Assembly: GCF_001305595.1 (NCBI RefSeq)
Contig: NZ_CP012405.1
Location: 452,501-516,500, forward strand
Length of the DNA: 64,000 bases
Source: Azospirillum thiophilum
GTDB taxonomy: Bacteria > Pseudomonadota > Alphaproteobacteria > Azospirillales > Azospirillaceae
Reading direction: 5' to 3'
Part shown: positions 1 to 64,000 of the stretch, piece by piece
Position numbering within the stretch: the stretch's first letter is position 1
How the letters are laid out: every line of letters starts with the position of its first letter
Notes under the pieces: generated by a model
Told to the model about the DNA's origin: nothing
What the model saw: the letters and a program-made list of their open reading frames with translations, nothing else
Databases searched by the model: none
Position numbers and translations under genes: made by a program

Positions 1-1766
1 GCCAGTTCGTCGGCGAATGCCGGTTCGAAATAGGCGAGGCCGTCCTGGGCCATGCCGACCAGCGGCGTGGCGATGGACTGGTGCGCCCCGCCTTCCGGCG
101 CAAGCGTGATGCCCGAAGGCGTCGCCACCAGCATGAAGCGGGCATCCTGGTAGCAGGCGTAATTCAGCTGGTCGGCGCCGCGCATGATGAAAGGGTCGTA
201 GACGGTGCCGATGGGCAGCAGCCGCTCCCCGAACAGGCTGTGCGACAGGCCCAATGCCGACAGCAGGGTGAACAGGTTGGATTCGGCGATGCCCAGTTCC
301 AGATGCTGGCCCTTCGGCGAAAATTCCCAGCTGTAGGTGGAAGGGATGCGCTCCTTCTTGAACAGGTCGGCCATTTCGCTCTTGGCGAACAGGCCGCGCC
401 GGTTCACCCAGGCGCCCAAATTGGTGGAAACGGTGACGTCGGGGGCGGTGGTGACGATGCGCTCGGCCAGCGGCGAACGCTCGCGCCCGATCTCGTTCAG
501 GATCAGGCCGAAGGCGGCCTGGGTCGACAGGCTCTTCTGCGTCGGGGCAGGCAGGACCGCGGGCACCCCGACCGCCGGCGCCTCGTAGCGGCGGCGGCCC
601 TTCTGCGCGAAGGGCACACGGTGCAGGAACTCCTCAAGCGCCGCCACGGGCAGGTCCAGCCCTTCGAAACGTTCCCACTCATGACCGGGCCGGACCTTGT
701 TGGCGGCGCGGAAGCCGTCCATCTGCTCGCGGGTCAGCAGGCCGGAGTGGTTGTCCTTGTGGCCGGCGAGCGGCAGGCCGAATCCCTTGACCGTGTAGGC
801 GATGAAGCAGACCGGCCGGTCATGCGTGCGTGCCCCGGCAAAGGCCTCCAGCAGCGACGGCAGGTCGTGGCCGCCGAGATTGCCCATCAGCCGGGCCAAC
901 TGCTCGTCGGTCCGGTGCTCGATCAGGCGGGTGACGTCGCCCTGGTCGCCCAGATCGTCCATCAGGCGCCGACGCCAAGCGGCGCCGCCCTGGTAGGTCA
1001 GGGCCGAATAGAGCTGGTTGGGACAGTTGTCGATCCAGTCGCGCAAGCGCTCGCCGCCCGGCTCGCAGAAGGCCTCCTGCATCAGGGTGCCGTATTTCAG
1101 GATCACCACGTCCCAGCCGAAGGCGCGGAAGATGTTCTCCAGCCGCTCCCACAGCCCTTCGCGGATCACCGCATCGAGGCTCTGGCGGTTGTAGTCGACG
1201 ATCCACCAGGTGTTGCGCAGGCCATGCTTCCACCCCTCCTGCAACGCTTCGAAGATGTTGCCCTCGTCCATCTCGGCGTCGCCGACCAGCGAGACCATGC
1301 GGCCCTCGTCCAGGCCGGGAGCCCAGCCCTTGGCCTTCAGGTAATCCTGGACCAGCGAGGCGAACAGCGTCTGCGCCACCCCCAGCCCGACCGAACCGGT
1401 GGAGAAATCGACGTCGTCCACGTCCTTGGTGCGCGACGGGTAGGACTGGGCCCCCTTGTAGCCGCGGAAATTCTCCAGCGTCCCGCGCGTCTGGTTGCCC
1501 AGCAGATACTGGATGGCGTGGAAGATCGGGCTGGCATGCGGCTTCACCGCCACCCGGTCCTCAGGCCGCAGCGCCGAGAAATAGAGCGCGGTCATGATGG
1601 TGGCCAGCGAGGCGCTCGATGCCTGATGGCCGCCGATCTTCAGCCCGTCGAGGTTGGGGCGGACATGGTTGGCATTGTGGATCGTCCAGGACGCGAGCCA
1701 GAGTACCTTGCGCTCCAGCTCGGCCAGGCAGGCGAGGTCGGCGGAGGACGGCAAGGTCGCGGTCAT
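1..1766 (-). CDS. AceE/transketolase-type thiamine-dependent dehydrogenase E1, MdeB-like (3' end outside window)
   Basis: The 588 visible residues read as a homodimeric-type 2-oxoacid dehydrogenase E1 / transketolase-fold enzyme. The N-terminus is typical (WLASWTIHNANHVRPNLDG). The thiamine diphosphate motif begins GDAEMDEGN near residue 160 and closes with the Asn of DYNRQSLD. The pyrimidine-binding domain starts after about residue 400 (ELGIAESNLFTLLSALG). Likely role: decarboxylation of pyruvate or 2-oxobutyrate. An Lrp-type regulator is divergent 132 bp away. That pairing resembles Pseudomonas putida mdeR-mdeB, where MdeB is an E1 homologue linked to methionine gamma-lyase, but no mdeA is visible here. 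The start is the ATG before TATLPSS. The C-terminal domain lies beyond base 1. Databases often call such proteins simply transketolase; the substrate is uncertain. Confidence 0.8.
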   Translation of the reverse strand, partial: MTATLPSSADLACLAELERKVLWLASWTIHNANHVRPNLDGLKIGGHQASSASLATIMTALYFSALRPEDRVAVKPHASPIFHAIQYLLGNQTRGTLENFRGYKGAQSYPSRTKDVDDVDFSTGSVGLGVAQTLFASLVQDYLKAKGWAPGLDEGRMVSLVGDAEMDEGNIFEALQEGWKHGLRNTWWIVDYNRQSLDAVIREGLWERLENIFRAFGWDVVILKYGTLMQEAFCEPGGERLRDWIDNCPNQLYSALTYQGGAAWRRRLMDDLGDQGDVTRLIEHRTDEQLARLMGNLGGHDLPSLLEAFAGARTHDRPVCFIAYTVKGFGLPLAGHKDNHSGLLTREQMDGFRAANKVRPGHEWERFEGLDLPVAALEEFLHRVPFAQKGRRRYEAPAVGVPAVLPAPTQKSLSTQAAFGLILNEIGRERSPLAERIVTTAPDVTVSTNLGAWVNRRGLFAKSEMADLFKKERIPSTYSWEFSPKGQHLELGIAESNLFTLLSALGLSHSLFGERLLPIGTVYDPFIMRGADQLNYACYQDARFMLVATPSGITLAPEGGAHQSIATPLVGMAQDGLAYFEPAFADEL

Positions 1767-1898
1767 GGGTCTGCTCCCGGACTGGGGTTATGGTTTGCGG
1801 AGCCTATCATTTGCGATCTGGCAGGTGCTTGCGAAGTGGCGCCGGCTCCGCGTTTATTTTAGCATCGGATGTCAAATCACGGCTGGAAGCGGCATCCG

Positions 1899-2378
1899 AT
1901 GCCAAAGCATGCCCTCGATCGCATCGACCGAAAGATCCTGGCCGCCCTGCAGGAGGATGGTCGCCTGCCCAACAACGAGTTGGCGGAACGTGTCGGCCTG
2001 TCCCCGTCGCCCTGCCTGCGGCGGGTCAAGGCGATGGAAGAGGCGGGCGTGATCGGCCGCTATGTGGCGCTGGTCGATCCGGCCTCCGTCGACCTGCCAG
2101 TCAACATCTTCGTCAGCGTCAGCCTGGAACGGCAGGTGGAGGCGCGGCTTGACGGGTTCGAGGCTGCGGTGATGACTCGACCGGAGGTGCTGGAATGCTA
2201 CCTGATGACCGGCGACGCCGATTACCTGCTGCGGGTGGTGGTGCCGGACCTCGCCAGCTACGAACGCTTCCTGAAGGAACACCTGACACGTATCCCCGGC
2301 GTCGCCAACATCAGGTCGAGCTTCGCGCTGAAGCAGGTTCGTTACCGCACGGCGCTGCCGCTCGACCATCTGGGGTGA
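1899..2378 (+). CDS. Lrp/AsnC family transcriptional regulator
   Basis: 159 residues with the usual Lrp layout. An N-terminal winged HTH ([30 protein letters not shown]) is followed by the RAM/AsnC ligand domain ([22 protein letters not shown]). I prefer the ATG at 1899: it is preceded by GGAAG about ten bases upstream and gives the normal Lrp N-terminus, whereas the in-frame ATG at 1869 has no ribosome-binding site. It is divergent from the E1-type dehydrogenase gene, so local control of that gene by an amino acid or 2-oxoacid signal is the simplest reading. The family is certain; the ligand is unknown. Confidence 0.9.
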
Positions 2379-2397
2379 TAGGGGTGACGTCCGGACC

Positions 2398-3687
2398 TCA
2401 CCCCCGCGCGGCGGCCGGCTTGGCGCGCCCGGCACCGCGTCCCAGCATCGGCACCAGCAGGGCGGCGACCAGGCACAGGGCGCCGGCGATGGCAAAGGCC
2501 GGCAGGTAGCTCTGCAGGACGGTGCGCGACAGGCCTGCACCGAAGGCCGCGGCGGCGGCGCCGAGCTGGTGGCCGGCGAAGACCCAGCCGAAGACGAGGT
2601 TGGCACGCTCCCGGCCGAAGCGTTCGGCGGTGAGGCGAACCGTCGGCGGCACGGTGGCGATCCAGTCGAGGCCGTAGAAGACGGCGAAGACCGACAATCC
2701 GTAGAGGGTGAAGTCGGAGTAGGGCAGATAGAGCAGCGACAGCCCGCGCAGCGCGTAATACCAGAACAGCAGCAAGCGGTTGTCATACCGGTCGGACAGC
2801 CAGCCTGACCCGACCGTGCCGATGAAATCGAAGATCCCCATCAGCGCCAACAGTCCGGCGGCCTGCACCTCCGGCACGCTGAAATCGACGCAGAGCGGGA
2901 TCAGATGGGTCTGGATCAGGCCGTTGGTGCTGGCACCGCAAATGAAGAAGGTCGTGAACAGCACCCAGAAGGTCCGTGTCGCCGCGGCGTCGCGCAGGGC
3001 GCCGAAGGCCGCCGGCAGGATCGGACCGGCCGGGGGAGGAGGTGGGGCGTCCTTCGCCTCGCCCAGGGCAGCGAGCCCCAGGTCGGCGGGACGGTCGCGC
3101 ATCAGCACCAGCATGGCGAGCGCGGCCGTGGCGATCAGCCCGCACAGCAACGCGATGGCGGTCCGCCAGCCATAGGCCTCCGTCAGCATCGACAGGAACG
3201 GCATGAAGACCAGTTGCCCGGTGGCCGAACTCGCGGTCAGCAACCCGATCACCAGCCCGCGGCGGGCAACGAACCAGCGCGTGGCGATGGTGGCGCCCAG
3301 CACCATGGCGGTCAGGCCGGTGCCGAAGCCGACGACGAACCCCCACAGGACGATCAGCTGCCATACCTCGCGCATCGCCAGCGAGGCAAACAACCCCGCT
3401 CCGACCAGGGTCAGGGAGGACAGAACCATGCGGCGGACGCCGAAGCGGTTGATCATCGCCGCGGCGAAGGGTCCCATCAGCCCGAACAGCAGCAGGCGGA
3501 TCGCCATGGCGGTGGAAATGTCGGCGGTATCCCAACCGAACTCCCGCTGGAGTGGCAGAAGCAGGACGCCGGGGGCGCCGACCGCGCCGGCAGAGACAAG
3601 CATCGACAGGAAAGTGACGGCGACGACGACCCATCCGTAATGGATGTTCCGCCGCGCCAGGACGGAGGCAAGAGGGGTGGACAGCAT
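2398..3687 (-). CDS. MFS transporter, monocarboxylate/oxalate-formate antiporter-like
   Basis: 429 residues with about twelve hydrophobic segments. The first (YGWVVVAVTFLSMLVSAGAVGAPGVLLLPLQREFGW) is the characteristic start of the oxalate/formate-antiporter and monocarboxylate-transporter branch of the major facilitator superfamily. A charged loop rich in Ala and Pro (about residues 200-220, APPPPPAG) separates the two six-helix halves. It should sit in the inner membrane and move a small organic anion. It starts 41 bp after the stop of the SDR gene on the same strand, so the two probably form an operon controlled from the dyads upstream of the SDR. The substrate cannot be read from sequence. 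Confidence 0.85.
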   Translation of the reverse strand: MLSTPLASVLARRNIHYGWVVVAVTFLSMLVSAGAVGAPGVLLLPLQREFGWDTADISTAMAIRLLLFGLMGPFAAAMINRFGVRRMVLSSLTLVGAGLFASLAMREVWQLIVLWGFVVGFGTGLTAMVLGATIATRWFVARRGLVIGLLTASSATGQLVFMPFLSMLTEAYGWRTAIALLCGLIATAALAMLVLMRDRPADLGLAALGEAKDAPPPPPAGPILPAAFGALRDAAATRTFWVLFTTFFICGASTNGLIQTHLIPLCVDFSVPEVQAAGLLALMGIFDFIGTVGSGWLSDRYDNRLLLFWYYALRGLSLLYLPYSDFTLYGLSVFAVFYGLDWIATVPPTVRLTAERFGRERANLVFGWVFAGHQLGAAAAAFGAGLSRTVLQSYLPAFAIAGALCLVAALLVPMLGRGAGRAKPAAARG

Positions 3688-3728
3688 GAATTGCGTCTCC
3701 GGCAGCCGGCGCGCGGTCGATCTGGGGG

Positions 3729-4493
3729 TTACTGGGCGGTCACGCCGCCGTCGATGTTGATGGACTGGCCGGTGACGAAGCCGGCAGAATCCGAGCAGAG
3801 CCAGAGCACCGCGGCAGCAACCTCCTCGGGCCGGCCGACGCGGCCGACGGGATGGAGTCGCCCCAGCACGGCTTCGACCTGCTCCGCCCCACCAAAGGAA
3901 CCCTGGGTCATCGGCGTCTGGATGATCGCCGGGCAGACGGCATTGACGCGCACGCCGGACGCCGCGACCTCGATCGCCGCGGTGCGGGTCAGTCCTTCCA
4001 CCGCCGCCTTGCTGGCGGAATAGGCGGCATTGCCGGCCATGCCGATCTGGCCCAACACCGAACCGGTGTTGACGATGGAGCCATGACCCTGGCGCTTCAT
4101 GATTGCCAGCTCATGCTTCAGGCAGAGCCAGACGCCCTTCACATTGACGGTCAGTATGCGGTCGAAGGCGGAATCGTCCATCTCCGTCAGCGGGGCGACC
4201 TGATGGATGCCGGCATTGTTGAAGGCGGCGTCCAGGCGCCCATGGTCGCGCTCGATCCGTCCGAACAGGGCGGCGACCTCCGCCGCATCGGCGACATCGG
4301 CCGCCACGAAGCTGCCGACTCCGCCGGCATGGCCGATCTGCGCCACCGTCTCCTGCCCCTCCGCCTCGCGCCGGCCGGTGACGATCACCGTCGCCCCAGC
4401 CTGACCGAAGGCCAGCGCCGTCGCCCGCCCGATGCCCGAGGTGCCCCCGGTGACCAGAACCACCCGCCCGCTCATATCCGTCGTGATGCTCAT
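3729..4493 (-). CDS. SDR family NAD(P)-dependent oxidoreductase
   Basis: 254 residues of a classical short-chain dehydrogenase/reductase. It shows the cofactor motif TGGTSGIG near the N-terminus, NNAG in the middle, the catalytic Ser (NTGSVLG) followed by YSASK, and a C-terminal GQSINIDGG typical of the FabG-like branch. The ATG at 4493 has AGGGAG seven bases upstream; the longer frame to 4583 adds residues unlike the family. It is the first gene of a likely SDR-MFS operon. It probably oxidises or reduces a small hydroxy or keto compound imported by the neighbouring MFS protein; the substrate is not inferable. Confidence 0.9.
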   Translation of the reverse strand: MSITTDMSGRVVLVTGGTSGIGRATALAFGQAGATVIVTGRREAEGQETVAQIGHAGGVGSFVAADVADAAEVAALFGRIERDHGRLDAAFNNAGIHQVAPLTEMDDSAFDRILTVNVKGVWLCLKHELAIMKRQGHGSIVNTGSVLGQIGMAGNAAYSASKAAVEGLTRTAAIEVAASGVRVNAVCPAIIQTPMTQGSFGGAEQVEAVLGRLHPVGRVGRPEEVAAAVLWLCSDSAGFVTGQSINIDGGVTAQ

Positions 4494-4570
4494 CGCTCGT
4501 CTCCCTGTTGAACTGCCGAATCCGCCACGGGCCAACCGGTGCGCACCACCGGCGCCAAGCGCCTTATAAA

Positions 4571-4612
4571 TGATGTTCATCATGAATAAGAAATATGATG
4601 ACGTCCATCATG
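4571..4612. promoter_or_regulatory. Two operator-like dyads upstream of the SDR-MFS operon
   Basis: Two inverted repeats have identical arms: ATGATG-TT-CATCAT at 4571-4584 and ATGATG-ACGTC-CATCAT at 4596-4612. They lie 78-119 bp upstream of the SDR start codon in an AT-rich patch. Perfect six-base arms repeated twice in a GC-rich genome suggest sites for a dimeric repressor. No regulator gene is adjacent on either side, so the binding protein would be encoded elsewhere. Confidence 0.55.
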
Positions 4613-5062
4613 ATTGTTGACGGCAGGCTTGGCCCTCCGGCGCGGCAGCCATGCGCTCATTGAATGAAGACGGATCGGGGAAAATCCTCAGGAAATGTGC
4701 CGGTCCCGACATACGCAGGATCCGTTTGCCTCCCTTGCATAAGGACTCCCTTGACCGGTCGTCCGTATCGGATCATGTAAGCGGCGCCCGAACCCGCATG
4801 TATCCGCATGTATCCGGGCCGGCAGGTCTTTTAATTTCTTCTGGTCGGTGCGAATCGTGCTCTTGCAGCGCTTGGTCGGCCCAAGACTTGCCATCTCCCA
4901 ACGGTACAGGCACCCGCCTGATCGATGGCAAGCTTTCATTAACCATAAATCCCCACAACATGTCGGCGGCACATGGCCGCATTCAGCCGACCGCCGGGAC
5001 CGGGCACCGCTCGGGTCCGTTGGGCGCCACCGCGCTGATCCCTATCGGAAGGCTGATACAGC
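4613..5062. other. Intergenic region upstream of the NRPS-like gene
   Basis: About 450 bp with no convincing gene. Short open frames on both strands lack family features and run into the next gene. It contains a small tandem repeat (CGCATGTATC twice, near 4795-4814) and a lower-GC stretch around 4825-4960. It presumably holds the promoter of the NRPS-like gene at 5063; I could not place promoter elements with confidence. Confidence 0.5.
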
Positions 5063-9181
<4,119 letters not shown>

Positions 9182-9398
9182 GGAAGTTATCGCCGGGGAA
9201 GCGGCACTGGTCTGACCACTTCCCCGCGCTACTCCCAAGAAAATCCTCCGAACTGTCCCAAGTCAAACCGTCGCGACGCCTTCCGCACGGCCGACGGTTG
9301 TCTTCGTCCCGCAGCGGTGTATAAGGGGGGCCGAGCGCGGCTTGTTCCCCTTCGCGCGCCCGGCCGGGCGCGTTCCGCGAAGGCGAGCGGACGCAGTT

Positions 9399-9435
9399 GG
9401 ATCGTCACGCCAGGATCGTCACGCCAGGATCGTCA
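9399..9435. repeat. 14-bp tandem repeat in the fumarase leader
   Basis: The unit GGATCGTCACGCCA occurs twice (9399-9412, 9413-9426), followed by a partial third copy (9427-9435). It ends just before the AAAGGAA ribosome-binding site of the fumarase gene. It may be a replication-slippage product; a regulatory role cannot be judged from sequence. Confidence 0.7.
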
Positions 9436-9451
9436 TAAAGGAACGCCCCCA

Positions 9452-11083
9452 ATGCCCGACGACATCGCCTCAGCCCGCGGAGCCGGCCTGTTTCCGCTCG
9501 CCAAGGATGACACGACCTACCGCAAGCTGACCTCCGATCACGTCTCCGTCACCGAGTTCGACGGCGAACAGATCCTCAAGGTCGAGCCGGAAGGTCTGCG
9601 CCTGCTGGCCGAGGCGGCCTTCGCCGACATCAACCATCTGCTGCGCCCGGGCCATCTGGCCCAGCTCGCCAAGATCCTCGACGATCCGGAGGCGTCGGCC
9701 AACGACCGCTTCGTCGCGCTCGACCTGTTGAAGAACGCCAACATCGCCGCCGCCGGCACGTTGCCGATGTGCCAGGACACCGGCACCGCCATCATCATGG
9801 GGAAGAAGGGCCGCCGCGTCTTCACCAAGGGCGGCGACGAGCAGGCCCTGTCGGAAGGCGCGCGCGACGCCTACCTGAAGCGCAACCTGCGCTACAGCCA
9901 GCTGGCGCCGATCTCCATGTACGAGGAGAAGAACACCCGCAACAACCTGCCGGCCCAGATCGACATCTATTCCGAGGGCGAGGACTATTATAAGTTCCTG
10001 TTCATGGCCAAGGGCGGCGGGTCGGCCAACAAGACCTTCCTACATCAGGCCACGCCGTCGGTGTTGGCGCCCGACCGGCTGCTGAAGTTCCTGGAAGACA
10101 AGATCCGCTATCTCGGCACCTCGGCCTGCCCGCCCTATCATCTGGCCATCGTCATCGGCGGCCTGTCGGCCGAACAGAACCTGAAGACGGTCAAGCTGGC
10201 ATCGGCCCGCTATCTCGACGACCTGCCGACCGAGGGCGGCGAGGACGCGCATGCCTTCCGCGATCTGGCGATGGAGGCCGAGGTCCACAAGCTGACCCAG
10301 AACATGGGCATCGGCGCCCAGTTCGGCGGCAAGTATTTCTGCCACGACGTCCGCGTCATCCGCCTGCCGCGCCACGGCGCCTCCATGCCGATCGGCGTCG
10401 GCGTGTCCTGCTCGGCCGACCGTCAGGCGGTGGGCAAGATCACCAGGGACGGCATCTTCCTGGAGCAGCTGGAGACCGATCCGGCCCAGTATCTGCCGGA
10501 GATCGGCGACGAACATCTGTCGGACGAGGTCGTGAAGATCGACCTGAACCAGCCGATGGAGCAAATCCGCGCCACGCTGTCCCAGCACCCGATCCGCACC
10601 CGCCTGTCGCTGACCGGCCCGCTGATCGTCGCCCGCGACCTCGCCCATGCCAAGCTGCGTGCCCGGCTCGATGCCGGCGAGCCGCTGCCCGACTATTTCA
10701 AGAACCACCCGATCTATTACGCCGGCCCGGCCAAGACGCCGGAAGGCTACGCCTCGGGCTCCTTCGGGCCGACCACGGCCGGTCGCATGGACAGCTTCGT
10801 CGACCAGTTCCAGGCGGCCGGCGGCTCCATGGTCATGCTGGCCAAGGGCAACCGCAGCGCGGAAGTGACGGCGGCCTGCAAGCAGCATGGCGGCTTCTAT
10901 CTCGGCTCGATCGGCGGTGCCGCCGCCCGTCTGGCCCAGGACTGCATCAAGAAGGTGGAGTGCGTCGAGTATCCCGAACTCGGCATGGAAGCAATCTGGC
11001 GCATCGAGGTGGAGGACTTCCCCGCCTTCATCATCGTCGACGACAAGGGCAACGACTTCTTCAAGGAATTGAAGCTCGCCTGA
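9452..11083 (+). CDS. Fumarate hydratase, class I (4Fe-4S)
   Basis: 543 residues. It catalyses fumarate to (S)-malate in the TCA cycle using an oxygen-sensitive 4Fe-4S cluster. The three cluster cysteines are visible at Cys107 (LPMCQDTG), Cys226 (SACPPYH) and Cys320 (GVSCSADR). That spacing is the same as in Escherichia coli FumA (105/224/318), shifted by two. The C-terminal beta domain contains [26 protein letters not shown], typical of the swivelling domain. The start is the ATG at 9452 with AAAGGA eight to twelve bases upstream; the longer frame back to 9317 has no family support. It is monocistronic, followed by a toxin-antitoxin pair on the same strand. Confidence 0.96.
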
Positions 11084-11203
11084 TCGGAGCCGGATATCAG
11101 GGGGCGCGGCGCCGATGGGAGCCGTGCCCTTTCCCCTGTCCGCTTGCCGGACGGCAGGGCGAAAGCCTATCTTCAATGCCGATGGTTTGCGGAGGGCTTT
11201 CCA

Positions 11204-11446
11204 ATGGACGGTGTTCATGACCGGCGCGCACACAAGCAGGACGTCATCCTCTCCCTGGACGAGGACATCCTTCAGCGCGCGAAATCCCTTCCCGGCGACC
11301 TGTCGGAGCAGATCGAGAAGCTGCTTGCCGATGAATTGGCGAAGGCGGATCGTGAGCGCCGCCTGGACGCCACGATAGAAGCCTGGAACCTGTTCGACGA
11401 AAAGCACGGCTCTTTTGCCGATCAGTATGCCAACGACGTCCTATGA
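11204..11446 (+). CDS. ccdA: CcdA-type antitoxin
   Basis: 80 residues. The N-terminal part (KQDVILSLDEDILQRAKSL) is the ribbon-helix-helix DNA-binding region of CcdA. The C-terminal part (EAWNLFDEKHGSFADQYANDVL) matches the toxin-binding tail of the family, with its conserved W-N and E-x-x-G-x-x-A/S-D-E/Q pattern. ATG 11204 has GGAGGG seven bases upstream. Its stop overlaps the start of the next gene by four bases (ATGA), as in ccdAB of plasmid F. It should neutralise CcdB and repress the pair's promoter. This is a chromosomal copy with no plasmid genes nearby. Confidence 0.9.
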   Translation: MDGVHDRRAHKQDVILSLDEDILQRAKSLPGDLSEQIEKLLADELAKADRERRLDATIEAWNLFDEKHGSFADQYANDVL

Positions 11447-11760
11447 GCCAATTCGACGTCCATGGAAACACGGGCGCCCGCCGTCAGTTCATTCCGTTTG
11501 TGGTCGTCATCCAGTCCCGTAGATTCGATGCCGCACGCAGCCGCGTCATAATTCCGATGGTGGACAAGCGTGCCGAACCTCCGATCGATCCGGAGCTGAA
11601 TCCGTCCTTCGAGATCGAAGGCCGTTCGGTGGTCCTTCATCCATTGCAGACTGTTTCGCTCCGTGCCGAGCAGCTCGGTGAAAAAATCGGCTCCCTCGCC
11701 GACGACGGCGACCGCATTATCGCCGCCATCGACCTCCTAATTTCCCGTGCCTGGGGATGA
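11443..11760 (+). CDS. ccdB: CcdB-type gyrase-poison toxin
   Basis: 105 residues of the CcdB family. It shows an N-terminal QFDVHGN, the VVVIQSRRFDAARSRVIIPMV core strand pair, NPSFEIEGRSVVLHPLQTVSL, and a C-terminal helix IIAAIDLLISRAWG. The family inhibits DNA gyrase, and in F-plasmid CcdB the final Trp-Gly-Ile is needed for poisoning. Here the protein ends Trp-Gly and lacks the Ile, so toxicity may differ. It is translationally coupled to ccdA. About 100 residues is the normal family length, so the gene is intact. Confidence 0.88.
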   Translation: MSQFDVHGNTGARRQFIPFVVVIQSRRFDAARSRVIIPMVDKRAEPPIDPELNPSFEIEGRSVVLHPLQTVSLRAEQLGEKIGSLADDGDRIIAAIDLLISRAWG

Positions 11761-11767
11761 ATTGCCC

Positions 11768-12448
11768 GTGACACCCGCCCAAATCCAAGAACGCATCCTG
11801 TACCGCGACGGGCTGATGCTGATCCTCGACAAGCCCCCCGGATTGCCGGTCCATGCCGGTCCCGCCGGCGGTCCGAACCTGGAGCGGCATTTCGACGCAC
11901 TGCGCTTCGGTTTCCCCAAGCCGCCATCCCTCGCCCACCGGCTGGACCGCGACACCTCGGGCTGCCTGATCCTGGGCCGTCATGCCAAGGCGTTGCGCAA
12001 GATCGGCATCCTGTTCCAGAACGGCAAGGTCGATAAGACCTATTGGGCAGTGGTCGTCGGCACGCCGCCGCAGGAGTCCGGGCGGATCGAGCTGCCGCTC
12101 GCCAAGGTTTCCAACAAGACCGGGGGCTGGCGCATCGTCGGGTCGCCCGACGGGCAGACGGCAGTGACCGACTATGTCGTGCGCGGACAGGCGGACGGTC
12201 TGACCTGGCTGGAGCTGACGCCGCACACCGGCCGCACCCACCAAATCCGCGTCCATTGCGCCTCCATCGGCTGCCCGCTGGTCGGCGATCCGCAATATGG
12301 CGGGCCGGAAGGCAAGCCGCTGCACTTGCATTCCCGTGCCATCTCGCTGCCGCTCTACCCGAAGCGCGATCCGGTGGGGGCGGTGGCGCCGGTTCCGCCG
12401 CACATGCAGGCCGCGCTGGGCGCCTGCGGCTTCACCGAGGCATTATAG
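11768..12448 (+). CDS. RluA-family RNA pseudouridine synthase
   Basis: 226 residues from the GTG at 11768. The catalytic motif HRLDRDTSG puts the nucleophilic Asp at about residue 60. Family motifs LILDKPPGLPVH near the N-terminus and HTGRTHQIRVH, followed by GCPLVGDPQYGG, are all present. It isomerises specific uridines in rRNA or tRNA. No S4 domain is present, so it belongs to the short RluA/RluE-like group. Two GTG starts are possible (11747 and 11768). The second has GGGGA ten bases upstream and does not invade ccdB, so I prefer it. The exact RNA target is not determinable. Confidence 0.92.
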   Translation: MTPAQIQERILYRDGLMLILDKPPGLPVHAGPAGGPNLERHFDALRFGFPKPPSLAHRLDRDTSGCLILGRHAKALRKIGILFQNGKVDKTYWAVVVGTPPQESGRIELPLAKVSNKTGGWRIVGSPDGQTAVTDYVVRGQADGLTWLELTPHTGRTHQIRVHCASIGCPLVGDPQYGGPEGKPLHLHSRAISLPLYPKRDPVGAVAPVPPHMQAALGACGFTEAL

Positions 12449-12555
12449 CCTCGCCAAGAGGTCCGGCCGTTGCCGTAACCATTGCCGCGATGCGGCAAAC
12501 CACCCCATGATGCAGCCTCATGAGGGCGCCCCATGACGGGGCCGGGGAAAAGCGC

Positions 12556-14004
12556 ATGATACCGATCGGCACGACCACGGCGCGCTGGATGACCGTGCGC
12601 TACGCCCTGGCGCTGATGCTGATCGCGCTGGGCACCCTTGCCGGCTTCGTCATGACCGAACGGGTGATCGGCCAGCACGAACGGATGCTGGAGGTCGTCA
12701 ACGTCTCCGGCCGGCAGCGCATGCTGTCGCAACGGACCGCTCTGCTGGTCGAGCAGCTGAAGACCGTCACCGATCCGACGGTACGCGCCGAGCTTGCCCG
12801 AAGGCTGTCGGAGGCTACCGACATCTTCGAAACGGCCCACCGCCGGCTGAGCGGCCGGGCCGGACCGGAGGAAGGGCCGCCACTCGGGCCGCCGCCGGGC
12901 GACCTGTTCCACGACGGTCCCGATCCGCTCGACCCGGTGGTGACCGACCATATCGCCGCCCTGCGCCGGGTGATCGCTGCCACAGCGGCCGGCAATCCGC
13001 CCGACCCGGCGGAAGCGGACCGCATCACCGCCCAGGCGCTCGGCCCGCTGCTGCAACGGCTTGAAAACATGGTGGCCCTATACCAGGAGGAGGGGGAGGC
13101 CGGCTTCCACACCCTCCACCAGCTGGGGCTGGCTGCCTTGCTGGCGACCCTGCTGATCCTGGCGGTGGAGGCGCTGGCGATCTTCCGGCCGATGACCCGG
13201 CAGGTGCGCCGCCAGTTCACCGAAATCCTGCGCATGGCCGAGACCATCGAGCGGTCCAACGCCACGCTGGAACAACAGGTACGCGAACGGACGGCGGAAC
13301 TGCAAGCCGCCAAGACTGCCGCCGAACAGGCACACCGCGCCAAGTCCCGCTTCCTCGCCCATGCCAGCCACGATCTCCAGCAACCGCTGCAGGCCATCGG
13401 CATGTTCACCGGCATGCTGGAACGCCAGCCCCAGAGCGGCAAGGCGGTGGTGCTGCTGTCCGACCTCAAGGCGGCGCAGCGGTCGATGCGCGACCTGCTG
13501 AACGCGATCCTCGACATCTCCAAGCTGGAATCGGGAGTGGTGACGCCGAAGCCGACCGACCTGCCACTCTCCCCCCTGCTCGACCAGTTGGAGGCCGAGT
13601 TCGCCGGTCTGGCGGAGACGAAGGGACTGCGGCTGCGCGCCGTCCCGACCGGCGCGGTGGTGCGCAGCGACCCGGCACTGCTGGAGCGCATCGTCCGCAA
13701 CCTGATCGCCAACGCCATACGCTACACCGAGACCGGCGGCGTTCTGGTCGGTTGCCGTACCCGCGGCGAAACGCTGTGGATCGAGGTCTACGACACCGGC
13801 CGCGGCATCGCCGCCCCCGACCGTGCCCGCATCTTCGAGGAGTTCGTCCAGCTCGACCGGCCCGACCGCGACCGCAGCGAGGGGATCGGGCTGGGTCTCG
13901 CCATCGTCGAACGTCTGGCGCGGCTGCTGGGTCATCCGGTGACGGTGCGATCCATCGAGGGGCGCGGGACGGTGTTCGCGGTAGGGGTGCCGCTGGCGGG
14001 ATAA
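12556..14004 (+). CDS. Orphan membrane sensor histidine kinase with PilJ/NarX-like input domain
   Basis: 482 residues. A TM helix (residues about 15-35) is followed by a periplasmic helical region beginning NVSGRQRMLSQR, the P-box-like signature of the PilJ/NarX four-helix sensor domain. A second TM helix lies near 192-215, then a coiled coil (ATLEQQVRERTAELQAAK). The HisKA domain has the phospho-acceptor His272 in SHDLQQPLQAIG, and the HATPase_c domain has NLIANAIRYTETGG and GIGLGLAIVERLARLL. The HDLxQPL variant is common among alphaproteobacterial orphan kinases. No receiver domain or adjacent response regulator exists, so its partner is elsewhere. ATG 12556 has GGGGAAAA upstream. Confidence 0.9.
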   Translation: MIPIGTTTARWMTVRYALALMLIALGTLAGFVMTERVIGQHERMLEVVNVSGRQRMLSQRTALLVEQLKTVTDPTVRAELARRLSEATDIFETAHRRLSGRAGPEEGPPLGPPPGDLFHDGPDPLDPVVTDHIAALRRVIAATAAGNPPDPAEADRITAQALGPLLQRLENMVALYQEEGEAGFHTLHQLGLAALLATLLILAVEALAIFRPMTRQVRRQFTEILRMAETIERSNATLEQQVRERTAELQAAKTAAEQAHRAKSRFLAHASHDLQQPLQAIGMFTGMLERQPQSGKAVVLLSDLKAAQRSMRDLLNAILDISKLESGVVTPKPTDLPLSPLLDQLEAEFAGLAETKGLRLRAVPTGAVVRSDPALLERIVRNLIANAIRYTETGGVLVGCRTRGETLWIEVYDTGRGIAAPDRARIFEEFVQLDRPDRDRSEGIGLGLAIVERLARLLGHPVTVRSIEGRGTVFAVGVPLAG

Positions 14005-14042
14005 GGGGAGCGGCATAGGTCCGATATTGTGCCTATTAAAGC

Positions 14043-14072
14043 AACAATCTGGTGTCATTTCCCCAGATTGTT
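14043..14072. promoter_or_regulatory. Perfect 10-bp inverted repeat between kinase and pirin genes
   Basis: AACAATCTGG, ten bases, then CCAGATTGTT. It lies 39 bp after the kinase stop and 69 bp before the pirin start. Both arms are perfect and AT-rich compared with the surroundings. There is no T-run after it, which argues against a simple intrinsic terminator and for an operator of the pirin gene. A weak hairpin terminator remains possible. Confidence 0.55.
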
Positions 14073-14140
14073 CTCCATCGCCTCCGGTGCCAAATTCCCC
14101 TCCAGACAACGACAGCCCAATGGGCACGGAGGGTTCCATC

Positions 14141-14839
14141 ATGATGACCATTCGCCATCGCGACGAGCGTGGGGTCGCCAACATGGGTTGGCTGAACAGC
14201 AACCACAGCTTCTCCTTCGGCCATTACTTCGATCCGGCCCATATGGGCTTCCGCGCGCTGCGGGTGATCAACGAGGATCGCGTGATCCCCGGCGCCGGCT
14301 TCCCCACCCATGGGCACGCCAACATGGAGATCGTCTCCTACGTGCTGAGCGGAGCGCTGGAGCACAAGGATTCCATCGGCACCGGATCGGTGATCCGCCC
14401 GGGCGAGGTCCAGCGGATGAGCGCCGGCCGCGGCATCCGCCACAGCGAGTACAACGCGTCCGACACCGAGCCGGTGCATTTCCTGCAGATCTGGATCCTG
14501 CCGGAGACCAGCAACCTGGCACCCGGCTACCAGCAGGCGGATTTCCCGGCAGCGGAAAAGCGTGGCCAGTTGAAGCTGGTCGGCTCGCGTGACGGACGGG
14601 AGGGCAGCGTCACCATCCATCAGGATGTCGACCTCTACGCCGCCCTGCTGGACGGGGAGGAAAGCGCCACGCTGGCCCTGCGCCCCGGCCGCCATGCCTG
14701 GGTCCAGGTCGCCCGCGGCTGGGTGCATGTCAACGGCACCCTGTTGAAGGCTGGTGACGGCGCCGCACTGACGGACGAGGAGGCGGTGACGCTGGACCGT
14801 GCCGACGAGGCCGAGGTGCTGGTCTTCGACCTGGCATGA
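14141..14839 (+). CDS. Pirin family protein (quercetin-2,3-dioxygenase-like bicupin)
   Basis: 232 residues. The N-terminal cupin contains the pirin metal-site residues His57 and His59 (THGHANMEI), the later His of RHSEYN and its following Glu. RVIPGAGFPTHGH and the bicupin end (VQVARGWVHVNG) match YhhW-type pirins. Members bind a divalent metal; some cleave quercetin, others act as redox cofactors or regulators. ATG 14141 has GGAGGG seven bases upstream; the longer frame back to 14027 runs through the inverted repeat and lacks homology. It is preceded by a perfect dyad that may be its operator. Confidence 0.93.
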   Translation: MMTIRHRDERGVANMGWLNSNHSFSFGHYFDPAHMGFRALRVINEDRVIPGAGFPTHGHANMEIVSYVLSGALEHKDSIGTGSVIRPGEVQRMSAGRGIRHSEYNASDTEPVHFLQIWILPETSNLAPGYQQADFPAAEKRGQLKLVGSRDGREGSVTIHQDVDLYAALLDGEESATLALRPGRHAWVQVARGWVHVNGTLLKAGDGAALTDEEAVTLDRADEAEVLVFDLA

Positions 14840-14954
14840 CAGGTCGGGCTTGACATAAAAGCTTGATTTGAACCGGGAGCGGGGCGCGCGGCAGGATTGC
14901 CGCCGTCCCGTTCCCGTCGGCGCCCCGCCGGCGGGCCGAACCCAGGGGTGGGCC

Positions 14955-15503
14955 ATGGCAGACCAGATGGGCACCGAGAAGATCTATAACGTCCTGTTTT
15001 TGTGCACCCATAATTCCGCCCGCAGCATCATGGCGGAATGCCTGATGCGCCGTTGGGGTGCAGGCCGCTTCAACGCCTGGTCGGCGGGCAGTCACCCGGC
15101 TGGCCAGATCAACCCGCACACGCTGGCCACCCTTCAGGCCTTCAAGTTGCCGACCGAAAATCTGCGTTCCAAGAGTTGGAACGACTTCGCCCGGCCGGAC
15201 GCACCGGCCCTCGATTTCGTCTTCACGGTGTGCGACCAGACCGCGGGAGAGATGTGTCCGGTGTGGAACGGGACGCCGCTGACCGCCCATTGGGGTGTCG
15301 AGGATCCCGTCGCTGCGACCGGGTCGGAGGACCGCATCCGCATGGCCTTCCGCCGCACCTATGTCGAACTGGAAAGCCGCATCAAGATCTTCGCCAGCCT
15401 GCGGGTGGAACAGTTGGACAGGCTGGCCCTGCAAAGCTCCCTGCATGCCATCGGCACCGTCCACGGTTCCGACATGGACATGATGGCGGACGCTCAGCAA
15501 TAG
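14955..15503 (+). CDS. ArsC-type arsenate reductase (low-molecular-weight phosphatase fold)
   Basis: 182 residues. The phosphatase loop CTHNSARS (Cys17 to Arg23) and TVCDQTAGEMCPVW, with two further cysteines, match thioredoxin-coupled ArsC, where a three-cysteine relay reduces arsenate. HWGVEDP is the general-acid region. The ATG at 14955 was chosen because the family begins about ten residues before the P-loop. No ArsR, ArsB or Acr3 gene is adjacent, so it is not in a full ars operon. The C-terminal 45 residues (from about 140) extend beyond the typical enzyme. Protein tyrosine phosphatase activity is an alternative. Confidence 0.88.
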   Translation: MADQMGTEKIYNVLFLCTHNSARSIMAECLMRRWGAGRFNAWSAGSHPAGQINPHTLATLQAFKLPTENLRSKSWNDFARPDAPALDFVFTVCDQTAGEMCPVWNGTPLTAHWGVEDPVAATGSEDRIRMAFRRTYVELESRIKIFASLRVEQLDRLALQSSLHAIGTVHGSDMDMMADAQQ

Positions 15504-16229
15504 AGTCGGCTTTCATCGGCTTGGGCAGGTCGTTTCCAATGGGATCGACCTGCCCGCCGCCAAAGGCATCAAGCGGTCAATCTCCGGCATGGTGAGCGGG
15601 ATCGGATCGGCAGCCAGACCGATCCGGATCCTCTCCGCCGCCGGCCGCATTGCGCAAGACGGCGCAAAAAAACGAACACCGGCATGGCCAAGGCAAGGGG
15701 CCGACACCAGTCCAAAAGCGCAGACCCTATCGGTCGCGCCCAACCTCGCCCTTGGACAATTCCAGGCCGGCTCCGATGACCCGGCACGCCCCGGCCACCG
15801 GCATCGGATCTCCATTCCCCGATTCCAGACGTCCCCCTCGATCAAACCAACGCAGGTGGCACTCCATTTTTCGAAAAGTCGAAGTTCATCACTTCAGAAC
15901 TGCAAACAATAAATCCACACCATTCATCAGACAACCATAATAAGTAGCCATATTCATGGCCATTGTCGCCTCAAACAAGGCTAATCTTCACTGGAAATTA
16001 TGCCTTTTTATTAAATTCAACAGCAGAATTATTATCAGTTTTATTATATTATGGTTTCTAGAAAATTTTAGTCTTTTAATCAACAGATGAATAATTGTTA
16101 AAATTCCGTTAGGGCAGCACCCATCATCATTGGGGGCGACCCGAATATTCCCGCCTTGCGCCATATTGTAGACATGGAGATCGAATGCCCGCTTGACCGG
16201 GCCGCCCTCCGATCTTTGAAAGGCGCACG
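15504..16229. other. Long intergenic region with AT-rich block upstream of the chemotaxis operon
   Basis: 726 bp without a credible gene. At 15598-15631 an imperfect hairpin (GGATC-GGATCGG / CCGATCC-GGATCC, eight-base loop) follows arsC and could end its transcript. From about 15840 to 16110 the sequence becomes strikingly AT-rich (runs such as TTATTATATTATGG near 16041), unlike the rest of the window, then returns to high GC 120 bp before the STAS gene. This block probably contains the operon promoter and may bind a xenogeneic-silencer or nucleoid protein (inference). Confidence 0.6.
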
Positions 16230-16553
16230 ATGTCCGGCTTGCGCGATGCTGCAACCGTCGAGTGCTCGGGTTCCATGACATTGTCGGTGATAGAGGCCGT
16301 CCGGGACCGCTTGCAGGATGCGCTGGGCTCCACGACGCATGTCGAAGTGGATTGCCGCGGCCTCACGGATGCCGACGTCTGCTTCATACAGCTTTTGCTG
16401 TCGGCACGGGTGGCCGCGGCGCGGCGCGGCATCGTCCTGCGGATGAGCCAGCCGCTCGGGGCACCGCTGCGCGACGTCCTGGAGCGCGGGGGATTTGTCG
16501 ACAAGTCCGGGGCGATCCGCCCCGATGATGATTTCTGGATCGGGGGGCCGTAA
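16230..16553 (+). CDS. STAS domain protein of the chemotaxis operon
   Basis: 107 residues forming a single STAS domain: beta strands with VEVDCRGLTDADVCFIQLLLSARVAAARRGIVLRMSQPLG. The position where SpoIIAA-type antagonists carry a phosphorylatable Ser is Asp-Ala-Asp-Val here, so it is unlikely to be Ser-phosphorylated. STAS proteins of this kind occur as first genes of several proteobacterial chemotaxis-like operons and may bind the CheA or receptor complex. Its stop lies two bases before the cheY start codon, indicating one transcript. Precise function is unknown. Confidence 0.82.
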   Translation: MSGLRDAATVECSGSMTLSVIEAVRDRLQDALGSTTHVEVDCRGLTDADVCFIQLLLSARVAAARRGIVLRMSQPLGAPLRDVLERGGFVDKSGAIRPDDDFWIGGP

Positions 16554-16557
16554 CACA

Positions 16558-16926
16558 ATGGCGAAAACCATTCTCAGCGTCGATGATTCGGCCAGCATGC
16601 GCCAGATGGTCAAGCTGACCCTGTCTTCGGCCGGCTATCAGGTGGTGGAGGCCGCCGACGGGCGCGAGGCGCTGGCCAAGGCGAAGACGGGCAGCTTCAA
16701 TCTGGTGCTGACCGACCTGAACATGCCCAACATGGACGGGTTGACCCTGATCCGCGAGTTGCGGACGCTGGCCGCCTACCGCGGCATTCCGATCGTCTTC
16801 CTGACGACGGAATCGGACGCCGGGAAGAAGGCAGAGGCCAAGGCCGCCGGGGCCACCGCCTGGATCGTCAAGCCGTTCCAGCAGGACCAGTTGCTCAGCG
16901 TCGTCCGAAAGATCATCGGCGCATGA
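16558..16926 (+). CDS. cheY: CheY-like single-domain response regulator
   Basis: 122 residues, one receiver domain only. Acidic pocket Asp9/Asp10, phospho-acceptor Asp53 (LVLTDLNMPNMDG), switch Thr in FLTTESD and conserved Lys in VKPF are all present. The start ATG follows the STAS stop. The longer frame to 16495 is an extension into the STAS gene. The stop overlaps the cheA start (ATGA), so it should be made with CheA in equal amounts. It is the likely phosphate acceptor of the neighbouring CheA. Whether it acts on flagella or on another output cannot be told. Confidence 0.95.
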   Translation: MAKTILSVDDSASMRQMVKLTLSSAGYQVVEAADGREALAKAKTGSFNLVLTDLNMPNMDGLTLIRELRTLAAYRGIPIVFLTTESDAGKKAEAKAAGATAWIVKPFQQDQLLSVVRKIIGA

Positions 16927-18929
16927 CCGGGCATGGCGATCCGGGCCAGATCTTCCGCGAGGAGTCGGTGGAGCTGCTGGCCGATCTCGAAGCGGCGCTG
17001 CTCCGCCTGGAACAGCGGCCGACCGACCGCGACCCGCTCGACACCGCCTTCCGGGCCCTGCACACGATCAAGGGCTCGGGCGCCATGTTCGGGTTCGAGG
17101 CGGCAGCGAGCTTCACGCACCATCTGGAAAGTGCATTCGACCGGATGCGCAGGGGCGAGTTGAGCGCAACGCCGGCCCTGATCGGCATCGCCTTGGCGGC
17201 CAAGGATCACATCCGCATCCTGATCGACGATCCCGCCAACGCCGATGCCGCGACTGGGGAAGGGCTCCTGGCCCGGCTTGCGGAGCAGAGCGTCGCGTCG
17301 GCCGACGCCGCCCAACCGGCGGGGGAGGAGACGGAGGAACCGGCAAGCTGGCGCATCCGCTTCCGTCTCGCCCCCGACGCGCTGGAGCGCGGAACCAACC
17401 CGCTGTTGCTGCTCGACGAACTGCAGGGACTGGGCAAGGCCGAGATCGTCGCCCTGACCGACACGGTCCCTCCGCTGGAAGAGCTGGAGCCGACCCGTTG
17501 CAACATCGGCTGGGATCTGGTCCTGACCACGACCCACCCGCGCTCGACCATCGAGGATGTGTTCATCTTCGTGATCGACGAGACCGAACTGACCATCGAA
17601 CCGGTCGCCGGACCGGCCGGCGCGTCCGCACCCGATCCGGTCGCGACTCCGGCAAGCCCATCCCCCGCAGAGCCGTCCGCCGCAGCCGAAGAAAGGGCCG
17701 GTGCCGCGGCTGCCATACCAGCCGCGGCACCGGCCATCGTGCCGGCAAAAGCACAGCCTGCGGCCAACTCGATCCGCGTGCCCGCGGAGCGGCTCGACGA
17801 TCTGATGGATCAGGTCGGCGAACTGGTGATCGCACATGCCCGCCTGAAGCAGCTGATCGCCGACAGCCTGGACCTCCAGATCAAGTCGGTCACCGAGGAG
17901 ATCGAACGGCTGTCCAACGGTCTGCGCGACATCACCATGGGAATCCGCATGGTGCCGGTCGGGTCGCTGTTCGGCCGCTTCCGCCGGCTCGTCCGCGACC
18001 TGTCCCAGGAGCTGGGCAAGGACGTCCAGCTCACCCTGTCCGGCGAGGAGACCGAGCTGGACAAGACGATGATCGAGCGGCTGAACGACCCGCTGGTCCA
18101 CATCATCCGCAACAGCCTTGACCATGGGCTGGAGCCGGCGGCCGAGCGCGTGGCGGCGGGTAAGCCCGGCCAGGGGCAACTCCACCTGTCCGCGCGTCAT
18201 GCCGGGACCCGCGTACTGATGACCATCCGCGACGACGGGCGCGGCCTGGACCGCGACCGCATCCGCGCCAAGGCGGAGGAGCATGAGTTGATCCAGCCGG
18301 GCGTCAAGCTGTCGGACGCCGAGCTGTTCCAGCTGATCTTCCATCCCGGTTTCTCGACGGCACGGACGCTGACCAGCGTGTCGGGGCGCGGCATCGGCAT
18401 GGACGTGGTCAAGCGCACCGTCGATGCACTGCGCGGCACCATCGACGTGTCCAGCACGGCAGGCGGCGGGACCGAGATCACGCTGGGCCTGCCCCTGACG
18501 CTGGCGATCATCGACGGGCTCCTGGTCCGGGTCGGACAAGGCCGCTACGTCATCCCGCTGTTCGCGGTGGAGGAGTGCGTCGAGCTGCCGCCCGAGGGCC
18601 GGCGCCATTCCGGACGCAGCTTCCTGAACATCCGCGATTCCCTCGTGCCGTTCCTGCGCCTGCGCGATTGCTTCGGCGTGACCCATCCGCCCGATCCCTA
18701 CCAGAAGGTGGTCATCATCTCCAACGGCGACCGGCGGGTCGGACTGGTGGTGGATCAGGTGCTGGGCGACCACCAGACGGTCATCAAGTCGATGTCGAAG
18801 CTGCACGCCGACGTCGCCAACTTCTCCGGCGCGACGATCCTGGGCGACGGGTCGGTGGCGCTGATCCTGGACATCGCCCAGGTCGTGGCCGCCGGGCAAT
18901 CGCAGGACCAGCGGAGGGAAGCCTCATGA
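16923..18929 (+). CDS. cheA: Chemotaxis histidine kinase CheA
   Basis: 668 residues. The HPt domain has phosphorylatable His47 (HTIKGSG). A second N-terminal domain (RIRFRLAPDALERGTNPLLLLDELQGLG, about 143-225) is the CheY-binding/P2-like module seen in some alphaproteobacterial CheAs. A Pro/Ala-rich linker (about 230-280) leads to the P3 dimerisation helices (AERLDDLMDQVGELVIAHARLKQLI), the HATPase (HIIRNSLDHGLEP, DDGRGLD, GRGIGMDVVKRTVDALRG) and a C-terminal CheW-like domain. It autophosphorylates and passes phosphate to CheY and CheB. It overlaps cheY by four bases. All catalytic boxes are intact. Confidence 0.96.
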   Translation: MTGHGDPGQIFREESVELLADLEAALLRLEQRPTDRDPLDTAFRALHTIKGSGAMFGFEAAASFTHHLESAFDRMRRGELSATPALIGIALAAKDHIRILIDDPANADAATGEGLLARLAEQSVASADAAQPAGEETEEPASWRIRFRLAPDALERGTNPLLLLDELQGLGKAEIVALTDTVPPLEELEPTRCNIGWDLVLTTTHPRSTIEDVFIFVIDETELTIEPVAGPAGASAPDPVATPASPSPAEPSAAAEERAGAAAAIPAAAPAIVPAKAQPAANSIRVPAERLDDLMDQVGELVIAHARLKQLIADSLDLQIKSVTEEIERLSNGLRDITMGIRMVPVGSLFGRFRRLVRDLSQELGKDVQLTLSGEETELDKTMIERLNDPLVHIIRNSLDHGLEPAAERVAAGKPGQGQLHLSARHAGTRVLMTIRDDGRGLDRDRIRAKAEEHELIQPGVKLSDAELFQLIFHPGFSTARTLTSVSGRGIGMDVVKRTVDALRGTIDVSSTAGGGTEITLGLPLTLAIIDGLLVRVGQGRYVIPLFAVEECVELPPEGRRHSGRSFLNIRDSLVPFLRLRDCFGVTHPPDPYQKVVIISNGDRRVGLVVDQVLGDHQTVIKSMSKLHADVANFSGATILGDGSVALILDIAQVVAAGQSQDQRREAS

Positions 18930-18960
18930 ACGACGCTCCGGCAAGCCAGGGAAGCCCGAC

Positions 18961-19413
18961 ATGACCGCCAACGACAACCGCTCCTTCGAGGCGCTGACCT
19001 TGGGCCTGGGCGGCGAGATCTTCGCCATCGACGCCAATGCCGTGCACGAGATCCTCGACCTCGTCCCCCAGACCGAGGTGCCGGGCGCCCCGCCGATGGT
19101 CGGCCACCTGATCAACGTGCGCGGCAAGGTGGTGCCGCTGGCCGATCTGCGGATCCGGTTCGGCATGGACCGCACCCCGCCGACGATCGACACCCGCATC
19201 GTCGTGGTCGAGATCGAGCTCGACGGGGAGCCGACCGTGGTCGGGCTGCTGGCCGACAAGGTCTATGAGGTGACCGGCATCACCGGCGCCTCGATCGAAG
19301 ACACCCCCGACATCGGCATGCGCTGGAACCCCGACCTGATCAAGGGCATCGGCAAGCGCGGCGCCGATTTCATCGTCATTCCGGACATCGTCCGCATCTT
19401 CACGACCCACTGA
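18961..19413 (+). CDS. cheW: Chemotaxis coupling protein CheW (first copy)
   Basis: 150 residues, one CheW/SH3-like domain: ALTLGLGGEIFAIDANAVHEILDLV, then GAPPMVGHLINVRGKVVPLADLRIRFGM, the family core that docks receptor tips to CheA. Start ATG 18961 lies 31 bp after the cheA stop. The twelve-codon frame starting at 18926 between them looks like leader sequence, not a gene. Two cheW genes flank the receptor gene in this operon, so the array may use both, for example in different ring positions. Confidence 0.94.
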   Translation: MTANDNRSFEALTLGLGGEIFAIDANAVHEILDLVPQTEVPGAPPMVGHLINVRGKVVPLADLRIRFGMDRTPPTIDTRIVVVEIELDGEPTVVGLLADKVYEVTGITGASIEDTPDIGMRWNPDLIKGIGKRGADFIVIPDIVRIFTTH

Positions 19414-19467
19414 ATCACGGCCTGCCGACCGTCGGACTCCCACAGGCTCGCGTAGCGAGGAACGACC

Positions 19468-21702
19468 ATGCGCATCTCCATAAAAACCAAAATCGTCGCG
19501 GCTTTCGGCACCGTCATCCTGCTGTCAGCCGCCACCGCGGGCATCGCGATCAACGGCCTGTCGGACCTGAACCAGAAGATCGAGGACCTCGTCAGTGTCT
19601 CCACGCAACGGATCGGCATCGCGCGCCAGATCCCGGCGACGCTCTACATGATCCAGCGCGAAGAGAAGAACTTCCTGCTGTCCAGCAGCAATGAGGACAT
19701 GGACCGCTTCGACAAGGCGATGCTGGGCCGACGGGACGATCTGAAGATGTTGGTTGAGCAATACCGACGCATCGCCGACTCAGAGGGCGTCCGCAAGGCG
19801 ACGCAACTCGATGGCATGATCGCGGAATTCGCCGTCGCGCAGGACAAGGTCCGTACGACAGGCCGGGTGCATTCCAATGCAAAGGGTGCCGATCTGACCA
19901 CCGGTGCCGGCACGGAGGCAGGAAGCACCGCCCTCGACACGTTGCGTCCGCTGCTCGATCGCGTGGAAAGCGGCGGGCTGGCGGCAACGCCCGAGCAAAT
20001 CTCGATCGCTCACCAGATTCGCCGGATGACCACCGACTGGGCGCAGATTCGTCTGACCATCCGAAATGCACTTCTGGTCTCGGACGATGCCTCAACCGCA
20101 GCCGCGCTCAAACCGCTCCCGGATTTGATCCAAAAGGTCAATCAGCAGCAGGACCAGATCCGAAAGTCCCTTGTGACCGATGAAGATATTCGCGCCTTCT
20201 CCAGCTTCATGGAAAAATATCGGTCATATACCAAATACAATGACGAAGTGGTTTCACTGGCCCTTCAAAACACCGAGGTGAAAGCTCTTGGAATCTCGGT
20301 TGGCGATGTCCAGAACATTGCGAACAAAATGGCGCAGATATCCAATGAGCTCGTCTCCCTCGCCGAGAAGGGCATGGCCGACGACAAGCAGCAGGCCGAC
20401 GCCACCTACGCACAGATCCGCATGGTCACCATCGCCGCGGTTTCGCTCTCCCTGTTGATCGCCATCGTCGCCGGCGCCTACATCGCCATCTCGATCGCGC
20501 GCGGCCTCGGCAAGGCGGTCGGTCTGGCGAACGCCGTGGCCGTCGGCGATCTCGGCCAGCAGGTGGACGTGTCGAGCGACGACGAGATCAAGGATCTGGT
20601 GAGCGCGCTGAACGGCATGACCGCCAATCTGCGGACGACCGCCGGGATCGCCGACGAGATCTCCCGCGGCAACCTGACGGTCCAGGCGAAACCGCTGTCC
20701 GACCTGGACACGCTGGGCATGGCGCTGGAGACCATGCTGGAGAAGCTGCGCATGGTCGTCACCGACGCCTCGTCGGCCGCCGACAATGTCGCGGCGGGCA
20801 GCCAGGAGCTGTCGGCCAGTTCCGAAGAGCTGTCGCAGGGCGCCACCGAACAGGCGTCGGCCGCCGAGCAGGCGTCGGCCTCCATGGAGGAGATGGCGGC
20901 CAACATCAAGCAGAACGCCGAGAACGCCACCCAGACCGAGAAGATCGCCCGGCAGTCCTCCAAGGACGCCCAGGCGTCCGGCGAAGCGGTCAGCCGGACC
21001 GTGCAGGCGATGCAGACCATCGCCGAGAAGATCAGCATCGTGCAGGAGATCGCCCGCCAGACCGATCTGCTGGCGCTGAACGCCGCGGTGGAAGCCGCGC
21101 GCGCGGGCGAACACGGCCGCGGCTTCGCCGTCGTCGCGTCGGAGGTGCGCAAGCTGGCCGAGCGCAGCCAGGGGGCGGCGGCGGAAATCAGCTCGCTGTC
21201 CACCGAATCGACCAAGATCGCCCAGGAAGCCGGGCAGATGCTGGGCCGTCTGGTGCCCGACATCCGCAAGACCGCCGAGCTGGTCGAGGAGATCAGCGCC
21301 GCCTGCCGCGAACAGGACATCGGGGCGGAGCAGATCAACCAGGCGATCCAGCAGCTCGACAAGGTGACGCAGCAGAACTCCAGCGCATCGGAACAGATGG
21401 CCGCGACATCCGAAGAGCTGTCCTCGATGGCGGCCCAGCTCCAGGAAACCATCTCCTACTTCGTAGTGGAGGAACAGGGTGCCCGCCGCCCCGCCGCCCG
21501 GACGGCCGCGCCGGCTCCGGCTTCCCGCGCCACCGCCGCGGCCCATCCGGCCCCCACCAACCGCCGCCCTGCCCCGGTTGCCGCCAACACCCAGTCGCAC
21601 AAGCCGACCGGAAAACCGAACGGCAAGGACCGTGGAGTGAAGATCGCGCTCGAGGCCGGCAAGGGTCCGGACGACCTCGATGGCCGCTACGCCACCTTCT
21701 GA
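19468..21702 (+). CDS. Methyl-accepting chemotaxis protein of the operon
   Basis: 744 residues. TM1 is about 7-29 ([18 protein letters not shown]) and TM2 about 317-340. Between them lies an all-helical periplasmic sensor of nearly 290 residues with REEKNFLL, consistent with a helical-bundle (HBM-like) domain; its DNA is less GC-rich than its surroundings. HAMP follows, then the MA signalling domain with the conserved tip ([40 protein letters not shown]). The last 65 residues are a flexible Ala/Pro tail with no CheR-binding pentapeptide. It lies between the two cheW genes and is the obvious receptor for this CheA. Ligand unknown. Confidence 0.94.
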
Positions 21703-21798
21703 CCGCCGTTCCCGACGACCACCGGGGGATGGCGCGCAGCCGGCGCCGTCCCCTCCTCCGCAACCCGCTATCCCCAGCCCGAGGAGCGGCGCCCATCC

Positions 21799-22293
21799 AT
21801 GACCAGCGCAGCAGCGCCGCGCGAACCGGCGCAATATGTGACCATCGGCATCGACCGCGAGATCTTCGCCATCGAGGTCGGCATCGTCCGCGAAATCCTC
21901 GACATGCAGCCGGTCACCCGGCTGCCGCACGCCCCGCCGAGCCTCGTCGGCATGATCGACGTGCGCGGACAGGGGGTGCCGACGGTCGATCTGCGGGTCA
22001 AGCTCGGCCTGCCGGCGATACAGACCACGCCGCACACCCGCATCCTCGTGCTGGACGTGCCGCTGGAAGGGCAGCCGCTCCGGATCGGGGTCGTCGCCGA
22101 CCGCGTGTTCGAAGTGACGGCGCTGGACGGCCATGCGCTGGAGGCGCCGCCCCAGGTCGGCGGACGGTGGCGGTCGGACTGCATCCAGGCGATCGGCCGC
22201 GCCAACGGAACCTTCGTCATCGTCTTCGACATCGCCCGCCTGTTCGCCGGTGACGATACGATGCTGCTGAGCCTGCCGGACGCGGTGTCATGA
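21799..22293 (+). CDS. cheW: Chemotaxis coupling protein CheW (second copy)
   Basis: 164 residues with one CheW domain: YVTIGIDREIFAIEVGIVREILDM and APPSLVGMIDVRGQGVPTVDLRVKLGL. It differs clearly from the first CheW of the operon, so it is not a recent duplicate. The C-terminus (GRWRSDCIQAIGRANGTFVIVFDIARLF) shares the extended family end. ATG 21799 follows the MCP gene by 96 bp, and its stop overlaps cheR by four bases (ATGA). It should couple receptor to CheA. Confidence 0.93.
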   Translation: MTSAAAPREPAQYVTIGIDREIFAIEVGIVREILDMQPVTRLPHAPPSLVGMIDVRGQGVPTVDLRVKLGLPAIQTTPHTRILVLDVPLEGQPLRIGVVADRVFEVTALDGHALEAPPQVGGRWRSDCIQAIGRANGTFVIVFDIARLFAGDDTMLLSLPDAVS

Positions 22294-23174
22294 GCGACGC
22301 CGGGGATCCGTCCCCACCCCGGACGCGGACGCTCGGCCAGGACGGCCTGGACAGCCGCGACTTCGAGCGGCTGGCGGCGGTCATCGAACGTCATTGCGGC
22401 ATCCGCATGCCGGCGTCCAAGCGGACGATGGTGGAAGGCCGCCTGCGCCGCCGCGTGCGGGCGCTGGGCCTGCCGGACATGCATGCCTATTGCCGCCATG
22501 TGCTCGACGAGGGAGCGCTGGAGGCCGAGTTGGGCGACCTGATCGACGCGGTCACCACCAACAAGACCGACTTCTTCCGCGAGATCGATCATTTCCGTTA
22601 CCTGACCGGCACCGCCATCCCCGCGCTGACGCGCCTGCCCCATCGTCCCGGCATCGACCGCCCGATGAAGATCTGGAGCGCGGCCTGCTCGACCGGTGCC
22701 GAACCCTATACCGTGGCCATGCTGCTCCAGGAGCAGGAGCGGGCCGGCGCCCCCATCCGCCACGAAATCATCGGCACCGACATCTGCACCGAGGCACTGG
22801 CCGCGGCCAAGCTGGCCGTCTATCCCTTCGAGATGGCGAAGATGGTCCCGACGCCATTCGCCTCCCGCTACCTGATGCGGTCGCGCGACGGCGGCAACCC
22901 ATCGATCAGGCTGGTGCCGTCCATTCGCCAGGCGGTCCGTTTCGGCCATCTGAACATGATGGACCCGGTCTATCCGATCGCCTCCGACATGGACGTGATC
23001 TTCTTCCGCAACATCCTGATCTATTTCGACAAGCCGACGCAGAAGGCGGTTCTGCACAAGCTCTGCCAGCATCTGCGGCCCGGCGGCTACCTGTTCGTCG
23101 GCCATAGCGAAACCATCACCAACATGGACCTGCCCCTGACCCAGGTCGCGTCCGCCACCTTCATCCGGAGCTGA
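22290..23174 (+). CDS. cheR: Chemoreceptor glutamate methyltransferase CheR
   Basis: 294 residues. The N-terminal helical domain (LAAVIERHCGIRMPASKRTMVEGRLRRRV) is followed by DAVTTNKTDFFRE, the SAM-binding loop IWSAACSTGAEPYTVAMLL, and FFRNILIYFD of the methyltransferase domain. It methylates receptor glutamates using S-adenosylmethionine. No pentapeptide-binding insertion is obvious, in keeping with the receptor's lack of a C-terminal pentapeptide. It overlaps cheW by four bases and is followed three bases later by cheB. Confidence 0.95.
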   Translation: MSDAGDPSPPRTRTLGQDGLDSRDFERLAAVIERHCGIRMPASKRTMVEGRLRRRVRALGLPDMHAYCRHVLDEGALEAELGDLIDAVTTNKTDFFREIDHFRYLTGTAIPALTRLPHRPGIDRPMKIWSAACSTGAEPYTVAMLLQEQERAGAPIRHEIIGTDICTEALAAAKLAVYPFEMAKMVPTPFASRYLMRSRDGGNPSIRLVPSIRQAVRFGHLNMMDPVYPIASDMDVIFFRNILIYFDKPTQKAVLHKLCQHLRPGGYLFVGHSETITNMDLPLTQVASATFIRS

Positions 23175-24293
<1,119 letters not shown>

Positions 24294-24336
24294 CGCCGCT
24301 CCGCCACTGAACGACGATTTTCCGAAGGGTTCCGGT

Positions 24337-26193
24337 ATGGACAGCATCTTCGCCGCCCCAGGTCCCCGCGCCGCCGAGGGTTCGGCGGTCGTCCCGGACG
24401 GCACCGCCGGGCTGCTGCGCGAGCTGACCGTTGAACTCCGCGCGGCATCGGCTCCGATCGAGGCGACCTTTCTCGGCGTCGGCGACGCGCTGGGCCGGTC
24501 GCTGGGCCTGCTGGACGCCATAGGCGACCGATTCCGCGCTTTGTCGACCCTGATCGACAGCGAGGACGGCAGCCGGGCCGTGGACATGCTGACCGGCGTC
24601 TGTTCCGGCACCGACGAACTGGCCGGCAACGCCCGGCATACGCTGGACGGGCTGGACGGGCTGGAGCAGGCAGGGACAGGGATGGCCGGGCTGTTCACCA
24701 GCCTGTCGGCGATCATCGGCGAGATCACCGCACTCGCGATCAACGCCAAGGTCCAGTCGGTGCAGATCCGCTCCACCACCGACGATTTCAGCGTCTTCAA
24801 CCGGGAGATCGACCGGTTGCACCGGCTGGCCGAAGAGACGACGGCGAAGGCCTCGTCCCGGCTGGTGACGCTGCGCGCAGCCATCGCGACGGCGAAGGGC
24901 AGCGCCGCCGGCTTCCAGCACGACAACCGCGCCCATCTGGACGATGCCGGAACCCGGCTCCGCCGGAGCCTCGACGCGCTGGTGGCCCGCCGGGCCGCCG
25001 TCCGCGAGGCCGCCTGCCGGTTCGCCGACCGGGTGGGAGAGATCGGCCGGCGCATCGCCCGCTGCATCAGCGACCTCCAGGTCGGCGACGTCACCAGCCA
25101 GCGCCTTGCCCATATCGGCGACGCTCTGGAGGTGCTGCGGATCCTTACCGGCGACACCGACCCGGCCTTGCTGCGCGGCGACCGCCGCTGGCTGGCGACG
25201 CTGGAACCGCGCCGGCGGGCCGAACTGCTGGTGGCGATCTGCGAGCTGCAGGGCCGCCAGTGCCGCGACGCCAACCGCGACTTCGCCCAGCAGGTCGGAT
25301 CGCTCGCCGCCAATCTGACCGGGCTGCTCCAGGATGCCGGGGCCATCGCCGACGAGGCACAGCGGCTCTTCGGTTCGGGGGCGCCATCAGGGACGCCATC
25401 GGCTGCCGGGAGGGACGGCGAAGCGGGTCCGGCCTTTCTGCAGGCCGTCGCCGCGGAGGTCGACCGCGCCTTGCAGTTGCTGGACCGCTATTGCCGCGCG
25501 GACGAGGTGATCCGCGCCCAGGTCGTCCAGGTGTCGGACGGGTTCGGAGCGATGAGGCGCGATGTCGCCGCCATCCATTCCATCGACGTCGACATGCGGC
25601 TGATGGGCCTGAACACCACCTTGAAATGCACCCGCCTCGGCCCGGCCGGCCGGGCGCTGGGGGTCGTCGCGCAGGAACTGCGGGCGTGCAGCCGCCGGAC
25701 CGAGGATGTGTCCGAAGCGATCGCCCAGGCGATCCGGTCGGCATCGGAGCAGGCCGGCGATCTCGACCGGCGCTCGGCCGACGATCATCTGGCGGCGGCC
25801 GGGCTGACCGAGCGGATGACCGTGTCGATGGACATCCTGCGCAAGCTGCAGGCCGACCAGGAGCGCGCGCTGCAGGCCCTGATCCGCGACTGCGCGACGG
25901 CATCGGGCCTGCTCGGCACCGCGATGGCGCCGCTCGGCATCGGCCGGCGCCAGGAGGAGTTCGCCGAACGATTCGCCCAGCGGCTGGCGCTGATCGCCGG
26001 CTCGCTGCCGGCCGCGGTGCAGGATGCCGCACAGAGTGCCGACGTCGCCGGCGACCTGCACCGGCTCTTCGGCGACACCTACACCGTGGACAGCGAACGG
26101 CTGATCCATGGCGGCATCGCCCCGGCCGACGGCCCGGACCGCAATAACGCCAACGGGGCCGGCGAGGCCGGGATGGACGATTTCTTCCTGTAG
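24337..26193 (+). CDS. Soluble protein with two degenerate MCP-like signalling segments (last gene of che operon)
   Basis: 618 residues from the ATG at 24337 (GAAGGG seven bases upstream); an ATG at 24280 overlapping cheB is also possible. There is no signal peptide or TM helix and almost the whole protein is predictable as helix. Residues about 425-475 (SIDVDMRLMGLNTTLKCTRL...GRALGVVAQELRACSRRT) align by eye to the MCP tip ([32 protein letters not shown]), but key residues have drifted. A second, weaker copy is at about 125-175 (IIGEITALAINAKVQSVQI...FSVFNREIDRLHRLAEET). It may be a cytosolic array component or decoy hairpin. The C-terminus ends in acidic/aromatic MDDFFL. Its position in the operon supports a chemosensory role; the function itself is not established. 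Confidence 0.7.
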   Translation: MDSIFAAPGPRAAEGSAVVPDGTAGLLRELTVELRAASAPIEATFLGVGDALGRSLGLLDAIGDRFRALSTLIDSEDGSRAVDMLTGVCSGTDELAGNARHTLDGLDGLEQAGTGMAGLFTSLSAIIGEITALAINAKVQSVQIRSTTDDFSVFNREIDRLHRLAEETTAKASSRLVTLRAAIATAKGSAAGFQHDNRAHLDDAGTRLRRSLDALVARRAAVREAACRFADRVGEIGRRIARCISDLQVGDVTSQRLAHIGDALEVLRILTGDTDPALLRGDRRWLATLEPRRRAELLVAICELQGRQCRDANRDFAQQVGSLAANLTGLLQDAGAIADEAQRLFGSGAPSGTPSAAGRDGEAGPAFLQAVAAEVDRALQLLDRYCRADEVIRAQVVQVSDGFGAMRRDVAAIHSIDVDMRLMGLNTTLKCTRLGPAGRALGVVAQELRACSRRTEDVSEAIAQAIRSASEQAGDLDRRSADDHLAAAGLTERMTVSMDILRKLQADQERALQALIRDCATASGLLGTAMAPLGIGRRQEEFAERFAQRLALIAGSLPAAVQDAAQSADVAGDLHRLFGDTYTVDSERLIHGGIAPADGPDRNNANGAGEAGMDDFFL

Positions 26194-26225
26194 GCCCGGA
26201 GGGCGGGAGACGCCCGAAATCCGGC

Positions 26226-27242
26226 TCACAGCACCTGCTTGGACAGCGACAGCAGCTCCTTCCTGATGCGGGTGAGGCTGGGGCGGTTGTCGGGGCCGAA
26301 GGCGATGGGCCGGCACAGATGCATGGCGGTCAGTCCGACCCGCGCGGTCAGCAGCCCGTTGATCACCCCCTGCCCCATCCGGGTGGAGATGGCCGCGGCG
26401 AGCGAGCCGCCCAGCGCCTCCACCGCCACGTGATGGGCGCTTTCCGTCACCCCGGCGACGGCGATGTTGGCGAGCATCCGGCGCAGCAGCCGCAGCGACC
26501 CGACATAGCCGGGACGGGCGCCGTAGAGCGCGGCGATCTCCCGCACCAGCTTCAGGTTGCGCCACAGCACCACCGCAAAGTCGAGCAGCGCCGCCGGGCT
26601 CAGCGCCGTGGCGACCGCGGTGTCGCGCGAGGCGCGCAGCACCCGCTGATAGGCGGCACGGTCGAGCGGACCCAGAACCTCGCGGTCGAGCAGCCGCACC
26701 ACCTCATGCTCGTCATGGGCGTCGGTGACATGGTCGCGCACGCGGGCCAGCGCCGGGGCCAGTTCGCGCCGGTCGGCGTAGAGCGCCACCAGCGACCCGG
26801 CGAAGCGGTCGGCCCGGCCGCCCACGGCATCGGCCGCCAGCCGCCCGGCCTCGTCCCGCAGTTCCTCGATCCGGCGCAGGCGGCGCAGCGACAGCAGCTC
26901 GTTCACCAGCATGGCGAGCGCGGCGATGCCGGCGGTCACAGCCAGCAGCGCGACCAGAACGCCCAGCGCCAGGCTGGCGGCGAAGGCGCGGGCCAGCAGG
27001 TCGGCGGTGTCGAAGCCCAGCGCCACCAGCACCAGCGCCGCCAGCGCCCCGAACAGCCAGCGCCCCAGCCGGCGCGTGGTGCGCACCGGGGTCGCCGGGA
27101 CCGGCAGCAGCTCCGCCGGATCGCCCGATCCGGTCAGCAGCGCCGCTTCCTCCTCCGCCGGCAGCGGCGCGGCACGGTCGAGCTCCAGCTCCATCGGCGG
27201 AATCCAGCCGGCGCTGCTGCGGGGGGGATCGCGCTCCGTCAC
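26226..27242 (-). CDS. ycjF: YcjF/TIGR01620 family inner-membrane protein
   Basis: 338 residues. Two adjacent hydrophobic helices (GRWLFGALAALVLVALGF and the following LALGVLVALLAVTAGIAAL, about 65-120) and a DUF697-like C-terminal half with GARPGYVGSLRLLRRMLANIAVAG and MGQGVINGLLTARVGLTAMHLCRP match the YcjF family. In Escherichia coli ycjXF lie in the phage-shock regulon, though their role is unclear. The gene overlaps ycjX by four bases (ATGA). No psp genes are nearby here. Confidence 0.88.
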   Translation of the reverse strand: MTERDPPRSSAGWIPPMELELDRAAPLPAEEEAALLTGSGDPAELLPVPATPVRTTRRLGRWLFGALAALVLVALGFDTADLLARAFAASLALGVLVALLAVTAGIAALAMLVNELLSLRRLRRIEELRDEAGRLAADAVGGRADRFAGSLVALYADRRELAPALARVRDHVTDAHDEHEVVRLLDREVLGPLDRAAYQRVLRASRDTAVATALSPAALLDFAVVLWRNLKLVREIAALYGARPGYVGSLRLLRRMLANIAVAGVTESAHHVAVEALGGSLAAAISTRMGQGVINGLLTARVGLTAMHLCRPIAFGPDNRPSLTRIRKELLSLSKQVL

Positions 27243-28633
27243 TGCAGGTGATCCCCCAGCAGGAATTGCAGGGCCTGATCGACCCGGATGTGCGGCAGGC
27301 CGCGCGGGTCGCGGCCGAGATCGTCGGGCGGCCGGAAGGACAGGAAATTATAGGGGCGGTCGCGGCCGGGCGGGAATGCCTCGGCATCCTCCGGGATTTC
27401 GCCGGGGAACAGCACGGTCGGGCGGTCGCGCCCGACCGGCACGCCGCGCACGCAGCGCAGTTGCCGGCCCTCATGCTCCGTCACCACGCTTTCGGTGCAT
27501 TTCAGCGCGGCGATGGCCATGGTCTCGACCTGGGCGCCTTCGAAGCGGATGGCGTTGCGGGCGTCGCCGACCAGCCTGTCGAGCAGGGCGCGAAGCTGGG
27601 CATGCTGGTGGGCGGCGATGTGGTCTGCCTTGGTCGCGGCGAACAGCACCCGGTCGATCCTGCTGCCGAACAGCCAGTCGAGCCAGCCCGACGCACCGTG
27701 GCGGAAGGGCTCCAGGCTCAACTCCAGCGCCCGCTTCATGTCGGCCATCCCGGCCGGCCCGGCATTCAGCGCCCCCAGCACGTCGATCAGCACGATCTGG
27801 CGGTCGAGCCGGGAGAAATGCTCGGCGAAGAAGCGGCGGACGACGTTGGTCTTGTAGGCCTCGTAGCGCTCCTCCATCAGCGCCCACAGGCTGCCGCGGC
27901 CGCGCGCCCCCTGGGGCTGGCCGCCGGACAGCGGGCAGAAGGTCAGCAGCGGCGCGTCCTTCATGTCGCCCGGTTCGACGAAGCGGCCGGGCTGGATCAG
28001 GCTGAGCAGCGTGTCGGCCCGGCGGCAGGCGTGGAGATAGTCCGTATAGAGCGCCGCGCCGCGCCGCGCCGTCTCCTCCTCCGCCGCGGCGGCCGGGTCG
28101 ATGGTGGCGAGCCAGCCGCGCCAGGAGACCGACAGTTCGTCCCGCGGCGGCCGGGCGGCAAGCTCCAGGGTCAGGGCGCTCCATTCGGCAAAGCTCTGAC
28201 GCAGCAGCGGCAGGTCGAGCAGCCATTCGCCGGGATAATCGACGAGGTCGAGGTTCAAGGTCGCCATCGGCTGCACCGCCCGCTTCAGGACCGAGTCCGG
28301 GCGGTAGCGCAGGGAGACGCGCATCTGGCCGATGCCGCGCGTCGGCTCCGGCCAATGGGGATCGGGTCCGGTCAGCGCAGCCAGATGGCCTTCGTAATCG
28401 AAGCGCGGCACGTCGGGATCGGGCTGGGGCCGCAGCCGGGCCGCCTGGAAGCGCCCCGAGGACATCGCATCGACGAAGGGCAGCCGCCCTGCCTTCAGCA
28501 GATTGTCGACGAGCGCGGTGACGAAGACGGTCTTGCCCGCCCGCCGCAGGCCGGTGACGCCGACGCGGACCGTCGATTCGAGGAGAAGCCGGCTGCCGGC
28601 ATCGTACAGGCTGTTGAGATCGGGAATGCGCAC
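27239..28633 (-). CDS. ycjX: YcjX family P-loop NTPase
   Basis: 464 residues. The Walker A motif GLRRAGKT sits at residues 28-35 after the family N-terminus (RIPDLNSLYDAGSRLLLESTVRVGVTG). The central LNLDLVDYPGEWLLDLPLL contains the DxxG-like motif, and FAATKADHIAAHQH is the NKxD-like base-recognition region, typical of DUF463/YcjX. It is a predicted GTPase/ATPase acting with YcjF in envelope stress. The start is GTG at 28633 with AGAGGTGA upstream. The 300-bp region before it holds two matching dyads. Confidence 0.9.
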   Translation of the reverse strand: MRIPDLNSLYDAGSRLLLESTVRVGVTGLRRAGKTVFVTALVDNLLKAGRLPFVDAMSSGRFQAARLRPQPDPDVPRFDYEGHLAALTGPDPHWPEPTRGIGQMRVSLRYRPDSVLKRAVQPMATLNLDLVDYPGEWLLDLPLLRQSFAEWSALTLELAARPPRDELSVSWRGWLATIDPAAAAEEETARRGAALYTDYLHACRRADTLLSLIQPGRFVEPGDMKDAPLLTFCPLSGGQPQGARGRGSLWALMEERYEAYKTNVVRRFFAEHFSRLDRQIVLIDVLGALNAGPAGMADMKRALELSLEPFRHGASGWLDWLFGSRIDRVLFAATKADHIAAHQHAQLRALLDRLVGDARNAIRFEGAQVETMAIAALKCTESVVTEHEGRQLRCVRGVPVGRDRPTVLFPGEIPEDAEAFPPGRDRPYNFLSFRPPDDLGRDPRGLPHIRVDQALQFLLGDHLQ

Positions 28634-28936
28634 GGGCGGTCGTTCACCTCTGGCCGATGACCGGTCCTATATGGGGGCGGCGGCCCCGAATGGAACATTT
28701 GAAACCGGATGAAACATCCTGGACCGCCTGTTCCACTGTTCCATCCGCCCGGCCGGAGGCGCCTGCGGCGGTGCGTCGCGGTGGGATGGCCGGTGTTGCG
28801 GCCAGTCCGGGAGCCGGTTTGGAGGCCGGTGCGGCGAACTGTTCGGGCATGACGGGGCCTCCATGGTCGGAAACGGATGTTCCATCCTATCATGGACGCC
28901 TGGCCCGGGTGACGCCCGGATGAAAACCGGCCGCCG
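28634..28936. promoter_or_regulatory. ycjX upstream region with paired GGATG-N3-CATCC dyads
   Basis: No gene is visible in these 303 bp. Two inverted repeats share arms: GGATG-AAA-CATCC at 28707-28719 and GGATG-TTC-CATCC at 28875-28887. GTTCCA/TGGAAC hexamers recur around 28690, 28730, 28739 and 28880. This is upstream of ycjX and downstream of the secreted-protein gene, so the sites probably serve ycjXF. No sigma-54 (GG-N10-GC) promoter was convincing. Confidence 0.5.
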
Positions 28937-29443
28937 TCAGCCGCCGATGTGGTTGGGCATCAGTCTCGCCTGATCGCCGACCCAGACGCTGCACCGGCTG
29001 TCCTGGCCGCGGAAGAAATAGACCTTTCCCGGCTGGCGGCGATTCTGCGGATCGATCAGGTTGGCCCCGCCGGAAAAGGCGACGCCATAGCGGCGGTCGG
29101 GCGCCGCAGCCCAATAGAATCCGTCGATCTTCTGCAGGAAGGCGCCGCGCCGGCACAGGCGCGACAGCTCCGGGTCGGGCGTGGCGAGGCCGTCGATCCC
29201 CTGGGGCAGCTTGTAGACCGCCCGGCTCTCGGTGCGGAGCAGGCGCGGCCCATGGCCGGGGGGCGGCGGCTCGTAAGCGCGGAAGGGCGGACGCAGATGG
29301 CCGGGAGCGGTGCGGTCGGTGCGCAGGACCTGCTCCGCCCCGGCGGCCGCGGCCGGGCGCGGCAGCGCCGCCGGAACGAGTGCGGCCGGAACGAGGACGG
29401 CCAGCGGCAGGACGAGGAGGAGGCGGGTCAGGATGTGGGGCAT
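28937..29443 (-). CDS. Small secreted protein of unknown function
   Basis: 168 residues from the ATG at 29443. A strong signal peptide (MPHILTRLLLVLPLAVLVPAALVP, then an Ala-rich stretch ending near residue 34) leads to a mature protein with a Pro-rich N-terminal part (RAYEPPPPGHGPRLL). Its C-terminal half contains two cysteines (LCRRGAFLQKIDGFYWAAAPDRRYG and SRCSVWVGDQARLMPNHIGG), which may form a disulfide. I do not recognise the family. It is likely periplasmic or exported. It ends 37 bp downstream of a response-regulator gene's stop on the same strand, so the two may be co-transcribed. Confidence 0.7.
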   Translation of the reverse strand: MPHILTRLLLVLPLAVLVPAALVPAALPRPAAAAGAEQVLRTDRTAPGHLRPPFRAYEPPPPGHGPRLLRTESRAVYKLPQGIDGLATPDPELSRLCRRGAFLQKIDGFYWAAAPDRRYGVAFSGGANLIDPQNRRQPGKVYFFRGQDSRCSVWVGDQARLMPNHIGG

Positions 29444-29479
29444 CGCGCCCCCGGTTCCGGCGGTCATCCGGGCGTCCGG

Positions 29480-29869
29480 TCAGGCTGCCGCAAGGAAACC
29501 GGCGATGGCGGCCTGGAATTCCTTGGGCTTGATCGGCTTGGAGACGTGGCCGTCGAAGCCGGCCTCGGTCAGCCGGCGCTTGTCGGCGGGGGTGGCGAGG
29601 TTGGTGACGGCCACCACCGGCGTCGCGGCCAGGGCGGCGTCGGCGCGGATGCGCTTGATCAGGTCGAGCCCCGACAGGCCGGGCATGACGATGTCCATCA
29701 CCACCAGATGCGGCGCGCATTCATGCATCAGGTCCATCACGGCCATCGGATCGGCCGTTTCGATCACGGTGAAGCCGCCCTCCTCCAGGCAGCGGACGAA
29801 CAGCTTGCGCATCAGCACATTGTCCTCGACCACGAGGATCGTCCGCGTCGTCCCGACCGTGTCCACCAT
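29480..29869 (-). CDS. Single-domain response regulator, DivK/CheY-like
   Basis: 129 residues with only a receiver domain: acidic pair Glu15/Asp16, phospho-acceptor Asp59 (LVVMDIVMPGLSG), conserved Thr/Asn region VVAVTNLA and Lys in VSKPIKP. Asn in place of the usual Thr/Ser neighbourhood and the PADKRRLTEAGFDGHVSKP end resemble DivK-type regulators. The start could be ATG 29869 or 29881, neither with a strong ribosome-binding site. There is no kinase beside it. It may receive phosphate from an unlinked histidine kinase. Confidence 0.9.
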   Translation of the reverse strand: MVDTVGTTRTILVVEDNVLMRKLFVRCLEEGGFTVIETADPMAVMDLMHECAPHLVVMDIVMPGLSGLDLIKRIRADAALAATPVVAVTNLATPADKRRLTEAGFDGHVSKPIKPKEFQAAIAGFLAAA

Positions 29870-30222
29870 GTCGCCATCCATGCCATTGGAGCGGGGGCCG
29901 CATCGCCGATCGCCGCGTCGCCGGAGGGGCGCCGGCAGGCAACACGACCGGAACGGCACGCTGCCGCAAGACGACCGCCACAAATCACACGTGGTCCGCT
30001 TGTGTACCGGGTTCGGATTTTAAGGTCAACCCGGCGGACGGCGCCGGCGTCATTCCGACGGGATCCGCGCTTGTCAGCGAGTGGTTCCGTCCGGGCCATC
30101 CGGCCGTCGCTTTCCACTGGCGCATCCCCCCCGATTGGGGCCATCTTCACGGCAAATCGAGCCCTCCGGCCCACCGGAAACGCCGCGCATCAAACCCCGC
30201 GCATCAGGGAGACAGAGCCATC
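29870..30222. other. Divergent intergenic region, response regulator / GST
   Basis: About 350 bp between two divergent start codons. It must contain both promoters. Open frames here are shadows without family features. I see no clear dyad or terminator; the only lower-GC patch is near 29985-30025. Confidence 0.5.
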
Positions 30223-30870
30223 GTGACCGACATCTCGACCGACACCGCGACCGCGCCCTTCATTCTCTACGGCAACGTGAATTCCCAGCCGGCGGCCCGC
30301 ATCGCGCTGTTCTTCCGTCTGGCCGGCATCCCCTTCGGCTACCGTCATCTCGACCTGCGCAACGGGCAGCAGAAGACGCCCGAATATGGGGCGATCAACC
30401 GGTTCGGCCGGGTGCCGACCCTGGTGCATGGCGGACGCTCGATTTCCGAATCCAGCGTGATCCTGACCTATCTGGCCGAACAGACCGGCCGGTTCGGCGG
30501 CCGCGACGCGGACGAGACGATTCGCATCGCCGAGTGGCTGAGCTGGCTGGCCGACGTGCTGCTGCCGGTGCAGCGCGCCCGCGCGGTGCGCAAGTTCCAC
30601 GGCGACGCCAACGCCCTGCCCTGGATCGATGCGGCCGCGGCCAGCGGGATGGCGCTGTTCGACCATCATCTGTCCGGCCACGGCTTCATCCAGGGCGAGC
30701 GGCTGACCATCGCCGACATCTTCGCCTTCCCCTGGATCGACCTGATGAACGAATCGGCGATGGAGGCCAAGGATTATCCCAACGTCCAGGCCTGGGCCGA
30801 CCGCATCCGCGCCCAGCCCGGCTACAAGCCGCAGTACGAGCTGATGCCGCAGGCGGATGCCGAGTGCTGA
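30223..30870 (+). CDS. Glutathione S-transferase family protein
   Basis: 215 residues. The N-terminal thioredoxin-like domain (FILYGNVNSQPAARIALFFRLAGIPFGYRHLDL) carries the glutathione-binding SESSVILTYLAEQTG motif. The C-terminal helical domain has GERLTIADIFAFPWIDLM, the usual N-capping box region (TIADI). Glutathione conjugation or peroxidase-type activity is probable; the substrate is unknown. GTG start at 30223 with AGGGAG upstream. The gene is followed, in the convergent intergenic gap, by a palindromic repeat element. Confidence 0.92.
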   Translation: MTDISTDTATAPFILYGNVNSQPAARIALFFRLAGIPFGYRHLDLRNGQQKTPEYGAINRFGRVPTLVHGGRSISESSVILTYLAEQTGRFGGRDADETIRIAEWLSWLADVLLPVQRARAVRKFHGDANALPWIDAAAASGMALFDHHLSGHGFIQGERLTIADIFAFPWIDLMNESAMEAKDYPNVQAWADRIRAQPGYKPQYELMPQADAEC

Positions 30871-30887
30871 GGTAGGATTCTTGGTAA

Positions 30888-31003
30888 GTTAGACCCCCAC
30901 CTTAATCCTCCCCCGCTGGGCGGGGGAGGAGAGGAGTGCTTGTTCGGAAAATCGACGGCAATCCCTCCCCCGCCCAGCGGGGGAGGCTAGGTGGGGGTCT
31001 AAC
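30888..31003. repeat. Palindromic repeat element, copy A (family 1)
   Basis: 116 bp bounded by GTTAGACCCCCACCT and its complement AGGTGGGGGTCTAAC. Inside are two GC-rich hairpins, CCTCCCCCGC-TGG-GCGGGGGAGG (30907-30929) and its mirror (30964-30986), separated by a non-palindromic spacer containing GTTCGG and CGACGGCA. It lies between convergent genes and could stop transcription from both sides. The element at 58998-59113 is a copy in opposite orientation with a matching spacer. Confidence 0.85.
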
Positions 31004-31016
31004 TGCCGCGCGACCG

Positions 31017-32258
31017 TTACCCCCGCGCGTCGTCGATCACCTTGCCGTCGTTGGGCAGGCTGCCCGGCGCGGCGAACTCCACGGCGCCCTTCAGCTTGGT
31101 GACCGCCGCCAGCGTCTCGCGGATGGCGGCGGCGAGCGCCTCGCCACCGTCAGGGCCGCTCTCCACCGCCTCGCACCGCAGGGTCATGGTGTCGCTGGCG
31201 TCCTGGCGGCCGACCACCAGGCGGGCGCGGGCGACCTCTGGATGGCGGCGCAGCACCTCGGCCACCTGGGCGGGGTGGACGAACATGCCCTTGACCTTGG
31301 TCGTCTGGTCGGCCCGGCCGAGCCAGCCCTTCAGCCGCATGTTGGTGCGGCCGCAGGGGCTGGCCCCCGGCAGCACCGCCGACAGGTCGCCGGTGGCGAA
31401 GCGGATCAGCGGATAGGCCGGGTTGAAGATGGTCACCACCACCTCGCCGACCTCGCCGTCGGGCACCGGGGCGCCGGTGCCGGGGCGGACGATCTCGACG
31501 ATGCAGCCCTCGTTGACCACCAGTCCCGACCGCGCCGGGGTCTCGTAGGCGACGATGCCGAGGTCGGCGGTGCCGTAGCACTGATAGACCTCCAGCCCGC
31601 GCGCCTCGTAGAAGGTACGGGCGTCGGGCAGGTAGGGACCGCCCGACACGCTGGCGATGCGGATCGACGAGACGTCCAGCCCGAGCGCGTCGCCCTTCTC
31701 CAGGATGATCTTCAGGAAATCGGGCGTGCCGATATAGCCGCGCGGCCTCAACCCGGCGACGGCCTGGGCCTGCATCTCGGTGTTGCCGGTGCCGGCGGGG
31801 ATGACGGCGCAGCCGATGGCATGCGCCCCGGTCTCGAACATCGAGCCGGCCGGGGTCAGGTGATAGGAAAAGCAGTTCTGGGCGAGGTCGCCGGCGCGGA
31901 AGCCGGCGGCGAACAGCGCGCGGGCGCTGCGCCAGGGGTCGGCGCCGTGCGGCTCCGGATCGTGGATCGGGCCGGGGGAGGCGAAGACGCGGGCCAGCCG
32001 CCCGACCGTCACCGCCGCCAGCCCGCCGAAGGGCGGGTTCGCCTGCTGGAGCGCGATCAGGTCCGCCTTGCGCGTCACCGGCAGGGTGGCGAGCGCCGCC
32101 CGGTCATGGATCGCCGCCGGGTCGATCGCCGCCAGCAATTGGCGGAAATAGGGGGCGGCGTCCTTGGCATGGTGGAGATGGGCGGGCAGTGCCGCGAACT
32201 GCTCGGCTTCGCGCCGGTCGGAGGAACGGGTTTCGAGGTCGTCGTAGAAATCGGTCAT
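31017..32258 (-). CDS. PaaK-type phenylacetate-CoA ligase family protein (AMP-forming)
   Basis: 413 residues. The family features of phenylacetate-CoA ligases are present: LPVTRKADLIALQQANPPFGG at the N-terminus, FSYHLTPAGSMFETGAHAIGCAVIPAG, YQCYGTADLGIVAYE (adenylate-binding), RFATGDLSAVLPG, GRADQTTKVKGMFVHPAQV, and a C-terminal Lys in LPNDGKVIDD. It activates an aromatic or other carboxylic acid to its CoA thioester. It is at the downstream end of the LIV-type transporter operon, separated from livF by a repeat element. The ATG at 32258 fits the family; the frame extended to 32465 runs through the repeat. Substrate unknown, probably the transporter's cargo. Confidence 0.88.
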   Translation of the reverse strand: MTDFYDDLETRSSDRREAEQFAALPAHLHHAKDAAPYFRQLLAAIDPAAIHDRAALATLPVTRKADLIALQQANPPFGGLAAVTVGRLARVFASPGPIHDPEPHGADPWRSARALFAAGFRAGDLAQNCFSYHLTPAGSMFETGAHAIGCAVIPAGTGNTEMQAQAVAGLRPRGYIGTPDFLKIILEKGDALGLDVSSIRIASVSGGPYLPDARTFYEARGLEVYQCYGTADLGIVAYETPARSGLVVNEGCIVEIVRPGTGAPVPDGEVGEVVVTIFNPAYPLIRFATGDLSAVLPGASPCGRTNMRLKGWLGRADQTTKVKGMFVHPAQVAEVLRRHPEVARARLVVGRQDASDTMTLRCEAVESGPDGGEALAAAIRETLAAVTKLKGAVEFAAPGSLPNDGKVIDDARG

Positions 32259-32315
32259 GGTCGTTCGTCCGTTCAGGGGTCGGCCGAGGTGACGCGCATT
32301 GCTCCGCCTTCCTCC

Positions 32316-32451
32316 TTGCCCCTCCCCATCCCTCCCCCGCCCTCGGCCGACCAAAGGTCGGTCCGATCGCGGTGGAGGGGGTAGGAGCTTTGCGGGAATG
32401 CTGCGGCAGTCCCCTCTCCCGCGGAGCGGGGGAAGGTTAGGGAGGGGGCAA
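32316..32451. repeat. Palindromic repeat element, copy B (family 2)
   Basis: About 136 bp with outer arms TTGCCCCTCCC / GGGAGGGGGCAA and an inner perfect dyad CCGACC-AAA-GGTCGG (32347-32361). The GACCAAAGGTC core recurs in the element at 36762-36985. It lies in the gap between livF and the PaaK-type gene, within a likely operon, so it may cause attenuation or mRNA processing. Confidence 0.75.
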
Positions 32452-32481
32452 AATTGAGAGGGCACCGAAGCGGAACCCCCC

Positions 32482-33345
32482 TCAAATCCAGCGCTTGCGC
32501 CGCTTGAAGCTCTTCAGGTTCTTGAAGCTCTTGCGCTCTTCGCTGCCGCCGCCGAGGTAGAATTCCTTCACGTCCTCGTTGTTGCGCAGCTCTTCGGCGG
32601 TGCCGTCCAGCACGACCTTGCCGTTCTCCATGATGTAGCCGCGGGTCGCGGCCTGCAGGGCCATGCGGGCGTTCTGTTCGACCAGCAGGATGGTGACGCC
32701 CAGATCGCGGTTGATCTGCTGGACGATGCTGAACACTTCCTTCACCATCAGCGGCGACAGGCCCATGCTCGGCTCGTCCATCAGGATCAGCTTCGGCCTC
32801 GCCATCATCGCTCGGCCGATCGCCAGCATCTGCTGTTCGCCGCCCGACAGGTAGCCGGCCAGCCCGGTGCGCTCCTTCAGGCGGGGGAAATAGCTGTAGA
32901 CCATGTCCAGGTCGTCCTTCACCCCGTTGTCACGACGGGTGTAGGCGCCGAGCCGCAGGTTCTCCAGGCAGGTCATGTCGGCGATGATCCGCCGGCCCTC
33001 CATCACCTGGAAGATGCCCTTGCGGACGATCTTGTCGGGGTCGATGCCGTTGATGCGCTCGCCGTTGAAGGTGATGTCGCCGCGCGTCACCTCGCCGTCC
33101 TCGGTCTTCAGGAGGCCGGAGATCGCCTTCAGCGTCGTCGACTTGCCGGCGCCGTTGGCACCCAGGAGTGCGACGATCTCGCCCTCCGGCACTTCCAGGC
33201 TGAGGCCGCGGAGCACGAGGATCACGTCGTTGTAGACGACCTCGATGTTGTTGACGGACAGCATCATCCGCTTGGCGGCCGTGACGGGCGGCATTCCGGC
33301 CTGGGCGGGGGCGTTGGTCGGAGCGGCCGGGGCGGTGTTCAGCAT
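32482..33345 (-). CDS. livF: LIV-type ABC transporter ATP-binding protein (LivF-like)
   Basis: 287 residues. ABC ATPase with Walker A GANGAGKST, signature YLSGGEQQMLAIGRAM, Walker B LILMDEPSMGLS and a switch His region altered to VEQNARMAL, as in LivF proteins. The C-terminus carries a basic tail (KSFKNLKSFKRRKRWI) seen in LivF homologues next to aromatic-acid CoA ligases. The start is ATG 33345; an internal ATG pair near residue 27 is an alternative because the first 26 residues are low-complexity Ala/Pro. It energises uptake together with LivG, LivH, LivM and the binding protein encoded in the same operon. Confidence 0.93.
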   Translation of the reverse strand: MLNTAPAAPTNAPAQAGMPPVTAAKRMMLSVNNIEVVYNDVILVLRGLSLEVPEGEIVALLGANGAGKSTTLKAISGLLKTEDGEVTRGDITFNGERINGIDPDKIVRKGIFQVMEGRRIIADMTCLENLRLGAYTRRDNGVKDDLDMVYSYFPRLKERTGLAGYLSGGEQQMLAIGRAMMARPKLILMDEPSMGLSPLMVKEVFSIVQQINRDLGVTILLVEQNARMALQAATRGYIMENGKVVLDGTAEELRNNEDVKEFYLGGGSEERKSFKNLKSFKRRKRWI

Positions 33346-33419
33346 GCGGCACCTGGACTGTTCTGAGAGGGGTGGCGCCCCCGCCGGAAGGAAGGCGGGG
33401 GCGCCGGGCACTCGACGGC

Positions 33420-34712
33420 TTACCAGCCCAGCCATTCCGGCTTGCGCGGGACGTCGACGGTGGTCAGCTTCTCCAGCTTGATGGTGCCGGCCTTGACCAG
33501 CTCGTCCACCCCGGCGCCGGTGTCGCCGCCCACCTTGGCGCGGTAGATGTTGACCGCCGTCATGCCGCGGTGGTCGGTATCGGTCCAGGTCGAGGGCACG
33601 CAGACGCCCTCCAGCCCGGCCGGAACCCAATCCTTCTTCTGGTACATCGCCTTGCGGATGTTCGGACCGGTGACGCCGCCGTTCTTGGCCGCCCAGTCCA
33701 TCGCCTCCTTCATGTAGTAGGCGGTGCAGACGCCGGCCATGTAGTGCACCGGGCGATAGGCCTTGCCCGACGTGTCGGAGATCTTCGAGATCTCCTTCAG
33801 CAGGGCCATGCCCGGCACCTCGGCGTTCCAGGTCACCGAGGTGCGCATCGGGAACACGACACCATCGGCAGCGGAACCCGCTGCCTTGGCGGCATTCTCG
33901 TCCATGCCCCAGACATTGCCCATGAACTGCACCTTGGCGCCGACCGTCTGGCAGGCCTTCAGCACCGAGATGTTGGAGCCGGCGGTGTTGCCGAGATAGG
34001 CGTAGTTGACGCCGGACTGCTTCAGCGTCAGGCACTGGGCGGTGTAGTCGCCGGGGGTCAGCGCGAACTGCACGGCCGGCAGCACGTCGAAGCCCAGCTC
34101 CTTGGCCAGTTGCTCGCCGGCATCCTTGGGCGCATTGGGATAGGGGTGGTTGGCGCCCATATGGACGTATTTCGGCTTGCCCTGGCCGCCCTGCTTCTTC
34201 CAGTCCTCCGCCGCCCAGGTCAGCATGCCGCGCAGCGCATCGGAATAGGAGGGGCCGTAGAAGAAGTTGTAGGGCGCCGGCTTGGAGCCGTGCGGGCCCT
34301 TGCCGGTCGGGTCGGTCAGGTGGCCGGAATAGGAGCCGGAATAGGCCGGGATCTCGTCCTTGGTCACGAAGCCGGTCAGCGCCTCGGTGTCGGCGGTGCC
34401 CCAGCCCTGGAGCGCGGCGATCTTGTCGCTGCCCGACGACCATTTCTTGTACTGGCTGATGGCACGCGGCGCCTGGTAGCCGTAATCGACGCTGTCGACC
34501 GCAAGCTTGGTGCCGCCGACGCCGCCCTTGGAGTTGATGTAGGCGAGCGCGTCCGACACGCCCTGCGCATAGGGCACGCCGACGTCCGAGGTGGCGCCGG
34601 ACTGGTCCGCCAGATGGCCGACCGGGATGTCGGCAAGTGCGGTGGCGGAGGTCGCCAGCAGGAGGGCGCCGGTAATGGCCGAGGTGGCGAAGAGCGCGGT
34701 CTTGATCGACAT
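33420..34712 (-). CDS. LIV-type ABC transporter periplasmic substrate-binding protein
   Basis: 430 residues from ATG 34712 (GGGAGT upstream). The signal peptide MSIKTALFATSAITGALLLATSATALA is followed by IPVGHLADQSGATSDVGVPYAQGVSDALAYINSKGG, the start of a type I periplasmic-binding fold. It captures the transported ligand. The sequence belongs to the larger (about 430 residues) group of Leu/Ile/Val-type binding proteins that accompany aromatic or acyl-acid CoA ligases, rather than the amino-acid-specific LivK group (inference). It lies between livM and livF in the operon. Confidence 0.92.
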   Translation of the reverse strand: MSIKTALFATSAITGALLLATSATALADIPVGHLADQSGATSDVGVPYAQGVSDALAYINSKGGVGGTKLAVDSVDYGYQAPRAISQYKKWSSGSDKIAALQGWGTADTEALTGFVTKDEIPAYSGSYSGHLTDPTGKGPHGSKPAPYNFFYGPSYSDALRGMLTWAAEDWKKQGGQGKPKYVHMGANHPYPNAPKDAGEQLAKELGFDVLPAVQFALTPGDYTAQCLTLKQSGVNYAYLGNTAGSNISVLKACQTVGAKVQFMGNVWGMDENAAKAAGSAADGVVFPMRTSVTWNAEVPGMALLKEISKISDTSGKAYRPVHYMAGVCTAYYMKEAMDWAAKNGGVTGPNIRKAMYQKKDWVPAGLEGVCVPSTWTDTDHRGMTAVNIYRAKVGGDTGAGVDELVKAGTIKLEKLTTVDVPRKPEWLGW

Positions 34713-34766
34713 GGTGCGTTTACTCCCTGGTCTGTTCTGTTCGTTGACCGGCAAAAACGACCGGAC

Positions 34767-35840
34767 TTAGTGCGAGAAGGGATAGAGCTTCCAGTAGGCC
34801 TTGATCTGCTTCCAGCGGTGGGCCAGCCCGTCGGGCTCGAACACCAGGAACAGGATGATGACGAGGCCGATCGACATCTCGCGCAGGAAGGCGATGTTGT
34901 CCTTCAGGTTCAGCGCGGTGTCGATGGCGGTGCCGCTGACCATCTTGGTCAGCGCCTGCATCAGCTCGGGCAGGAACACCATGAAGGCGGTGCCCATCAG
35001 CGTGCCCATGATCGAACCCAGCCCGCCGATGATGATCATGCCGAGGAACTGGATCGAGAACAGGATGGTGAAGCCCTCGACCGACACGAATTGCAGGTAG
35101 TGGGCGTAGAGCGCGCCGCCGATGCCGGCATAGAAGGCGGAGATGCCGAAGGACATCGTCCGGTACTTCGTCAGGTTGATGCCCATGATCTCGGCGGAGA
35201 GATAATGGTCGCGCACCGCCACCAGGGCGCGGCCGTCGCGGGTCCGCATCAGGTTGGTGGCCAGGATGTACATCACCACCATCGCCACCAGCACGACGTA
35301 GAAGAAGCGCTCGTCGGTGTCGAAGGCGAAGCCGAACAGGGTCAGCGGCTCGGCGATGGTGCCGGCGGTGCCGCCGGTGAACCAGTCGGCCCGTGCGAAG
35401 AAATCCTGCAGAATATACTGCGCCGCCAGCGTGGCGATGGCGAGGTAGAGGCCCTTCAGCCGCGCCGCCGGCATGCCGAACAGCAGGCCGACGCCGGTGG
35501 TGATGACGCCGGCCAGCGGGATCGCCAGCGCCACCGGCACACCCCAGCTGTTGTTCAGCCAGGCCGACGCGAAGGCGCCGAAGCCGAAGAAGGCGGAATG
35601 GCCGATGGAGATCTGGCCGGTGAAGCCGACCAGGATGTTGAGCCCCAGCGCCGCGATGCCGAGATAGCCGATCTGGATCAGCAGGCTGAGCCAGTAGCGG
35701 TCCATGAAGGCCGGGCAGGCCAGCAGCAGGACCACGCCGAGGATCGCGAAGTTGCGGCTGGTCTTCGTCGGGAAGATGGTGGTGTCGGTCCCGTAGGACG
35801 TCTTGAAATCGCCGCTCGGGATGATGCTGACATTCGCCAT
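34767..35840 (-). CDS. livM: LIV-type ABC transporter permease (LivM-like)
   Basis: 357 residues with about nine to ten hydrophobic segments. The family motif LGLNILVGFTGQISIGHSAFFGFGAFASAW is at about residues 60-95, and the conserved cytoplasmic coupling region (RTRDGRALVAVRDHYLSAEIMGINLTKYR) follows. It forms the inner-membrane channel with LivH. It starts seven bases downstream of the livH stop, which implies translational coupling. Confidence 0.94.
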   Translation of the reverse strand: MANVSIIPSGDFKTSYGTDTTIFPTKTSRNFAILGVVLLLACPAFMDRYWLSLLIQIGYLGIAALGLNILVGFTGQISIGHSAFFGFGAFASAWLNNSWGVPVALAIPLAGVITTGVGLLFGMPAARLKGLYLAIATLAAQYILQDFFARADWFTGGTAGTIAEPLTLFGFAFDTDERFFYVVLVAMVVMYILATNLMRTRDGRALVAVRDHYLSAEIMGINLTKYRTMSFGISAFYAGIGGALYAHYLQFVSVEGFTILFSIQFLGMIIIGGLGSIMGTLMGTAFMVFLPELMQALTKMVSGTAIDTALNLKDNIAFLREMSIGLVIILFLVFEPDGLAHRWKQIKAYWKLYPFSH

Positions 35841-35847
35841 TTTGGCC

Positions 35848-36735
35848 TCACACGCGCTCGATGTCTTTGGTGCCGAACAGGCCGTAAGGCTTGATCATCA
35901 GGATGGCGATCAGGACGTAGAAGGGCGCGATCTCGTACATGTTGCCCCAGTTCAGCCACTGGCTGTCCAGATAGTGCGCCATGTTCTCCAGCACGCCGAC
36001 GATCAGGCCGCCGACCACCGCGCCGATGATGCTGTCGAGACCGCCCAGGATCACCGCCGGGAACACCTTGATGCCGAAGAAGGACAGGGCCGACGACACG
36101 CCGTTGACCACGCCCACCGTGACGCCGGCCACCGCCGAAACCATGGCGGAGATCGCCCAACTCATCGCGAACATGTGGCGGACCGAGATGCCCAGCGACT
36201 GCGCCACCTGCTGGTCGAAGGCGGTGGCCCGCATGGCGAGACCGGTGCGCGAATATTTGAAGAACCAGCCGAAGCCCGCCATGATCAGGATCGAGATCAG
36301 CAAGGACATGACGTAGACGGTCTGCACCTCCAGCCCGAACAGGTTGGTGGTCGGGCTGGCGAAGATCTGCGGGAAGGGCTTGGCGAAGACGCCGAACATC
36401 CACTTCATCGCCGCCTGGAAGACGATCGACAGGCCGATGGTCACCATGATGACCGAGATGATCGGTTCGCCGATCATCGGCCGCAGCACGATGATCTGCA
36501 GGATGACGCCGAAGGCCAGCATGAAGACCAGCGTGATCGGGAAGCCGATCCAGAAGGGCAGCTGCCAGCTGGTCAGCAGCCACCAGCAGGTCCAGGCGCC
36601 GATCAGCAGGAATTCGCCCTGCGCGAAGTTGACGATGCGGCTGGCCTTGTAGATCAGCACGAAGGACATGGCGACCACGCCGTACAGCGCGCCGACGATC
36701 AGTCCGTTGACGAGAAGCTGGAACAGAAGGGTCAT
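35848..36735 (-). CDS. livH: LIV-type ABC transporter permease (LivH-like)
   Basis: 295 residues with seven to eight hydrophobic segments. The N-terminus (LLVNGLIVGALYGVVAMSFVLIYKASRIVNFAQGEFLLIGA) is the LivH hallmark. The loop RTGLAMRATAFDQQVAQSLGI is the ATPase-coupling EAA-like region, and GGLDSIIGAVVGGLIVGVLENMA follows. It pairs with LivM. A 268-bp gap to the acyl-CoA synthetase gene upstream contains a palindromic element, so livH may have reduced read-through or its own promoter. Confidence 0.94.
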   Translation of the reverse strand: MTLLFQLLVNGLIVGALYGVVAMSFVLIYKASRIVNFAQGEFLLIGAWTCWWLLTSWQLPFWIGFPITLVFMLAFGVILQIIVLRPMIGEPIISVIMVTIGLSIVFQAAMKWMFGVFAKPFPQIFASPTTNLFGLEVQTVYVMSLLISILIMAGFGWFFKYSRTGLAMRATAFDQQVAQSLGISVRHMFAMSWAISAMVSAVAGVTVGVVNGVSSALSFFGIKVFPAVILGGLDSIIGAVVGGLIVGVLENMAHYLDSQWLNWGNMYEIAPFYVLIAILMIKPYGLFGTKDIERV

Positions 36736-36761
36736 GGCGTGGCCTCGCCGAGATGGGATCC

Positions 36762-36985
36762 AAATCCCCCGATCCCCACCATCGCAAGCTTCGCTTGCGA
36801 TGCCGACAGGCGAAGCGAAGCTTCGCTGAAAGGCGGGGAGAGGGTCGGGGTGAGGGGGACGCGCGGCGAGGAGCGTCCGGCAGACGGAACCCCCTCACCC
36901 ATCCTCTCCCCGCTTTCGGCGGACCAAAGGTCCGCCTGTCGCGTCAGCGCAAACTTCGTTTGCGCGTGAGCGGGGGGGAGAGGGG
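36762..36985. repeat. Compound palindromic repeat element, copy C (family 2)
   Basis: About 225 bp of nested dyads. ATCGCAAGC-TTC-GCTTGCGAT is at 36781-36801. A long stem has arms at 36829-36859 and 36889-36916 (AAAGGCGGGGAGAGG / CCTCTCCCCGCTTT). GGCGGACC-AAA-GGTCCGCC lies at 36918-36936 and GCGCAAAC-TTC-GTTTGCGC at 36947-36965. The GACCAAAGGTC core is shared with copy B. It lies between the acyl-CoA synthetase stop and livH. Confidence 0.8.
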
Positions 36986-37003
36986 TTTTCAGCGGTTGCA
37001 TTG

Positions 37004-38971
37004 TTAAGCCGCCACCGGCTGCGGCTTCTTCGCCGCGGCAGGCACGAGGTCGATGACGGTCAGCGTGGTGCGGATGCGCTGCTTGGTGCCGTCCTGGAAG
37101 GCGATCGTCGTGTCGACGTCGATCCTCGGCTGGCCGGCATAGATGCTGTCGATGATGGTGCCATACTTCTCGGCGACCACGCCGCGCCGCACCTTGCGGG
37201 TGCGGGTCAGCTCGCCGTCATCGGCGTCCAGCTCCTTGTAGAGCAGCAGGAACTTGGAGATGCGCTGATATTCGGGAAGCGTCTGGTTGACCCGCTCCAC
37301 CTCGCTGCGCAGCAGCTCGTACACCTCCGGCCTCGACGCCAGATCGGAATATGTGGTGAAGGCGATGCGGTTCTTTTCCGCCCATTTCGACACGATGGAG
37401 AAGCGGATGCAGACGATCGCCGACAGGTAGTCGCGCTTGTCGCCCAGGATCACCGCCTCGGCGACATAGGGGCTGAATTTCAGCTTGTTCTCGATGAACT
37501 GCGGGCTGAAGCGGTCGCCGCGGGCGGTGGTGGCGATGTCCTTGATGCGATCGATGATGACCAGATGCCCCTTCTTGTCGAAGAAGCCGGCATCGCCGGT
37601 GTGCATCCAGCCGTCCCGCATGTCGGCGACGGTCGCGCTCTCGTTGCGGTAATAGCCGGCGAACATGTTGGGATGGCGGGTGACGATCTCGCCGACGCCA
37701 TTGTGGTCGGGGTCGATCACCTTCACCTCGATGCCGCCGTCGAACGGCACGCCGACGGTGTCGAAATCCACGTCGGTACCGCGATGGACGGTGTAGGCAC
37801 CCATCGTCTCGGTCTGGCCGTAGATCTGGCGCAGCGGCACGCCCAGCGCCTGGAAGAACTTGAAGGTGTCGGGGCCGAGCGCGGCACCGCCGGTCGCCGC
37901 CGATTTCAGGTTGGTGAAGCCCAGCCGGTCGCGCAGCGCGGTGAACAGGATCCTGTCGGCCAGCGCCGACCGCTGCCCCTTGGCCAGCGCCTCCAGCCCG
38001 AGCTTCATGCCGAGATCGTACATCTTCTGCTTGAAGGGCGAGGCGTCCATCATCCGGGCGCGCACGTCGGCGGCGATGGCCTCCCACAGGCGCGGCGCGA
38101 ACAGGACGAAGCTCGGCCCGATCTCGCGGAAGTCGTGCATCATCGTCTCGGCTTCCTCGACGAAGTTCACGCGCATCCGCGACACCATGCTCATGCCGAC
38201 CGCATAGACCTGCTCCATGATCCAGGACAGCGGCAGGACCGAGACATACTCGTCCTCCGGCCCCTTGGGATCGGCCGACAGGTAGCTGGCGACATGGCGG
38301 ATCAGCCGCCCGGCCGGCAGCATCGCCATCTTCGGGTTGGAGGTGGTGCCCGACGTGGTGCAGAGGATGGCGACCTCCTCGCCCTTCGTCTCCGCAACCA
38401 TGCGGTCGTAGAGGTCCGGCTGCCGGGCATGCAGCTCCTCGCCCATGCGGATCAGGTCGGTGACCGGCATCAGGCGCGGGTCATGGTATTTGCGCATGCC
38501 GCGCGGGTCGGAATAGATGATGTGCTGCAACGTCGGCAGCCGGTCGGCGAGGTTCAGCAGCTTGTCGACCTGCTCCTCGTCCTCGGCGAACACCACCTTC
38601 ACGTCGGCATAGGTGATGAGGTAGGCGACCTCCTCGTCCAGCGCGTCGCGGTAGATGCCCAGGCTGTAGCCGCGCACCGCATGGGTCGCGATCTCGCCCA
38701 TCACCCAGTCGGGGCGGTTGTCGCCCAGCAGCCCGACCACCTCGCCCGGCACGACGCCGATCTTGGTCATGCCGAGCGCGAAGCCGCGGACCCGGGCCTG
38801 CACATCGGCCCAGGTGAAGCTGCGCCAGATGCCGAAATCCTTCTCGCGCATGGCGATGTCGCCGCCATGGTCGCGGGCGTGCAATGCCACCAGCTTCGGC
38901 AGCGTGTCGTGGACGGAGAGATCGGGCAAGCCGGAGGGGGAAGCGGTGGGGGAAACGGTGTTTGCGGCCAT
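37004..38971 (-). CDS. Long-chain-type acyl-CoA synthetase (AMP-forming)
   Basis: 655 residues from ATG 38971, which overlaps the livG stop (TGATG) and has AAGGAGG upstream. AMP-binding motifs are CTTSGTTSNPKMAM (P-loop), YGQTETMGAYTVH, GWMHTGDAGFFDKKGHLVIIDRIKDIATTARGDRFSPQFIE and the C-terminal domain with LTRTRKVRRG. It resembles FadD15/long-chain acyl-CoA ligases often encoded inside LIV transporter operons. It probably traps the imported acid as CoA thioester. It lies between livG and livH in a single-strand operon opposite the IclR-type fusion regulator. Confidence 0.92.
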   Translation of the reverse strand: MAANTVSPTASPSGLPDLSVHDTLPKLVALHARDHGGDIAMREKDFGIWRSFTWADVQARVRGFALGMTKIGVVPGEVVGLLGDNRPDWVMGEIATHAVRGYSLGIYRDALDEEVAYLITYADVKVVFAEDEEQVDKLLNLADRLPTLQHIIYSDPRGMRKYHDPRLMPVTDLIRMGEELHARQPDLYDRMVAETKGEEVAILCTTSGTTSNPKMAMLPAGRLIRHVASYLSADPKGPEDEYVSVLPLSWIMEQVYAVGMSMVSRMRVNFVEEAETMMHDFREIGPSFVLFAPRLWEAIAADVRARMMDASPFKQKMYDLGMKLGLEALAKGQRSALADRILFTALRDRLGFTNLKSAATGGAALGPDTFKFFQALGVPLRQIYGQTETMGAYTVHRGTDVDFDTVGVPFDGGIEVKVIDPDHNGVGEIVTRHPNMFAGYYRNESATVADMRDGWMHTGDAGFFDKKGHLVIIDRIKDIATTARGDRFSPQFIENKLKFSPYVAEAVILGDKRDYLSAIVCIRFSIVSKWAEKNRIAFTTYSDLASRPEVYELLRSEVERVNQTLPEYQRISKFLLLYKELDADDGELTRTRKVRRGVVAEKYGTIIDSIYAGQPRIDVDTTIAFQDGTKQRIRTTLTVIDLVPAAAKKPQPVAA

Positions 38972-39867
38972 CACGCGACCTCCTTGCGGGGGGGCTGCTG
39001 GTGGGCGGCGGCGGGCGCCTCCTCGTCGTCGTCCTCGCCCAGATAGGCGCGGCGGACGCGGGGGTCGGCCAGAACCTCCTCCGGCCTGCCTTCGGCGATC
39101 TTCTTGCCGAATTCCAGCACCATCACCCGGTGCGAGATGTCCATGACCACGCCCATGTCATGCTCGATCATGACGACGGTCATGCCGAACTCCTCGTTCA
39201 GGTCGACGATGTAGCGGGCCATGTCCTCCTTCTCTTCCAGGTTCATGCCGGCCATCGGCTCGTCCAGCAGGATCAGGTCCGGCTTCAGCGCGATGGCGCG
39301 GGCCAGCTCCACCCGCTTGCGCAGGCCATAGGACAGGGTGCCGGCGGTGGCCTTGCGGACATGCTGGATTTCGAGGAAGTCGATGATCTCCTCCACCTCG
39401 CGGCGGTGGGACAGCTCCTCCTTGCGGGCGCCGGTCAGCCAATAGAGCGGGCCGGTCAGGAAATTGTTCTTCAGCAGGTGGTGGCGACCGACCATGATGT
39501 TGTCGAGCACGGTCATGTGCCCGAACAGCGCCAGATTCTGGAAGGTGCGGCCGATGCCGAGCGAGGCGCGATGGTTCGGGGTCATCCCCGTCACGTCGCG
39601 TCCCTTGAAATAGACCTTGCCATCGGTCGGCCGGTAGCGGCCGGAGATGCAGTTGACCATCGAGGTCTTGCCGGCCCCGTTCGGGCCGATGATCGAGAAC
39701 AACTCGCCCTTGCGGATGCCGAAACTGACGTCGGTCAGCGCATGGACGCCCCCGAAGCGCAGATTGACGCCCCGAGCCTCGAAGATGGTCTCCGCCTGGG
39801 TAGTCGCCTGGGTGGCGGGCGAATTTTGGGCAGGGCCGGGGTGTGGTGCGACGGGCGCGCCTGACAT
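38971..39867 (-). CDS. livG: LIV-type ABC transporter ATP-binding protein (LivG-like), first gene of operon
   Basis: 298 residues. Walker A GPNGAGKTS, signature LSYGLRKRVELARAIAL, Walker B LILLDEPMAGMN and switch His (MIEHDMGVVMD) are all present, with the LivG-specific long helical insert. The first 25 residues are low complexity (Pro/Ala/Thr). It is the promoter-proximal gene. A 17-bp palindrome lies 66 bp upstream of the start codon, matching one at the divergent regulator gene. Its stop overlaps the acyl-CoA synthetase start. Confidence 0.94.
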   Translation of the reverse strand: MSGAPVAPHPGPAQNSPATQATTQAETIFEARGVNLRFGGVHALTDVSFGIRKGELFSIIGPNGAGKTSMVNCISGRYRPTDGKVYFKGRDVTGMTPNHRASLGIGRTFQNLALFGHMTVLDNIMVGRHHLLKNNFLTGPLYWLTGARKEELSHRREVEEIIDFLEIQHVRKATAGTLSYGLRKRVELARAIALKPDLILLDEPMAGMNLEEKEDMARYIVDLNEEFGMTVVMIEHDMGVVMDISHRVMVLEFGKKIAEGRPEEVLADPRVRRAYLGEDDDEEAPAAAHQQPPRKEVA

Positions 39868-39932
39868 TTCCTCCTCCGTTGCTGTTGGTACCGCTTCTCG
39901 GGGTCACGACCCGGCTCTTTGGTGGCCGGCGA

Positions 39933-39949
39933 GGTCCATATTGTGGACC
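39933..39949. promoter_or_regulatory. Operator-like palindrome 1, livG side
   Basis: GGTCCA-TATTG-TGGACC, perfect six-base arms with a five-base spacer, centred about 74 bp before the livG start codon. Its arms and spacing are identical to the second site at 40049. The two sites are 116 bp apart (start to start), close to eleven helical turns, which would suit cooperative or looped binding. It is the likely site of the divergently encoded IclR-type fusion protein (inference). Confidence 0.7.
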
Positions 39950-40048
39950 GTTTCATGAGCAACTTCCTCACTATATACCGGGCTCCGGTCTGTTTTCAAC
40001 ACTGACATTCCGCCACTGCATGTTTTTTCCCGCGACAACCCGGCGCAT

Positions 40049-40065
40049 GGTCCATATGATGGACC
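40049..40065. promoter_or_regulatory. Operator-like palindrome 2, adjoining the fusion regulator start codon
   Basis: GGTCCA-TATGA-TGGACC, with the same arms as the site at 39933. It ends one base before the ATG at 40067. No Shine-Dalgarno sequence fits in front of that ATG, so the transcript may be leaderless or start within this site. Protein bound here would block transcription or initiation of its own gene, the expected pattern for autoregulation. Confidence 0.7.
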
Positions 40066-40066
40066 C

Positions 40067-41833
40067 ATGACCCGCCATGCCGACATCGCCCCCGCTCCGG
40101 CCGCCCCGAACGCCGCGGGCGGCACCCAAAGCCTGGAACGCGCCATCGCCCTGCTGCGCGCGGTCGCCGCCGCCGGGACCGGCGGCGCCCGGCTGGCCGA
40201 CCTGATGACCGGCGTCGGCCTGTCGAAGGCGACGGCGCACCGGCTGCTGACGGCGCTGGCGCGCGACGGGCTGGTGGACCAGGATGCCCGCAGCAGGCGC
40301 TATCACCTGGGGCCGGATCTGGTGGCACTGGGCGATCTGGCGGCCTTGCGGCACCGCCCTGCCCCCCCTCCCCCGCTCCGCCCGCCGGAAGCGGCAATTC
40401 CGGAACCGGCGAATGCGGAACCACCGCTTGCCGAGTCGATCCCGCCGGAGCCGGCCCTTCCGGTGCCGCTGGTCCGCGCCTCCGCCTTCCTGCGGCCGGA
40501 ATATCGCGGCGACGCCATCGCGCTGGCGACGCTGCTGTGCGACCGCCATGTCCGCGCCGCCGACGGCGCGCGGGCGGCGCTGCTGCATGAAAGCGTGGCG
40601 GGACAGACGACGGAGCTGAGCTTCGCCCGGCTGGCCCGCGATTCGGCGCGCTTCGCCAGCGTGCTTGCCGGGATGGGGGTGGGACAGGGCGACCGGGTGG
40701 CGGTGCTGCTGCCCAAGGGATCGGAGCTGCTGATCACCGCGCTGGCGATCTGGCGGCTGGGCGGGATCTACATGCCGCTGTTCACCACCTACACCACGTC
40801 GGCGGTCGCCTACCGGCTGGCCGACAGCGACGCGCGGGCCATCGTCACCAACGGCTTCCTGCGCCGCAAGGTGCCGCGCGACAACAGCCGCCCGGTGGTG
40901 ACGGTCGAGGGCGACGAGGCGTTCGGCCCCGACGCCGTGCCCTTCTGGTCGTCACTGCACGAGGCGGCGCCGCGGGCGGAGGTGGCACGCTACCGGGAAA
41001 GCGATGCCTTCGCCCTGATCTACACCTCGGAATCGGAACCGACGCCGCTCGGCGTCCCGCTGCCGGTCAAGGCGCTGTCGGGAATCGAACAGTACATGCG
41101 CATCGGCCTCGACCTGCGCGACGACGACATCTATTGGAACATGGCCGATCCCGGCTGGGCCTATGGCGCCTATTACGGGCTGGTCGGGCCGCTGCTGCTG
41201 GGGCGGACGACGATCTTCTGCGACGGCCCCTACGACGTGCGGCAGGGCTACCGGATGCTGACCAAGTTCGGCGTCACCAACCTGACGGCGGCACCGTCGC
41301 AGATCCGCGCCTGGCACGGCGCCGATCCCGGCGTGTCGCACCAACTCGCCCTGCGCATCCTGTCGGTGGTGGGCGAGCCGCTGCCGCCCGACCTGATCGC
41401 CTGGGCCAACCGGACGGTGAAGGTGCCGCTGCTCGACCAGTATGGCCAGCGCGAGACCGGCATCTTCATCGTCAACCGCTACGACCCCGAAGGGATCGGC
41501 CGTTACGATGCGGACGGGACGGAAGGGGGCGACGCCGCCCAGCCGCCCAGCGGCTCGCTCGGCCGGCCGATGCCGGGCTTCCGCGTCGTCGTCCTCGACC
41601 CCGACGGGCGGGAGGCGCCGGTGGGCGGGGTCGGCGAGATCGCCATCGACGTCGACCACTCGCCGCTGTTCTGGTTCGAATCCTACGCCAACGACCCGGA
41701 GCGGACCGCCCGGCGCTTCCGCCACGGCCGGCGCTATTACCTGACCGGCGACTGGGCCTTCCTGGACACCGACGGCAACATCCACTATCGCGGCCGGGCG
41801 TCGGACGCGATCCAGATGCAGCAGGGCGAATAG
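40067..41833 (+). CDS. IclR-type HTH fused to a catalytically defective acyl-CoA synthetase domain
   Basis: 588 residues. Residues about 19-95 are an IclR winged HTH (GGTQSLERAIALLRAVAAAG, then LSKATAHRLLTALARDGLVDQ and YHLGPDLVALG). A Pro-rich linker (about 97-140) follows. From about 150 to the end is an AMP-dependent acyl-CoA synthetase fold (LSFARLARDSARFASVLAGMGVGQGDRVAVLLPKG, WNMADPGWAYGAYYGLVGPLLLG, YLTGDWAFLDTDGNIHYRGRASD). The ATP loop reads YTSESEPTPLGVP instead of YTSGTTGxPKG, losing both Gly and the Lys. YGQTE is YGQRE. The protein stops at the hinge, so the C-terminal lid with its catalytic Lys is absent. Reading frame and GC3 are continuous, so a frameshift is unlikely. It is divergent from the transporter/CoA-ligase operon with paired palindromes between. 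Inferred role: acyl-CoA- or acid-responsive regulator. Confidence 0.85.
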   Translation: MTRHADIAPAPAAPNAAGGTQSLERAIALLRAVAAAGTGGARLADLMTGVGLSKATAHRLLTALARDGLVDQDARSRRYHLGPDLVALGDLAALRHRPAPPPPLRPPEAAIPEPANAEPPLAESIPPEPALPVPLVRASAFLRPEYRGDAIALATLLCDRHVRAADGARAALLHESVAGQTTELSFARLARDSARFASVLAGMGVGQGDRVAVLLPKGSELLITALAIWRLGGIYMPLFTTYTTSAVAYRLADSDARAIVTNGFLRRKVPRDNSRPVVTVEGDEAFGPDAVPFWSSLHEAAPRAEVARYRESDAFALIYTSESEPTPLGVPLPVKALSGIEQYMRIGLDLRDDDIYWNMADPGWAYGAYYGLVGPLLLGRTTIFCDGPYDVRQGYRMLTKFGVTNLTAAPSQIRAWHGADPGVSHQLALRILSVVGEPLPPDLIAWANRTVKVPLLDQYGQRETGIFIVNRYDPEGIGRYDADGTEGGDAAQPPSGSLGRPMPGFRVVVLDPDGREAPVGGVGEIAIDVDHSPLFWFESYANDPERTARRFRHGRRYYLTGDWAFLDTDGNIHYRGRASDAIQMQQGE

Positions 41834-41910
41834 GCAGCGGCGCCCCTTTTCGGGTATAGATCGCCGTCGGGACTGCGGCGGCGGACGCCTGGGGAGCGCG
41901 AAGGACGGGG

Positions 41911-42480
41911 ATGGAAGCCAAAACGAAGAACCGCGAGTCCTGGCTGGCCGCCGCCTTCGCGGCGCTGGCCGAAGGCGGCGTCGACAAGGTGCGGGTGGAA
42001 CTGCTGGCCAAGACCCTGAAAGTCACCAAGGGCAGCTTCTACTGGCATTTCCGCGACCGCACCGACCTGATGGGCGCGCTGCTGGAGAGCTGGAAGCTGG
42101 GCCGCATCGCCGCGATCAAGGAACAGACCCGGCTGGACGGGCGCGAGCCTGCGCGGCAGTTGCGCGACATGCTGGCGCTCTATGGCGGCAGCAAGCCGCG
42201 CGGCATGGCGATCGAGCTGGCGGTGCGCGACTGGGCGCGGCGCGACCCCGACGCCGAGCGCATCATCGCCGAGGTCGACCGCGAGCGCCTGCACAGCGTC
42301 GCCGGCCTGTTCGCGGCGCTCGGCCTGCCGGCCGACCAGGCCTTCGCCCGCGCCTACCTGTTCTATGCCTTCGCCTTCGGCCAGGGCCTGCTCGCCCCCG
42401 CCGCGGCCGCCGACCGGGCCGAGTTGGTGCGCGCGATCTGCGCCGACGTGCTGGTGCCGGAGGCGCGGGCGGCGGAATAG
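41911..42480 (+). CDS. TetR/AcrR family transcriptional regulator
   Basis: 189 residues. The N-terminal HTH (LAAAFAALAEGGVDKVRVELLAKTLKVTKGSFYWHFRDRTDLMGALLESW) is a textbook TetR domain. The C-terminal helical domain (MAIELAVRDWARRDPDAERIIAEVDRERL) resembles TetR regulators linked to fatty-acid or acyl-CoA metabolism. It lies 77 bp downstream of the fusion regulator on the same strand and may be its operon partner. Its effector is unknown. Confidence 0.92.
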   Translation: MEAKTKNRESWLAAAFAALAEGGVDKVRVELLAKTLKVTKGSFYWHFRDRTDLMGALLESWKLGRIAAIKEQTRLDGREPARQLRDMLALYGGSKPRGMAIELAVRDWARRDPDAERIIAEVDRERLHSVAGLFAALGLPADQAFARAYLFYAFAFGQGLLAPAAAADRAELVRAICADVLVPEARAAE

Positions 42481-42528
42481 GACCGGTCGCGAGAGCGCGG
42501 GCGATGGGGAATGGCGCGGTGAACCCCG

Positions 42529-43440
42529 TCAGGCCCGACCGAGGTGTTTCCGAGGCGGATAGCCCATCACGCGCTTGAAGGCGGTACTGAACGCGGCCTC
42601 CGACTCGTAGCCCAGCGAAATGGCGATGGCGCCGACCTGCTCGTTTCCCTTGGCCAGACGATCCTTGGCCAGGAGCATCCGCCATCGGGTCAGGTAATCG
42701 ATCGGCGAGGTGCCCGCGACGGCCTTGAACCTCGAAGCGAACTTGGAACGGGACATTCCCGCCTGCTCCGCGAGCATCGGCAGGGTCCAGCGAGCGCCCG
42801 GATCCGCGTGCATCATCCGGATCGCCGCGCCGACCTTCGGATCGCCCAGCGCGAACAACCACCCGGCCCCCTGCCCGGCGCCATGGGACAGATAGAGCCG
42901 CAAAGCCTGCACCAGCATCAGATGGGCGAGCTGTTGCACGACGAGAAGCCTGCCGGGCTGCGTGCCGGTGAGTTCCTGCCGCATCCGGTCCAGCGCCCAG
43001 CGCAGCCCCGCCTTGTCGCTGTCGTCCCGCAGGCGGACGACCGGCGGCATGGTTCCGAGCAGCATGTCGGTGTGCGCGTCGGAAAAGGCGAAATGCCCGC
43101 CGAGCATCATCGTGCCGCCGCCGCCATTCACGGTCGCGATGCCGCCGCTCCACTCGGATTCCGGCAGCGCACGGAAAGAATGAGGCTGGAGGGCGAGATC
43201 CTTGGCAATGATGAACCGCTTTCCATGCGGCAGCAGAACGCAATCCCCCGCCTCCAGCGGTATCGGAGCCGCCTCGCCGTCGATGGCGATCCAGGCAGCC
43301 CCCGACACCAGTGCGAAATATTTGACGCCGCTGTGGACCTCGAATTGAACCGACCAGTCGCCGCCCAGATCGAAGCCGCCCGCCACATAGGTTCGGGGCT
43401 TAAGGATCGACAGGACATCGGAAAGCGGATCTGCCGGCAT
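42529..43440 (-). CDS. AraC family transcriptional regulator with cupin sensor
   Basis: 303 residues from ATG 43440. The N-terminal cupin (ARAC-binding_2 type: VQFEVHSGVKYFALVSGAAWIAIDGEAAPIPLEAGDCVLLPHGKRF) is followed by two HTH motifs (WTLPMLAEQAGMSRSKFASRFKAVAGTSPIDYLTRWRM and VGAIAISLGYESEAAFSTAFKRVMGYPPRKH). This subfamily usually regulates an adjacent enzyme gene. Here the EthD-like gene is divergent, and the 113-bp gap contains a small palindrome GGAT-T-ATCC at 43465-43473. Effector unknown. Confidence 0.93.
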   Translation of the reverse strand: MPADPLSDVLSILKPRTYVAGGFDLGGDWSVQFEVHSGVKYFALVSGAAWIAIDGEAAPIPLEAGDCVLLPHGKRFIIAKDLALQPHSFRALPESEWSGGIATVNGGGGTMMLGGHFAFSDAHTDMLLGTMPPVVRLRDDSDKAGLRWALDRMRQELTGTQPGRLLVVQQLAHLMLVQALRLYLSHGAGQGAGWLFALGDPKVGAAIRMMHADPGARWTLPMLAEQAGMSRSKFASRFKAVAGTSPIDYLTRWRMLLAKDRLAKGNEQVGAIAISLGYESEAAFSTAFKRVMGYPPRKHLGRA

Positions 43441-43553
43441 CGGGGACAATCGCGAAAGAATTATGGATTATCCAACATAGATCATCCCCCATGGATTTGC
43501 CATCTTCGACTTGTGGCCGCCTCGCGGACCGCATTCGCCAACAAGGAGCTCCC

Positions 43554-43889
43554 ATGATCAAGATCATCCTGGGCTTTAAGCGCCGGCAGGGAATGAGCCT
43601 GCAGGAATTCAAGGACTATCGCCGCGATGTTCACGCACCTCTTCTTTTCGCCATCCCCGAAGCGAAGAAGATTCGCCGGTTCGTCGTCTCCTATCCGGTT
43701 TCCGCCCCGCGCTTCCCCGAACCCAGCTACGACGCCGTGGTCGAGGCGTGGTTCGACAGCCTGGAGGACATGAACGACCTCTATTTCTGCGAGAATTTCC
43801 GGACGAAGGTCGATCCGGACCATGCGAACTTCATCGACCTGGCTTCCGTGGGACGGGTGATCTCGGAAGAGATCGTGGTCATCGAATGA
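43554..43889 (+). CDS. EthD domain-containing protein
   Basis: 111 residues from ATG 43554 (AAGGAG six bases upstream). The sequence MIKIILGFKRRQGMSLQEFKDYRRDVHAPLLFAIPEAKKIRRFVVSYPV is a dimeric alpha-beta barrel of the EthD type, a family first seen in ethyl tert-butyl ether degradation and now found in many small oxygenase-like or isomerase proteins. It is divergent from an AraC regulator that probably controls it. The reaction is not inferable. Confidence 0.88.
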   Translation: MIKIILGFKRRQGMSLQEFKDYRRDVHAPLLFAIPEAKKIRRFVVSYPVSAPRFPEPSYDAVVEAWFDSLEDMNDLYFCENFRTKVDPDHANFIDLASVGRVISEEIVVIE

Positions 43890-43946
43890 CGATCCGCCTG
43901 TCGTCCGGCAGGAGCGGCAAGTCCTCGATTTGGGACGTGCCCGCCG

Positions 43947-46913
43947 TCACGGCATGTAGGCCAGCCGCAGATTGCCCCAATGCCGGCCGCGCACGGTGAT
44001 GGGCACATCGACCTCCTTCAGCCGCACCGTCTGTCCGCCGCCCATGTCGCGGCGGTAGGCCTGCAGCAGGAAGGCGCGGGTGTTGCGCGCCGCGGCAAGG
44101 CCGGAACGGTCGGCGAAGACCCGGCGGTTGCGGCAGTGGGAGGCGTTCCACACCGCATCGCCCGGCCGCTGCGGTTCGGAATAGCGGGCGTTGTGGGTCG
44201 GCAGATAGCCGACGGCATTGACCGCCGCGCAGAACTGGAAGCGCGGGTTGGACGCCAGGACCGCCTCCTGGACCGCCGGGAACAGGCGGTCGGTCAGGTC
44301 GGTGAAGGGGGCAAGGCATTGTTCCGGCTCGCTGCCGGGAATGGTGGAGAGGTCGGTGGAGAACAGCGCCTCCTCGCCGATGCCGCCGGTCGACAGGGCG
44401 CCTTCCAGGGCCGTCGCCAGCGCCGCCGCGGCGTCCTGCGCCTGGCGGATGATGGCGGAATCGGCCTCGATCATCGCCCGGTAGGCGCGCTCCAGCCGGT
44501 CGGCCTGGGTGTCCGTCAGATCGTCGAAGGCAAGATGCAGGCCGAGGTCGCTGGCGCCGGCGACGATGGCCGGCAGGTCGCCGGCATTGCGCAGGGTCAC
44601 GGTCAGCCGCGTCTGCTCGGCCAGATCGGACATCCCCTTCAGGTCCACCAGCAGCCCGTCGAGCGACAGGTCCAGCATGGTGGCGGACAGGCGCTGGCCG
44701 TCCACGGTCAGGCCGACCGGCTCCTCGCACGGGATGCGGTCGGAGACGCGGCGGTCGCCGGCCACCGACTGGCGCAGCGCGATGACAAGGCGGCGCTTCA
44801 GGTCGGCCACCGCGGTCTGGGTGTCGGTCATGCGGCGGCGGACATCGGTGGCGATGCCGGTGATCCCGTCGGTCTGGTCGCGGATGTGCAGCACGCTGCC
44901 CGACACCTGCACGGCGCCCCCGGCGGAATTGCCGGCGCTGCGCCCGATCTCGGCATTGGCGGCGGATTGCTGCTCCACCGCGACGGCGGTGGCGGACGCC
45001 GCCTCTTCGATCTCCTCGATCACGGAAATGACGGTCTGGATCGCCGACACGCCGCCGCCGACCGCCTGCCTCAGCTGGTCGATCTGGCGGGCGATCTCGC
45101 CGGTCGCCCGCGCGGTCTGGTCGGCGAGCTGCTTGACCTCGCCCGCCACCACGGCGAAGCCCTTGCCGGCCTCCCCGGCGCGGGCGGCCTCGATGGTGGC
45201 GTTCAGCGCCAGCAGGTTGGTCTGGCCGGCGATCTGGTTGATCAGGCCGGCGACCTTGGCGATCTCCCCGGTCGCGACCTCCATCCGGCCGATGGCGGAG
45301 GCGGAGCCGCGGGCATTGTCGACCGCGCGCCGCGCCACCTCGCTGGAGCGGGCGGCCTGCCGCGCGATCTCCCGGCCGGACGAGTTGAGCTGCTCCGTCG
45401 CGGCGGCGACCGACTGGGCGTTGGCGCTGGCCTGTTCGGAGGCGGCGGAGACCACCATCGTGTTCTCGCGCACCACGCCGAGCGCCTCCATCAGGTGGCG
45501 GATGCCGTCGCCGGCACGGTTGCTCGCCAACTCCACCCCGATCCAGGTGGCGTCCAGGTCGCTCTCGATCGACTTGCAGGTTTCCAGCAGGGCCTGGCGG
45601 GTCTGCGCCTTCTGCCGCTGCTCGGTTTCGTGATTCTCATGGATGTTGTAGGCGAGCTTCGCCTTCATCGCGTTCAGCTCGGTGGCGACGCGGCGGAACT
45701 CCGGCACGGCGATGGCGGCCATCTGGTCGGTGAAGGCCCCCTGGGCGATGCGTTCGAAGGTCCGTTCCAGCACCTCCAGCGGCCGGCGAACCGTGCGCAG
45801 GATCAGCAGGCCGAACAGGGCCGCCAGCAGGCAGCTCGCCAGCACCGCAACCGCGATCTGGACGAAGCGGACGGTGTAATCGGCCTCCGCCTTGTCGAAT
45901 TCCTCCCGCGCCACCCGGATTTGCAGGTCGAGCAGCGCAACCGACACCCGATGCAGGTCGGCGAAGGCCGGCCGGACAATGCTGCGCAGATGGGCGTCCA
46001 GCGCCGCGGCGTTCCGCTCCCGCGCCAGGGCCAGGGCCGGGGCAATCCCCTTCTCGAGATAGGCCGCGACCAGCGGCTTGAACCTCTCGGCAAGGACGGC
46101 CTCCTCCGGCGTCAGGTAGGTGGCGAGATACTCGGTCAGCAGCCGCTGCATGACGCCGCCGTTGGCGGCGACCTCCGCCTCCATCGCGGCGAGGTCGGCG
46201 GCGCTCTTCCCGGCCTGCAGGTCGGCTGTGAGATCGGTCAGCTGCTGCCGGCTGTCGCGGGCGCGGTTCTCGATCTCGCCGATCTGGTAGGCCGGAACGG
46301 TGCGGTCCTCATAGACCGTGCGCAGCGACCGGTTGGACCCGGCCATGCCGTCCAACCCGAGCCAGCCCGCCAGCAGCATCGCCAGGATCAGCAGCCCGAA
46401 CACCGCGAACAGGCGCCCGGACAGGCTGGCGCAGGCGGTGGCGGCGGCACGGCCGGCACGGTTGCGCCGCACCAGCATCCCTTCGACCAGTTCCACCGTG
46501 GCAAGCCCGTCGCGCATGGCGGCATAGAGCGCCTCCGCCGACCGCACCTCGTCCAGCGACGGCTTGGACCGGATGGAGATGTAGCCGGCGACCACACCGT
46601 TCTCGATCACCGGCGTGACGTTGGCACGCACCCAATAGAAATCGCCGGCCTTGGTGCGGTTCTTGACCAGCCCTTCCCAGGGTCGTCCGGTCTTCACCGT
46701 CGCCCACAGGTCGGCGAATGCCTCCTTCGGCATGTGGGGATGGCGGACGATGCTGTGCGGTGCACCGATCAACTCCTGCTCGTCGAAGCCGCTGATCTCG
46801 ACGAAGGCCCGGTTCACGAAGGTGATGCGCCCGCCGGTGTCGGTGCGCGACACCAGGGGAACCCCATCGGTCAGGTGGACTTCGCAGTCGGTGATCGGTG
46901 TGTTGACACGCAT
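43947..46913 (-). CDS. Chemoreceptor with N-terminal PAS, HAMP/MA core, PilZ and an extra C-terminal domain
   Basis: 988 residues. An Aer-like PAS domain occupies about 20-125 ([37 protein letters not shown]). TM helices at about 168-188 and 349-372 enclose a helical periplasmic domain. HAMP follows, then the MA domain with tip [33 protein letters not shown] (about 560-595). A PilZ domain at about 718-810 has RxxxR (RRVSDR) and DLSLDG, the c-di-GMP-binding residues. The last 100 residues ([57 protein letters not shown]) are a separate conserved-looking domain. PilZ-bearing receptors are known in Azospirillum (Tlp1). It probably adjusts aerotaxis or energy taxis to c-di-GMP. ATG 46913 was chosen by PAS family length. 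Orphan receptor, monocistronic. Confidence 0.9.
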
Positions 46914-47188
46914 GTCGCGGTTCCGCTCCAGCCTTGATCTCGCAGGGAATGGCCGGTCATGGCGGCCGGACGCAGGCCACAGAACGGCGTCACGGGTCGC
47001 GCACCCGGACCGGAGGCTTCGCTGCAAGCGGCATGCCGCATCATTTTGTCAGCAAACGAACAAGACGGCTCTGCCCTGCAGGAGGCCGGCACAAGGGCGG
47101 GCGGCGGAACTCATCGCAAAATGCGTACTGAAACGGGAACGAGAGGGATGGACTGTGCAAATCGAAAATTGTTGCAGAGTCCATCCAT

Positions 47189-47671
47189 TCAGGGGCGCGA
47201 CAGGCCGTCCAGCGGGATGGCGGTGACGCTCTTGACCTCTTCCATCACGGCGTAAGTGTGGGTTTCGCGGACACCGCGCGCGGTCGACAGCAGTTCGCCC
47301 AGGAACAGCCGGTACTCGTTCATGTCGCGCACCCGCGCCTTGACCAGATAGTCGAAGCCGCCGGCGACCATGTGGCATTCCATGATCTGCGGCATGCGCA
47401 GCACGGTGGCCTTGAAGTCGTCGAAATTGTCGGGTGTCGTACGGTCCAGCACCACTTCGACGAAGACCAGCATCCCGGCCTCCAGACGATGCGGGTCGAG
47501 CAGCGCGACATAGCGCTGGATGACCCCGTCGCCCTGCAGCCGCTTCACCCGTTCCAGGCAGGCGGCCGGGCTGAGATTGATGCGGCGCGCCAGCTCGACG
47601 TTGCTGAGGCGCCCATCCTCCTGCAGTTCGCGCAGGATCTTGAGATCGGTGGAATCGAGGCTGCGGTCCAT
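47189..47671 (-). CDS. Lrp/AsnC family transcriptional regulator
   Basis: 160 residues from ATG 47671. HTH LDSTDLKILRELQEDGRLSNVELARRINLSPAACLERVKRL is followed by the AsnC ligand domain (ECHMVAGGFDYLVKARVRDMNEYRLFLGELL). The N-terminus of the longer frame (to 47812) has no homology. It is distinct from the Lrp protein at 1899. No amino-acid degradation gene is adjacent, so it could be a global Lrp or act on unlinked genes. 275 bp of featureless sequence separates it from the chemoreceptor gene downstream. Confidence 0.92.
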   Translation of the reverse strand: MDRSLDSTDLKILRELQEDGRLSNVELARRINLSPAACLERVKRLQGDGVIQRYVALLDPHRLEAGMLVFVEVVLDRTTPDNFDDFKATVLRMPQIMECHMVAGGFDYLVKARVRDMNEYRLFLGELLSTARGVRETHTYAVMEEVKSVTAIPLDGLSRP

Positions 47672-47833
47672 CTGCTGCTCGGAATGCTGTTCGGCTGGCG
47701 GCGCTGATCCTCGGGTAAAGAACGGATGCAGCCAGCTGTGACCATAGCATGAACGGCGCGGACGGCGCCACTCCGGAGCCTGTTCGCCGAAGAAATGCCG
47801 ATTGATCCTCACGCCGCCGGCGGCGGTTGGCCC

Positions 47834-49453
47834 TCACGCCGCCAGCGGCAGCGCCACCGTCATCCGCAGGCCGCCGGCCGGCCGGTTCTCCGCGCGCACC
47901 CGGCCGCCGAAGGCCTCGATGTTGCGCCGCACGATCCACAGCCCGATGCCGAAATGCGCCGCCCCCGCCTGATGGGCCGCCGCCTCGTCCTCCGGCATGC
48001 CGCGGCCGGGTTCGCGGTGGGAGAAGTAGCGATCGAAGATGCGGTCCAGGTTGGCGGGATCGACGCCCGGCCCCTCGTCATCCACCACCAGCTCGGCCCA
48101 GGGGCCGTTGCGGGTCAGCCGCACGCTGACCGCCGCGTCGGGCGGCGAGAAGCTGACGGCATTCTCCACCAGATTCTCGACGATGGTTTCCAGCGTCTCC
48201 TCGCTGGCGCGCACCACCAGACCGGCGTCGATGCGCGAGCGCATGTGCAGCCGCTGTTCGGCGAGCAGACCGGTGTAGCCGCCGGCCATCCGTTCCACCA
48301 GCGCCGACAGGTCGACGCGGCGGCGCGAGGGGGCCAGCAGGTCGGCCGCCGCCTCGTCCATGCGGCGGGCAAAGGAGACGAGGCCATCCAGCTTGTCCAG
48401 CGACTTCTCGATCATCGTCAGCGCCCGCTGGCTGCGGGCGTTCTCCGCCGGCAGGGCACGGCGCAGCGGCTCCACCGATTGGCGGATCACGGCGATCGGC
48501 GTCTTGAAGGCGTGGGCGTTGTCCTCCGCGGCGCGGCGCAGCGACTGGGCGCTGTCGCGCAGCGTGGCGACCAGGCGGTCGAAATCCTCCGCCACCCCCG
48601 CCAGTTCCGGCACGGTGTTGCGCGCGGCGAAGGAGGCGCTGCGGCCCTTCCGGTCGGTGCAGTCCTCGCCGCCGACAATGCCGCGCGCAAGGTCGCCGAA
48701 GCGGTTCAGGTTGCGCCAGATGCCGGCCAGCACGGCCAGCACCAGCGCCGCCATCGCCAGATAGATCGCCGCGGCGGCCTGCACCGCCGGCGTGCTCCAA
48801 TAGGGCCGGCCGAGCGAGGAGGAGATGTAGGCCTCGGTGGCGTGGCTGGTGACCAGCGCCCAGCAGCCGAAGCTGGTCTTGATCGGCGTGATGGAGGACA
48901 GCACCTCCTCGCCGCCTTCGATATGGGGGACGCGCATCGCCAGGGTGGCGTTGCCGGCGCAGCTCGATCCCAGCCGGTCGAGCACCCCCTGTTCGAGCAG
49001 CAGGCGCCGTTCGGCGTCGATGTCGGCGGTGGACAGGCTGGGGGCGGCGGCGACGTAGAAGAAGGGTTCCGGCCCGGCCCTGACGCCGGAGGAGGACGCC
49101 CCGAGCCCCGCCGCCGAGACGCGCGGCCGGACCAGCAGCTTCAGCCGGGTGCGGTCGTCGCCGTAGCGGGCGAGCGCGCCGCTGAGGCCGGGAAGGGCGG
49201 CGCGGTCGACGCCCAGCAGCTCGGGTTCCAGCGCGCGGGCGATCAGCTCGCCCTGGCGCTGGGCGCTTTTCAGCAGGAGCTGCTGCGTCGCCTCGTCGGC
49301 CCGCTGGAACTGGTCGTAGAGCAGGACCGGAACCGCGACGAAGACGAGGGTGAGCAGCAGCAGGCGGCTCGCCATCGAGCGCCACAGCCAGAGCAGGCGG
49401 GCGGACGCCCGTCCATGCGCCCGCATCGCAAGGTCAGTCGGCAGCAGCGCCAT
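47834..49453 (-). CDS. Membrane sensor histidine kinase, ChvG-like
   Basis: 539 residues. TM1 (LLLLTLVFVAVPVLLYDQF, about 31-50) and TM2 (AAAIYLAMAALVLAVLAGI, about 228-247) flank a periplasmic domain of the kind in ChvG stimulus-sensing kinases. HAMP-like and HisKA regions follow, with phospho-acceptor His near residue 314 (EDNAHAFKTPIAVIRQ), then the HATPase with NLVENAVSFSPPD, DDEGPGVDP and HFGIGLWIVRRNIEAFGG. HAFKTP matches the ChvG/ExoS-type H box. It overlaps the response-regulator gene by 20 bp and is its cognate kinase. It probably senses acid or envelope conditions. Confidence 0.9.
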   Translation of the reverse strand: MALLPTDLAMRAHGRASARLLWLWRSMASRLLLLTLVFVAVPVLLYDQFQRADEATQQLLLKSAQRQGELIARALEPELLGVDRAALPGLSGALARYGDDRTRLKLLVRPRVSAAGLGASSSGVRAGPEPFFYVAAAPSLSTADIDAERRLLLEQGVLDRLGSSCAGNATLAMRVPHIEGGEEVLSSITPIKTSFGCWALVTSHATEAYISSSLGRPYWSTPAVQAAAAIYLAMAALVLAVLAGIWRNLNRFGDLARGIVGGEDCTDRKGRSASFAARNTVPELAGVAEDFDRLVATLRDSAQSLRRAAEDNAHAFKTPIAVIRQSVEPLRRALPAENARSQRALTMIEKSLDKLDGLVSFARRMDEAAADLLAPSRRRVDLSALVERMAGGYTGLLAEQRLHMRSRIDAGLVVRASEETLETIVENLVENAVSFSPPDAAVSVRLTRNGPWAELVVDDEGPGVDPANLDRIFDRYFSHREPGRGMPEDEAAAHQAGAAHFGIGLWIVRRNIEAFGGRVRAENRPAGGLRMTVALPLAA

Positions 49454-50273
49454 CGATCAGCATATCCTCGCCAACACCGTCCCCGATACCATCCTCGTCG
49501 CGGCCCTGGTTGGCCGCATCGTCGCCCTTGCCCCAGCGGTAGCCGAAGCCGGGATAATTCTCGATGCAGGCGAAGCCGGCGTCGACCGAACGGAACTTCT
49601 GGCGGATGCGCTTGATGAAGGCGCGGACGTTGGCACGGTAGCCCGACGGGCCGTAGCCGGCCATGAAGCCCTTGCCATGGACGAGGTCGTAGATCTCGCG
49701 ATAGGACACGTCCTCTTCCGGGCGGGTCGACATCAGCTTGACGATGTTGAACTCGGTCAGCGTCAGGTCGATGCGCTTGCCCTTCCAGAAGGCGCGGCTG
49801 TTGTCCAGGCGCAGCTCCAGCTCGCCCAGGCGGTGGAGCGTGGCGCTGCCGGCGGCCTCCCCCTCCTCGGCCGCGCCCTTGGCACCGTCCCCCTTGGTGC
49901 CGTCCAGGATCAGGCGCATGCGCTTCAGCAGGATCGACAGGCTGCGCGACTTCTCGACGAAGTCCAGCGCGCCGCCGGCCAGCGCCGCCTCTTCATAGAT
50001 CTGGTCGGACAGGACGGTCAGGAAGATGACCGGCACGTCGATGCCGCGGGCGCGCATCTGGCGCAGGACGTCGATGCCGTCCAGCTTGGGCATGCGCCAG
50101 TCCAGCAGGACGATGTCGACCACCCCGCCGGCGGCGAAGAAATCCAGCGCCGGCTCACCGCGGTCGAAGGTGACGACCTCGTACCCCTCGTCGCCGAGGT
50201 TGAGGCTGAGCGACTCGCGGAACAGGTCGTCGTCATCCACCAGGGCGATGCGGGCAATGGTCGGTTCGGTCAT
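49434..50273 (-). CDS. OmpR-type response regulator, ChvI-like
   Basis: 279 residues. Receiver with Asp13-16 cluster, phospho-acceptor Asp58 (IVLLDWRMPKLDG), FLTVLSDQIYEEAALAGGALDFVEKSRS, then a winged HTH (LTLTEFNIVKLMSTRPEEDVSYREIYDLVHGKGFMAGYGPSGYRANVRAFIKRIRQKF). The GFMAGYGPSGYRANVR element is characteristic of ChvI-type regulators. A 25-residue acidic tail (about 255-279, GRDEDGIGDGVGEDMLIDGAAAD) extends past the normal end and overlaps the kinase gene. ATG 50273 has AAGGGA upstream. It is downstream of a lipoprotein gene that may belong to the same transcript. Confidence 0.92.
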   Translation of the reverse strand: MTEPTIARIALVDDDDLFRESLSLNLGDEGYEVVTFDRGEPALDFFAAGGVVDIVLLDWRMPKLDGIDVLRQMRARGIDVPVIFLTVLSDQIYEEAALAGGALDFVEKSRSLSILLKRMRLILDGTKGDGAKGAAEEGEAAGSATLHRLGELELRLDNSRAFWKGKRIDLTLTEFNIVKLMSTRPEEDVSYREIYDLVHGKGFMAGYGPSGYRANVRAFIKRIRQKFRSVDAGFACIENYPGFGYRWGKGDDAANQGRDEDGIGDGVGEDMLIDGAAAD

Positions 50274-50301
50274 CGCGGACATTCCCTTGTTCTGCTCCGC
50301 C

Positions 50302-50949
50302 CTACTGTAATCCGGGGCGGACAGGGCGCCCTGTGTCAGCTTGAGCGAGGAGCCGGGCGAAACATCGGTGGTCGGCGTCAGGGACATTTTGGCTGCTCTT
50401 CATATCGTAGGAGAGGGCGCGGAAGTCCTGGGACGAGGTCATATCCATGAAGAAGAAGACCTTGAGGGTGCAATCGCCTTTGGCATACCGCCAGATCTTG
50501 GCGGGAGGCGCCTCTTCCCGTGCAACGGGGGACCCCAGGAGGTTGAGAGTCTGGACTTCGTCCAGCCCGACAAGGCTGTCGGGGTCGGCGTTGGAGGTTG
50601 CAGGGGCGGAAGTTGCAAGGGCGGCGGCTGCGGGAGGGGCGGACGCCAGCTGGGTGGCTGTCGTCAGCTCACCGACGGTCACCGGCGGACCGGGCTGCGG
50701 CATCGGCAGGGTCGGCGCCAGCGCGGTGGCGTCGGGCACCTTGCGGGCCGGCTTCTGCCTGGGCACCGGCGGGGCGGCCGGGCGGCCGTTCGGGTTGGCC
50801 GCCGTCAGGTCCGGCCCCCCCGGTCCCGTCATGTTGGACGGGCAGCCGGCCAGCAGCAGGACCGCAACCAGCAGGCCCGCATGTCGGCCCCGGCCGGCGG
50901 CGTAGGCGCCGATCTGCGCCACATCGCGGAGGAGTGCCGGCACGGTCAT
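50302..50949 (-). CDS. Putative outer-membrane or periplasmic lipoprotein
   Basis: 215 residues. A basic N-terminus and hydrophobic stretch end in the lipobox LLAGC with the lipidated Cys at about position 36. A long Pro/Ala-rich linker (about 45-115) follows, then a compact domain (LVGLDEVQTLNLLGSPVAREEAPPAKIWRYAKGDCTLKVFFFMD) recalling SmpA/BamE-like folds. It lies 28 bp upstream of the ChvI-like regulator gene on the same strand. It may be a sensor accessory or an envelope quality protein; this is inference from position. No specific family is recognised. Confidence 0.75.
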   Translation of the reverse strand: MTVPALLRDVAQIGAYAAGRGRHAGLLVAVLLLAGCPSNMTGPGGPDLTAANPNGRPAAPPVPRQKPARKVPDATALAPTLPMPQPGPPVTVGELTTATQLASAPPAAAALATSAPATSNADPDSLVGLDEVQTLNLLGSPVAREEAPPAKIWRYAKGDCTLKVFFFMDMTSSQDFRALSYDMKSSQNVPDADHRCFARLLAQADTGRPVRPGLQ

Positions 50950-51758
50950 GGGGGCGGGCCTTTCAAATCCAGAGGAACGGTCATAACGGCATCACACGGA
51001 AGGCATCGGCACGAGGCGCAAGCCGGTTTCATCCGATTGGGAAGTCCGATTGGGAAGTCAACTTCGCGCCTTGGTTGGAGTTGCCTGCGTCCGATGTCCC
51101 TAAACTCAATCCAGTCTGGTTAATGGCGCGTTAAAGCTACAGCCCGTACCCCCATTTTGCAAAAGCAGATCAATATTTTTCGAAGTTTCGTTTGAATTTC
51201 GAGCGAATCCGGTTGGACCGGCACCGTCCTTTGCTCAAAAGTGGTAGAAATTCCAGCAAGATCCATTATGCACCGGCCGCTGCCATGGTGATGTGCGGAG
51301 GGTGACAGGACGTGACCGAAATGAGGCGGGAGGATGACCGGGATTGGGCGGGACGATGGCCGAGCGCCCAAAAAAACACCCGGCGGGCCATACGGTGGGC
51401 CAGGAGGCGGCCAAAAACAATCGGCGGCGGAGCCACCCGGGTATGGCTCCGCCGCCGCTCAGCCGGACGGGCAACAGATGTGTCGCGACGCGCCGAGGCG
51501 GTCGGAAGATGTTGCCTCTGGAACTCCAGCCGTGGTTCCGGCCGGCTCTCAGGCCGGTCGGCGTCGTGGGAACAATGCGTTTTCGGCACCATCCATCACG
51601 GAGCCCATCATGCGCCGGACCGCCGGGCCGGTCAAGTTCGTAGCGCGTACAATTTTGTAGGGCGACTATCCGGCGGGGGAGAACGAGCCATCGGGCCGGA
51701 CATTGAAAACCGGAAGGATTTTCCTTACTGTTGAATCGGCCCTTGCCGTGAGGTTCCG
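50950..51758. other. Intergenic region with short tandem repeat, no recognisable gene
   Basis: About 810 bp. Short open frames on both strands (for example the minus frame 51120-51371) show no domain features. It contains an exact 13-bp tandem repeat TCCGATTGGGAAG (51032-51044, 51045-51057) and a lower-GC patch near 51140-51260 that may carry the promoter of the lipoprotein gene. The last 100 bp should include the toxin-antitoxin promoter. Confidence 0.5.
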
Positions 51759-51974
51759 ATGATCACCAGCAAGCTTACCAGCAAAGCGCAAACCACCATC
51801 CCGCAGCCTGTGCGCGTCGCCCTCGGCCTGCATGAGGGCGACGAGATCGCCTACAGCATCGAGGACGGGCGCGTCATCCTGACACGCGCCGTTATGGAAA
51901 CTGGTGACGATCCGTTCCGCACCTTCGCCGAATGGAACAGCGATGCCGATCGGCGCGCCTATGCCGACCTTTGA
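51759..51974 (+). CDS. AbrB/MazE-like antitoxin
   Basis: 71 residues. The N-terminal swapped-hairpin AbrB domain reads SKLTSKAQTTIPQPVRVALGLHEGDEIAYSIEDGRVIL, the common form in PrlF/MazE antitoxins. The C-terminal 25 residues (DPFRTFAEWNSDADRRAYADL) would wrap around the toxin. The gene overlaps the toxin gene by 14 bp. It should bind the toxin and repress its own promoter. Confidence 0.88.
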   Translation: MITSKLTSKAQTTIPQPVRVALGLHEGDEIAYSIEDGRVILTRAVMETGDDPFRTFAEWNSDADRRAYADL

Positions 51975-52323
51975 GCCCTGGGACATCGTCAAGGTCCCGT
52001 TTCCCTACACCGACAGGCCGGTGCGCCAGCGGCGGCCGGCACTGGTCATCGCGGCCGGCGACCTGCTGACGCACCACAACCTCATCTGGGTCCTGATGAT
52101 CACCAGTGCCGAAAACCGCGGCTGGCCGACCGATGTCGTCGTCAGCGATCTTGCCGTCGCCGGGTTGCCGGCCCCGTCCGTGGTCCGCACCGCCAAAGTG
52201 GCCGTCATCGACTGCCGCGACGCGGAGCGCCTCGGAACGCTGTCGAATGCCGACCGTGCCGCCGTGGCGGCTCACCTCGCCAGCCACCTGGCCGCCACCA
52301 TGCACGCCCCACCGGGTGCATGA
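51961..52323 (+). CDS. PemK/MazF-like endoribonuclease toxin
   Basis: 120 residues from the ATG at 51961 (in-frame ATG 51943 is possible). MPTFEPWDIVKVPFPYTD followed by RQRRPALVIAAGDLL matches the PemK/MazF beta-barrel start, and a later PSVVRTAKVAVIDCRDAERLGTLSNAD matches the catalytic/dimer region. Family members cut mRNA at short motifs. Length is normal, so it is probably functional. It is coupled to the AbrB-type antitoxin and lies at the end of a convergent gap with the liu operon. Confidence 0.87.
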   Translation: MPTFEPWDIVKVPFPYTDRPVRQRRPALVIAAGDLLTHHNLIWVLMITSAENRGWPTDVVVSDLAVAGLPAPSVVRTAKVAVIDCRDAERLGTLSNADRAAVAAHLASHLAATMHAPPGA

Positions 52324-52393
52324 GGACCCCACCAGCCGGTTGGTGTCGCGCAGCGATCTTCCATCAGGATGGAGAGGATTGAGCCGAACGCGA

Positions 52394-52426
52394 AAGGGCC
52401 GCGCCCCCGCCGGGAGCGCGGCCCTT
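52394..52426. terminator. Strong hairpin between convergent toxin and liu genes
   Basis: Perfect 11-bp arms AAGGGCCGCGC / GCGCGGCCCTT with an 11-base loop, located between a plus-strand toxin stop (52323) and the minus-strand HMG-CoA lyase stop (52445). On the minus strand the hairpin is followed by a short T-run. It probably ends transcription from both directions. Confidence 0.8.
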
Positions 52427-52444
52427 CCGTTGCCGAAGGATCCC

Positions 52445-53350
52445 TCACGCACAACCACGAGCGCGGGCCACCTTCGATGCGGTCGGGCGGCCAATGGCGT
52501 CACTGATGAACGCCCCGGCCGCGATCAGCCTGTCCAGATCGACCCCGGTCTCGATGCCGAGGCCGTCCAGCATGTACAGCACATCCTCGCTCGCCACGTT
52601 GCCGGACGCCCCCTTGGCATAGGGGCAGCCGCCAAGACCGGCGACGGAGCTGTCGACCACCGCCACGCCCATCTGCAACGCCGCCAGGATGTTGGCCAGT
52701 GCCTGCCCGTAGGTGTCGTGGAAATGGACGGCGATCCTCTCCACCGGCACCCGGTCGGCGACCGCGGCGATCATCAGTTGCGCCCTGGTCGGGGTGCCGG
52801 TGCCGATGGTGTCGCCGAGCGAGATCTCGTAGCAGCCCATGGCGTACAGCCGCTCGGCCACCTCGGCCACCGCACCCGGCGAAATCTCGCCCTCGTAGGG
52901 GCAGCCGAGCACGCAGGAGACATATCCCCGCACCGGCACGCCTTCGGCCTTGGCCCGCTCCATGACGGGCGCGAAGCGGTCCAGGCTCTCGGCGATGGAG
53001 CAGTTGATGTTCTTCCGGCTGAAGCTCTCCGACGCGGCGCCGAACACCGCCACCTCGTCGGCCCTGGCCGCCAGCGCGCCCTCCAGCCCCTTCAGGTTGG
53101 GGGTCAGAGCGGCATAGCGCACTCCGGGCTTGCGGGCGATGCCGGCCAGCACCTCGGCGCTGTCGCCCATCTGCGGCACCCATTTGGGCGAGACGAAGCT
53201 GGCCGCCTCGACGACCGTCAGCCCGGCGTCGGACAGCCGGTCGACCAGTTCCACCTTCACCGCGGTCGGCACCATGGTCTTTTCGTTCTGGAGGCCGTCG
53301 CGCGGCCCGACCTCCACCATGCGGACGAATTTGGGCAACTGCATGATCAC
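52445..53350 (-). CDS. liuE: Hydroxymethylglutaryl-CoA lyase
   Basis: 301 residues. A TIM-barrel lyase splitting 3-hydroxy-3-methylglutaryl-CoA into acetoacetate and acetyl-CoA, the last step of leucine breakdown. Visible features are [12 protein letters not shown] (substrate/metal-binding start), [23 protein letters not shown] (metal His pair) and the active-site Cys in [14 protein letters not shown]. It overlaps the carboxylase alpha gene by four bases (ATGA). It is last in the liu operon. Confidence 0.96.
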
Positions 53351-55365
53351 GCCTCCGCGATGTCGAGAACCAGCAGGTCGACGCCTTCCGACACCTGATC
53401 CCCTGCCGAGAAATTCACGGCGCTGACGGTGCCGGCGGCCGGCGCCTTGATGGTGTGCTCCATCTTCATGGCTTCCAGCAGCATCAGCGGCGTGCCGGCC
53501 TCCACGCTCTGGCCGGGCTCGACCAGCACGCGGACGACGGTGCCCGGCATCGGCGCGGTCAGGCGGCCGGACCCGCCCTCCTGCTCCGCCGCGCGGGCGC
53601 TGGGGTCGTCCAGCGTCAGGCGCGATACCGCGCCGTCGATCAGCACGGTGAGGTCCAGCCCCTGCCGGACCACGGTGGCGCGGGTGCGCATGCCGTCCAG
53701 CGTCGCGGTCAGCACGCCGTCCGTCAGGCTGACGCCGGTCACCGGCATCGGCTTGCCGCCATCCACCGCGACCTCGTAATCGTCGCCGCGGAAATGCAGC
53801 GTCACCTCGCGCGCCGTCTCGCCGTCCATCAGGCGCAAGTCGTAATGGTTCTCCTCGTTCAGCCGCCAGCCATTGGCGAGCAGCCAGGGGGAATGACGGT
53901 CGGAACGGGCGCGCAGCGCGGCCTGGGCCTCCTCCCGGCGCTTCAACAGCACCGACAGGGAGGCCGCGGCCAACGCCCGGTCGGCGACCGGGGCCGGCGG
54001 CGGCAGCAGGTCGGCGCGATGGCGCTCGATGAAACCGGTGTCGATCTCCACCGCCCGGAAGGCCGGATGGCCGGCGATGGCACCGAGGAAGGCGACATTG
54101 GTGGTGACGCCGACCACCTCATACTCGGCCAGCGCCACCCGCAGGCGGCGCAGCGCGCTGTCGCGGTCCTCATCCCAGACGATCAGCTTGGCGATCATCG
54201 GATCGTAATACATCGTCACCGAATCGCCTTCGCGGACACCGGTGTCGACGCGGACATGCTCGGTCTCGGCCGGCGGGCGCAGGCGGAGCAGCCTGCCGAT
54301 GGCGGGCAGGAAGTCGCGCTGCGGATCCTCGGCGTAGAGCCGCGCCTCGAAGGCATGGCCGCGGCGGGTCAGCTGGTCCTGGCGCAAGGGCAGCTCGGCC
54401 CCGGATGCGACGCGCAACTGCCACTCGACCAGATCGAGGCCGGTGATCTTCTCGGTCACCGGATGCTCCACCTGGAGGCGGGTGTTCATCTCGATGAAGT
54501 AGAAGCCGCCATCCTCATAGAGGAACTCGACGGTGCCGGCGCCGACATAGCTCACCGCCTTGGCGGCAGCCACCGCGGCCTCGCCCATGCGGCGGCGGAG
54601 ATCGTCGGGGAGGTTGGGGGCCGGCGCTTCCTCGATCACCTTCTGGTGGCGGCGCTGGACCGAGCAGTCGCGCTCGAACAGATAGACGCCGTTGCCGTGG
54701 GTGTCGCAGAAGACCTGGATTTCGACATGGCGCGGGCGGCTGAGATATTTCTCCAGCAGCAGGCTGTCGTCACCGAAGGCGGCCTTGGCCTCGCGCTGGG
54801 CACCCGCCACCGCATCGGCCAATTCAGCGGCGGCGCGCACCACGCGCATGCCCTTGCCGCCACCGCCGGCCGACGCCTTGACCAGCACCGGGTAGCCGAT
54901 GCGCTCGGCCTCCGCCGACAGGGTGGCGAAATCCTGGTCGGTGCCGTGATAGCCCGGCACCAGCGGCACGTCGGCATTCGCCATCAGCCGCTTGGACTCG
55001 GCCTTGGACCCCATGACGCGGATGGCGTCGATCGGCGGGCCGATGAAGACCACGCCGGCCGCGGCGCATGCGGCGGCGAAGCCGGCATTCTCCGACAGGA
55101 AGCCGTAGCCGGGATGGATGGCCTGGGCGCCGGTGCGCCTGGCGACGTCGAGGATGACGTCGCCGCGCAGATAGCTTTCGCCGACCGGGGCCGGGCCGAT
55201 GCAGACGGCCTCGTCGGCCATCTGGACATGCATCGCGTGCGCGTCGGCCTCCGAATGGACTGCGACGGTGCGGATGCCCATCCGGCGGGCGGTGCGGATG
55301 ACCCGGCAGGCGATTTCACCGCGGTTGGCGATGAGAATTTTGTCGAACATGGCCATTTGGGACAT
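53347..55365 (-). CDS. liuD: Methylcrotonyl-CoA carboxylase, biotin-containing alpha subunit
   Basis: 672 residues. The biotin carboxylase domain ([21 protein letters not shown] to about 450; ATP-grasp loop [26 protein letters not shown]) is followed by a BT-type linker and a C-terminal biotinyl domain with EAMKMEH, whose Lys (near residue 630) carries biotin. It forms 3-methylglutaconyl-CoA with the beta subunit. Its assignment to methylcrotonyl-CoA rather than propionyl-CoA rests on its liu operon neighbours. Confidence 0.95.
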
Positions 55366-55370
55366 TTGGG

Positions 55371-56168
55371 TCAGCTCCGCCAGGACGGGGTGCGTTTTTC
55401 GAGGAAGGCGCCAACGCCCTCCTTGCCTTCGGCGCTGGCGCGCTGGCGGGCGATGCGCTCCGCCGTGTCGCGCATGACCTCCTCGGTCAGCGGCCGGCGG
55501 GCGACGGCGCGGATCAGATCCTTGGCGGCGCTGACCGCGGTCGGGGCGCTGTCCGTCAGGCTCTTCACCATCTTCGCCACCGCGTCTTCCAGACCGTCGG
55601 CGTCGGTCAGCTCATGCAGCAGACCGATGCGGTGGGCCTCCGCCGCGCTGAACCGCTCGCCGGTCAGGAAATAGCGGCGGCAGGCGCGCTCGCCGATGGC
55701 GGCGATGACATAGGGGCTGATGGCGGCGGGGATGATGCCCAGCCGCACCTCCGACAGGGCGAAGGTCGCGCTCTCGACGCCGATGGCGATGTCGCAGGCC
55801 GACACGAGGCCCACGCCGCCGCCGAAGGCCGGACCCTGCACCACGGCGACCGTCGGCTTCGGGCATTCGTCAAGCGTGCGCAGCATGGTGGCGAGGCCCA
55901 TGGCGTCGGCCAGATTCTCCGCGTGGGAGTAGCCGGCCATCCTCTTCATCCAGGACAGGTCGGCCCCGGCCGAGAAGCTCCTGCCCACCCCGCGCAGCAG
56001 GACGACGCGCACCGCCGGATCCTCGCCGACCCGGCGGAAGGCGGAGGTGAGGTTCGCGATGACCTGCTCGTTGAAGGCGTTGTGGACGTCGCCGCGGTTC
56101 ATGGTGACGGTGGCGACGCCGGTGTCGGCGATGTCGACCAGAATATCGTTTCGGAGAATGTCGGTCAT
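55371..56168 (-). CDS. liuC: Enoyl-CoA hydratase/isomerase, methylglutaconyl-CoA hydratase (LiuC)
   Basis: 265 residues from ATG 56168. Crotonase fold with oxyanion loops RSFSAGADLSWMKRM and GPAFGGGVGLVSACDIAIGVESATFALSEVRLGIIPA. Between the two carboxylase subunit genes, as in liu operons, it most likely hydrates 3-methylglutaconyl-CoA to HMG-CoA. Other enoyl-CoA substrates are possible. The longer frame to 56294 overlaps the beta-subunit gene and has no family support. Confidence 0.92.
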   Translation of the reverse strand: MTDILRNDILVDIADTGVATVTMNRGDVHNAFNEQVIANLTSAFRRVGEDPAVRVVLLRGVGRSFSAGADLSWMKRMAGYSHAENLADAMGLATMLRTLDECPKPTVAVVQGPAFGGGVGLVSACDIAIGVESATFALSEVRLGIIPAAISPYVIAAIGERACRRYFLTGERFSAAEAHRIGLLHELTDADGLEDAVAKMVKSLTDSAPTAVSAAKDLIRAVARRPLTEEVMRDTAERIARQRASAEGKEGVGAFLEKRTPSWRS

Positions 56169-56179
56169 GCTCGCCCCCC

Positions 56180-57787
56180 TCACATCCGGAAGACGCCGAA
56201 GGGCGTCTTCGGCACCGGCGCGTTCAAGGACGCCGACAGACCCAGCCCAAGCACCATGCGGGTGTCGGCCGGGTCGATGATGCCATCGTCCCACAGGCGG
56301 GCGCTGGCGTAATAGGCGTGGCTCTCACGCTCGAACTGGGCGCGGATCGGCGCCTTCAGCGCCTCGTCGTCCTCGGCCGACCAGGGCTTGCCCTGGGCCT
56401 CCATCGCGTCGCGCTTGACCTGGGCCAGCACGCCGGCCGCTTGCTCGCCGCCCATCACCGAGATGCGGGCGTTCGGCCACATCCACAGGAAGCGGGGTGA
56501 GTAGGCCCGGCCGCACATGCCGTAATTGCCGGCGCCATAGCTGCCGCCGATGATGACGGTGAATTTCGGCACGCGGGCGCAGGCGACCGCGGTGACCAGC
56601 TTGGCGCCGTCCTTGGCGATGCCGCCGGCCTCGTATTTCCGTCCGACCATGAAGCCGGTGATGTTCTGCAGGAACACCAGCGGGATGCGGCGCTGGCAGC
56701 ACAGCTCGACGAAATGGGCGCCCTTCAGGGCGGATTCGCTGAACAGGATGCCGTTGTTTGCGATGATGCCGACCGGATAGCCGAAGATGTGGGCGAAGCC
56801 CGTCACCAGCGTCGTGCCGTAGAGCGGCTTGAACTCGTCGAAGCGGGAGCCGTCGACCACCCGCGCGATCACCTCGCGCACGTCGAAGGGCTTGCGGGCG
56901 TCGCTGGGGATGACGCCGTAGAGCTCGCGCGGGTCGAAGGCGGGATCCTCCGGCTCGCGGAGATCCAGGTCGATGTGCTTGGCGCGGTTCAGGTTCGACA
57001 CCACGCGGCGCGCCATCGCGAGCGCGTGCGCGTCGTTCATCGCGTAATGGTCGGTGACGCCCGAGGTGCGGGAATGCACGTCGGCGCCGCCCAGATCCTC
57101 GGCCGACACCACCTCGCCGGTCGCCGCCTTCACCAGCGGCGGGCCGCCCAGGAAGATGGTGCCCTGGTTGCGGACGATGATCGCCTCGTCCGACATCGCC
57201 GGGACATAGGCGCCGCCGGCGGTGCAGCTTCCCATCACCACCGCGATCTGCGGGATGCCGTCGGCCGACATGTTGGCCTGGTTGTAGAAGATGCGGCCGA
57301 AATGGTCGCGGTCGGGGAAGACCTCGTCCTGGTTCGGCAGGTTGGCACCGCCGCTGTCCACCAAGTAAATGCAGGGCAGGTTGTTCTGCTGGGCGATCTC
57401 CTGCGCCCGCAAATGCTTCTTGACCGTCAGCGGGTAGTAGGTGCCGCCCTTCACCGTCGCGTCGTTGGCGACAATCATGCACTCCTGCCCGGCGACGCTG
57501 CCGATGCCGGCGATGATGCCGGCCGACGGGATGTCGTCGGCATAGACGCCGTCGGCGGCCAGCTGCGACAGCTCCAGGAAGGGCGAGCCGACGTCGAGCA
57601 GCTGGCGGATGCGCTCGCGCGGCAGCAGCTTGCCGCGGGCAAGGTGCTTGTCTCGTGCCTTGGCCCCGCCGCCCTGCTGGATGGCGGCGACCTTCCGGCG
57701 CAGATCGTCGACCAGGACCTGCATGGCGTCGGCGTTGGCCTGGAACTCGGCGGAGCGCGCGTTGAGGGCGCTCTTCAGGACGGTCAT
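56180..57787 (-). CDS. liuB: Methylcrotonyl-CoA carboxylase beta (carboxyltransferase) subunit
   Basis: 535 residues. Two crotonase-like halves: [28 protein letters not shown] and [17 protein letters not shown], then [34 protein letters not shown] and [42 protein letters not shown]. This is the acetyl/propionyl-type carboxyltransferase family, in the methylcrotonyl branch by length and motifs. It transfers carboxylate from biotin on LiuD. It starts 42 bp downstream of the acyl-CoA dehydrogenase stop. Confidence 0.96.
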
Positions 57788-57829
57788 GCCGTCTTCCTCC
57801 CGGTTTGGCGGTCTTCGTTGTTGGGCTTG

Positions 57830-58963
57830 TTACTGGGTGAGGGCGCGGCTGATGACCAGCCGCTGGATGTCGCTGGTGCCCTCGTAGATCTGGCAGACCC
57901 GGACGTCGCGATAGATGCGCTCGACCGGGAAATCGTTGAGATAGCCGTAGCCGCCATGGACCTGGATGGCGTCGGAACACACCTTCTCCGCCATCTCCGA
58001 GGCGAACAGCTTGGCCATCGCCGCCTCCTTCATGCAGGGCACCCCGGCGTCGCGCAGGGAGGCGGCATGCAGGACGAGCTGGCGCGCCGCCTCCACCCGG
58101 GTCGCCATGTCGGCGAGGCGAAAGGCGACGGCCTGATGCTGGACGATCGGCACGCCCATGCTCTGGCGCTCCTGGGCATAGCGGACGGCATGGTCGAGCG
58201 CGGCACGCGCCATGCCGACCGACTGGCTGGCGATGCCGATGCGCCCGCCCTCCAGGTTCGCCAGCGCCACCTTGTAGCCGGCGCCCTCGGCCCCGAGCAT
58301 CAGCTCGGCGGGAACCCGGCAGTCCTCGAAGACGATCTGGCAGGTGTCGGAGCAGTGCTGGCCCAGCTTCTCCTCGGTCCGCGCCACCTGATAACCGGGG
58401 GTATCGGTCGGCACGATGAAGGCGCTGAGCCCCTTCTTGCCCGCCGCCGGGTCGGTCACGGCGAAGACGATGGCGACGTCGGCCTGGGAGCCGGAGGTGA
58501 TGAACTGCTTGGTGCCGTTCAGAATCCAATGGTCGCCGTCGCGCCGGGCGCGGGTCTTGATCGCCGAGGCGTCGGACCCCGCCTGCGGCTCGGTCAGGCA
58601 GAAGGCGCCCAGCATCTCGCCGCGTGCCATGGCTTTCAGGAAACGGTCCTTCTGGGCGTCGGTGCCGAATTTCAGGATCGGCATGCAGCCGACCGAGTTG
58701 TGGACGCTCATGATGGTGGAAACCGCACCGTCGCCGGCGGCGATCTCCTCGATGGCGAGCGCGTAGGCGACATGGTCGGTGGCGGCGCCGCCGAACTCCT
58801 CCGGCACCAGCATGCCCATCAGGCCGAGCTCGCCCATCTCGGCAAGTTCCGCCTTGGGGAAGGCGCTGCTGCGGTCGCGCTCGGCGGCGGTCGGGGCGAG
58901 CCGATCCTGCGCGAAGGCGCGGGCCATGTCGCGGACCATGGTCTGTTCTTCGGTCAGGTGCAT
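57830..58963 (-). CDS. Acyl-CoA dehydrogenase, short-chain/butyryl-type
   Basis: 377 residues. FAD enzyme with [32 protein letters not shown] and the C-terminal [34 protein letters not shown], in which the Glu of YEGT is the SCAD-type catalytic base. Glu at this position, and not in the GGPLG region, separates it from isovaleryl-CoA dehydrogenase. Within the liu operon it may act on isobutyryl- or 2-methylbutyryl-CoA. The gap upstream contains palindromic repeat copy D. Confidence 0.93.
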
Positions 58964-58997
58964 GCTGGTCCTCCCATAGGCTATGCTTTTTTGGCAG

Positions 58998-59113
58998 GGT
59001 TAGACCCCCACCTATCCTCCCCCGCTGGGCGGGGGAGGGACTGCCGCCACTCTTCCGAACAAGCGCTTGTCCCCTCCCCCGCCCAGCGGGGGAGGGTTAG
59101 GGTGGGGGTCTGT
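58998..59113. repeat. Palindromic repeat element, copy D (family 1)
   Basis: About 116 bp with outer arms GGTTAGACCCCCACCT / AGGGTGGGGGTCT and two inner hairpins (CCTCCCCCGC-TGG-GCGGGGGAGG and its mirror). The spacer (CTGCCGC...TTCCGAACAAGCGCTT) is the reverse complement of the copy A spacer with few changes. It separates the thiolase stop from the acyl-CoA dehydrogenase start in the liu operon. Confidence 0.85.
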
Positions 59114-59118
59114 CCCCC

Positions 59119-60300
59119 TTACACCCGCTCCACCGCGATCGCCGTCGCCTCGCCGCCGCCGATGCACAGGCTGGCCACGCCGCGCTTCAGGTCGTACGTC
59201 TCCAGCGCCGCCAGCAGCGTCACGATCAGCCGGGCACCCGACGCGCCGATGGGGTGGCCGAGCGCGCAGGCGCCGCCATGGACGTTCACCTTGTCGTGCG
59301 GCAGGTCGAGGTCGCGCATCGCCGCCATGGTGACGACCGCAAAGGCCTCGTTGATCTCGAACAGGTCGACGTCGCGGGCCGACCAGCCCACCTTCTCGAA
59401 CAGCTTCTGCATCGCACCGACCGGCGCGGTCGTGAACAGCGCCGGAGCCTGGGCGTGGTTGGCATGGCCCTTGATCTCGGCGACCACACGCAGGCCGCGC
59501 TTTTCCGCCTCGCTGCGGGTGGTGACGACCAGCGCCGCGCCGCCGTCCGAAATCGACGACGCATTGGCCGCCGTCACCGTGCCGTCCTTGGCAAAGGCCG
59601 GCTTCAGCGTCGGGATCTTGGCAGGGTCGGCCTTCAGCGGCTGCTCGTCCCGCTCGACCAGCGTGTCGCCCTTGCGGCCCTTCACGGTGACGGCCGCGAT
59701 CTCCGCTGCGAAGGAGCCGTCCTCCACCGCCTTGCGGGCACGGTTCAGGCTCTCGATGGCGAAGGCGTCCTGCGCCTCGCGGGTGAAGCCGTAGCTGCCG
59801 GCGCATTCTTCGGCGAAGGTGCCCATCAGGCGGCCCTTGTCGTAGGCGTCCTCCAGCCCGTCGAAGAACATGTGGTCCAGCACCTTGCCGTGGCCCATGC
59901 GGTAGCCGCCGCGGGCGCGGTCGAGCAGGTAGGGGGCGTTCGACATGCTCTCCATGCCGCCGGCCACCACGACCTTGGCCGAACCGGCCTTGATGACGTC
60001 ATGGGCGAACATCACCGCCCGCATGCCCGAGCCGCAGACCTTGGAGATGGTGGTGCAGCCGACGCCCTTCGGCAGCCCGGCGCCGAGTGCCGCCTGCCGC
60101 GCCGGGGCCTGGCCCAGCCCGGCCGACAGCACGTTGCCCATGAACACCTCGTCCACCGCGTCTCCGGCCAAGCCGGCGCGCTCCAGCGCCGCCCGGATGG
60201 CGGCGGCGCCCAGCTGCGGGCCGGTCAGGCCCATGAGGTCGCCCTGGAAGCCGCCCATCGGCGTGCGGGCGGCGGCGGCGATGACGATGCTGTCGGTCAT
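59119..60300 (-). CDS. Acetyl-CoA C-acetyltransferase (thiolase)
   Basis: 393 residues from ATG 60300. Nucleophilic Cys in ISKVCGSGMRAV, NEAFAVV, and the GGACALGHPIGASGAR C-terminal motif with the His/Cys pair. It condenses or cleaves acetoacetyl-CoA. In this operon it probably converts acetoacetate-derived acetoacetyl-CoA to acetyl-CoA after HMG-CoA lyase, or thiolyses branched 3-ketoacyl-CoA. It follows the ivd gene by 47 bp. Confidence 0.95.
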   Translation of the reverse strand: MTDSIVIAAAARTPMGGFQGDLMGLTGPQLGAAAIRAALERAGLAGDAVDEVFMGNVLSAGLGQAPARQAALGAGLPKGVGCTTISKVCGSGMRAVMFAHDVIKAGSAKVVVAGGMESMSNAPYLLDRARGGYRMGHGKVLDHMFFDGLEDAYDKGRLMGTFAEECAGSYGFTREAQDAFAIESLNRARKAVEDGSFAAEIAAVTVKGRKGDTLVERDEQPLKADPAKIPTLKPAFAKDGTVTAANASSISDGGAALVVTTRSEAEKRGLRVVAEIKGHANHAQAPALFTTAPVGAMQKLFEKVGWSARDVDLFEINEAFAVVTMAAMRDLDLPHDKVNVHGGACALGHPIGASGARLIVTLLAALETYDLKRGVASLCIGGGEATAIAVERV

Positions 60301-60347
60301 GGTGGTCGGTCCCTTTCCCTCGATGCTCTGTTCTTTGCCCGGACGCC

Positions 60348-61520
60348 TCAAGCCGTCTCTTTGAACAGCTCGCGCCCGATCAGCATGCGGCGGATTTCGC
60401 TGGTGCCGGCGCCGATCTCGTAGAGCTTGGCGTCGCGCAGCAGGCGGCCGGTCGGATATTCATTGATGTAGCCGTTGCCGCCCAGGGTTTGAATGGCCTC
60501 CAGAGCCATCCAGGTCGCCTTTTCGGCGGAATAGAGGATGGCGGCGGCGGCGTCCTTGCGGGTGGTCTCGCCGCGGTCGCAGGCCTTGGCGACGGTGTAC
60601 ACATAGGCCTTGGCGGCGTTCATGATGGTGTACATGTCGGCCAGCTTGCCCTGCATCAGCTGGAACTCGCCGATGGCCTGCCCGAACTGCTTGCGGTCAT
60701 GCAGGTAGGGGATCACCACGTCCATGCAGGCCTGCATGATGCCGAGCGGCCCGCCGGACAACACCGCGCGCTCGTAATCCAGCCCCGACATCAGGACGTT
60801 CACGCCGCGCCCGACGCCGCCCAGGACGTTCTCCTCCGGCACCTCGCAATCCTCGAACACCAGCTCGCCGGTGTTGGAGCCGCGCATGCCCAGCTTGTCC
60901 AGCTTCTGCGCCACCGAGAAGCCCTTGAAGCCCTTCTCGACCAGGAAGGCGGTGATGCCGCGCGGGCCGGCGGCGACGTCGGTCTTGGCGTAGATCACCA
61001 GCGTGTCGGCGTCGGGGCCGTTGGTGATCCACATCTTGGTGCCGTTCAGCACATAGCGGTCGCCCTTCTTGTCGGCCCGCAGCTTCATCGACACCACGTC
61101 GGACCCGGCGTTCGGCTCCGACATCGCCAGCGCGCCGACATGCTCGCCGGAGATCAGCTTGGGCAAATAGCGGCGCTTCTGCTCCTCGCTGCCGTTCTTG
61201 CGGATCTGGTTGACGCAGAGGTTGGAGTGGGCGCCGTAGCTGAGGCCCACCGAGGCCGAGGCGCGGGACACCTCCTCCATCGCCACCACATGTTCCAGAT
61301 AGCCCATGCCGGCGCCGCCATACTCCTCGTCGACGGTCACGCCGAGGATGCCGAGGTCGCCCATCTTGCGCCAGAGGTCGTTCGGGAACTCGTTGGAGCG
61401 GTCGATCTCGGCGGCACGGGGAGCGATCTCGTTGGCGGCGAAGCTGCGCACCGAATCGCGCAGCATGTCGGCCGCCTCGCCGAGGTCGAAATTCAGGCTC
61501 GGGTACTGGTTGGACAGCAT
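60348..61520 (-). CDS. liuA: Isovaleryl-CoA dehydrogenase
   Basis: 390 residues. [37 protein letters not shown] and the region [23 protein letters not shown] place the catalytic Glu in the position specific to isovaleryl-CoA dehydrogenase (ER preceding L-x-GGPLG). [33 protein letters not shown] has Gly where other family members have the catalytic Glu, confirming the assignment. It catalyses the first committed step of leucine degradation. First gene of the operon; a perfect dyad lies 38-56 bp upstream of the start codon. Confidence 0.96.
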
Positions 61521-61850
61521 GGGCGTATCGCTCCCCTGGGAAATTATCCGCTCTTTGACCATACGTTACCGTATGGCCGGGCGCGAGGCAAGGGGCAAGC
61601 TGGGAGCTTCGAAAACCTATGCCGGCTCAAGGGATTAGGGAGATGCTCCGCTGCGGATACGGTTCCGCATCGTGGAAAGAGGTCGAAAAAGCCAATCCAT
61701 TCAAGGCTGCCATGCGCCTGACCGGGCCGGATGCGGCATGGTCGCGCTTCCCAATTGCTGCGCTGCGGGGGTAGGTATTGGATACTGTATACCTGGAACA
61801 CGCCCCGGGGAACACGCCGGGGGACACGCCGCGTTGAGGAGCCTGTGACG
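61521..61850. promoter_or_regulatory. Divergent liu / transporter promoter region
   Basis: 330 bp. CCATACG-TTAC-CGTATGG (61559-61576), a perfect seven-base dyad, lies just upstream of a GATAAT -10-like box for liuA. It shares the TACG...CGTA core with LiuR (MerR-type) sites, but no liuR is visible. Nearer the transporter, GGTATTGGATACTGTATACC (61772-61791) looks like a GntR-type operator, followed by three imperfect 12-14-bp repeats around AACACGCC (61797-61833). No gene is present. Confidence 0.6.
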
Positions 61851-62846
61851 ATGATCCGCGTACCGCGCCCGAACCTGGACGGCTTCACCATGGCCCTGGC
61901 GGCCACAGTCGGCGTGGCGTCCGTGCTGCCGGTGCATGGGCAGCTCGCGCTCGGCGTCCATTGGCTGGCCGAGGCGGCGATCGCGCTGCTGTTCTTCCTG
62001 CACGGCGCCCGGCTGCCGCGGGAAGAGGTGGTGGCGGGCATCGGCCACTGGCGCCTGCACCTGCTGATCTTCGCCCTGACCTTCGTCGCCTTCCCGCTGA
62101 TCGGCTGGCTGGTGGTGGAGACCATGCCGGAACGGCTGCTGCCCCCGGCGCTCGCCATCGGCGTGCAGTTCCTCTGCCTGCTGCCCTCCACCGTCCAATC
62201 CTCGATCGCCTTCACCTCGATGGCGCGGGGCAATGTGGCGGCGGCGGTGTGCAGCTCCACCCTGTCCAACATTTCCGGCATCCTGATGACGCCGCTGCTG
62301 GTCGCACTGTTCCTGAAGGTGCAGGGCGGGGCCCTGTCGCTGGACACGCTCCAGACCATCGCGGCGCAGCTGCTGCTACCCTTTGTGCTGGGCCAGTTGC
62401 TGCGGCGCTGGGTCGGCGCCTGGGCGGCGCGGCACAAGGCGGTGCTGCGGGTGACCGACCGCGGATCGATCCTGCTGGTCGTCTATCTCGCCTTCAGCGA
62501 GGCGGTGGCGAACGGCCTGTGGACCCAGGTGCCGCCGGCGGCGCTGGGCATGGTGGTGCTGATCGATTGCGTCATCCTGGCGGTGTTCCTGGTCGGCACC
62601 ACGCTGTTGAGCCGCCGCCTGGGCTTTTCCCGCGCCGACGAGACCACCATCGTCTTCTGCGGGTCGAAGAAGTCGCTGGTCAGCGGCGTGCCGATGGCCG
62701 GCCTGCTGTTCGCGCCGGCCACCGCCGGGCTGGTGCTGCTGCCGGTGATGCTGTTCCACCAGATCCAGCTGATGGTCTGCGCCGTCCTCGCCCGCCGCTA
62801 CGCCGACGAGGAACAGGCGCGGGACGCGCTGCCGGCGGCGTCCTGA
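61851..62846 (+). CDS. Bile acid:sodium symporter family transporter (YfeH/P7-type)
   Basis: 331 residues from ATG 61851 (GAGGAG eight bases upstream). About ten hydrophobic segments; VQFLCLLPSTVQSSIAFTSMARGNVAAAVCSSTLSNISGILMTPLL and FCGSKKSLVSGVPMAGLLF are the two inverted-repeat crossover motifs of the BASS/YfeH group. Bacterial members move organic anions with Na+. It is divergent from the liu operon and may be separately regulated by a GntR-type repressor (inference). Substrate unknown. Confidence 0.9.
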   Translation: MIRVPRPNLDGFTMALAATVGVASVLPVHGQLALGVHWLAEAAIALLFFLHGARLPREEVVAGIGHWRLHLLIFALTFVAFPLIGWLVVETMPERLLPPALAIGVQFLCLLPSTVQSSIAFTSMARGNVAAAVCSSTLSNISGILMTPLLVALFLKVQGGALSLDTLQTIAAQLLLPFVLGQLLRRWVGAWAARHKAVLRVTDRGSILLVVYLAFSEAVANGLWTQVPPAALGMVVLIDCVILAVFLVGTTLLSRRLGFSRADETTIVFCGSKKSLVSGVPMAGLLFAPATAGLVLLPVMLFHQIQLMVCAVLARRYADEEQARDALPAAS

Positions 62847-62879
62847 CGGACGACGGACGGCAGCGCGCCCTTACACCGG

Positions 62880-63107
62880 TCAGCGGGCCTGAAGCATCCC
62901 CACCGCGCCGCGCGCAACCTCGTGCAGGTCGGCCTCGCCGCCGGCCTTGACATGGGCGAACAGGCCGGCGCGCATGCGCGGATCCCAGAATTTGCGGATG
63001 TGGGTCGCCGTCTCCGTCACCGCCTCCTCGTGCGGATAGGTGGCGAAATGGACGGCGATCTGGTTCGCCATCCGGACCAGTTCCTTGGCATGGTTCGTGT
63101 GGCTCAT
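62880..63107 (-). CDS. fdsD: Formate dehydrogenase delta subunit
   Basis: 75 residues. LVRMANQIAVHFATYPHEEAVTETATHIRKFWDPRMRAGLFAHV is the short FdsD family, which associates with soluble NAD-dependent molybdenum formate dehydrogenase. It follows fdhD by 33 bp and ends the operon. It is thought to assist cofactor insertion or stability of the FdsGBA complex. Normal length. Confidence 0.93.
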   Translation of the reverse strand: MSHTNHAKELVRMANQIAVHFATYPHEEAVTETATHIRKFWDPRMRAGLFAHVKAGGEADLHEVARGAVGMLQAR

Positions 63108-63140
63108 CGGTGTCTCTCCCGTGACGTGGCTGGGTTGGGA

Positions 63141-63968
63141 TCAGCGGAACAGGATGATGCCGTCGCGGCGCGACAGCGCTCCCAAAGTGAGGCCGGCGGT
63201 GCGCGCCAGCTCGAGCGCCAGCGCGGTCGGCGCCGAGATGGTCGCCAGCAGCGGAATGCCCACCGCAGCGGTCTTCTGCACCAGCTCGAAGCTGCACCGG
63301 CTGGTCATCACCACGAAGCCGGTGGCCGGATCGGCCCCGGACCGGGCGATGGCGCCGATCAGCTTGTCGAGCGCGTTGTGGCGGCCGACATCCTCGCGCG
63401 CCATCCGGATGGCGCCATCCGGCGCGCACCAGGCGGCGGCGTGGACCGAGCGGTTGGCCCGGTTCATCGGCTGGTGGTCCGGCAGGGCGCGGAAGGCGGC
63501 GGCGACCGCGGCCGGCTCCACCTCCAGCGTCGCCGTGATCTTCCGGGGCTCCCGAACGGCGTGGACAAGACTGTCCACGCCGCACAGGCCACAGCCGCTC
63601 CGCCCCTCCATGGAGCGGCTGCGCAGGCTTCCGCGCAGGAGCCGCAGGGGATCGACCGTCATGTTGACGACGAAGCCCAGCGGCGTTTCCCGCACGGCGG
63701 TTTTCTCGATATCGGCTGCAGCCCCGACGATCTCCTCGGCCAGGCTGAAGCCCAGCGCGAAATCCTCCAGATCGGCGGGGGTCGCCATCATCACCGCGTG
63801 GGAGCGGCCGTTGTATTCGAAGGCGACCGCGGTCTCCTCCGGCACCTGCCATTCGACATCCGCGCCCTCCTCCACCCCGACACCGGCGGGAAAGCCGGTG
63901 CCGGTGACGGCGATGGAGCACATGGAACTGTCGTCCGGAGGGATCGGCCCCGAAGGCATCGCGGTCAT
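63141..63968 (-). CDS. fdhD: Formate dehydrogenase accessory sulfurtransferase FdhD/FdsC
   Basis: 275 residues. The sulfur-transfer cysteines are in GCGLCGVDS. VFEYNGRSHAVMMATPADLEDFALGFSLAEEIV and EDVGRHNALDKLIG, with FVVMTSRCSFELVQKTAAVGIPLLATISAPTALALELA, are diagnostic. It transfers sulfur from IscS to the molybdenum cofactor of formate dehydrogenase. Start ATG 63968 with AAGGAAG upstream; the next gene upstream is presumably fdsA. Confidence 0.95.
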   Translation of the reverse strand: MTAMPSGPIPPDDSSMCSIAVTGTGFPAGVGVEEGADVEWQVPEETAVAFEYNGRSHAVMMATPADLEDFALGFSLAEEIVGAAADIEKTAVRETPLGFVVNMTVDPLRLLRGSLRSRSMEGRSGCGLCGVDSLVHAVREPRKITATLEVEPAAVAAAFRALPDHQPMNRANRSVHAAAWCAPDGAIRMAREDVGRHNALDKLIGAIARSGADPATGFVVMTSRCSFELVQKTAAVGIPLLATISAPTALALELARTAGLTLGALSRRDGIILFR

Positions 63969-63980
63969 GCTTCCTTCTCC

Positions 63981-64000
63981 TCAGCGCGAGGCCACGGTCA
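63981..64000 (-). CDS. Probable C-terminal end of formate dehydrogenase alpha subunit (partial)
   Basis: Only about six codons are visible, reading T-V-A-S-R-stop on the minus strand, 12 bp before the fdhD start. In fds operons (fdsG-B-A-C-D) the gene at this position is fdsA, so this is a positional guess; too little sequence is present to prove it. Confidence 0.35.

Follow-up and report, generated by a model that had tools for sequence, protein, structure and literature searches.

A gene of Azospirillum thiophilum, a member of a genus of root bacteria, encodes an IclR-type winged helix-turn-helix (HTH) joined to the core of an acyl-CoA synthetase that has lost its catalytic parts. The gene lies within the 64,000-nt stretch of DNA analysed here (the window), divergent from an operon for a LIV-type transporter and an acyl-CoA ligase. 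Its product most likely works like an enzyme-derived one-component repressor, and the adjacent genes for organic-acid uptake and activation are most likely under its control. The preferred reading, to which a probability of about 0.62 is given, is that of an autoregulated repressor whose dead synthetase would sense an organic acid or its CoA thioester. What was read from sequence covers the architecture, the loss of motifs and of the lid, conservation, the operators and their spacing, and synteny. The original prediction, made by a model from the letters of the window, is right in its essentials, as this is a real and unusual regulator.

HTH_IclR and AMP-binding were the regulator domains above the cut-off. 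Fold and profile matches agreed on the N-terminal winged helix (PF09339). The C-terminal IclR effector-binding domain, PF01614, was missing among families at E values of up to 1, and its place was occupied by PF00501, with the N-terminal core fold of ANL acyl-CoA synthetases present. The canonical ATP loop TSG[T/S][T/S]GxxKG was absent, its counterpart having the degenerate form listed in Table 1, and a family scan of the 588 residues found no C-terminal lid with the catalytic Lys (PF13193, A10). Judged by these features, the protein falls short of full membership in the IclR family, as it carries no effector domain, and with a degenerate ATP loop and no lid it should not be a working synthetase. 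The predicted IclR-type HTH on a disabled synthetase was therefore borne out. When the whole regulator was modeled, no IclR chain appeared among the best 50 matches (VIA listing) because the large synthetase core fills the listing. The HTH was therefore folded alone, and it matched IclR-family structures, in line with the IclR-like HTH originally proposed.

A frameshift or local truncation, which had been named as a possible refutation, was looked for and rejected, since the architecture recurs in several genera and the lid-less homologues terminate at about the same place. Azospirillum sp. B506, a draft genome, has a regulator ORF broken near the ATP loop (L013:10001-10933), which may be a sequencing error or a real loss. 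A TetR-like gene (named by eye; 41911-42480, + strand) starts 78 bases after the regulator in close relatives, lies about 6.5 kb from it in the A. brasilense group, and is possibly cotranscribed with the regulator in the window.

Table 1. Regulator, predicted control sites and divergent operon, in positions of the window
Feature	Position	Strand	Basis or remark
Regulator gene, 588 aa: IclR-type winged HTH and lid-less, catalytically decommissioned acyl-CoA synthetase core	40067..41833	+	
HTH_IclR domain (aa 22-73)	40130..40285	+	Pfam E 1e-11; IclR-family structures matched by profile and by fold
Acyl-CoA synthetase N-terminal core (about aa 146-578)	40502..41800	+	
Degenerate ATP loop YTSESEPTPLG (aa 319-329)	41021..41053	+	
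Degenerate A5 motif YGQRE (aa 459-463; Thr to Arg)	41441..41455	+	
Predicted operator O2, GGTCCATATGATGGACC	40049..40065	.	Holds predicted regulator -10; ends 1 nt before ATG
Predicted regulator promoter GCGACA-17-TATGAT, -10 inside O2	40032..40060	+	Consensus match only
Predicted operon promoter TTGAAA-18-TATAGT, between O1 and O2	39970..39999	-	Consensus match
Predicted operator O1, GGTCCATATTGTGGACC	39933..39949	.	About +15 to +31 of predicted operon transcript (operon start assumed 7 bases after -10); 116 bp from O2
LivG-type ABC ATPase, first gene of divergent operon	38971..39867	-	PF00005, PF12399
Acyl-CoA ligase, 656 aa, intact motifs TSGTTSNPK and YGQTE	37004..38974	-	PF00501, PF23562
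LivH-type permease	35848..36735	-	ORF and synteny; name by order and sequence
LivM-type permease	34767..35840	-	ORF and synteny; name by order and sequence
Periplasmic substrate-binding protein	33420..34754	-	PF13458
LivF-type ABC ATPase (287 aa)	32482..33345	-	ORF and synteny; name by order and sequence
PaaK-like protein (482 aa), degenerate ATP loop	31017..32465	-	PF00501, PF14535

In 36 of 39 lid-less loci, all seven operon genes (LivG, 656-aa ligase, LivH, LivM, binding protein, LivF and PaaK-like) were present and divergent from the regulator, which confirms the predicted arrangement; contig ends cut the other 3. The further expectation that a transporter/CoA-ligase operon would always lie beside the fusion holds for the lid-less clade but not for its lid-bearing sisters. 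At the four distinct lid-bearing loci read (L045, L046, L047 and L159), the LIV/ligase operon is absent, and a tannase/feruloyl esterase gene (PF07519 in three loci; 95% identity in L159) lies divergent from the regulator. The upstream sequence of L045 is as in L090. Two CoA ligases had also been ascribed to the operon; the 656-aa ligase has intact motifs, but the PaaK-like protein is without its ATP loop. In all 18 loci read, whether or not they carry the fusion, the PaaK-like protein has SPGPI or SPGGI for SSGTTGNPT but retains a C-terminal Lys (GK or AK), and by its sequence it may be a second nonadenylating synthetase. Two ANL-fold proteins of one operon region, the regulator and the PaaK-like protein, have each lost the ATP loop.

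Fusions were found in Azospirillum, Arenibaculum, Xanthobacter and Aquabacter; their lid-bearing sisters occur in Bradyrhizobium and Rhodospirillales. At least 3 of 385 genomes drawn from the class carried the fusion (matches beginning before model position 20), as did 3 of 265 Bradyrhizobium genomes, 1 of 39 in the family of G277, and 43 of 82 in the order (42/45 in the window's genus and 1/37 outside it). The 80 loci retained from 182 when named genomes were scanned include the fusions L008-L048 and L050. The 656-aa ligase was present in 43 of 43 fusion-carrying genomes of the order, in 10 more genomes of the order without the fusion (three from the window's genus), and in all 45 genomes of the window's genus searched. 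The fusion is not essential to the operon, as three genomes of the genus keep the operon without it. Ten fusion-less operon copies were found, and in 8/8 copies read no GGTCCA-type palindrome occurred within about 850 bases upstream of LivG. In L146 and L148, both from the window's genus and without the fusion, 3-hydroxyisobutyrate dehydrogenase-like and acyl-CoA dehydrogenase-like genes and a GntR-like regulator stand upstream of LivG where the fusion gene would otherwise lie (names by eye); these neighbors give a hint that the alternative class of substrates could belong to branched-chain acyl metabolism.

Motif decay was followed in 184 proteins from two protein searches (the best 120 of 415 and the best 120 of 1970 matches), the second of which was started from the least damaged fusion form known with the aim of finding a fusion with an intact enzyme. 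An N-terminal extension was present in 82 proteins, taken as fusions; from the 102 without it, 4 (P0021, P0022, P0071 and P0133) were set aside as fusion fragments or short starts. Among these listed matches, the canonical ATP loop was found in 93/98 free relatives and in 0/82 fusions. The fusions listed kept the ATP-loop Lys in 18 cases, contrary to the claim that it is always lost, and also kept a Lys at A10 in 19, the Thr of YGQTE in 1 and the Glu in all 82. No fusion with an intact enzyme was present among the 82, the nearest being P0126, which keeps the A5 Thr, a P-loop Lys and a Lys at A10. A lid (PF13193, A10) was found in 14 of 14 lid-bearing fusions scanned, so that its predicted absence from all such proteins is true of the lid-less clade but not of the sister fusions.

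Other parts of the nucleotide site have persisted. Among the matches listed, GEP, which we take to be the adenine motif, is kept in 51/82 fusions, and the Asp of TGD, presumably ribose binding, in 80/80 fusions reaching that far; both are mostly kept in the lid-less clade. On sequence grounds, this retention would count against a complete loss of nucleotide binding, and in the lid-less clade it fits an adenosine-containing ligand as well as acyl-CoA. The same residues, together with those retained by P0126, could suit a logic like that of BirA, the biotin protein ligase and repressor, with the fusion binding, or in its lid-bearing forms making, an acyl-adenylate as corepressor. This is considered unlikely, because the ATP loop is noncanonical in all 82 fusions listed and the lid is missing in the window's clade, which makes synthesis there very unlikely, and because free acyl-adenylate is, to our knowledge, not normally released. 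The boldest version, rated quite improbable, would make the kept adenine/ribose site a receptor for the acyl-adenylate or AMP of the live ligase, a BirA-like switch split over two proteins.

The lid-less synthetase core is under purifying selection and not drifting freely. Between the window and ten Azospirillum or Arenibaculum loci, dN/dS was 0.10-0.45 for the core versus 0.10-0.43 for the HTH; for two distant Xanthobacter-group loci, where synonymous change is high, it was 0.34 and 0.42 versus 0.37 and 0.65. Across 40 aligned proteins, 5 of them free enzymes, 60 columns were invariant. Both this invariance and the selection on the core speak against a constitutive autorepressor in which the synthetase body is a passenger that aids dimerisation only and senses nothing; an autorepressor geometry that requires no ligand and a core without catalytic parts would suit such a protein, which is nevertheless judged very unlikely. 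The selection applies to the core as a whole, pocket and surface taken together, and could also reflect a surface by which the dead core, no longer a reader of small molecules, pairs with a live operon ligase or enters mixed dimers, with DNA binding then set by the state of that enzyme. The co-occurrence of regulator and operon, with the 656-aa ligase in every fusion genome of the order, agrees with such contact. It is improbable all the same, given that the lid-bearing fusions read face a tannase gene where the operon is not present, and that the C-terminal domain of the 656-aa ligase is of a different type (PF23562).

Core trees were built without the main motif columns from 57 and 52 rows chosen from the listed matches and rooted on free enzymes. 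All fusions formed one clade (support 100/100 and 100/98 in the two trees), within which all lid-less forms formed one clade (100/100), with lid-bearing fusions as a sister group beside it (90/90 and 94/84). Independent lid loss in Azospirillum and Xanthobacter was rejected, as the trees group every lid-less form. The nearest intact protein, P0134, is a free protein with all motifs intact, without an HTH as predicted on a 2966-base contig, and was sister to the fusions (100/100, 52-row tree). One fusion event and one lid loss would be the simplest course, and the trees suggest a path from intact enzyme through fusion and loop decay to lid loss, in which we infer that loop loss preceded lid loss. 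The ATP loop may have decayed more than once, because fusions with and without the lid differ in its letters and some of those with a lid are nearly intact. It is somewhat better than an even chance that these proteins are an unnamed family of one-component regulators, in which an IclR HTH captured an acyl-CoA synthetase that lost the ATP loop and then, in one branch, the lid, and now senses its former substrate or product, with intact, half-dismantled and fully dismantled stages extant.

Two 17-bp palindromes, O1 and O2, lie between the regulator and the operon. For this pair, noted in the original prediction, exact GGTCCATATNNTGGACC was found in the 7.6-Mb genome at these two places only. 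Within the window, up to 2 mismatches gave 4 matches (2 places, both strands) versus 0.05 expected. A strict scan of 74 fusion loci, which include many near-copies, some duplicates and the window itself, found both sites in 65 and a single site in 8; the remaining locus, L022, is cut off and had none. On a looser reading, all 8 one-site loci had a second, weaker site, that of L037 being very weak. As a control, 4553 random windows from loci L008-L087 were scored more loosely, with both consensuses included and the palindrome score left out; at least one site occurred 133 times and two sites 4 times. Chance palindromes were rejected on the exact-match count, the window expectation and this control. 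With up to 3 mismatches, the genome gave 137 matches per strand versus 65 and 58 for the reversed control, and because of this roughly twofold excess there may be weaker targets elsewhere. The sole one-mismatch site elsewhere fitting both strands, C3:563662, sits within a coding frame and gave no evidence of a wider regulon; one or two mismatches also occur at four further loci (L003, L005, L006 and L007). The Xanthobacter group has the half-site GTCTCA versus GGTCCA elsewhere. In L118, from the window's genus, O2 is a hybrid, GGTCCATATTATGAGAC, that joins Azospirillum and Xanthobacter half-sites and is a possible intermediate in the operator change.

The O1-O2 distance was 104 to 106 bp in the Xanthobacter group and Bradyrhizobium, 115 to 118 bp in Azospirillum and Arenibaculum, and 138 bp in L045. 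At 10.5 bp per helical turn, these correspond to 9.9 to 10.1, 10.95 to 11.24 and 13.14 turns, respectively, which suggests binding of both operators on the same helix face, although the distances come from about five lineages and are not fully independent. The promoter scan found 2 promoters versus 0.1 expected, and the same gap holds two terminator-like sites on the + strand versus 0.3 expected. O2 is followed by an ATG within 0 to 5 bases in 16 of 17 aligned lid-less loci, the exception being L036. Because an ATG abutting O2 leaves no room for a ribosome site, the arrangement suggests a leaderless, autorepressed regulator mRNA if that ATG is the start; starts further down are possible, and Bradyrhizobium L046 has one after a ribosome-site-like stretch (by eye). 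The geometry is that of a repressor, with O2 spanning the predicted -10 right up to the start codon and O1 placed downstream of the point where operon transcription is predicted to begin. Some IclR-type regulators are activators, and binding at O1/O2 could instead be required for operon expression, which these repressor positions make quite unlikely.

On the preferred reading, IclR-type HTH dimers would occupy the two palindromes, at O2 covering the -10 of the regulator's own gene and shutting it off, and at O1 blocking the operon just downstream of its transcription start. Dimers at the two sites could cooperate on about the same helix face, probably through a loop enclosing both promoters. 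Without ATP-phosphate binding and lid, the synthetase body would form no acyl-adenylate, with the acid pocket kept as effector site; the old acid/acyl pocket is most likely the sensor. Once the pocket is filled by the imported organic acid or, more probably, by the CoA thioester that the intact 656-aa ligase forms from it, the protein would leave the DNA and the LIV transporter/ligase operon would be switched on. Repression, release by ligand, looping and ligand identity are what we infer from the features above. In the alignment, position 460 of the regulator is Gly (G460), where acetyl-CoA synthetase presumably has its pocket-closing Trp and enzymes for larger acids presumably have Gly. An aromatic or medium-size organic acid would suit both target types, the LIV transporter with a live ligase and the tannase/feruloyl esterase. 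Aryl-CoA thioesters are listed, in the part of PMC4424350 available, as inducers of PaaR, CouR, FerC, HcaR, FerR, GenR, PaaX, BzdR, BoxR and MbdR.

If this reading is true, the acyl-CoA synthetase fold joins the enzyme folds turned into gene-control sensors, and the stages of its conversion are preserved with unusual completeness, in an intact sister enzyme and in fusions with and without the lid. The regulator would also be a direct handle on a LIV-type uptake operon. Because the substrate range of the fold is very wide (fatty, aromatic and amino acids), it could be a natural scaffold on which to engineer biosensors. No account of an IclR-HTH/AMP-binding regulator was found in the literature searched, which lay outside most subscription journals.

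The regulator shares the N-terminal winged helix of the IclR family (TtgV, HmgR, PcaR and IclR) but is without PF01614 and about twice as long as most of the solved IclR-type chains listed. Compared with the ANL acyl-CoA synthetases (5u2a; benzoate and anthranilate CoA ligases), it has lost the ATP loop, the A5 Thr and, in the window's clade, the lid. BirA likewise joins an HTH to an adenylating enzyme, but that enzyme is active and of a different fold, whereas the regulator should not adenylate. Some putative benzoate ABC transporters are described as likely under adjacent IclR-type regulators in the accessible part of PMC6449761. That source also mentions one case, Reut_D6476, of an IclR HTH on an enzyme of CoA metabolism, in this chimera an enoyl-CoA hydratase, which is of another fold and predicted to be catalytic. 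BzdR and BoxR, which the original prediction had invoked, are repressors induced by benzoyl-CoA and, in the parts of PMC6449761 and PMC4424350 available, likewise combine an HTH with a sensor derived from an enzyme and lie next to aromatic-acid genes, in some cases with putative benzoate ABC transporters. The likeness is one of analogy and not homology, as both parts differ, BzdR/BoxR pairing an XRE HTH with a shikimate-kinase-like sensor and the regulator HTH_IclR with AMP-binding.
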